Part shown: positions 1-32,508 of the stretch, one piece after another
How positions within the stretch are numbered: the stretch's first letter is position 1
Layout of the letters: every line of letters begins with the position of its first letter
Source: an uncultured Geobacteraceae bacterium
Lineage (GTDB): Bacteria > Desulfobacterota > Desulfuromonadia > Geobacterales > Pseudopelobacteraceae
Direction: 5' to 3'
Length of the DNA: 32,508 nucleotides
Assembly (NCBI GenBank): GCA_903925005.1
Contig: CAIYDX010000116.1
Location: 1-32,508 of the forward strand
Position numbers and translations under genes: made by a program
Notes under the pieces: model-generated
The model's input: only the letters and a program-made list of their open reading frames with translations
Database searches by the model: none
What the model was told of the DNA's origin: nothing

Positions 1-806
1 AACTCCAGATTGCAGCAGGTGCATGGCGGTCGTGTGCCGGAATGTATGTGGTGTAATCGTTCTGGTAAGTAGTGACGGACATGTTGTTGCCGCTGCTGCC
101 ACCCGTTGGGCAATCATATAACGGAGACCATAACGAGAAAGGCGTTCGCCTCTGGCATTTATAAAGAGCGGTACATTGTCGGAGAATCGTATATTCCGGT
201 CTTCGACTGTTGACTTAATTGTTTGTATCGTCTCTTCCCATAGTGGGCAGGTTCGCTCACGCTGCCCTTTCCCATGAATCAGCACATAATGAGGGCGGCT
301 GAAGCGGATATGGTTGACGTTGAGATCCACGATTTCCTGTGCCCGTGCTCCGCTGTTATAGAGTAGGCGCAACAGAGCATCATCCCGCCGACCTGATGTT
401 TTTTGGACATCGATATGTCTAAAAATATGCAGCACCTCTTCCTTTTCCAGGTACCCCAATACATGCCTAGCGTGACGCTTGAACGGTACGGCAAGAACGG
501 ACTGACAGTGGGCGATGAAACGGGGATCGGTAGAGGCGAGATACCTAAAGAATGCATGGATAGCCGCCAGTCTGACGTTGCGGGTACCGGTGCCATTTTT
601 TCGACCCAGTCCAAGATGCTCCATGAATTTCCGGACAAGTTGCGCGGTAATATCCTCCACTACGAGATCGGTGCACAGTTTGTGGCACTGCTTGACAGCA
701 AATTGCAGCAGAAGTTTCAGGGTATCCCGGTAGGACAATACCGTATTTGGACTCAATCCCCGCTGTGAAACCAGATGATCTTCAAAAAAGTGACGTATGG
801 GCAGAC
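1..806 (-). pseudogene. Tyrosine recombinase ritC, main part, separated from its start by a transposon and cut by the window edge
   Basis: The minus strand is open from 806 to the window edge and encodes about 268 residues of a tyrosine recombinase. An N-terminal SAM-like core-binding region has the motif LVSQRGLSPNTVLSYRDT. The catalytic domain follows, with box I arginine in YNSGARAQEIVDL, a lysine in HGKGQRER, and the HxxR box in TPHTFRHTTAMH near the edge. The tyrosine nucleophile should lie just outside. No start codon with a ribosome site exists here, because the native start is at 4318 on the other side of the transposon. The open frame runs on into transposon DNA as far as a stop near 930. 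Joining 4318-4297 to 806 restores an uninterrupted protein that begins MPKNINIGLPIRHFFED. In a RIT element this would be the third recombinase. It is probably inactive as it stands unless a fortuitous start inside the transposon is used. Confidence 0.85.
802..806. repeat. Left target-site duplication CAGAC of the DDE transposon
   Basis: CAGAC lies immediately outside the left inverted repeat and matches the five bases just outside the right end (4292-4296). Collapsing the two copies rejoins ritC in frame, which is independent support that this is a true target duplication. Confidence 0.85.
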
Positions 807-831
807 TGAATCTCAGCTTTATAAATGATGT
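807..831 (+). repeat. Left terminal inverted repeat of the DDE transposon
   Basis: Starts TGAATCTCAGCTTTATAAAT and continues to a TGATGT at 826-831. It pairs with the inverted sequence at 4267-4291, with 16 of 25 positions identical and no gaps. Confidence 0.8.
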
Positions 832-869
832 AAAGGGTATTATTTTAACGGCAGGATAATTGAGGAACA

Positions 870-921
870 GGGCAGGAGCCCCCTCAAATAGCTTGCCGGC
901 TCCACGAGAGTTCTCCTGCCC
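870..921 (+). other. Compound hairpin in the left transposon end
   Basis: GGGCAGGAG (870-878) is the perfect inverse of CTCCTGCCC (913-921). GGAGCC (875-880) is the inverse of GGCTCC (898-903), so two partly exclusive stems can form between the left inverted repeat and the first gene. A smaller stem, CTACC/GGTAG, then overlaps the AGGAG ribosome site of the 946 gene and might mask it. The function is unknown; a structured leader that shields the transposon genes from outside transcription is one possibility. Confidence 0.5.
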
Positions 922-945
922 CTCTACCTATGGGGGTAGGAGAAT

Positions 946-1506
946 ATGCTATCAAAACTTCTTCAGACAGCCAACCTTTTTCACCTCCTTTTTTTCATCG
1001 ATTCAGAACTTGCCGCCATCAAACGTTCAGCTGGTTGTCCCTATTGCGGTGGCCGTCTTCATCAGTCGAACTACATGCGCCAACCCCGTGGCGGTCCAGT
1101 CGGGCTGCCGGAGGAGTATTACCTTCGGTGGAGTTTGTGCTGCGGTCGTGAAGGTTGTCGCCGCAGAAGTATGCCGGAGTCATGTTTGTTTATGGGTCGG
1201 CGAGTGTACTGGCGTTGTGTTGTGCTGATAGCAACAACTCTTGTTCAGCACAGGTCTGAGAGTCAGAGCATTGGCCAGCTTTCCAGGCTGATCGGCATAT
1301 CGAGAAAAACCATTATGCGCTGGTTTGATTATTTCACAGATTTATTTGGGAGCAGTTTTGAATGGCTGCGGATTCGTGGCTTTTTGCCGGCTACTGTTTC
1401 CAATGACAGTCTTCCCGCAAATTTTCTGGAGTATTGCCTTATGCAGTCCCAGGATGCTCTGAGCGGTTTGTCTATGTGCTGCCGTCTGTTGGGTAGAGGC
1501 GGGTAA
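946..1506 (+). CDS. Zinc-ribbon and HTH protein of the transposon (resembles DUF6431 proteins)
   Basis: A 186-residue basic protein with a ribosome site AGGAG just before the ATG. Residues 31-34 are CPYC, followed by a GRLHQSNYMRQPRG stretch and then a second cysteine group (C65, C66, C71 in LCCGREGCRRR), which together look like a zinc ribbon. Residues about 108-130 (QLSRLIGISRKTIMRWFDYF) look like a helix-turn-helix. From memory the cysteine pattern matches DUF6431 proteins, which often neighbour DDE transposases and ExeA-like ATPases. It is the first gene of the transposon, 124 nt before the transposase. Tn7/Tn5053 relatives carry the zinc-containing target selector TniQ/TnsD in an equivalent role, and I see no other candidate here, so a DNA-binding role in target choice is a reasonable guess and no more. 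It has no recognisable catalytic residues. Confidence 0.7.
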   Translation: MLSKLLQTANLFHLLFFIDSELAAIKRSAGCPYCGGRLHQSNYMRQPRGGPVGLPEEYYLRWSLCCGREGCRRRSMPESCLFMGRRVYWRCVVLIATTLVQHRSESQSIGQLSRLIGISRKTIMRWFDYFTDLFGSSFEWLRIRGFLPATVSNDSLPANFLEYCLMQSQDALSGLSMCCRLLGRGG

Positions 1507-1630
1507 TAAAAATCACGATATATGCGGGGTGATATTAGTCGGTCTGAGGCACGCAGAAGATGGGAACTGGCTGAATAATCAGCGATTGTGTTATGGGGTG
1601 GCATTCCATTTTTAATAAAGGAGCCATCTG

Positions 1631-3088
1631 ATGTCAGATCAATCGAGAAAATTAAGGAACTGGGCGCATCTTCGCTTTTCCATTGTCGGCCCTCTACTCG
1701 CACAGCCTCCAGAGCGGGGTGAACTTACCCAGGAAATTGAGCGTCTGTCACAGCAAAGTTATCCTCATCCAACCCGTCACGGAGAGATGATCAGCTTCGC
1801 AGTATCGACGGTAGAGCGCTGGTACTATGCGGCATTGGGAAATAGCGACCCTATAGCCGCGCTCAGCCGCAAAGTGCGTACCGATGCCGGTATACGCAAG
1901 GCTATCGGCGAAAAACAGCAAGAAATCCTTAAAACGCAATACGGGAACTATCCCAACTGGAGCGTAAAGCTGCATAGCGACAACCTTGCAGCATTTCTGA
2001 AAGAGCACACGGAGTTAGGTGATGTGCCGTCATACGATTCCGTACGGCGTCTGATGCGCACCAAAGGATGGCACAAGAGACGAAAACCGAAGACCGAGGG
2101 ACAGCAGCGTGCGGTCGAACGACTCGAATCACGTGAAGTGCGTAGTTATGAATCACAATTTATCCACAGCTTGTGGCATCTTGATTTCCATGAGTGCAGC
2201 AGAAAGGTCTTGGATTCAAAGGGACAATGGTACAAACCGAAAGCACTGTGCGTCCTCGATGACCGCTCCCGTCTTTGCTGCCACATTCAGTGGTATCAGG
2301 GGGAGAGTGCCGAAGAGCTCATTCACGGACTTATTCAAGCATTCCAGAAGCGCGGATTGCCAAGATCCCTCATGACCGACAACGGCAGCGCAATGAAAGC
2401 TGGCGAGACCGGGAACGGGCTCCTGGGTCTCGGGATCGTCCATAGCAAAACATTGCCGTACAGCCCATATGTCAATGGCAAACAAGAATCTTTTTGGGGA
2501 AAAGTCGAAGGCCGACTAATCGCCATGCTTTCAAACTTAAAACATCTCACCCTCGAAAGTCTCAATAACTTTACCCAGGCATGGGCCGAAATTGAATATA
2601 ACCGGTCCGTTCATGCCGAAATTAAAGTATCGCCAATTGATCGACTCCTCAGCGAAAAGACAGTTGGTCGAACCTGCCCTGACACTACCGTTTTGCGTCG
2701 TGTGTTCACGATTGAAGCCACCAGAAGACAACGTAGAAGTGATGGCACTATATCGGTTGATGGCATCCGATTTGAAGTACCTTCCCGGATGCGTCACTTT
2801 GAGAAGCTTACCGTCCGGTATCGTTCCTGGGATCTCAGTCAGGTCTATCTGGTTGACCCGAAAGAGGGACAGGTCATCGCAGAAATATATCCCATGGACA
2901 AGATAAAAAACTCACGAGGTTCACGGCGTCAACTTAACCCTGAACCCGACACCGTCGAATGTGCCGCATCCGACAAACAGGATGCCATCCCGCCACTTCT
3001 GCGAAACATCCTCGCAACATATGCCGCCACCGGTCTCCCCCCAGCATATATCCCCAAAAGTGACCAAAAGGAGCATGACGATGTCTGA
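1631..3088 (+). CDS. DDE transposase (rve integrase core, TniA/TnsB-like)
   Basis: A 485-residue protein preceded by AGGAG eight bases before its ATG. Residues about 1-160 are predicted DNA-binding, with a winged-helix-like region at 125-150 (DVPSYDSVRRLMRTKGWHKR). The RNase-H-fold core follows with the acidic triad D185 (SLWHLDFHEC), D250 (RSLMTDNGSAM) and E286 (VNGKQESFWGK). The 35-residue spacing between the last two is the classic D35E arrangement. The C-terminal part (about 385-440, with ISVDGIRFEVPSRMRHFE) is a Mu-transposase-type beta-barrel. The enzyme should bind the terminal repeats and join transposon ends to target DNA. Its last codons overlap the ATPase start by 8 nt, so the two are translationally coupled. 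All catalytic residues are present and the gene looks intact. Confidence 0.9.
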   Translation: MSDQSRKLRNWAHLRFSIVGPLLAQPPERGELTQEIERLSQQSYPHPTRHGEMISFAVSTVERWYYAALGNSDPIAALSRKVRTDAGIRKAIGEKQQEILKTQYGNYPNWSVKLHSDNLAAFLKEHTELGDVPSYDSVRRLMRTKGWHKRRKPKTEGQQRAVERLESREVRSYESQFIHSLWHLDFHECSRKVLDSKGQWYKPKALCVLDDRSRLCCHIQWYQGESAEELIHGLIQAFQKRGLPRSLMTDNGSAMKAGETGNGLLGLGIVHSKTLPYSPYVNGKQESFWGKVEGRLIAMLSNLKHLTLESLNNFTQAWAEIEYNRSVHAEIKVSPIDRLLSEKTVGRTCPDTTVLRRVFTIEATRRQRRSDGTISVDGIRFEVPSRMRHFEKLTVRYRSWDLSQVYLVDPKEGQVIAEIYPMDKIKNSRGSRRQLNPEPDTVECAASDKQDAIPPLLRNILATYAATGLPPAYIPKSDQKEHDDV

Positions 3089-3920
3089 CAAAAGACTGTT
3101 GGCCCTCTACGGACTCAAATGGAATCCGTTTCATTCCAATATTCCGGCGGATGTCATTTGGAATCCACCACAGCTCGGATCATTTCCCTTCAGATTGGAG
3201 AATCTTGTCATGGATGGCGGATTCGCCATGATCAGCGGAGAACCTGGACTCGGGAAATCAAAAATACTCCACCTTATGGCCCAGCAGCTCGCTAAACTGC
3301 AGGATGTTGTCGTTGGGATCATGGAACGGCCACAGAGCACCATCAACGACTTCTACCGTGAGATGAGCGCACTCTTCGGGGTCAATCTCTCACCTGCAAA
3401 TCGTTATGGGGGATTCAAAGCCCTCCGGGAACGATGGCATGATCATATCCGTACCACGCTCTTCAGACCCGTCCTCCTCATCGATGAAGCCCAGGAAATG
3501 GCCACTCCAGTGCTAAATGAAATTAGACTGTTATCAAGCACAAATTTTGATTCACAGGCCATTCTCACCACTGTGCTCTGCGGAGATGACCGACTACCGG
3601 AAAGATTCCGTACTGCACCACTGGCATCTCTGGGTACACGCCTCCGACTGCGGCTACCACTCGAACCGCTTCACAAGGATCATATCCTCGAATACATACG
3701 GCATGCACTGGAACAGGCTGGTGGGAAGCATCTCATGACAGAATCTCTCATGGAAACGCTCGCCGAGCATTGCTGTGGAAACTTGAGGATGCTCAACCAG
3801 ATGGCCGCAGAGCTCCTTGCCGTCGCAGCTGAAAAACAATTGCCCAGAATGGATGAAGGACTCTATCTCGAAATATTCTCACGTCAGCCGCAAACCAGAA
3901 AGCAGATCAGAAAAGGATGA
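3081..3920 (+). CDS. AAA+ transposition ATPase (TniB/TnsC/ExeA-like)
   Basis: A 279-residue P-loop ATPase. Walker A is GEPGLGKS (residues 53-60) and Walker B is VLLIDEAQEM (131-140), followed by a sensor-like stretch at ILTTVLCGDDRLPERF and the C-terminal AAA lid. The N-terminal LYGLKWNPFHSNIP is typical of ExeA/TniB-like ATPases. I chose ATG 3081 because AGGAG lies 7 nt upstream; the in-frame ATG at 3075 is only 1 nt from it. The start overlaps the end of the transposase gene. In relatives this ATPase forms ATP-dependent filaments on target DNA, recruits the transposase and gives target immunity. Here it should partner the 1631 transposase. Confidence 0.88.
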   Translation: MSDKRLLALYGLKWNPFHSNIPADVIWNPPQLGSFPFRLENLVMDGGFAMISGEPGLGKSKILHLMAQQLAKLQDVVVGIMERPQSTINDFYREMSALFGVNLSPANRYGGFKALRERWHDHIRTTLFRPVLLIDEAQEMATPVLNEIRLLSSTNFDSQAILTTVLCGDDRLPERFRTAPLASLGTRLRLRLPLEPLHKDHILEYIRHALEQAGGKHLMTESLMETLAEHCCGNLRMLNQMAAELLAVAAEKQLPRMDEGLYLEIFSRQPQTRKQIRKG

Positions 3921-3971
3921 TCATAAGACGCGCGGAACAACATGAACGATTCTCACAGAAAGGAGAAAACA

Positions 3972-4139
3972 ATGAACTTCTATGAAGACGAAGCGCTGGA
4001 GCAAAAACTGGAGGAATTGAGCGATCAACTGGGGTATCTGGTGCTCGACCTTCTCGTGGTAAGCCTGAAAAAAGTGGTACGGGAACAAGGTATCTATAGC
4101 GAGATTATGGATGCGAAATTAGACCGTGATCCGTTCTAA
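3972..4139 (+). CDS. Small acidic helical protein of the transposon, function unknown
   Basis: A 55-residue protein with a good ribosome site (AAAGGAG, 6 nt before ATG), 51 nt downstream of the ATPase on the same strand. The sequence is largely predicted helix with an acidic N-terminus (MNFYEDEALEQKLEELSDQL), a hydrophobic middle (YLVLDLLVVSLKKVV) and an ending DAKLDRDPF. I recognise no domain. Its position as the last gene of the unit, before a possible terminator and the right end, suggests an accessory transposition or regulatory protein. An upstream in-frame start at 3942 is possible but lacks a ribosome site. Confidence 0.6.
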   Translation: MNFYEDEALEQKLEELSDQLGYLVLDLLVVSLKKVVREQGIYSEIMDAKLDRDPF

Positions 4140-4196
4140 ATCTTCAAAGGGACATCACCAACTGAAAATTGTTTGATCCCGTTAACGTTCAACGTG

Positions 4197-4229
4197 AGGT
4201 GGGTACAAGAAGTGCTCACCTTTCTTTTT
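4197..4229 (+). terminator. Possible terminator after the transposon genes
   Basis: AGGTG (4197-4201) pairs with CACCT (4217-4221), and an alternative GTGAG/CTCAC stem overlaps it. A T-rich run, TTCTTTTT, follows. The stem is short and the loop is 15 nt, so this is a weak call. Confidence 0.4.
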
Positions 4230-4239
4230 AACCCGATAC

Positions 4240-4272
4240 AAAACATCAGGCAGCATGCTGACTAAAACATCA
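4240..4272 (-). repeat. Two subterminal 9-bp repeats (TGATGTTTT on the minus strand), probable transposase-binding sites
   Basis: AAAACATCA occurs on the plus strand at 4240-4248 and 4264-4272, 24 bp apart. The outer copy overlaps the right inverted repeat and shares TGATGT with the left repeat. Iterated binding sites at one end are typical of Tn7- and Mu-like transposons. The binding role is inferred. Confidence 0.6.
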
Positions 4273-4291
4273 AAAAGCGAGCTTACACTCA
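4267..4291 (-). repeat. Right terminal inverted repeat of the DDE transposon
   Basis: On the minus strand it starts TGAGTGTAAGCTCGCTTTTT and reaches TGATGT at the same distance from the end as in the left repeat. The shared bases TGA, AGCT and TGATGT are the likely transposase-contact core. Confidence 0.8.
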
Positions 4292-4296
4292 CAGAC
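4292..4296. repeat. Right target-site duplication CAGAC of the DDE transposon
   Basis: Second copy of the 5-bp CAGAC duplication, directly after the right inverted repeat. On the minus strand it forms GTCTG, part of codons 8 and 9 of ritC. Confidence 0.85.
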
Positions 4297-4318
4297 CAAT
4301 GTTAATGTTCTTCGGCAT
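4297..4318 (-). pseudogene. 5' fragment of ritC (start codon and first codons)
   Basis: On the minus strand GGAGGACACA precedes an ATG at 4318-4316 that opens MPKNINIGL. The frame then meets the transposon and stops after nine codons. This is the true ritC start: a strong ribosome site, a 17-nt overlap with the end of ritB, and an exact in-frame join to the fragment at 806 once the transposon and one CAGAC copy are removed. Confidence 0.85.
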
Positions 4319-5297
4319 TGTGTCCTCCCTTACGTCGCTTCAAAAATGGAATAGCGAAGTGATTTTTGAACCGCGTACTCGTCTTCTCAAGAAGTTCTGC
4401 CGTGGCATGGAGATAAATCTCAGTGCCGCTGAGAGCAGTGTGGCCGAGATACGTTGCCAATAGCGGTAACTTGGCGTTGATGTTTTCTCCTTGTTGATAC
4501 CACTGAGCCAATCGACTTACGGCAAAGGTATGGCGAAAGTCATGTATGCGTGGTCCCCGTTCCCCCTTAGGACCGCGAAGCCCGACGTTTCTAATAATTT
4601 CCAGAAAGATTGAACAAATCCGTCCCGGCCTGTATGCCCGTCCGGAGGGACTTATAAAGACAGGTGCAGTCGGAATGGTGGGGACTTTTGCCACCTCCCT
4701 TTGGTGTAAAAAATCCGCAAGATGTTGAGCTGTAGATGGCGACAGGGGTACATATCGGGATTTCATGAACTTGGTTTCCCGAATCGTTAATAACTCACCT
4801 TGGATGTCTACATCTGCCAACGTCAACTTCATCGCTTCCCCAATACGGAGTCCGGTGCTGTAAAGCAGGCCGATGACCGTAGAGATAAGAAATGGGCGTA
4901 AACTGCCATCTGGCCCGATCTTTCTGGCAGCATCCAGAATCAAGCAAACCTCCTGCTGAGAATAGATATAAGGAGCTGGACGGTTTCTACGAGGAAGGAA
5001 GCTCTGGTGAATAACACATGTTCGCGGATCGAAATGGCTCAGATACATACAGAACAGTCGCAATATGGACATACGGTTGAGTCTGGTTCCAGTACTCAGA
5101 TGTTCCATGGATTTGAACCAGCGATCAGCAATTTCAGCTGTAATCTGACATCCTGGTTTAAGTTCTCCCATCAGAAAACGATCAAGGCCGGTGAGTATTT
5201 TATGATCACTGTCACCCTTGCGTCCAAGAGCAACGCGCATCTCCCAAAAATCCTGGAGCCTTGATGCTACGGGACTACGGAAAGCACAAGTTGCCAT
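4302..5297 (-). CDS. Tyrosine recombinase ritB
   Basis: A 331-residue tyrosine recombinase. Residues about 10-100 are the SAM-like core-binding domain and 105-310 the catalytic domain. Catalytic residues are R151 (YSTGLRIGEAMKL), K176 or K179 (RETKFMKSRYVPL), H252 and R255 (RIHDFRHTFA), H286 (ATYLGHTALS) and the nucleophile Y295 (TEIYLH). All boxes are present, so the enzyme looks active. Its ATG at 5297 follows the ritA stop by 3 nt, with an AGAGAGG ribosome site inside ritA, and its end overlaps the ritC start by 17 nt. This packing implies the trio is made together and perhaps assembles as a mixed complex on the element ends. The individual roles of the three RIT recombinases are not well established. 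Confidence 0.88.
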   Translation of the reverse strand: MATCAFRSPVASRLQDFWEMRVALGRKGDSDHKILTGLDRFLMGELKPGCQITAEIADRWFKSMEHLSTGTRLNRMSILRLFCMYLSHFDPRTCVIHQSFLPRRNRPAPYIYSQQEVCLILDAARKIGPDGSLRPFLISTVIGLLYSTGLRIGEAMKLTLADVDIQGELLTIRETKFMKSRYVPLSPSTAQHLADFLHQREVAKVPTIPTAPVFISPSGRAYRPGRICSIFLEIIRNVGLRGPKGERGPRIHDFRHTFAVSRLAQWYQQGENINAKLPLLATYLGHTALSGTEIYLHATAELLEKTSTRFKNHFAIPFLKRRKGGHNAEEH

Positions 5298-5300
5298 GTT

Positions 5301-6557
5301 TCACCTCTCTTTCGGCCAAGGCATGACCACTTGACGAAGCATCTTGAGGTCTGCCTTGGCATAGATAAAGGTGGTGTTCAGGCAGCGGTGCCCTAACACA
5401 TCGGCAATTGCTTTCATAGGTGAATCTTGTGCCAATGCCCGAATGGCCCAGGAATGGCGCAAGGTGTTCGACCCACTCTTGGGCTTTTTGACCCCCGCTA
5501 TTTTCATGTACTTGCGAACGGTCATTGATACATCCATGGTATTGAGAGGGAAATAGGGGGCTTTTACACCAAGGAATATTTCTCGGAACTGAGTTTCGGG
5601 GCGGTGGTGAAGATAAGCGACGATTGCTTCACCCACAGCTTCCAAGAGTGGAAGCACGACTTCTTTGCCTCCCTTTCGAGCACGTATCAAAATAGTGGAC
5701 CGGGGCCAGTCAATATCCTGCAAAAGCAATTCGACTACGCTCATGCCCCGGATTCCGTAGGCCATCATTAGCAGCATGATGGCGGTATCCCTTGCACCGA
5801 CAGCAGTTCCTTTGGGAATTATATTGAGGATACGTTGTAAGTCGGAATCTTCCATCCCCTTGGGCAGTGATGCCAGACGATAGGCAGGGGTGGAGGGGAT
5901 CACTCCGGAAAAATCCTTGGTGACATATCCCTGGCGAGCACAGAATCGGAGAAGCCCACGGAGGTATCCCGCTAAATTCCGCAGATTCACCGGACTTTCC
6001 TTGATGTGCTGCTTGACATATGTCTCGACATCTTCGGCTTTCAGTGTTTTCATACCCTGGCGTGTAGCTCTTTCTCCCAGACCATCGAGAAACCGACACA
6101 ACACAATTCGATTATTCTGAATCGTATTCTCCTTAAGTTGGCGGTCTTCACGTAAATATTGCAGGAATGGATCGAGTACCCAACGGTACAAGGTCGGTAT
6201 TGGTTTGGGATCGACCGGTCTAATTGCTCCCACGTCAACTAGGTACGACAACAAGTGTTTCAGGTGGCCCCACACCGCTCCTCTCCCAACATAATGTCTG
6301 CTTGTCGTTCTGAAATCTGCAAGATAGGCATCAATAAATGCTTCAAAATGTGCAGGAGCGATCTCTTTACTGCGAGTGATCCCCTGATCGACAAGAAAAC
6401 TGTTAAAAAGACAACAGTGGCCAAGAACTGGCCTAGCTAAATCTTTCGAATACCCCCTCTCTTTCATACGTGCCGCAAGTCCGTCAAAATATGGACCTAA
6501 TGGTCCTCGCCGAAAATCCACCAATGTCCGTCGTTCTTTGTACCAGTACTCAAGCAT
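5301..6557 (-). CDS. Tyrosine recombinase ritA
   Basis: A 418-residue tyrosine recombinase and the first gene of the trio. I chose ATG 6557 because AGGAG precedes it by about 7 nt; the longer frame to 6644 has no ribosome site and runs into element-end DNA. An N-terminal extension (about 1-120) precedes a second core-binding region (130-220) and the catalytic domain (235-410). Catalytic candidates are R270 (AYGIRGMSVVELL), K295 or K298 (RARKGGKEVVLPL), R367 (SNTLRHSWA), H390 (VLGHRCLN) and nucleophile Y399 (TFIYAK). The usual first histidine of the HxxR box is N364 here (N-T-L-R). Coupling to ritB is tight. Weak-consensus DNA upstream presumably holds its promoter. Confidence 0.87.
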   Translation of the reverse strand: MLEYWYKERRTLVDFRRGPLGPYFDGLAARMKERGYSKDLARPVLGHCCLFNSFLVDQGITRSKEIAPAHFEAFIDAYLADFRTTSRHYVGRGAVWGHLKHLLSYLVDVGAIRPVDPKPIPTLYRWVLDPFLQYLREDRQLKENTIQNNRIVLCRFLDGLGERATRQGMKTLKAEDVETYVKQHIKESPVNLRNLAGYLRGLLRFCARQGYVTKDFSGVIPSTPAYRLASLPKGMEDSDLQRILNIIPKGTAVGARDTAIMLLMMAYGIRGMSVVELLLQDIDWPRSTILIRARKGGKEVVLPLLEAVGEAIVAYLHHRPETQFREIFLGVKAPYFPLNTMDVSMTVRKYMKIAGVKKPKSGSNTLRHSWAIRALAQDSPMKAIADVLGHRCLNTTFIYAKADLKMLRQVVMPWPKER

Positions 6558-6614
6558 AGTCTTTCTCCTTTCTCCCTGAATAAATGCATCTAAGAGAAGG
6601 ATACCGGGCTCAGA

Positions 6615-6709
6615 ATTATGTGGAGAGAAAATACGACAACACATTGGTAAACGGTGAAGGATACCTATCGGAAAGGCGGAACTTCACATTACTTGCAACT
6701 TCACATTAC
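6615..6709. repeat. Recombinase-site-like repeats at the right end of the RIT element
   Basis: A 13-bp sequence, AACTTCACATTAC, is repeated directly at 6680-6692 and 6697-6709, 17 bp apart. A related inverted copy, ATTATGTGGAG (6615-6625), matches the reverse complement of the direct repeats at 8 of 11 positions. The last copy ends 2 bp before the radC tail. Clustered direct and inverted sites are what a multi-recombinase end would need. The binding role is inferred. Confidence 0.6.
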
Positions 6710-6711
6710 GT

Positions 6712-6867
6712 AATCATCCCACCGGCGATCCAGCCCCCAGCAGCGAGGATATCGCCATCACGCGCCGCCTGAAAGAGGCCGGTGAGATCATGGGGATCAA
6801 GGTGCTGGATCATATCATCGTTGGTGACGGGGAATTCTTGAGTTTTGTGGAACGGGGTCTATTGTAG
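6712..6867 (+). pseudogene. radC: 3' remnant of radC (JAMM-domain protein)
   Basis: The plus strand reads 51 codons from NHPTGDPAPSSEDIA through a VLDHIIVGDGEFLSF stretch to VERGLL and a stop. This is the conserved C-terminus of RadC, a JAMM/MPN metallopeptidase-fold protein historically linked to DNA repair. The fragment begins inside the metal-binding HxHPxGxxxPSxxD signature, so the start, the helix-hairpin-helix region and most of the JAMM domain are gone from this side. The break coincides with the RIT element end, so the missing 5' part should lie beyond the left edge of the window if the insertion was simple. The TauE gene begins 16 nt after the stop, which suggests the two were once co-transcribed. 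Confidence 0.85.
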
Positions 6868-6883
6868 TCCGGGGAGATTCACG

Positions 6884-7675
6884 ATGACCGTATGGTTCAT
6901 GTATATCGCCCTCGGGGCGTTCGCAGGAGTTCTGGCCGGCTTGCTCGGTGTCGGCGGCGGGTTGATAATCGTACCGGTGCTCACGTTCATTTTTACCGCT
7001 CGACATCTGCCGGAAGCGCACATTCTTCATCTGGCTCTGGGCACATCCCTGGCCTGCATCATGTTTACCTCGGTCTCCAGCCTGCGGGCCCATCATGCGC
7101 GAGGCGCCGTTGACTGGGCCGTGGTGCGGCGCATCACCGCCGGCATCATGGTCGGCACCTTTGGCGGGTCATGGGTTGCAGCCCAGCTTTCAACCCGCTT
7201 CCTCAAAGGTTTTTTCGTCTTTTTTCTCTTTTATGTCGCTATCCAGATGCTGCTCAATATCAAACCGAAACCGCATCGCCAGCTCCCCGGTCAAACGGCG
7301 ATGTTCGGGGTCGGCGGAGTGATCGGCGGCGTTTCCAGCCTGGTCGGCATCGGCGGCGGCAGTATGTCGGTCCCTTTTCTTATCTGGTGCAACGTTGCCA
7401 TGCACCGGGCTATCGGCACATCTGCGGCAATCGGTTTTCCAATCGCCTTGGCCGGAGCGGCCGGCTACCTGGTCAACGGCCTGTCGGTCACGCTGCCACC
7501 CTACAGCCTCGGCTTCGTCTATCTCCCCGCGCTGGTCGGCATCTCCGCCGCCAGTGTCGTCACCGCCCCGCTTGGCGCAAAGCTGGCGCACAGCCTGCCG
7601 ATTGACAAATTGAAAAAGATATTCGCCCTGCTGCTGATCGTGATGGGGGCCAAAATGCTGCTGAGCCTGTTTTGA
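6884..7675 (+). CDS. TauE/SafE family membrane permease (probable anion or sulfite exporter)
   Basis: A 263-residue hydrophobic protein with about eight transmembrane helices in two related halves. Each half opens with a glycine-rich motif, GLLGVGGGLIIVPVL near residue 21 and SLVGIGGGSMSVPFL near residue 152, which is the signature of the TauE/SafE family. Members move sulfite, sulfoacetate or related organosulfur anions across the inner membrane. I chose ATG 6884, with GGGGAG 7 nt upstream, over an in-frame ATG at 6845 inside the radC tail. The substrate cannot be deduced. Loss of the radC 5' region may have removed its original promoter, so expression could now depend on the inserted element. 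Confidence 0.85.
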   Translation: MTVWFMYIALGAFAGVLAGLLGVGGGLIIVPVLTFIFTARHLPEAHILHLALGTSLACIMFTSVSSLRAHHARGAVDWAVVRRITAGIMVGTFGGSWVAAQLSTRFLKGFFVFFLFYVAIQMLLNIKPKPHRQLPGQTAMFGVGGVIGGVSSLVGIGGGSMSVPFLIWCNVAMHRAIGTSAAIGFPIALAGAAGYLVNGLSVTLPPYSLGFVYLPALVGISAASVVTAPLGAKLAHSLPIDKLKKIFALLLIVMGAKMLLSLF

Positions 7676-7707
7676 TGGATTGCATGAAATTTCCATTGGC
7701 AATTCGC

Positions 7708-7744
7708 TTGTACCAACAATATGACTATGCTAGTATGGTCATAT
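7708..7744 (+). promoter_or_regulatory. Promoter and palindromic operator of the toxin-antitoxin pair
   Basis: A 26-bp imperfect palindrome spans 7719-7744, with perfect outer arms ATATGAC and GTCATAT and a central CTAG; 22 of 26 positions are symmetric. A sigma-70-like promoter overlaps it: TTGTAC (7708-7713), a 17-bp spacer and TAGTAT (7731-7736). Occupancy of the palindrome by antitoxin or toxin-antitoxin complex would block the -10 box, the usual autoregulation in these pairs. Confidence 0.65.
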
Positions 7745-7762
7745 TAGAGATGGAGGTAACTT

Positions 7763-7996
7763 ATGCCGCAAGCCGTTTCAAAATCCCAGTTCAAACCGCA
7801 CTCTCTGGAGTATTTCCGTAAAATTGAGCAGAGTGGTGAGGAGCTGGTTATAACCGATCATGGCCGTCCGGTTCTCAAGGTTATTCGTTATGTGCCGGAT
7901 CCGGAAGAATGTTTTATAGGACTGCGCAATACCGTGCTGCAGTATGATAATCCTCTTGAGCCAGTTGGGGAGGATTGTTGGGAGGCGCTTAAATGA
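7763..7996 (+). CDS. Phd/YefM-type antitoxin
   Basis: A 77-residue protein with a TGGAGG ribosome site. The first half, with FKPHSLEYFRKIEQSGEELV followed by ITDHGRPVLKVIRY, is the Phd/YefM DNA-binding fold, in which a helix and the 'ITxHGRPV' strand bind operator DNA. The C-terminal half (PDPEECF through EDCWEALK) is acidic and should wrap the toxin. The stop overlaps the toxin start by 4 nt (ATGA), so both are made together. The palindrome 19 bp upstream is the likely operator. Confidence 0.88.
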   Translation: MPQAVSKSQFKPHSLEYFRKIEQSGEELVITDHGRPVLKVIRYVPDPEECFIGLRNTVLQYDNPLEPVGEDCWEALK

Positions 7997-8388
7997 TAGT
8001 GCTTGATACCCACACCCTGCTTTGGTGGGTAAATGACCCGACAACCCTGAGCAAACCGGCGAAACAGACGATTGATGCCGCAGTGGAGTCAAGGTCGGTA
8101 TATGTATCCAGTATCACTGCCTGGGAAATAGCTTTGCTCGTAGAGCGCGGTCGTCTGCGGCTGGCTCTGGATGTCCGCGACTGGCTCTGCCGTTGTGAAG
8201 CGTTGCCGTTTCTCACATTTGTTCCGATAAACAACGCCATTGCCGTTGAATCCGTGCGCTTGCCGGACTTCCCTCACGCCGACCCGGCCGACCGTATTAT
8301 TACAGCTACCGCTTTGTCACTCGGCGCAGCACTGGTGACAAAGGACGATAAACTGCAAAATTATCCCCACGTAAAGACCATTTGGTAA
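7993..8388 (+). CDS. VapC-type PIN-domain toxin (ribonuclease)
   Basis: A 131-residue PIN domain. The acidic metal-binding residues are D5 (IVLDTHTLLWW), E45 (ITAWEIALL), and D97/D100 (HADPADRIITATA), with TKDDKL near the end. VapC toxins are Mg-dependent endoribonucleases that typically cleave tRNA or rRNA and are held inactive by their partner. The WEIALLVERGRL and ADPADRIIIATA-like motifs are typical of the subgroup paired with Phd-type antitoxins. It overlaps the antitoxin gene by 4 nt and appears intact. The RNA target is unknown. Confidence 0.9.
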   Translation: MIVLDTHTLLWWVNDPTTLSKPAKQTIDAAVESRSVYVSSITAWEIALLVERGRLRLALDVRDWLCRCEALPFLTFVPINNAIAVESVRLPDFPHADPADRIITATALSLGAALVTKDDKLQNYPHVKTIW

Positions 8389-8408
8389 CAAAAGGGCAGG
8401 TAATCGTA

Positions 8409-8996
8409 ATGGACAGCACTGAACCTCAAATCCGCTGTACCTGGGCAGGCAATGACCCGCTCTATCAAGCCTACCACGATAGAGAATGGGGTGTTCCGCT
8501 CCATGACGACCGGCTCCTGTTCGAGTTCCTGATCCTGGAAGGTGCTCAGGCCGGACTCTCATGGATAACTATCCTGCGCAAGCGAGACGCTTATCGCACC
8601 GCCTTTGCCGGCTTCGACCCTGAGACGGTGGCCCGCTTCGATACAGCAAAGGTAGCGGAACTACTGACCAACGCAGGCATAGTCCGCAACCGCCTGAAGG
8701 TGGCATCGGCCATAACCAATGCCGCCGCTTTTCTCCGGGTACAGGATGAATTCGGTTCATTCGACGCTTATCAATGGCGTTTTGTGGACGGCGCGCCGCT
8801 GCAGAACGCCTGGAAAAATCATCAGGAAATTCCCGCCAGCACACCGGTTTCCGAAGCGATGAGCCGCGACCTCAAGAAACGCGGCTTCCGCTTTGTCGGA
8901 GGCACTATCTGCTACGCCTATATGCAGGCGGTCGGCATGGTGAATGATCACACGGTCGATTGCTTCCGATGGCGGGAACTGGGTGGTCACGGATAA
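8409..8996 (+). CDS. tag: DNA-3-methyladenine glycosylase I
   Basis: A 195-residue enzyme that excises 3-methyladenine in base-excision repair. It starts close to the family's zinc-binding and substrate motifs: C10 (RCTWAG), H23 (YHDREWGVP), then H181 and C185 (NDHTVDCFRW), the four expected zinc ligands of Tag. E44 in LILEGAQAGLSW is the conserved acidic residue of the base pocket. I chose ATG 8409, with AGGGCAGG upstream, over an in-frame TTG at 8382 that would overlap the toxin gene. It lies 20 nt after vapC on the same strand and may read through from that promoter. Its length matches the family. Confidence 0.93.
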   Translation: MDSTEPQIRCTWAGNDPLYQAYHDREWGVPLHDDRLLFEFLILEGAQAGLSWITILRKRDAYRTAFAGFDPETVARFDTAKVAELLTNAGIVRNRLKVASAITNAAAFLRVQDEFGSFDAYQWRFVDGAPLQNAWKNHQEIPASTPVSEAMSRDLKKRGFRFVGGTICYAYMQAVGMVNDHTVDCFRWRELGGHG

Positions 8997-9074
8997 CGAC
9001 AATAGTTAAAGCACGTGAAATTCACACTATCGTTAGTTAATTGTGAGTATATGGAATGATCAATTTAAAGCATT

Positions 9075-9194
9075 CGGACGCGGATAAAATCTGATTTTTA
9101 CGGATTTAAATGACCTGACCTGAAGTGCCAACCCAAAATGTTGTATAGTAAATGCCCTTGTTTTAATCCGTTTTATCTGCGTTAATCCGTGTCC
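9075..9194. repeat. Intergenic inverted repeat built of GGAT-containing units, between convergent genes
   Basis: The left arm 9075-9110 (CGGACGCGGATAAAAT...) and right arm 9161-9194 (...GTTAATCCGTGTCC) are imperfect inverse copies, each with repeated GGAT or ATCC blocks. The unit sits between the 3' ends of tag and the tautomerase gene. It resembles the dispersed palindromic repeats of Geobacter-like genomes and may also end transcription from both sides. Confidence 0.65.
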
Positions 9195-9211
9195 AATAGC
9201 CGTTTATTGGT

Positions 9212-9415
9212 TTACCTGCCGGCCTTGCGCCTAGCGGTGATACTCTCGCCGCCAATCCCCCAGTTATCTGTATCCACCTCTTCAATAACCACCACCGTTG
9301 TCGCAGGGTTCTTCCCCAGCACATCTACCAGCAGCTGGGTGGCCCCTTTGATCAGGGCCGTCTTCTGTTCCACCGTCGCACCCTCGCGGGTAATCTTGAT
9401 ATTGACATAGGGCAT
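9212..9415 (-). CDS. 4-oxalocrotonate tautomerase-like protein
   Basis: A 67-residue protein starting MPYVNIKITREGATVEQK. After methionine removal the N-terminal proline is the general base of the tautomerase superfamily, and the beta-alpha-beta pattern and length fit a 4-OT monomer (hexameric enzyme). A central VVVIEEVDTDNWGIGG matches the family's second strand and hairpin. A longer frame to 9466 exists, but only the MP start gives the catalytic proline. The ATG at 9415 follows the hemG stop by 1 nt, so it is translated with hemG. No aromatic degradation genes are nearby, so the substrate is unknown. Confidence 0.88.
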   Translation of the reverse strand: MPYVNIKITREGATVEQKTALIKGATQLLVDVLGKNPATTVVVIEEVDTDNWGIGGESITARRKAGR

Positions 9416-9416
9416 C

Positions 9417-10823
9417 TTAACAAACCTCCATAGTTTTATCCGCCGCGCGTTCCGCCGCCGCGACACAGTCGTTCAGGCCGATGCCGCGATAGGAGTTGCC
9501 GGTCAGGATCAGCCCTGGATGAGCCTTAAGTGACTCATCCAGCGTTTGAAGACGTTTCCCATGCCCGACGGTATACTGCGGGATGGCCTGCGGATGACGG
9601 AATACCCTGACAAATTCCGGCGCGGCGTCTATACCCATCGTCAAACTCAGATCCTGCCTGACCCGGGCCACAACTTCATCATCACATAGTTTGACATATT
9701 CCGGAAAAGAGGCCCCACCCATCATGCTGCGGAGCAGCACTTTTCCCTCCGGAGCCCGATTATCGAACATGCTCGAATCCCACAGGGTGCCGAGCGTGTT
9801 ACGCCCCTCCTTTTTCGGGATCAGATAGCCGAAACCATCCAGAGAGCACCTGATCCGCTCGCGGCTGTAGCCGAAACAGATTACCGTCATGCTGGCGTAG
9901 GGGATCTGCCGCAATGTCCCGGCGATGCCGCCATCGAGACCGGCCAGCATCTCCGCCGCCGCAAACGCCGGTGAAGCAATTATAGCACAATCGGCCTCAT
10001 ATTCGGCGCCGTCACTGCACTTCACAAGGTAGGAGCCGGCTTCACCCTTAGCCACCGAAGTGACGGCAATGCCAGGTTTGACGATCTCCCCCAGCGATGT
10101 CGCCAGGGCATCTGAGAGATACTGAATCCCATCGCGGAACGACGTCAACACCCCACCCGGTCCGGCGGCACTGGAGACGACCTTTCCGGCCGCCTGATCC
10201 TGTTTTTTCTTCTTGCCCAGCATGATCATCGCCCGGATCAACCCGCCATATTCCCGCTCCAGTTCGGCAATACGCGGGAAACAGGAGATCAGTGACATCG
10301 TTTCGGGATCGCCGGCGAAGATGCCGGATACCATCGGTGCAATCAGTTTATCGAGCGCTTCCCTGCCTAAACGTCTTCGGCCAAAGTCGGCCAGCGTTTC
10401 ATCCACCCCAGCGGGTGCTCGCGAAATAAACGGGGTCGGCTCCAGTGCCAGGCGCAGCTTGCCCGGCCACGAAATCAGGCCGCTTTTCAGGAATGCGGGC
10501 CCGCCGTCCGGCAGCTGGTGCAGCTTGCCGCCGGAAAAGATGAAGCGCTTGCGGGCGTTGTCGTTGCTCCGGTGCAGGTTGCTCTCCACACCAATAGCCC
10601 GGCAGAGGTCGAGCGTCTGCGGCTTGCTGTCAAGAAACCCGTTCGGACCCCATTCGCAGGTATAGCCGTCGGCCTTGATGCTCCGGATCTTTCCCCCCGG
10701 CCGCTCTTCCTTCTCCAGCAGCGTGATTTGCAGCTCTTTTCCGGCGGCCCGAGCCTTGGCGCGAAGCAGCCAGGCGGTTGCCAGACCGGAAATGCCGCCG
10801 CCGATGATAATTATTTTCTTCAT
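9417..10823 (-). CDS. hemG: Protoporphyrinogen oxidase, FAD-dependent (HemG/HemY type)
   Basis: A 468-residue flavoprotein that oxidises protoporphyrinogen IX to protoporphyrin IX, the penultimate step of the protoporphyrin branch of haem synthesis. The N-terminus KKIIIIGGGISGLATAWLL is a Rossmann dinucleotide site; LEKEERPGGKIRS and WGPNGFLDSKPQTL follow, and the C-terminal GLILTGNSYRGIGLNDCVAA is the second FAD contact, as in oxygen-dependent-type PPO enzymes. I chose ATG 10823, preceded by GGGGG, because the longer frame to 10907 covers the promoter. It is followed at once by the tautomerase gene and diverges from dnaJ. The name hemG follows usage for this enzyme in Geobacter; hemY is the equivalent elsewhere. 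Confidence 0.92.
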   Translation of the reverse strand: MKKIIIIGGGISGLATAWLLRAKARAAGKELQITLLEKEERPGGKIRSIKADGYTCEWGPNGFLDSKPQTLDLCRAIGVESNLHRSNDNARKRFIFSGGKLHQLPDGGPAFLKSGLISWPGKLRLALEPTPFISRAPAGVDETLADFGRRRLGREALDKLIAPMVSGIFAGDPETMSLISCFPRIAELEREYGGLIRAMIMLGKKKKQDQAAGKVVSSAAGPGGVLTSFRDGIQYLSDALATSLGEIVKPGIAVTSVAKGEAGSYLVKCSDGAEYEADCAIIASPAFAAAEMLAGLDGGIAGTLRQIPYASMTVICFGYSRERIRCSLDGFGYLIPKKEGRNTLGTLWDSSMFDNRAPEGKVLLRSMMGGASFPEYVKLCDDEVVARVRQDLSLTMGIDAAPEFVRVFRHPQAIPQYTVGHGKRLQTLDESLKAHPGLILTGNSYRGIGLNDCVAAAERAADKTMEVC

Positions 10824-10860
10824 GGGTATTCCCCCAAGTCTGATGGTGTAAAGCACTTTG

Positions 10861-10889
10861 ATAGTACGTGTGGCGACCTGCCCTGTCAA
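10861..10889 (-). promoter_or_regulatory. Sigma-70 promoter for hemG
   Basis: On the minus strand TTGACA (10889-10884), a 17-bp spacer and TACTAT (10866-10861) lie about 40 nt before the hemG start. The -35 box is perfect. Confidence 0.7.
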
Positions 10890-10921
10890 GCCATACACCT
10901 CTACCATACACTTCTACTTTG

Positions 10922-10950
10922 TTGACAGGCTAACAGTTAGTGCTTACATT
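10922..10950 (+). promoter_or_regulatory. Sigma-70 promoter for dnaJ/cbpA
   Basis: TTGACA (10922-10927), a 17-bp spacer and TACATT (10945-10950) lie about 30 nt before the dnaJ start. The spacer contains a perfect CTAAC-A-GTTAG palindrome (10930-10940), a possible regulator site. It is divergent from the hemG promoter 32 bp away. Confidence 0.7.
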
Positions 10951-10980
10951 GTGATCAAACAATGAAGGATGGAGAATATA

Positions 10981-11892
10981 ATGGCACAGGTTGATTATTA
11001 CAAGGCACTCGGAATCGAAAAAGGGGCCTCGGCAGATGATATCAAGAAGGCGTTCCGTAAGCTGGCGGTAAAGTATCACCCCGACCGTAACCCGAATGAT
11101 AAGAGTGCTGAGGATAAATTCAAAGAGATCAACGAAGCCTACGCGGTGCTTTCCGACCCGGAGAAGAAACAGCAGTACGACACCTTCGGTTCCAGCGGCT
11201 TCCATAAACAGTATAGCCAGGAAGATATTTTCCGTGGTTTCGACTTCGGCAATGCCTATAAAGACATGGGAGGGGGCGTTGGCGGGGGCGGCGCGGAGGA
11301 TATTTTTTCACGCCTGTTCGGCGGCTCATTTGGGCGCGGGGGAGGGCGGGGCGGTTTTCGTTCAGCTCCGCAAAGAGGAGCGGATCACGAAATGGAGCTT
11401 ACCGTCAGCTTTCGTGATGCGGCACAGGGCGCTGAAAAACAGATCGCATTCCGCAGAAATGGCGAGAGGGAAGAGCTTAAGGTAAAAATCCCGGCTGGTG
11501 TGGATAACGGCAGCAAAATTCGCATTACCGGCAAAGGCGCTCAGGGAGAGGGAGGCGGCGCCACCGGCGATCTGTTCCTGATTATCCATGTAATGCCCGA
11601 TCCGGTCTTCATCCGCGAGGGGGGCGATCTGTTTGTTGAACGCTCTATTCCGTTCAGCGCCGCCTGCCTCGGTATTTCTCTCGACGTACCGACGCTGGAG
11701 GGGGACAAACGAATCAAAGTACCGGCCGGAATGCAGCCCGGCACCAAGATCAGACTGAAGGGGTGCGGCATCAAATCGCTCGGTTCAAATGCCAAAGGCG
11801 ATCTGTATGTAAAGATCGGAGTACACATTCCGGAGACGCTGAACGGTGAGCAGAAAAAACTGGTGGAGGCGCTTGCGGAGAAGGGGCTGTAG
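10981..11892 (+). CDS. cbpA: DnaJ-family co-chaperone without zinc finger (CbpA-like)
   Basis: A 303-residue class II J-protein. The J domain is at residues 5-70 with the HPD motif at 33-35 (KYHPDRNPN), which stimulates DnaK ATPase. A glycine/phenylalanine-rich linker (about 85-135) follows and then two beta-barrel C-terminal substrate domains (for example KVKIPAGVDNGSKIRITGKG and KVPAGMQPGTKIRLKGCGI). The CxxCxGxG zinc region of DnaJ proper is absent, as in CbpA. I chose ATG 10981, with GGAG 6 nt upstream, over ATG 10969, which lies before the ribosome site. It has its own strong promoter. Gene order next to hemG matches what I recall from Geobacter. Confidence 0.9.
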   Translation: MAQVDYYKALGIEKGASADDIKKAFRKLAVKYHPDRNPNDKSAEDKFKEINEAYAVLSDPEKKQQYDTFGSSGFHKQYSQEDIFRGFDFGNAYKDMGGGVGGGGAEDIFSRLFGGSFGRGGGRGGFRSAPQRGADHEMELTVSFRDAAQGAEKQIAFRRNGEREELKVKIPAGVDNGSKIRITGKGAQGEGGGATGDLFLIIHVMPDPVFIREGGDLFVERSIPFSAACLGISLDVPTLEGDKRIKVPAGMQPGTKIRLKGCGIKSLGSNAKGDLYVKIGVHIPETLNGEQKKLVEALAEKGL

Positions 11893-11925
11893 TAATAGAG
11901 ATCAGGACAAATAAATCGAAGGCAA

Positions 11926-12037
11926 CTCACACGGAGGCACAAAGGCACTGAGAAAACCAAGATTACATATTTGAAATTTTTGGAGTAAACCAAAAATAAT
12001 TATTTTGACTTTCTCTGTGCCTCCGTGCCTTTGTGAG
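11926..12037. repeat. Intergenic inverted repeat of CACGGAGGCAC-type units between convergent dnaJ and ispF
   Basis: The left arm from 11926 (CTCACACGGAGGCACAAAGG...) and right arm 12010-12037 (TTTCTCTGTGCCTCCGTGCC...) are near-perfect inverse copies around an AT-rich loop. Each arm has internal GGCAC/GAGGCAC repeats with about 9-bp period. This motif type is dispersed in many deltaproteobacterial genomes. Its position suggests it also acts as a two-way terminator. Confidence 0.75.
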
Positions 12038-12059
12038 AAATTGGTTTGTTTTTCTGCGG

Positions 12060-12536
12060 CTATATTGCTTTTACCATCAACACCACCGCGTGAGCCGCGA
12101 TGCCTTCACCGGAGCCGCTGAAACCAAGACCTTCCTCGGTCGTAGCCTTGACATTAACCTGGCCGATATCGGCATTCAGCACTCTGGCAATATTTTCCCG
12201 CATCGTCTGAATGTGCGGCGACATCTTCGGCATCTGGGCAATGATGGTCGCATCCAGGTTGCCCAACCGGTAACCGCGCTGGGCGGCCAAGCCCATGACA
12301 TGAGCCAACAGCTTCAGACTGTCGGCACCTTTATAGGCCGGATCGGTGTCGGGGAAGTGTTTGCCGATATCACCTTCGCCGATGGCTCCAAGAATGCCGT
12401 CGGCAATCGCGTGCAGCAGCACGTCGGCATCGGAATGCCCCAGCAGCCCCTTTTCCCATGGGATATCCACCCCGCCCATGATCAGCTTTCTATCCGTCAC
12501 CAGACGGTGAACGTCGTAGCCGTGCCCTATGCGCAT
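12060..12536 (-). CDS. ispF: 2-C-methyl-D-erythritol 2,4-cyclodiphosphate synthase
   Basis: A 158-residue enzyme of the MEP isoprenoid pathway that cyclises CDP-ME 2-phosphate with release of CMP. The N-terminus [12 protein letters not shown] gives metal ligands D8 and H10, and H42 in [16 protein letters not shown] is the third. The conserved [14 protein letters not shown] and [20 protein letters not shown] follow, and the length matches the family. It begins 2 nt after gpsA ends and is the last gene of the gyrA operon. The usual partner ispD is not in this window, so it must be elsewhere. Confidence 0.95.
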
Positions 12537-12538
12537 GG

Positions 12539-13600
12539 TTATACCTCTGCCTTTAAATCCCGCGCCATCAGCTCTATCACCGCCTGCCGGGCCGGTTTGT
12601 CATCGTGCAAAATCTGGTAGGTCTTCTCCACGATAGGCATTTCAACGCCAAGGCGACGGGAGAGCTGGTAGACCGATTCGGCGCTTTTGACCCCTTCGGC
12701 CACCATGCGCATCTCGGCCAGGATATCCGTCAGCTTCATCCCCTGACCAAGCTTGAAACCGACCGTACGATTACGGGAGAGATCGCCGGTGCAGGTCAGC
12801 ACCAGATCGCCCATGCCGGCAAGGCCGGCAAAGGTGGCGGCCTGTGCCCCCATCGCCTGCCCCAAGCGATTCATTTCGGCCAGACCTCGTGTAATCAGGG
12901 CCGCCCGGGCATTGTAGCCGAAGCCGAGTCCGTCGCAGATTCCGGCGGCAATGGCGATGACATTCTTGACCGCACCACCCAGTTCAACGCCGGTAACATC
13001 ACCATTGGTATAGACCCGCAGACAGGGACAGCTGAAGGCGGCCTGAACACGCTGCGCTGCGGCAATGTTGCGGGAGGCGGCCACGATCAGCGAGGGGAGC
13101 TCCTGGGCGACTTCGCGAGCGAAGGTCGGGCCGGAGAGCGCCACATAGCGGGCCAGCGCGGCATCGCCAAGCAGTTCTCCGCAAATCTGGGACACCGTCT
13201 GAAGCGTTTCCAGTTCAATCCCCTTGGAAGCGTTGGCAATAATTGCCTCGGGTGCAAGATGCGGGGCAAGCTGCTTGAACACGCCGCGCATAACCTGCAC
13301 CGGCGTCACCAGCAGCACGATGCTGCGCCCGCTGACCGCCTCTTCCAGATCCCCCGTACATGCCAGAGCCGGGTGCAGGTTGATGCCGGGAAGGTAGAGC
13401 GAGTTGGTGTGGCTGGAATTAATCTCCGCTACCAGTTCCGGTTCGTAAGCCCAGAGCACAGTGTCGTTACCGTTGGCCGCCAGCCGCCCGGCCAGAGCCG
13501 TTCCCCAGCTGCCGCCGCCGATAACGGCGATCCGCTCGATATCAGTCGTCGCGCTGATCGTCCTGTTAGTCGTCGCACTAGTCATCGTAGTCATCGTCAT
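12539..13600 (-). CDS. gpsA: NAD(P)-dependent glycerol-3-phosphate dehydrogenase
   Basis: Makes sn-glycerol 3-phosphate from dihydroxyacetone phosphate for phospholipid synthesis. The nucleotide site is [18 protein letters not shown] (about residues 23-40), the catalytic region [15 protein letters not shown] contains the key lysine, and [20 protein letters not shown] is the conserved substrate-domain motif. The protein is 353 residues from ATG 13600, which has GGAGG 8 nt upstream. ATGs at 13594 and 13585 are alternatives, and none lies closer to the fold, so it has a 20-residue Thr/Ser/Met-rich leader ([14 protein letters not shown]...) not usual for GpsA. The start overlaps the upstream gene by 23 nt. 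Confidence 0.93.
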
Positions 13601-15167
13601 CAAACCCTTCCTCCAGGCGCGGATCATACCCCTCGGCCAGCGTTTGCCGGGCAGCGTCCACACTGTCCAGCAGAAGACGCCGGACAAACGGATGGCGGCA
13701 ATCGGGCAAAAAGCCTCCTACGAGACTCAACGCCGTGGCCAGTGTCTTTTGAACAACGGTTTCGTCGCCTTCGATCTGCTGCAGGTAATCGGCGGTCAAC
13801 AACAACCGTTTGATGATATCGGCGCGGCGCGGCACTATCAGTTCGTCGCAGCAGCGGGAAATCTCGTTTTCCAAAGCCTCCGACGTCACGGAGTCAGGCC
13901 CGCCATCCTTTTCCAGCGCCGTGAAGCGATCGGCGGCATCATACAGCGCCGTCTCGGTTAACAGCCACCCCTCAAGCCCCGGCTCATCGAGCAGATCATT
14001 GCTGGTGGCAACAAAGCCCGGAATCTTGTCAACGATATCTTCCAGATGTTTCAATTTGAAGCGGGGAATGTAGGCTTCCGGTTTCAGGGAATCCGGACGG
14101 AAAAGGCGCATATCGACGTAGAAATCGGGGGGAAGGTAATACCCCCCCTCGCGACTTAAGTGGAGCGCGTCACGAAGCGCAGCCAGCGCATAGTCCGGCT
14201 CAACCGGCGTCAACATCTCGCCGCCGGCAACATCTTTCAGGATATGGCCGTACTCTTTTTCATCCTTCATGCGATAGCTGATCGCGTTCAGCATGCCATC
14301 GCTCTCGCCGGTCAGGATCAGCATCGCGGCAAAGGCCCGATCATCAAGCTGCCAAGAGAACCATAGGGTACGTGAACCGTAGAAATCAACCGGTCCGGCA
14401 TAGACTTCAAAGAAGGGGAGCGGCCGCATGAAGGAGTGCGGCAATTCCAGAGGTTCATGGATTCCGGTGAACGAGAGCCGCCGGATACTGCGCCGGATCA
14501 TGACCGCCTGATCCCCCTCGTGCCGAGCCTCGGCACGTTTCAGAACATCAAGGGCATAGCCGTTTTTTGTTCGCCCCAGGGTACGTATCGCTCCCCGGAC
14601 GATCTCCTCTTTCTCGAAAGAGAGCAGAATTTCAAGCAGCGCCACCGCTTCAGCGGAACTGTTGTCGGCAAGACGCTGCATCATCCGCTCACGGAACTCA
14701 TCCGCCACATCCAGAAAACTGTCGATGAACCGAACCAGCCCGCGTTCGCCATCGCCGAGACAATCGTCAACAAATCCATCCAGCGTTGGCGAGCCATAGC
14801 CGGTCATAGCTGCAAATGGGGGTGAGGTAACGTCGATGCCGCTGTCGTGCAGTACATCCAGAAGGGCCAGCTTGCCGTCCTCCTCCAGATCTTTGCGTTG
14901 CAGGGTGATCTGGATCAGCTGATCCATCCAGGCGGAAGCGTCGAAAAAATCAAGCATGCAGGTATAGCGGTAGATGGTGGTGCCGTTCTGTTCACGCCAG
15001 AGCTTGCGCACCAGCGGCGAGAGCGCCCTTTTGCCGGACTTCTGCAGCCGGCGGCCGATGCGCTCCATCTGCTCACCGGTCAGGTCATCCCGCTTCAGAA
15101 AATCCAGCAGGCGGGTGATGCGGCGACGTTCTCGCAGGGTTTTATCTATTTTGAGGGGCAGCGTCAT
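13578..15167 (-). CDS. Conserved HEAT-like protein of unknown function, between gyrA and gpsA
   Basis: A 529-residue, mostly helical, soluble protein with no signal peptide or membrane segment. The first half has degenerate HEAT-like helical pairs (for example AEAVALLEILLSFEKEEIVR then GAIRTLGRTKNGYALDVLKR, residues about 170-210). The second half has a conserved-looking segment around PFFEVYAGPVDFYGSRTLWF, and the C-terminus is a strongly acidic tail, [10 protein letters not shown]. No catalytic motif is visible. The ATG at 15167 directly follows the gyrA stop (TAG-ATG) and the end overlaps gpsA by 23 nt, so all three are translationally linked. I recall the same placement in Geobacter. A scaffold role is the most that can be said. 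Confidence 0.85.
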   Translation of the reverse strand: MTLPLKIDKTLRERRRITRLLDFLKRDDLTGEQMERIGRRLQKSGKRALSPLVRKLWREQNGTTIYRYTCMLDFFDASAWMDQLIQITLQRKDLEEDGKLALLDVLHDSGIDVTSPPFAAMTGYGSPTLDGFVDDCLGDGERGLVRFIDSFLDVADEFRERMMQRLADNSSAEAVALLEILLSFEKEEIVRGAIRTLGRTKNGYALDVLKRAEARHEGDQAVMIRRSIRRLSFTGIHEPLELPHSFMRPLPFFEVYAGPVDFYGSRTLWFSWQLDDRAFAAMLILTGESDGMLNAISYRMKDEKEYGHILKDVAGGEMLTPVEPDYALAALRDALHLSREGGYYLPPDFYVDMRLFRPDSLKPEAYIPRFKLKHLEDIVDKIPGFVATSNDLLDEPGLEGWLLTETALYDAADRFTALEKDGGPDSVTSEALENEISRCCDELIVPRRADIIKRLLLTADYLQQIEGDETVVQKTLATALSLVGGFLPDCRHPFVRRLLLDSVDAARQTLAEGYDPRLEEGFDDDDYDD

Positions 15168-17729
15168 CTATGCTTCCGTTTCTTCAGTCCCTTCAATCCC
15201 ATCATCCCCTTCTTCTTCATCCTTCTCGGCCAGACGGGCGACGGCCACAACCTTCTCGTTTTCTTCGGTGTTCATCAGCGTGACACCCTGGGTATTGCGG
15301 CCGATGACCGAGAATCCGGAAACCGGCACCCGCAGGATCTTGCCCTGGTCGGTGATTACCATCAGATCGTGGTCGTCCGCGACCTGCATGACATTGACAA
15401 CGGAGCCGTTCCGCTCGGTGGTCTTGATCGTGATGATTCCTTTGCCGCCGCGCGACTGGTCACGGTATTCGTCCAGGTCGGTCCGCTTGCCGAAGCCGTT
15501 TTCACAGACGGTGAAAATCGTCGAGCCGACCGCCGTATTGTCAACTATCTCCATGCCGATCACCCGGTCGTCCTTGGCAAGGTTCATGCCGCGCACCCCT
15601 CTGGTGACTCGTCCCATCGGGCGTACATCCTCTTCGTTGAAGCGGATCGCCTTACCGCCGCGCGATGCGAGGAAAATATCCTTGCTGCCGTCGGTCAGCG
15701 CTACCGAGATCAACTTGTCGCCGTCATCCAGATTAACGGCGATAATGCCGCCGCTCCTGACGTTGGAGTAATCGACCAGTGGGGTTTTTTTGACGACGCC
15801 GCTCTGGGTAGCCATGAAGAGATAGGTGTTCTCGCTGAACTCCTTGACCGGCAGGATCGTGGTAATCATTTCACCGGCCGAGACGTTGACCAGGTTGACA
15901 ACCGCCTTCCCTTTGGTTGTGCGGCTCCCCTCCGGAATTTCGTAGACCTTGAGCCAGTACATCCGGCCGGCGTCGGTAAAGCAGAGCAGGTAGTCCTTGG
16001 TCGAAGCGATGAAGAGCTGCTCAACGAAATCCTCCTCTTTGGTCTTCATGCCGGTTTTGCCCTTGCCGCCGCGACGCTGCGAGCGGTACAGGTCAACGGC
16101 GCTCCGTTTGATGTAACCGGTATGCGAAATGGTGACGACCATCTCTTCGTCCTCGATCGTATCCTCCCGCGAAATATCGGCACTCTTGTCGGCGATCTCG
16201 GAGCGGCGTTTGTCGCCGAAACGGTCCCGAATTTCGGTCAGTTCGGCAACGATGATCTTGAGGATCTCGGTGTCGGACGCCAGGATCTCCTTCAGGCGGG
16301 CAATCAGCTTCATGATCTCTTCATACTCGGCGATGATCTTGTCGCGCTCAAGGCCGGTCAGACGCTGCAGACGCATCTCCAGGATAGCCTGCGCCTGGAT
16401 CTCGGAGAGCTGCACCAAATTTTCGAAACCGGCCGGGCGAGGCAGGTTAAGGCGCGCCAGGAATTCCGGATCGGCAAACTTCCCTTCCATCAGCCCCTGT
16501 TTTGCTTCTGGAGGAGTTTTGGACTCGCGGATCATTTCGATCACGGCATCCAGCCAGTCCAGCGCGATCTTGAGGCCTTCCAGGATATGGGCCCGGGCCA
16601 GCGCCTTCTTAAGCTCGAAGTTGGTGCGGCGGGTCACGACCTCGCAGCGATGTTCGACGAAACAGTCCATCATCTCCCGCAGAGTCAGTACGCGCGGGCG
16701 ATTATGGACAATGGCCAGCATGATGATACCGAAGGAGACCTGCAACTGGGACTGCTTGTAGAGCTGGTTAAGCAGCACCTCGGCATTTTCGTCCCGCTTG
16801 ACTTCGATAACGATCCGCATCCCCTGACGGTCGGACTCGTCGCGAATCTCGGTAATCCCTTCGACCTTCTTCTCCTTGACCAGCTCGGCGATTTTCTCGA
16901 TCAGGCGGGCTTTGTTGACCTGGTAGGGGAGTTCGGTGACGATGATCGCCTGACGTTCGGAACGCTTTGATGCCTCCACATGGGCCTTGGCGCGAATCTG
17001 GATGATGCCGCGACCGGTGCTGTACGCATCCCTGATACCCTGACGGCCATAGATGGTGGCGCCGGTCGGGAAGTCAGGTCCCGGGATCATTTCCAATAAC
17101 TCTTCGAAACCGATCTCCGGATTCTGGATCACTGAGATGATGCCGTTAATTATCTCACCCAGGTTGTGAGGTGGAATGTTGGTCGCCATGCCGACCGCAA
17201 TACCGGTCGAGCCGTTGATCAGCAGGTTGGGGAACTTGGAGGGGAGCACCGTCGGCTCCATCATCTCCTCGTTGTAGTTGGCGACCATGTTGACGGTCTC
17301 TTTGTCCAGGTCTGCCAGCAGTTCGTGGGAAAGGTGGCGCAGCCGGATCTCGGTATAACGCATCGCAGCAGGGCGGTCACCGTCCACAGAACCGAAGTTA
17401 CCCTGGCCATCCACCAGCATGTAGCGAAGCGAAAAATCCTGGGCCATACGCACGATGGTGTCGTAAGCAGCCGTGTCGCCATGGGGGTGGTATTTACCGA
17501 TAACATCACCGACCACACGGGCCGATTTTTTGTAAGGTTTGTTATAGTCGTTGCCCATGTCGTACATCGCGTACAGACAGCGCCGATGAACCGGTTTGAG
17601 GCCGTCGCGCACATCAGGCAGCGCACGGCCGATGATGACCGACATCGCGTAGTCCATGTAGGAACGCTTCATCTCATCTTCAATGTTCACCGATATCTTG
17701 TTGACAGGGATTTCTGTTGGGATCTGCAT
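15168..17729 (-). CDS. gyrA: DNA gyrase subunit A
   Basis: An 853-residue subunit that cuts and rejoins DNA in the A2B2 gyrase. The winged-helix and tower domain begins with the [20 protein letters not shown] motif, the catalytic tyrosine is Y125 ([10 protein letters not shown]), and the C-terminal beta-pinwheel starts near the GyrA box [11 protein letters not shown]. In the quinolone region the residue equivalent to E. coli S83 is T86 and D87 is D90 ([11 protein letters not shown]). The tail is acidic ([19 protein letters not shown]). It starts the minus-strand operon gyrA, HEAT-like gene, gpsA, ispF. A GAGGT ribosome site precedes ATG 17729. gyrB is not in the window. Confidence 0.97.
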
Positions 17730-17780
17730 TGGTACCTCGTGTTCAGTTATTCATCACCACGGCGATGAGAACGTAAAATT

Positions 17781-17810
17781 ATTATATGGGTGACCTCAAT
17801 TATGTTTCAT
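17781..17810 (-). promoter_or_regulatory. Possible promoter of the gyrA operon
   Basis: On the minus strand a perfect TATAAT (17786-17781) lies about 50 nt before gyrA with ATGAAA (17810-17805) 18 bp upstream as a weak -35. A CTCAAT/ATTGAG hairpin (17793-17812) overlaps the spacer. I see no clear gene in the rest of the 286-nt gap to nuoN (17730-18015), and no convincing terminator for the nuo operon. Confidence 0.5.
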
Positions 17811-18015
17811 TGAGTTTGCCCCGTTTTCAACAGGGTAAATTCAGATGTTTCCTGCTCATGAACTTATGGAATAGACACAGGATTTACAGAAAGGTTGCCC
17901 CGGAGAAACAGACGGCACTTTACCACAAATTCTTCGACAAGAGAACCCTATTTATAACATGGCGGAATTTATCGTTTGTAGTGGCACCTTCATACCGTCA
18001 CGGACGGCAATCGGG

Positions 18016-19425
18016 TTACGGGAGAAGATGCGACAGCAGTCCGAGCAGAGCATTTGGCCAGAGTCCGGGGAGAACAATCGCCGCCGATGCAATAATCAGA
18101 ACGGCATACTCGGGATAATTGGGGCCGGTACCGTCAAGGCGGCCGGGATGCTTGAAATAGATGCTGACAACCACTCTCAGGTAGTAAAAGACCGAGACGG
18201 CGGCCAACAGGATGCCGATTACTGCCAATGCGGTTTCTCCCGAACGGAGTGCCGCGGCAAAGATCAGAAACTTGCCGGTAAATCCGGCTGTAGGCGGGAT
18301 GCCGGCCAGAGCAAACAGGGAGAGCGCCAGTACCCCGGAGGCAAAGGGGTATCTTGAGCCCGCTCCGCGATAGTCGTCCAGAGTTTCGCCGCAGCCGTTA
18401 CTCTCCAGTACGGCGACAGCGCCAAAGGCGGCAAAGCTCATCACGCCGTAGGCAAGCGCATAGTAAGCAGCGGCCCGATACCCCCCACCCTTGCCGGAGA
18501 TCAGCGCGATCACGATATACCCCATCTGGGCGATGGAAGAGTAGGCTAACAGCCGCCTGACACGGTTTTGCAGCAGGGCGGCCAAATTGCCGACCAGCAG
18601 GGAGATGACCGCCAGGCCCCAGAGCGGTATGCGCAGTTGAGCAGGGCCCACCGCTTGAGGGAGCAGGAGCAGCAGGAGCAGAATCGTAGCCCCTTTGGAG
18701 CCGCCGGAGAGAAAGGCGGTGACCGGCGCCGGTGCCCCCTGGTAGACATCCGGGGTCCAGAGATGGGCCGGAGCAAGCGACAGCTTGAAAGCGATACCGG
18801 CCAGCAGACAGCCCCAGCCGGCCAAGGCGATCGGGTTCGGTCTGTCCCCAGTCAAAGTAAGCTGTACCGCTTCGTGGATGGAGAGCGTCCCGGAAGCAGA
18901 GTATATCAGCGCAATGCCGAAAGCCAGGAAGGCGGCGCTAAGCGCCCCTGGAAGCAGGTATTTCAGTCCGGTTTCTCCGGACGTATCTCGCTTCAGATCG
19001 ATTGCCACCAGAATGTAGAAACCGAAACTCATCGCCTCAAGCCCCAAGAACAGCGTCAGCAGATTGGTGGCCGACGCCAGGGCGAGCATGCCGAAGGCGG
19101 CAAAGAGAATGGTAGCCGGATACTCTTCGCCGCTGATAGCGAATTTACGGTTATAGCCCCCGGATAGGCAGAGTACCCCGGCAGCCAGCAGGGCAAAGAA
19201 AGCGCCGAAAAGACGCGGCAAGCCGCCGGCTGATATACCGAGGGTTGGAGCCGTCACTGCCGGTGGGGTCTGGAGCAGCCAACATGCCGCTCCCAAAGAA
19301 ACCGTCACCCCGATGATCATCGCAGCACTGTTGTTGCGCGTAACCGCTCCGGTCAGCAGCGCGGCAAGCGCACCGACCGCCAGCAGCATCAGCGGCATGG
19401 CTATGAAGATATCCGCAGCGGTCAC
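18016..19425 (-). CDS. nuoN: NADH:quinone oxidoreductase subunit N
   Basis: A 469-residue antiporter-like membrane subunit of complex I with about 14 helices. It carries the proton-channel residues expected of the Mrp-type fold, for example the glutamate in LTLFLGLEAMSFGFYILVAI, a lysine in AGIAFKLSLAPAHLW followed by TPDVYQGAPAPVTAFLSGGS, and the broken-helix segment around LLAYSSIAQMGYIVIAL. It is the last gene of the operon; its ATG overlaps the nuoM stop by 4 nt. The length matches the family. No clear terminator follows. Confidence 0.95.
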   Translation of the reverse strand: MTAADIFIAMPLMLLAVGALAALLTGAVTRNNSAAMIIGVTVSLGAACWLLQTPPAVTAPTLGISAGGLPRLFGAFFALLAAGVLCLSGGYNRKFAISGEEYPATILFAAFGMLALASATNLLTLFLGLEAMSFGFYILVAIDLKRDTSGETGLKYLLPGALSAAFLAFGIALIYSASGTLSIHEAVQLTLTGDRPNPIALAGWGCLLAGIAFKLSLAPAHLWTPDVYQGAPAPVTAFLSGGSKGATILLLLLLLPQAVGPAQLRIPLWGLAVISLLVGNLAALLQNRVRRLLAYSSIAQMGYIVIALISGKGGGYRAAAYYALAYGVMSFAAFGAVAVLESNGCGETLDDYRGAGSRYPFASGVLALSLFALAGIPPTAGFTGKFLIFAAALRSGETALAVIGILLAAVSVFYYLRVVVSIYFKHPGRLDGTGPNYPEYAVLIIASAAIVLPGLWPNALLGLLSHLLP

Positions 19426-20909
19426 GGCGCACCTCCCGTCAACAGTGCCACCGGCATCTTCAATATCTCCAGCAGCGGCGCGGGGTGGACTCCTATGTAT
19501 ATGTCTCCCAAAGCCAGGCAGACTAAAATTGACAGTTCACGCAGGTTGATATCCGCCATCGGGAGAGGCCGACGCTCCTCCTGGAAGAGAACCTCCTGTA
19601 TCAGCCGGACCGTATAGACCAGCGGCAGGATCACGCCGATAAAGGCCAGAATGGTCCCGACAGGCGCGAACTTGAACGAACCGGTCAGAATCAGGAATTC
19701 TCCCACGAAGTTATTCAGCCCCGGCAAACCGGCCGAAGCCATCGCAAACAGCAGAAAGAAGGCCGAAAAGAGCGGAATCTTGCTCCAGAGCCCCCCGTAA
19801 TCCTCAATCTGGCGGGTATGGGCCCGCTCGTCCAGCATCCCGACCAGAGCAAACAGCGCCGTGGTGGTCAGGCCATGGTTGACCATCTGCAGGAGTGCGC
19901 CGGAAAGAGCCACCGGTGTCCAGACCGCGATACCCAGCGCGACAAACCCCATATGGCCGACACTGGAGTAGGCAACCAACCGCTTCATGTCCTTCTGGGC
20001 AAAGGCGATCCAGGAGGCATAGATAATTCCAGCCACAGCCAGCGTAATTACCAGCGGGGTCAAGGTACGGGCCGCCTCTGGGAAAAGCGGATAGCCGAAC
20101 CGGATCAGCCCGTAGGCGCCGGTCTTGAGCAGCAGACCCGCCAGGATCACGCTCCCCGCGGTCGGGGCGTCGGTATGGGCGTCGGGGAGCCAGGTATGCA
20201 GCGGCACGATCGGAAACTTGACCGCAAAGGCGAGCAGGAAGGCGGTATAAAGCCAAAGCCCCGCCGCCGGCGAGAAGGTGGTGCCGGTCAGTGCGGCCAG
20301 GCCGAAACTGTAGCTGCCGCTCTGGCTGCCATGAATCAGGTAGATGCCGATGATGGCCAGCAACATCAGGAGCGAACCGACCAGGGTATAGAGAAAAAAT
20401 TTGATTGCCGAGTAGGTGTTCCGGCCATGCCCCCAAATGCCGATCAGGAAAAACATCGGGATCAGCATCAGCTCCCAGAAGAGGTAAAAGAGGAACAGGT
20501 CGAGGGAGAGAAAGACCCCCATGATTCCGGACTCCATCGCCAGCAGGAGCAGATAGTGCATCGCGACGCGCTCGGTTATCGAACGCCAGGAGACCAGCAT
20601 CGCAATGACCGTCACCAGCGCGGTCAAGATCACCAGCAGCAGACTGATGCCGTCCATACCCACGGTATAACGGATGCCAAGAGTCTCGATCCAGGGAATA
20701 TCCTCGAAAAGGAAAAACCCCTTCGGAGCGGCTGTAGAAGAAAGATTGTCCTGGCATAACAGGGCGCCGCAGCAAAGCAGCGTTTCAACAAGACCGATGG
20801 CAAGGGCGATGATCCTGGCCAACCGCTCCCGTTCTCTCAGAAAGAGGAGTAGAAACGCGCCGGCCAGCGGCAAAAACAGCAGCAGTGTCAGGAGCGCGGT
20901 CTGATTCAT
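19422..20909 (-). CDS. nuoM: NADH:quinone oxidoreductase subunit M
   Basis: A 495-residue antiporter-like proton-pumping subunit. Key motifs are the glutamate-containing LFLFYLFWELMLIPMFFLIG, the lysine region AFLLAFAVKFPIVPLHTWLP, and MKRLVAYSSVGHMGFVALGI. The true start is ATG 20909 (MNQTALLTLLL), overlapping the nuoL stop by 4 nt (ATGA). The frame extended to 21008 would only add nuoL-antisense-like residues without a ribosome site. Confidence 0.95.
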   Translation of the reverse strand: MNQTALLTLLLFLPLAGAFLLLFLRERERLARIIALAIGLVETLLCCGALLCQDNLSSTAAPKGFFLFEDIPWIETLGIRYTVGMDGISLLLVILTALVTVIAMLVSWRSITERVAMHYLLLLAMESGIMGVFLSLDLFLFYLFWELMLIPMFFLIGIWGHGRNTYSAIKFFLYTLVGSLLMLLAIIGIYLIHGSQSGSYSFGLAALTGTTFSPAAGLWLYTAFLLAFAVKFPIVPLHTWLPDAHTDAPTAGSVILAGLLLKTGAYGLIRFGYPLFPEAARTLTPLVITLAVAGIIYASWIAFAQKDMKRLVAYSSVGHMGFVALGIAVWTPVALSGALLQMVNHGLTTTALFALVGMLDERAHTRQIEDYGGLWSKIPLFSAFFLLFAMASAGLPGLNNFVGEFLILTGSFKFAPVGTILAFIGVILPLVYTVRLIQEVLFQEERRPLPMADINLRELSILVCLALGDIYIGVHPAPLLEILKMPVALLTGGAP

Positions 20910-22822
20910 ACGACCACCCATGCCAGCCAGACGATGAGTAACGCCGCGCCTGCGGCCATGCTCAGAAGAGAGAGAGAGACGCGCCCCTGCCCCCATCCCC
21001 CCAGCCATTGCCCGCTTCTTCCCAGCAGGGTCGCCGCAAGGTCCAGGGAGTCATCGAGGCACCCTTCATCGACCCGCTGCCAAAGGACGGAAGCAAGCCA
21101 TACGTAGGGGCGGACAAACAGCAGGTTATAAAGCGCGTCCACCCGCCACCCTTCCAGCAAAAAGGCGTGAATCCCTGTGGCCGGTTGCGCAGCTTCCGCC
21201 AGCCGGTGCGGACGACGTACCCCGCCATAGCGCAACCAGGCGACAACCAGACCCGCCAGTGAGACGGCGGCAGCCACCCCCTGCAGCAACAGTTCGGTTG
21301 CCTGCGACAGCGTCTGTTCATGACTACCCGGTTGTGAGAGAAAAGAGTGCAGCAGCCCATCCCCCAGGTATTCGGGTAGATTGAGCAGCCCGCCACCGAT
21401 CCCCAGCAGCGCCAGTGGAACCAGCGGCCACTCCATGATGCGGGGCAACGGTTTTACCTCCCCCTTTGAAAAAGGCACCCTCTGGGGCATAAAGGGATTG
21501 AGGGGGATTTGCTCTCCACCAAAAACAATCAACAGCATGCGCATGGTATAAACAGCGGTAATAAAAGCGGTGATCACCCCCACGACATACAGGCCGTCGT
21601 AGAGCGCGCCCCCCTTGAGCCAGACCGCCCCCAGAATGCCGTCCTTGCTGAAGAAACCGCCGGTCAGCGGCACGCCCGCCAGACAAAGCGCGCCGGCCAG
21701 AAAGGGCCAAAAAGTCCCCGGCAGACTGCGACGGAGTCCCCCCATCCGGAATATGTCCTGTTCATGATGCATGGCGGTAATGACGCACCCCGCCCCAAGG
21801 AACAGCAGCGCCTTGAAGAAGGCGTGCACGATCAGATGGAAGGTCGCGGCGGTGATGGCTCCGGCTCCAACCCCCAGCATCATGAAACCGATCTGGCTGA
21901 TCGTCGAAAAGGCGAGAATCCGCTTCAGGTCGCGCTGAGCCAATGCGCAGGTAGCACCGTAGAAAGCGGTGAGCGCTCCGGTGACGGCGATGGCGGCGGT
22001 AACAAGCGGCGAAGAACCGATCAGCGGAAACATCCGCATCAACAGGTACACCCCGGCGGTGACCATCGTAGCGGCATGGATCTGTGCCGAAACCGGTGTT
22101 GGACCGGCCATCGCGTCCGGCAACCAGACCATCAGCGGCACCTGGGCCGACTTGCCCATTGCCGCCAGCAGCAACAACAGCCCCAAGGCGGTGATAATTC
22201 CTACCGGCATCAGGAAGCCCATCTGGTTCAGTTGCGAAATCGATACGGTACCGAACAGCCGAAACATCCAGACCATCGCTATTCCCAGGCCGATGTCTCC
22301 GATGCGGGTGACGATGAAGGCCTTGCGCCCGGCGGTGGCGTTGTTCGGATCCTTGTACCAGAAACCGATCAGGGCATAGGAACAGAAACCGACCCCTTCC
22401 CACCCCAGATAGAGGAGCGGCAGGTTTTCGGCCAGCACCAGCGTCAGCATCGCCGCGACAAACAGGTTGAGCATGACGAAGAAACGAACGAAGGAGGGAT
22501 CGTCCCGCATATAGCCGACGGCGTAGATATGGATCAGGCCGCAGACAAAGGTAATCATCAGGCAGAGTGAAAGGGAAAGGGGATCAAGATAGAGAGAAAG
22601 CGGCGCCTTGAAATCGAAAACCGCCAGCCACGAGGCGACCTCCACCGTGGTCGGGGCACTGTAGACAGCAGCAGCGGCCAGCGTGGCGGCAAAGCTCCCC
22701 CAGATGGCTGTGCAGGCCATGAATTCGCTGCCCCGGCGGGAGAGGAGCCTCCCCCCCAACAGCGCATTGGCGATCCCTCCCAGCAGCGGGAACACGATTA
22801 TCAGTTCAAGGTATGTTTTCAT
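20906..22822 (-). CDS. nuoL: NADH:quinone oxidoreductase subunit L
   Basis: A 638-residue antiporter-like subunit with the long lateral C-terminal helix expected in NuoL. Motifs include LPLLYLGWEGVGFCSYALIG (conserved glutamate), AAMGKSAQVPLMVWLPDAMAGP (lysine), and MHHEQDIFRMGGLRRSLP. I chose ATG 22822 (MKTYLELIIVFPLLGG), overlapping nuoK by 17 nt, with a GGA-type ribosome site; the longer frame to 22858 lies within nuoK. Residues about 438-457 (IPLNPFMPQRVPFSKGEV) are encoded by a palindromic repeat related to one in nuoG, and sit in a loop between helices. Confidence 0.95.
   Translation of the reverse strand: MKTYLELIIVFPLLGGIANALLGGRLLSRRGSEFMACTAIWGSFAATLAAAAVYSAPTTVEVASWLAVFDFKAPLSLYLDPLSLSLCLMITFVCGLIHIYAVGYMRDDPSFVRFFVMLNLFVAAMLTLVLAENLPLLYLGWEGVGFCSYALIGFWYKDPNNATAGRKAFIVTRIGDIGLGIAMVWMFRLFGTVSISQLNQMGFLMPVGIITALGLLLLLAAMGKSAQVPLMVWLPDAMAGPTPVSAQIHAATMVTAGVYLLMRMFPLIGSSPLVTAAIAVTGALTAFYGATCALAQRDLKRILAFSTISQIGFMMLGVGAGAITAATFHLIVHAFFKALLFLGAGCVITAMHHEQDIFRMGGLRRSLPGTFWPFLAGALCLAGVPLTGGFFSKDGILGAVWLKGGALYDGLYVVGVITAFITAVYTMRMLLIVFGGEQIPLNPFMPQRVPFSKGEVKPLPRIMEWPLVPLALLGIGGGLLNLPEYLGDGLLHSFLSQPGSHEQTLSQATELLLQGVAAAVSLAGLVVAWLRYGGVRRPHRLAEAAQPATGIHAFLLEGWRVDALYNLLFVRPYVWLASVLWQRVDEGCLDDSLDLAATLLGRSGQWLGGWGQGRVSLSLLSMAAGAALLIVWLAWVVV
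21455..21511. repeat. Palindromic repeat translated in frame inside nuoL
   Basis: Plus-strand core CCCTCTGGGGCATAAAGGG (21478-21496), then ATTGAGGGGG, with CCTCCCCCTTTGAAAAAGG before it. The nuoG repeat at 25682 has CCCTCTGGGGCTTAAAGGG followed by GTTAGGGGG. In the nuoL frame it reads PLNPFMPQRVPFSKGE, close to PPNPFKPQRVLPSREG of nuoG. Confidence 0.75.
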
Positions 22823-23132
22823 TGCCGTCCTGCAACTCCCTAAATTCATCCACATCAACAGTATTCCTGCGGCGGTGCAGATACACCACCAGCGCCAGCG
22901 CTAACGAGACTTCGGCTGAAGTCATCGCCATGATCATCAGCGCAAACACCTGCCCGTCCGCCATCCCCCAGTAGTTTGATCCTCCGACAAAAACCAGCAT
23001 GGCGGCGTTGAGCATGATCTCGATCCCGATCAGCAGCATGATCACGTTGCTGCGCCAGACGAGCGTACAGACCAGCCCCAGGCTGAACAGGATGGCCGCC
23101 AGTATCAGCACATGCGTCAAGGGGACAATCAT
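22806..23132 (-). CDS. nuoK: NADH:quinone oxidoreductase subunit K
   Basis: A 108-residue membrane subunit with three helices. The conserved glutamates of the proton path are in VIMLLIGIEIMLNAAMLVFV and MIMAMTSAEVSLALALVVYL. The C-terminal tail, RRRNTVDVDEFRELQDGNEN, is hydrophilic and cytoplasmic. It overlaps nuoJ by 4 nt at its start and nuoL by 17 nt at its end. Confidence 0.95.
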   Translation of the reverse strand: MIVPLTHVLILAAILFSLGLVCTLVWRSNVIMLLIGIEIMLNAAMLVFVGGSNYWGMADGQVFALMIMAMTSAEVSLALALVVYLHRRRNTVDVDEFRELQDGNENIP

Positions 23133-23617
23133 GGTTTGCGCCTCCTGCCGAGGTACAGAGCCCCTACCACCGCGAAAAGCAGCTGCATCGAAATGATCTC
23201 GACGGCAACGCCGTATTTTTGGAACAGCGTCACGGCAAACTCCCTGACAGTGACCACCCTGGCTGTGGAGGAAACATCAACATGGCCGGTCGCAACGGTC
23301 CCGATGGCTGCCAGAATGACGCCGCCAAGGAGGCAGGGGAGCAGCCACCGCCGCAGAGCGGGACGCACGGCTTCTTCCGGGCGGCCAAGATCGAGCATCA
23401 TGATCACGAACATGAACAGCACCATAACCGCGCCGGCGTAGATAATCACCTCAAACATCGCGATCAGCGGCGCGGCCAGCAGAAAGAAGATCACCGCCAG
23501 GCTGAAGAACGAGGTCACCAGCTGGACGATGGCATGCACCGGATGCTTTTCGGTAATGGCCAGCAGCGTGGCGATTACGGTTACAGCGGCCAGTATGTAG
23601 AAAAGTGCCTGTTCCAT
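23129..23617 (-). CDS. nuoJ: NADH:quinone oxidoreductase subunit J
   Basis: A 162-residue, five-helix membrane subunit. The hallmark helix is AMFEVIIYAGAVMVLFMFVIMML, containing the pi-bulge region linked to redox-proton coupling. The preceding helix has HPVHAIVQLVTSFFSLAVIF. The ATG follows the nuoI stop by 1 nt and the end overlaps nuoK by 4 nt. Confidence 0.94.
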   Translation of the reverse strand: MEQALFYILAAVTVIATLLAITEKHPVHAIVQLVTSFFSLAVIFFLLAAPLIAMFEVIIYAGAVMVLFMFVIMMLDLGRPEEAVRPALRRWLLPCLLGGVILAAIGTVATGHVDVSSTARVVTVREFAVTLFQKYGVAVEIISMQLLFAVVGALYLGRRRKP

Positions 23618-23618
23618 A

Positions 23619-24149
23619 TCAGGGCATCAACCCCCGTACATCCACCGGCCTGTTTTCCTCAACCCCGGTTCCGCGAGGCTGGGTTATGCCGATACCGGCC
23701 AGACGGTAGAAATTGTAATCCGGCGACTTGCCGCAGCCGTCGATCAACAGATCTTCCTTTTCGTAGAGCAGATCCATGATATCACGCTTGCACATCTCAA
23801 AATCGGGAGTCATCTGAATGGCCAGGGTCGGGCAGGCCTCGGCGCAGAGGCCGCAGAAGATGCAGCGCGAAAAATTAATTCTGAACCATTCCGCATAACG
23901 CCGGCCATTGGCCTCCTCCGCCGGCTGCATCGAGATGCAGTCCACCGGGCAGGCCGCCGAGCAGAGCTGGCAAGCCACGCAGCGCTCGCCGCCGTCCGGA
24001 TCGCGGGTCAACACGATGCGGGCCCGGTAGCGGGGATACGGCTGACGCTTCTCCTCCGGATACTGGATCGTGACCGGTCTCCGGAAGATATGCTTCCAGG
24101 TGGTCCACATCCCGATCAGAAGCGCGTATATGTCGGATAAAATCTTCAT
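23619..24149 (-). CDS. nuoI: NADH:quinone oxidoreductase subunit I (2x[4Fe-4S])
   Basis: A 176-residue peripheral-arm subunit carrying clusters N6a and N6b. The two ferredoxin motifs are complete: C57, C60, C63, C67 ([15 protein letters not shown]) and C96, C99, C102, C106 ([13 protein letters not shown]). An N-terminal amphipathic helix ([15 protein letters not shown]) anchors it to the membrane arm. It passes electrons from NuoG to the N2 cluster of the NuoB domain. It overlaps nuoH by 4 nt. Confidence 0.96.
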
Positions 24150-25138
24150 TTACTTAGCACCAAAAACCACCCGGTCGCCAGGATGTTCAGCAGGGCCAGC
24201 GGCGTCAACACTTTCCAGCCGAAATGCATCAACTGATCGTAGCGTAATCTCGGAAGCGTACCGCGCATCCAGATAAAGAGAAAGGCAAAGGCCAACACCT
24301 TGCCGGCAAACCAGACTACGGGCGGAAACCACGGCCCATGCCACCCCCCCAGAAAAAACGTCGCAGCCAGCCCCCCCAGCACGATGATATTGATGTACTC
24401 CCCCACAAAGAAGAGTCCGAAGCGCATGCCGGAGTATTCGGTGTGAAAACCGGCCACCAGTTCCCCCTCCGCCTCAGGGAGATCGAAGGGGATGCGCTTG
24501 CACTCGGCGGCGATGCTGATCAGGAAGATCACGAACGCCAGCGGTTGATAGACGATAAACCAGCATCCCGACTGGGCGTTGACGATATCCGAAAGCCGGA
24601 AAGAGCGGGCCAGCATCACCACCGGCACCAATGAGAGTCCCATGGATAGTTCGTAGGAGATCAGCTGGGCCAGCCCGCGAATGCTCCCCAGCAGGGCATA
24701 TTTGGAATTCGAGGCCCAGCCCCCCAGCGCTACGCCATAAACAGCAATGGCGGAGAGCGCCATGAACAGCAACAGTCCAACGTTCAGGTCGGCCACCTGC
24801 AACGATACCGCATGGCCGAAGAGCGTCAATGGCGCGCCGAAAGGAATCACGGCAAAGATCATGATGGCCGGAATGGCCGCCATGGCGGGGGCCAGATAAA
24901 AGAGCCATTTGTCCGCGCCGGCAGGGCGGAAATCTTCCTTGGTCAACAGTTTGATCAGATCGGCCAGCGGCTGCAACAACCCGAAGGGGCCGACCCGATT
25001 AGGCCCTTTGCGATCCTGGATCCAGGCCAGTACCTTCCGTTCGGCAAACACCAGATAGGCCGCCAGGGTCAGAATCACAAAGAAGACCAGCGCGATCTTG
25101 GCCAGCATCAAGGCTATGTCAATCGGATCACAGATCAT
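24146..25138 (-). CDS. nuoH: NADH:quinone oxidoreductase subunit H
   Basis: A 330-residue membrane subunit that forms the quinone chamber with the NuoB and NuoD domains. It has about eight helices and the family signatures [19 protein letters not shown] and [20 protein letters not shown] followed by [13 protein letters not shown], including the charged E-channel residues. The ATG at 25138 lies inside the end of nuoG (11-nt overlap). Confidence 0.96.
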
Positions 25139-27131
25139 GGATCAAGACCCCTTCGCTTTCCGCATCAAGCTTCCGCAACTGTTCCCATTGGCCGGAAAGC
25201 GGCTCGGCAATCTGCTCGCCACCCAACCCCTCAATGATTCCGGCCACCACCTGCCAGGCCGGCCGCGCTTCGCCTCCCGGCGGAACGGTGCGATGACAAT
25301 GGGGCGGATGGCCTGCCGGATCAAGCCCCTTGATCGGAATCCCAGGGTTCATTACTTTTTTGAAACGCTGGGCCCGCCCTTCGTGATTGATATAGGTGCC
25401 GTCCATCTCCACCCAGGCCGTGGTCGGAATAACGACCTGCGCAGCCTGAACAGCGGCGGTCATACGCCAGTCCAGCGCCGCCACAAACGGAATCCCCTCC
25501 AGTAACCGTTCCGGAATATCGGCTTCAACGGCAATGATCCCCTTGATGACTCCGTCAGCCAACGCTTCTTCCAGGCTGATCGCGCCGTGCTCACGCGACA
25601 GGAGCGCTGCGGCAAAGCTGTTGGCGGCAGGGAAGAGGCAGGCCAGCCGCAGGTTATTATTATGTCCCCCCTCCCTTGACGGGAGGACCCTCTGGGGCTT
25701 AAAGGGGTTAGGGGGTGGGTGAAGCTGCAACATGCTGGTGTCATGCCGACCTCCCCCCCACCCTAACCCTCCCCCGCAAGGGGGGAAGGAACTTAATAGT
25801 TCTCCTGCATGAGGCCCGGCAGTGCCGCATATAATCACCGGATTCGCAGCCTCGGCCAGCGGCACGGCATCCAGTCCGGCGACCGGGATGAACTCGCACG
25901 GCAAATCGATTCCGCCGCCGACAACATACACCCTGGCGCCGTTTCTCCAGGCCTGACGGACCGCCAGGGCCATCATCGGCGCCTCCTGCAGAGGATCACA
26001 GTCGAGTATTACGATACAGTCGGCCTCCCTGACATCCCGCTGCGAAGCGCTGCTCCCTGATGAAAGGAGCTCGTGGAGTAAACGTGTCCGCCCCTCATCC
26101 TCCTGACCGGAGAAGTAGCAGAGTACTCCGGCGACAGACAGGGCCAGCAGCGGCAGAAGCGCGGCCGCTTCCAACGCCAGTTGCGCGGAACCGACCACGG
26201 CGATGCTGCCGGGGCCGTAGAGCTCCGCCACTTCACCAAGCCGCAGCAACAGAGTTTCCAGCGCCTCGTCACGGCTCGTTTCTCTGCCATCCACCTTTGG
26301 AGTACGTGGACGCTGCGGATCGTTTACCGCACTGTTTGAGAAACGTCCCCGGTCGCAGAGGAACCAACCGCTTACCGCATCATTAGTGCGAGCAACCGTT
26401 TTGAGCAGTTCCCGGTAGCGCGCTACCGGAGTCGTGTTACACCCCAGCGAGCAGTGGGGACAGATGGAGGGGGCCATGTCGTAGTCCCAGTACCGGGCGC
26501 GAAAACGGGCGGTCTTGTCGGTGAATACCCCGGTCGGACAGATGTCCACCAAGTTGCCGGAGAAAGGAGATTCCAGTTGCCCATCGTTGAAGCGACCGAA
26601 GTAGACCCGCCCGGCGCTCCCCATCACGCCGAAGTCGGTGCCACCGGCATACTCCTGATAAAAGCGGACGCAGCGGTAACACTGGATGCAGCGGTTCATT
26701 TCATGTTCAATATACGGCCCCAGATCCTGGTTGCTGTGGGTCCGCTTTTTGCCGTTGTAGCGCCGGATACCATGCCCGCCGGCAATCGTATAGTCCTGGA
26801 GCTGGCATTCCCCCCCCTCGTCGCAGACAGGGCAATCGTGGGGGTGGTTGATCATCAGCCATTCGATGACCAGGCGCCGCATCGCCACCGCTTCGGAATC
26901 GGTGGTTGATACCACCATACCGTCCTGGGCCGGCAGCATGCAGGACATCTGGATCCCCTTTACCGGACCGTCCAGCATTTTGACGGCGCAGACCCGGCAG
27001 GCGCCAGCCTTTCCGAGCGCCGGATGCCAGCAGAAATGCGGGATCGGTATATCCACGGACCGGGCCGCTTCCAGCACGGTTGTCCCTTCGGGCACTTCTA
27101 CAGTTATGTCATCTATGATCAGTTTCGGCAT
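25128..27131 (-). CDS. nuoG: NADH:quinone oxidoreductase subunit G, with an internal repeat-encoded insertion
   Basis: A 667-residue iron-sulfur subunit. The [2Fe-2S] ligands are C34, C45, C48 and C64; the H96-C100-C103-C109 set (NHPHDCPVCDEGGECQLQD) binds N5, and CIQCYRCVRFYQEYAG binds N4. The CPHCSLGCN motif with a later LCDRGRF looks like the extra N7 cluster site found in some bacteria. The C-terminal part is a molybdopterin-oxidoreductase-like domain without obvious cofactor. Residues about 446-490 (from FPPCGGGLGWGGG to PSREGGHNN) are low-complexity and encoded by a palindromic repeat. I chose ATG 27131 (MPKLIIDD); a GTG at 27137 is an alternative. It overlaps nuoF by 13 nt. Confidence 0.95.
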   Translation of the reverse strand: MPKLIIDDITVEVPEGTTVLEAARSVDIPIPHFCWHPALGKAGACRVCAVKMLDGPVKGIQMSCMLPAQDGMVVSTTDSEAVAMRRLVIEWLMINHPHDCPVCDEGGECQLQDYTIAGGHGIRRYNGKKRTHSNQDLGPYIEHEMNRCIQCYRCVRFYQEYAGGTDFGVMGSAGRVYFGRFNDGQLESPFSGNLVDICPTGVFTDKTARFRARYWDYDMAPSICPHCSLGCNTTPVARYRELLKTVARTNDAVSGWFLCDRGRFSNSAVNDPQRPRTPKVDGRETSRDEALETLLLRLGEVAELYGPGSIAVVGSAQLALEAAALLPLLALSVAGVLCYFSGQEDEGRTRLLHELLSSGSSASQRDVREADCIVILDCDPLQEAPMMALAVRQAWRNGARVYVVGGGIDLPCEFIPVAGLDAVPLAEAANPVIICGTAGPHAGELLSSFPPCGGGLGWGGGRHDTSMLQLHPPPNPFKPQRVLPSREGGHNNNLRLACLFPAANSFAAALLSREHGAISLEEALADGVIKGIIAVEADIPERLLEGIPFVAALDWRMTAAVQAAQVVIPTTAWVEMDGTYINHEGRAQRFKKVMNPGIPIKGLDPAGHPPHCHRTVPPGGEARPAWQVVAGIIEGLGGEQIAEPLSGQWEQLRKLDAESEGVLIHDL
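25660..25798. repeat. Compound palindromic repeat translated in frame inside nuoG
   Basis: About 139 bp with two opposed G/C-run halves. The left half (25665-25720) has CCTCCCTTGACGGGAGG and then the core CCCTCTGGGGCTTAAAGGGG. The right half (25749-25790) has CACCCTAACCCTCCCCCGCA followed by AGGGGGGAAGG. It adds about 45 codons to nuoG with no stop. The core matches the nuoL repeat at 21478. Confidence 0.75.
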
Positions 27132-28384
27132 GGACACTTCCCGGTAACAATATGCTCCCTGATCTCATCCTCGAAGTGCATGAGCAGCCCCTCCACCGGC
27201 CCCATGGCTCCTGGCGCCAGAGCGCAGAAGGCATAATTCAGGTACTGGACATGCTCTCGCAGGATAGCGATATGTTCTTCACTCCCTCTGCCGGACTCGA
27301 TGCATTCCAGCAGATGGACCACGAAGGGGAGTCCTTCACGGCACGGGGTACACCAACCGCACGATTCCCGGGCGTAAAAGCGCACCAGATTCAGGGTCGC
27401 CGCCACCATGCATGTGGATTGGTCGAAGACAACGATGCCGCCGGTCCCGAGCCGCGAACCGGCCTTGGCTACCGGATCGAAATCCATCGGCAGATCCCGG
27501 TGCGCGGCGGTCAGGTAGTGGGTTGACGCCCCCCCCGGCAGGCAGGCCTTGAAGCTGCTCCCCGGCCGCATGCCGCCGCAAGGGCCGTCGATGATCTCCC
27601 CCAGCTTCATCCCGAGCGGCAGTTCAAAACAGGCCGGGTTGACCACATGACCGCTAACGCAAAACAGCTTCATCCCCGACGCCTCGGACGTTGCAGCCGT
27701 CCCCTTGAACCATTCCGGGCCGTTCGCAATGATATACGGGACATTGGCAAGACTCTCGACATTGTTGACCACGGTCGGGCCGCCCCACAGCCCCTTGACC
27801 GCCGGAAAGGGGGGCTTGGCGCGCGGGTTGGCCCGTTTCCCTTCCAGAGCGTTGATCAGGGCGGTCTCCTCGCCGCAGATATAACGCCCGGCCGAGACAT
27901 GCACATTGATATCGCAGGAAAAACCGCTCCCCTGAATATCTTCCCCCAGCAGCCCGGTAGCCGTGGCCTCGGCGATGGCGCGGCGCAGGTTGGCGGCGGC
28001 CTGTTCATAGCCCCGGCGAATGAAGATGAAGGAGTGACGGACGCCGATGGCATAGCAGGCCAAAGCCATCCCTTCCACAAGAGAGTAGGGATTGGCCTCC
28101 AGCAGCACCCGGTCCTTGTAGGTGCCCGGCTCCATCTCGTCGCAGTTGCAGATCAGCCAGCGCGGTCCCGGCAGGTTTCGCGGCACGAAGGACCACTTCT
28201 TCCCGGTCGGAAAACCGGCCCCGCCGCGTCCCCGCATTCCTGAATCTATCACCGCCTGCTGCACTTCGTCGGGCGACATGGAGGAGAGCGCCTTTTTCAA
28301 TGCGACAAAGCCCCCGTCATCCTGATATTCGGCAAAGGTGACAGAGCGGCCCGGTCGGTTATGTTTGAAGAGGATCTGTTCCAT
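27119..28384 (-). CDS. nuoF: NADH:quinone oxidoreductase subunit F (NADH/FMN-binding)
   Basis: A 421-residue subunit that oxidises NADH through FMN and passes electrons to cluster N3. The nucleotide site is MRGRGGAGFPTGKKW (about 50-64), the FMN region includes CNCDEMEPGTYKDR, and the [4Fe-4S] ligands are C342, C345, C348 (ESCGWCTPCREG) and C387 (NYAFCALAPG). The ATG directly follows the nuoE stop (TGA-ATG). The end overlaps nuoG. Its full diaphorase motifs imply NADH is the electron donor, unlike the nuoF-less complexes. Confidence 0.96.
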   Translation of the reverse strand: MEQILFKHNRPGRSVTFAEYQDDGGFVALKKALSSMSPDEVQQAVIDSGMRGRGGAGFPTGKKWSFVPRNLPGPRWLICNCDEMEPGTYKDRVLLEANPYSLVEGMALACYAIGVRHSFIFIRRGYEQAAANLRRAIAEATATGLLGEDIQGSGFSCDINVHVSAGRYICGEETALINALEGKRANPRAKPPFPAVKGLWGGPTVVNNVESLANVPYIIANGPEWFKGTAATSEASGMKLFCVSGHVVNPACFELPLGMKLGEIIDGPCGGMRPGSSFKACLPGGASTHYLTAAHRDLPMDFDPVAKAGSRLGTGGIVVFDQSTCMVAATLNLVRFYARESCGWCTPCREGLPFVVHLLECIESGRGSEEHIAILREHVQYLNYAFCALAPGAMGPVEGLLMHFEDEIREHIVTGKCPCRN

Positions 28385-28858
28385 TCAACTGTCCCGGCGC
28401 TCTTTGTTCAGTATTTCAACAGCACTCTCAACAGTCACCCCGCCATAAATAGTATCGCCGATCATCATCGTCGGCGCCTGGCCGCAGTTGCCCAGACAGC
28501 AGCAGGGGAGCAGAGTAAATTCGCCATCCGGGGTCGTCCCGCCCACTCCGATACCGAGCAGTCCGACAATATGCTCCAGCAGACTTTCGCCCCCCATGGC
28601 CCAGCAAGAGATGGAGTCGCAGACATGGATCACTCGCCGCCCGACCGGTCTGCGATAAATCATCTCGTAAAAGGTCGCCAGCTCCTCCACCTGCAGCGGC
28701 GAAAGCCCCAGCAGTTCACCCGCCTCACTGACCGCCTCGTCAGTCAGCCAGCCGTAGTGAGCCTGGAGCGCCTTCATCACATCGACAGCCGCCTCGCGGT
28801 TGGTGATGGCGAAGGCGATACGGTTTTGGAGGTCAGTTTTAAGTTCTGATGGGATCAT
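28385..28858 (-). CDS. nuoE: NADH:quinone oxidoreductase subunit E ([2Fe-2S])
   Basis: A 157-residue thioredoxin-fold subunit with cluster N1a ligands C80 and C85 (HVCDSISCW), C121 and C125 (CLGNC). The N-terminal helical bundle (GWLTDEAVSEAGELLGLSPL) is typical. It lies 5 nt after nuoBCD and abuts nuoF. With nuoF and nuoG it completes the NADH dehydrogenase module. Confidence 0.95.
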   Translation of the reverse strand: MIPSELKTDLQNRIAFAITNREAAVDVMKALQAHYGWLTDEAVSEAGELLGLSPLQVEELATFYEMIYRRPVGRRVIHVCDSISCWAMGGESLLEHIVGLLGIGVGGTTPDGEFTLLPCCCLGNCGQAPTMMIGDTIYGGVTVESAVEILNKERRDS

Positions 28859-28863
28859 GATGC

Positions 28864-31236
28864 TTACCTGTCTAAATCCGCTAAGACAAAATCTATCGAC
28901 CCTAATATCGCCAGGAAATCCCCCAGCAGCCAGCCGCGGCTCATGACCGGCAGTGCCTGGATATGGGGGAAACTGGGGGTTTTGATCCGCACCCGATAGG
29001 GGATGTTCAAGCCATCCGAAACAACAAAATAGCCGTTTTCCCCTTTCGGGGCCTCGATGGCGCTGTAGTTCTCCCCCTTCGGCGCGGACATGCCGCGGGT
29101 GCTGTTGACGAAGTGATGAATCAACGATTCGATGTCATGCAGGGCATCTTGCTTCTGCGGCAGCACATAGCGGTAGTCGTCGGTCATCCAGCGTCCGGCT
29201 GGCATATTATCGAGACATTGCCGGACGATGCGGAGCGACTGGTGGATCTCCTCCATGCGCACCTGGTACCGCGCCCAGCAGTCGCCACCTTCAGCGGTCG
29301 GTATATCGAAGTCGAACCGGTCGTAGCCGGAATACGGCATCTTCCTCCGCAGATCCCACTCCATGCCGCACGCCCGCAGATTCGGGCCGGACAGCCCCCA
29401 TTCCATCGCGTCCTCCAGGGTGATCGCGCCGACCCCTTTCAACCTTGCGATAAAGATCGGGTTCCTGTCCAGCAGGGTATGGTACTCCTTCAACCGAGCC
29501 GGCATCCAGGCGAGAAAATCCCGCACCGGCTGTTCCCAGCCCTCCGGCAGGTCTTCGGCCACGCCGCCGATGCGGAACCAGGCCGGATGCATCCTGCCTC
29601 CGGTGATCATTTCGACGATGTCGAAGATCTTTTCCCGATCGGTAAAGGTGTAGAAAACCGGCGTCATCGCGCCGATATCGGCGGTAAAGGTGCCGAGCCA
29701 GACCAGATGATTGGCGATTCGGAACAGTTCGGCCAGCATGACGCGAATCACCTCGGCCCGCTCCGGCACCATGATACCGCAGAGCCGTTCGACCGAATGG
29801 CAGTAGGCCAGGTTGTTCTGCACCCCGGAGAGATAGTCGATACGGTCGGTATAGGGGATGAACTGGTTCCACTGCTGGCGTTCGGCGATCTTTTCCGCCC
29901 CGCGATGGTGATAACCGATATCGCTCTCCATATCGACGATCTCTTCACCATCCAGCTTCAGCATGCAGCGGATGATGCCGTGAGTGCCGGGATGCTGCGG
30001 CCCCAGATTGAGGATGAGGCTGTCCGGATCGTTAGTGTTGAAGAACTGCTCCGCCGGCAGCGACTGGAAGCGGCGGGCATCGTCAAGGGTGTAGGGGGGC
30101 ATCTCGGTGGCCCGGAAAGGGTGCGACTTGCGCAGCGGATGCCCCTCCCAGTCATGCGGCATCAGAATGCGCCGCAGGTTGGGATGACCGCTGAAGCGGA
30201 GCCCGTACATGTCGTAGACCTCGCGTTCGTACCAGTCGGCATTGGCAAAAACTCGGCTCACACTGGGGAGCGGGGTGGCATCGTCCGGCAACTCGGTCTT
30301 GATGCGGATGTGGCCGGGGATGTCGAAGTTGAGCAGGTGGTAATTGACACTGAACGCCTTGAACTGTTCCGGGGCACGGCGGCAGGATTCATCGACGCAG
30401 GCGATATCCTCCAGGCGCCTGAACGGGGCGGTGGTGCGGCTTTTCAGGCTGCGCAGCACATCGGGGAGCAGTTCCGGCCGGACCCGATAGGTGAGCATGT
30501 CGGTGGCGGCCTCATCGCGCCGGACGCTGTCACCGAAACGCTCCTCCAGCTCGCCATTCATTCCGAAGTCGGGATAGGCATGTTTCGGTGCCGGTGGGCG
30601 CCACATCTCGTCGCTGCGCGGCAGCCATTCGCGGGGATGGCCGACCGAAACGCCACGGATGGCGGTTCCCTCCACTCCGGGCCCACGGGTGTCGCACGTT
30701 TTGGAGACCCCCTCCAACAGCAGCGGTACGGTAGTTCCCTGGCTGCCGCCGGCAAGATGCAGCACCGGCCGGGCCGGGCGTTCCCCGCTTCTTATCTTTT
30801 CCTGCAGCAGCATCAACCCTTGCAGAAAGGCCTCGGGACGTGGTGGACAGCCGGGGATATAGACATCCACCGGCAGGAACTGGTTGACCCCCTGGACAAC
30901 GCTGTAGACATCGTACATGCCGCCGGAGTTGGAACAACTTCCCATGGAGACCACCCAGCGCGGCTCGGCCATCTGCTCGTACAGGCGCAGGATATTAGGG
31001 GCCATCTTGCGAAAAGGGGTACCGGCAATCACCATAAGGTCCGCTTCGCGCGGGGTGCCGCGCAAGACTTCAGCGCCGAATCGGGAGACATCGTAACGCG
31101 AGGTGAACGAAGTCATCATCTCGACGAAACAGCAGGAGAGCCCGAAAAACATCGGCCAGAGCGAGTTCGCCCGCCCCCAGTTGATCAGGTCGTCCAGATT
31201 TGTCAGCAGAATATTGTCAGGAATTTCCTGATTCAT
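28864..31236 (-). CDS. nuoBCD: Fused NADH:quinone oxidoreductase subunits B, C and D
   Basis: A single 790-residue frame joins three normally separate subunits. The NuoB domain (about 1-150) binds cluster N2 through C35, C36, C101 and C130 ([23 protein letters not shown]). A linker of about 80 residues (150-230) has no recognised fold. The NuoC domain (about 230-385) has the signature [18 protein letters not shown]. The NuoD domain (about 405-790) begins [12 protein letters not shown] and includes the quinone-site histidine region [15 protein letters not shown]. The fusion fixes 1:1:1 stoichiometry at the quinone site. nuoCD fusions are common; B-C-D fusions are known mainly from Geobacter-type complexes. 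It lies 88 nt after nuoA because a repeat intervenes. Confidence 0.95.
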
Positions 31237-31260
31237 CCGTTACCCCGCACAACATTTTCA

Positions 31261-31368
31261 GAAACGCAAAGTTTTTGCAAGTCGAGGAAGAGCGCGGAGA
31301 CGTAGCATAGCTACGTCGCACAAGCTATTCCGAAGGGTGACGCAGAGATTGCGAAAAATCTGCGTTTC
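31261..31368. repeat. 108-bp palindromic repeat between nuoA and nuoBCD, entering the 3' end of nuoA
   Basis: The ends are inverse copies, GAAACGCAAAGTTTTTGCAA (31261-31280) and TTGCGAAAAATCTGCGTTTC (31349-31368), with 17 of 20 positions matching. A perfect inner hairpin, GACGTAGC-ATA-GCTACGTC, lies at 31299-31317. Its length, symmetry and position suggest a dispersed non-autonomous palindromic element. It encodes the last 14 residues of nuoA. Confidence 0.75.
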
Positions 31369-31741
31369 GTCCTGCTGTTGGTCCCCATTCCAGCCCTCCC
31401 TTAAGCCACAGCCAAGCCAGGCCAAGCAGAAGAGCGACGATGAAAAAAGTGATATGGAGCAGACCGGCCAAACCCAACTGATCCCAAGCCGTAGCCCAGG
31501 TGAAGATGAAGGCGGTTTCCACATCAAAAACTATAAAAAATATGGCAATCAGGTAAAAGGGGACAGAGAGGGGACGGCGCGCGGCTCCGGAAGGGATCAC
31601 GCCCGATTCGTAGGGAAGCTCCTTGTTGCGGTTGGTACTTTTTGCGCCGAGCCACCAGGCGGCAAGCAGCAGACCGCCAATAATTACGACGGTCGCAACG
31701 GTATAGACGATAAGCGGATAAAGTTCAGTGAATTGCTGCAT
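31325..31741 (-). CDS. nuoA: NADH:quinone oxidoreductase subunit A, with a repeat-derived C-terminal tail
   Basis: A 138-residue, three-helix membrane subunit (hydrophobic segments about 10-30, 65-85 and 95-115) with the expected YESGVIP motif and the acidic VFDVETAFIFTWA helix. NuoA normally ends near GGLEW; here it continues with GPTAGRNADFSQSLRHPSE, of which the last 14 residues are encoded by the adjacent palindromic repeat. The ATG at 31741 has only a weak ribosome site. A 10-codon ORF with a good AAGGAG site overlaps its start. It is the first gene of the operon. Confidence 0.92.
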   Translation of the reverse strand: MQQFTELYPLIVYTVATVVIIGGLLLAAWWLGAKSTNRNKELPYESGVIPSGAARRPLSVPFYLIAIFFIVFDVETAFIFTWATAWDQLGLAGLLHITFFIVALLLGLAWLWLKGGLEWGPTAGRNADFSQSLRHPSE

Positions 31742-31757
31742 AGCAGGTAGCTCTCAT
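31725..31757 (-). CDS. Possible 10-codon leader ORF overlapping the nuoA start
   Basis: ATG 31757 is preceded by AAGGAG with 9-nt spacing and opens MRATCYAAIH before a TGA at 31727-31725. The nuoA ATG lies inside it in another frame. It may serve to load ribosomes for nuoA by coupling. This is based only on layout; the peptide itself has no recognisable role. Confidence 0.35.
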   Translation of the reverse strand: MRATCYAAIH

Positions 31758-31794
31758 TGTCGCCGTCTCCTTGCACACTTTATCAAGTGCCCCC

Positions 31795-31823
31795 ACCTTA
31801 TCCCAGCAATACTCTGCTGTCAA
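31795..31823 (-). promoter_or_regulatory. Probable promoter of the nuo operon
   Basis: On the minus strand a perfect TTGACA (31823-31818), a 17-bp spacer and TAAGGT (31800-31795) lie about 55 nt before nuoA. The -10 box is weak (3 of 6), which could point to an activator. A small CACTT/AAGTG hairpin lies downstream. Confidence 0.5.
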
Positions 31824-31874
31824 CGAGCCATATTCGGCAAGAATACTTTCCAGAAGATAACTGTATTTCGAGGT

Positions 31875-32414
31875 TCAGTTGCTTTTGCCGGAATCCAGCA
31901 TCTTTCGAACTGAACTCAAAAGTATCTCCGTCTTTATGGGCTTGGAGAGAAAGGTCACGTTCCCGATTGGGAGTGTCTTCTCTTCGATTATTTCAGCAGC
32001 GTACCCGCTCATAAAAATGGCCGGAATATACACATTCAGCTTATGAATTTCCTCGTATAGCTCGATTCCGTTCATCTTGGGCATGATGACATCGGTTATC
32101 AAAAGTTGGATTGCTTCCCGATTGTCTTTGAATGTAGAGAGAGCGGCTTTGCCATTATCTGCGACAAGCACCCTGTAGCCTAAATCATTCAGATGCAACT
32201 CCGTAATTTTCCGAACATCGGCATCATCATCCACCAGCAATATGGTTTCATCCCCTTTGGGAATGGTTTTGTAACTCAGTTCAGGCTGTTCTCTCTGCAG
32301 TGGCTGATCCAGAAGCGGCAGATAAATCCGGAATGTTGTTCCGAGTCCTTTCTCGCTGTACACATTGATTTTTCCCGAGTGCTTTGTGATGATACCGTGA
32401 ACTATGTGTCCTTG
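31875..32414 (-). pseudogene. Truncated hybrid histidine kinase: end of HATPase domain plus receiver domain
   Basis: The minus strand reads VHGIITKHSGKINVYSEKG then GLGTTFRIYLPL, the final part of a histidine-kinase ATPase domain, followed by a linker and a CheY-like receiver (ILLVDDDADVRKI, phospho-acceptor aspartate in LLITDVIMPKMNG, conserved MSGYA, and lysine in FLSKPI). An in-frame TGA at 32417-32415 ends the homology, and no kinase sequence (H box, N and G1 boxes) is found upstream in any frame within the window. A GTG at 32363 could start a receiver-only protein of 162 residues, but it lies inside the HATPase motif and lacks a clear ribosome site. It is most likely a remnant of a PAS/hybrid kinase. 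Its 3' end is 133 nt before nuoA. Confidence 0.75.
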
Positions 32415-32508
32415 TCAAACAGTTTCATAACTCTAATTCCCGACACTGAAAGACACAGAAGAATCTCAGTCCGCTTTCAGGTTGTTTGACTCAATCTGCC
32501 CATCAGAA
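32403..32508 (-). other. Foreign DNA breaking the kinase gene, possibly an insertion-sequence end (cut by window)
   Basis: Kinase homology stops abruptly at about 32402. Beyond it I find a stop-rich stretch (32415-32465) and then an open minus-strand frame that ends SDGQIESNNLKAD with a stop at 32468-32466 and enters the window from the right. A junction plus a gene end about 60 bp away fits the end of an insertion sequence, but neither its inverted repeat nor its transposase can be confirmed from the visible 106 bp. Confidence 0.35.

Follow-up and report, generated by a model that had tools for sequence, protein, structure and literature searches.

The DNA analyzed here (the window) is the entire contig C116 of an uncultured Geobacteraceae genome (G000), 32,508 nucleotides long. 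Its left part holds a RIT element, i.e., an element of three adjacent tyrosine recombinase genes (ritA, ritB, and ritC) with terminal repeats, and the ritC gene of this element is split by an insert of four genes (Table 1). With high confidence as to its identity, its mode of insertion, and its mechanistic class, we take the insert for a complete-looking Tn6049-like transposon with a core of the Mu/Tn7 class, which entered ritC with a 5-bp target duplication.

Table 1. The insert and the RIT element that it interrupts (positions in the window)
Feature	Position	Strand	Basis
ritC, main part, running off the contig start	1..806	-	Match to C278; rejoined frame
Target duplication CAGAC, left copy	802..806		Direct reading; empty site in C278
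Very probable Tn6049-like transposon, 3,485 bp	807..4291	+	Ends common to C158, G033:C171, G021:C420 (left end only), and G004:C112 (right end)
Left terminal sequence, motif TG-N6-AGC-N9-GATG	807..834	+	Motif as at both Tn6049 ends
Leader hairpin 1	849..898	+	Leader folding
Leader hairpin 2, pairing the ORF1 ribosome-binding site	910..945	+	Leader folding; consensus pairs in aligned leaders
ORF1, 186 aa, invariant Cys 31, 34, 66, and 71 plus HTH-like part	946..1506	+	Sequence, profile, and fold searches
tnpA, 485-aa DDE transposase (rve + Mu C-terminal)	1631..3088	+	PF00665, PF09299; phrog_310 3e-43; TnsB and retroviral integrases by profile
tnpB, AAA ATPase, MuB/TnsC-like, overlapping the tnpA end	3081..3920	+	PF13401 (AAA_22); phrog_296 1e-19; PDB 8xvb 4e-6 and TnsC 5e-3 by profile
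ORF4, 65 aa, ending in LDRDPF	3942..4139	+	Second ATG at 3972
Terminator-like hairpin and T-run	4196..4222	+	Hairpin/T-run scan plus folding
Right terminal sequence, motif TG-N6-AGC-N9-GATG	4264..4291	-	Motif as at both Tn6049 ends
Target duplication CAGAC, right copy	4292..4296		Direct reading; empty site in C278
ritC, severed 5' end with start codon	4292..4318	-	Rejoined frame; 4292-4296 is the second target copy
ritB, 331-aa tyrosine recombinase	4302..5297	-	PF00589; equal length in C278
ritA, tyrosine recombinase, 447 aa from first start codon	5301..6644	-	PF00589; 424 aa in C278
RIT right terminal repeat	6675..6709		Match to the other end of the RIT in C278

The initial annotation had described the insert as a transposon flanked by CAGAC on both sides, with imperfect inverted repeats in its outer 25 bp, whose removal together with one CAGAC copy would restore ritC. 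Direct reading bears this out: the terminal 25 bp are identical at 16 of 25 positions without a gap, and the minus-strand frame rejoined from 4318 is open as far as the contig start. With the ends fixed in advance, we estimate the chance of a 5-bp match at about 1 in 1,000. An uninterrupted ritC, proposed there as a check, is present in the same genome on contig C278, which carries a RIT element bounded by 33-bp inverted repeats and coding for RitA (424 aa), RitB (331 aa), and RitC (338 aa), the last of which matches a tyrosine recombinase model. The three adjacent tyrosine recombinase genes of a RIT element are accounted for by ritA and ritB of the window and by RitC of this intact copy. C278 matches window positions 1 to 801 at 85% and positions 4302 to 6760 at 77%; exactly 10 bases, 5 of the target and 5 of the flank, lie between the two matched stretches, and its alignment with the joined flanks has zero gaps in 160 columns around the junction. 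The target bases of C278 are TAAGC, not CAGAC, and it thus represents the empty site of a paralogue rather than of the same allele. The RIT end region also has DNA matches in contigs C170, C372, C211, C183, and C210 of G000, so the genome has several RIT-like ends.

DNA matches to the element itself were recovered from 10 of the 147 relatives' genomes searched, G000 included. A second proposed check was a search for further copies of the unit. The two other copies that are nearly full length, in contigs C158 of G000 (89%; window 807 to 4293) and C171 of genome G033 (87%; window 806 to 4292), have different flanks and share nothing with the window beyond the ends except 1 or 2 chance bases. Together with the empty site, they confirm that the element runs exactly from 807 to 4291. 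The copy in G033, on what is apparently the same contig as locus L042, has a 4-bp duplication (CGCC), and the model that scores best with the fragments on its two sides is in both cases that of the family 2B encapsulin shell, below the full-length cutoff. The C158 copy, the sole further full-length one in G000, interrupts a gene read by eye as an IS21-type istA, whose uninterrupted form lies in contig C127. Its left junction is exact against C127, its left end departs from the terminal motif in lacking GATG, and it has no duplication: the 8-bp right flank fits neither a duplication nor the interrupted gene. Since only those 8 bp lie within the contig, the copy is unusable as a replicate and was dropped as a second test of the duplication. 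The sequence GATATTCGTG spans the left junction of C158 (L002, 1 to 150), recurs about 20 bases inside the element, and is absent from the window copy. Partial matches comprise the left end alone in G021:C420 and the right end with part of the right half in G004:C112. A lone left end of 35 bp, 89% identical, was observed at L032 185 to 219 (G014:C127), the remainder of the element having no DNA match in the 2,000 bases read. A search for viral carriers of the element gave 35 pattern matches, none of them confirmed.

The core of the element consists of tnpA and tnpB. The TnpA family profile matches retroviral integrases and TnsB, while that of TnpB matches the target DNA activator B, i.e., MuB, and more weakly TnsC. 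PHROG 310 and PHROG 296, annotated as "transposase" and "DNA transposition protein," are families linked to Mu. The pairing of an rve plus Mu C-terminal transposase with a MuB/TnsC-like ATPase places the element in the Mu class. Membership of the IS21 family was rejected: NF033546 reached 41.9 bits against a cutoff of 160, and the ATPase matches AAA_22, with no IstB model at an E value of ≤0.1. The Tn5053/Tn402 family, characterized by tniA, tniB, tniQ, and a resolvase gene, was likewise rejected, since no TniB, TniQ, or resolvase model was matched by the four genes at the same E value. A structure model of TnpA (pLDDT 68, pTM 0.37) was too poor and went unused, and a search of a defense gene library gave only weak ATPase-type matches.

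The closest named element in plasmids is Tn6049 (Cupriavidus metallidurans CH34; plasmid pHS87a), with whose transposase TnpA is 47% identical over 463 columns. Like Tn6049, the window element is about 3.5 kb long and carries four genes in one direction in the order ORF1-tnpA-tnpB-small ORF, although the fourth small protein of Tn6049 has no BLASTP match to ORF4. The motif TG-N6-AGC-N9-GATG, first seen when the window was compared with Tn6049, stands at both ends of each and recurs with 0 or 1 mismatch at the ends of many further members. In the literature, Tn6049 is given as a 3.5-kb element with 12 copies and an ATPase gene named gspA (PMC2864759), the pHS87a copy as having 12-bp imperfect repeats and 4-bp direct repeats (PMC4739549), and the transposition module of the Tn6049 group was called noncategorizable in 2018 (PMC6210171). 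The reversed nesting is described from Acidithiobacillus ferrooxidans, where a relative of Tn6049 has a RIT element inside its transposase gene (PMC3414803). The window element had initially been put forward as a clean type example, but Tn6049, with the same gene order, has precedence, having been published in 2010 (PMC2864759).

Among better-known systems, the MuA/MuB module of phage Mu shares with the window element a DDE transposase with a Mu C-terminal domain and an ATPase, that of the window element matching the MuB-type target activator by profile; unlike Mu, whose target duplication is 5 bp, the window element is 3.5 kb long, has no phage gene among its four ORFs, and belongs to a family with duplications of 4 to 7 bp. 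To TnsB and TnsC of the Tn7 and type V-K CAST core, the similarity by profile is distant, and the window's four genes matched no TnsA or TniQ model.

To gauge target duplication across the family, Tn6049 copies were taken from 13 records (11 of them from a 23-record search) and one empty site. Six of the 13 records were scanned for all copies, and after repeats of one insertion had been merged, 17 distinct insertions were left, with duplications of 4 bp in six, 5 bp in five, 6 bp in two, 7 bp in two, and none in two. One insertion with a 6-bp duplication has its exact empty site in another plasmid. For two duplication-free copies in strain Ni-2, cross-pairing of flanks, a sign of inversion or deletion, gave no partner when four copies were compared. 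Non-Tn6049 copies were tallied with a single end profile, each end having to reach 12 bits and the flank a minimum of 8 bp; 21 of the 66 loci entered were accepted, and L050, in which the ends of two different copies had been paired, was left out. In the remaining 20, duplications of 4 to 6 bp are present in 7 (the window, L042, L043, L060, L075, L134, and L142) and absent from 13, compared with a chance of about 0.005 per copy, by our own reckoning, for a 4- to 8-bp match at fixed ends. Below the threshold, a duplication is found in L066 (5 bp) and L137 (4 bp) and none in L065, L069, L076, and L078, among others. The missing duplications in 13 of 20 copies, like that in C158, weigh against our reading of the element; they may reflect frequent rearrangement after insertion or chimeric metagenome contigs. 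Hence, the target size that the initial annotation regarded as fixed by the sequence holds for the ritC site, where the duplication is 5 bp and falls in the Tn6049 range, but it is not a fixed property of the element (4 bp in G033:C171; 4 to 7 bp or none elsewhere).

Upstream of the core, ORF1 is a conserved zinc/HTH gene without a known family and is one of the features that are new at the level of the family. It is present in 46 of the 53 loci examined; five of the seven lacking it (L071, L079, L081, L087, and L090) start inside tnpA, and L082 and L088 make up the rest. Its four cysteines are invariant among 40 aligned sequences. No Pfam, NCBIfam, or PHROG family scored above its cutoff, sequence searches gave no convincing PDB relative, and Foldseek returned 0 matches at an E value of ≤0.001 with a confident model (pLDDT 91). 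A TniQ-like identity is supported by neither sequence nor fold. Our guess is that ORF1 might be a DNA- or target-recognizing subunit.

The leader between the left end and ORF1, with a hairpin on the ribosome-binding site, is a second new feature of the family. In the window, it folds strongly (z = -5.2, or -4.0 under other shuffles); across 26 leaders, 18 have z values below -2, and the mean is -2.7. In an alignment of 19 leaders selected from the 26, the ribosome site is hidden by six consensus pairs, of which five persist in every leader and the sixth in 16; two pairs are changed on both sides, but the majority do not vary, and covariation contributes only a small term. The hairpin would probably hide the ORF1 ribosome site and so keep expression low. 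The strand that pairs this site is also able to pair farther upstream, for instance with GGGCAGGAG (window 849 to 945 and leaders of relatives), an alternative that could constitute a two-state switch. Rfam gave no match at the gathering threshold for window positions 1 to 7000. At the other end of the element, the terminator-like hairpin is one of 7 such sites in the scanned region, against 3.8 in shuffles.

The third new feature is the position directly behind tnpB, a slot that in many loci holds either a replication-type gene or a small protein, the latter often with an acidic-Phe end. By similarity to representatives, a replication-type gene stands there in 28 of the 48 loci with tnpB: an AAA_25 helicase-type ATPase in 18, a RepB primase in 4, and a DnaG-like CHC2/Toprim protein in 6. 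All 10 slot proteins checked against Pfam scored above the cutoffs. The right end was located beyond the slot gene in 23 of 32 loci, which comprise these 28 and 4 of the fresh loci described next (weakly in L065 and L078); in the remaining nine, seven contigs end within about 210 bp of the slot gene, and L056 and L088 do not. Later genome searches, matching 4 of 395, 4 of 392, and 10 of 377 genomes, contributed 14 fresh loci, L113, L133, and L145 having been dropped as repeats of known contigs, and 4 of the 14 have a replication-type slot gene. By parsimony on a quick TnpA tree (51 rows, 44 labeled; 17 of 48 inner branches unsupported), the slot content has changed at least nine times. Individual loci show further arrangements: in L112 (2896 to 4924), a helicase-type ATPase and a DnaG-like primase apparently both follow tnpB; in L059 (5079 to 6329), the slot protein is a DnaA N-terminal domain fused to AAA_25; and in L043 (3701 to 4954), a long ORF on the opposite strand, transposase-like by eye, lies beside the leftover Toprim half of a primase.

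In the 30 loci without a replication gene, we looked by a fixed rule for ORFs of 40 to 130 aa at the tnpB stop; 19 loci have them (22 ORFs) and 11 have none. An acidic-Phe end, defined as a C-terminal Phe and one or more acidic residues among the final six, is found in 11 of the 19 loci versus 45 of 3,545 control ORFs, and in 9 of 17 once three near-identical window-type copies are merged; a Pro-Phe end is found in 7 of the 19 versus 21 of the 3,545. The loci whose small ORF has no acidic-Phe end are L046, L050, L055, L058, L083, L114, L143, and L144. As the pattern had been seen before the rule was written, only the fresh loci provide a semi-independent test, and there the end is present in 4 of 7, several of the fresh loci being mutual homologs. 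BLASTP separates the small slot proteins into three groups or more. The acidic-Phe end resembles the C-terminal tip of SSB.

A Mu/Tn7-type reaction is well supported by these sequence comparisons. TnpA would very probably bind the TG...GATG sites at the ends and join the 3' ends to a staggered target, with TnpB, like MuB or TnsC, binding target DNA and activating TnpA. The product may then be finished by replication across the element, with the gene behind tnpB helping to bring in or start replication; the slot gene would be the small ORF4 in the window and a primase or helicase-type ATPase in relatives. Three observations suggest such replicative completion: the slot genes, the absence of any match to a resolvase among the four genes of the window, and the reported deletions adjoining retained Tn6049 copies (PMC13192273). 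Transposition may thus be replicative, with a restart function built in, as gene content and a short tail suggest. More broadly, but only as a tentative proposal, the Tn6049-like elements could be a widespread Mu-type class with an exchangeable replication-restart slot, occupied by a primase or helicase-type ATPase that the element itself encodes or, as in the window and Tn6049, by a small protein whose SSB-imitating acidic-Phe tip recruits the host restart machinery, and with replicative movement and a variable stagger of 4 to 7 bp.

A quite possible alternative, though we would stop short of calling it probable, is Tn7-like cut-and-paste movement in which the genes behind tnpB are ordinary cargo without a role in transposition. 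Clean duplications at many sites and the TnsB- and TnsC-like profiles agree with such movement, whereas the window's four genes have no TnsA-like model among their matches. Window-type elements, whose slot has no long gene at all, likewise fit the cargo view, but the long slots that are listed hold a replication-type gene in 21 of 21 loci, of three kinds by Pfam and similarity, despite at least nine changes of content, and random cargo would be expected to be less uniform in function. Far less credible is an IS481-family insertion sequence with accidental neighbors. Public annotation places the Tn6049 transposase in that family, and its model NF033577 is the best NCBIfam match of TnpA, yet the score is 85 bits against a cutoff of 224, and most of the loci examined have tnpA accompanied by ORF1 and the ATPase within related ends. 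The least probable explanation, to which we give hardly any credence, is that the duplication and the restored frame are artifacts of a contig misjoined at a repeated element, since for all that the assembly is of metagenome type (6.16% contamination, 419 contigs) and C158 appears chimeric or rearranged, both parts of ritC match one intact paralogue in register and gap free at the junction, and a 5-bp duplication with a kept frame is unexpected from a chimera.

As for replicative completion with a restart slot, it is chiefly phage Mu that has shown how a replicative transposon passes its branched product on to the replication machinery; Mu depends on host restart proteins for this handover. 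If the slot does serve this step, a primase, a helicase-type ATPase, or an SSB-like tail would share one exchangeable position in cellular transposons, and the handover would be directly testable by removal of that gene. In the open-access literature, as judged by titles and the beginnings of abstracts, we found no described transposon with a replication slot or an acidic-Phe tail. Genomic copies of the Tn6049 group also become easier to delimit, since the ends are now defined, a third gene proves conserved, and the duplications have a range of lengths.

Elsewhere in the window, two small adjoining ORFs (7763 to 8388) resemble by eye a PHD/PIN toxin-antitoxin pair, and a single 790-aa ORF on the minus strand (28864 to 31236) resembles, again by eye, a fusion of NuoB, NuoC, and NuoD.
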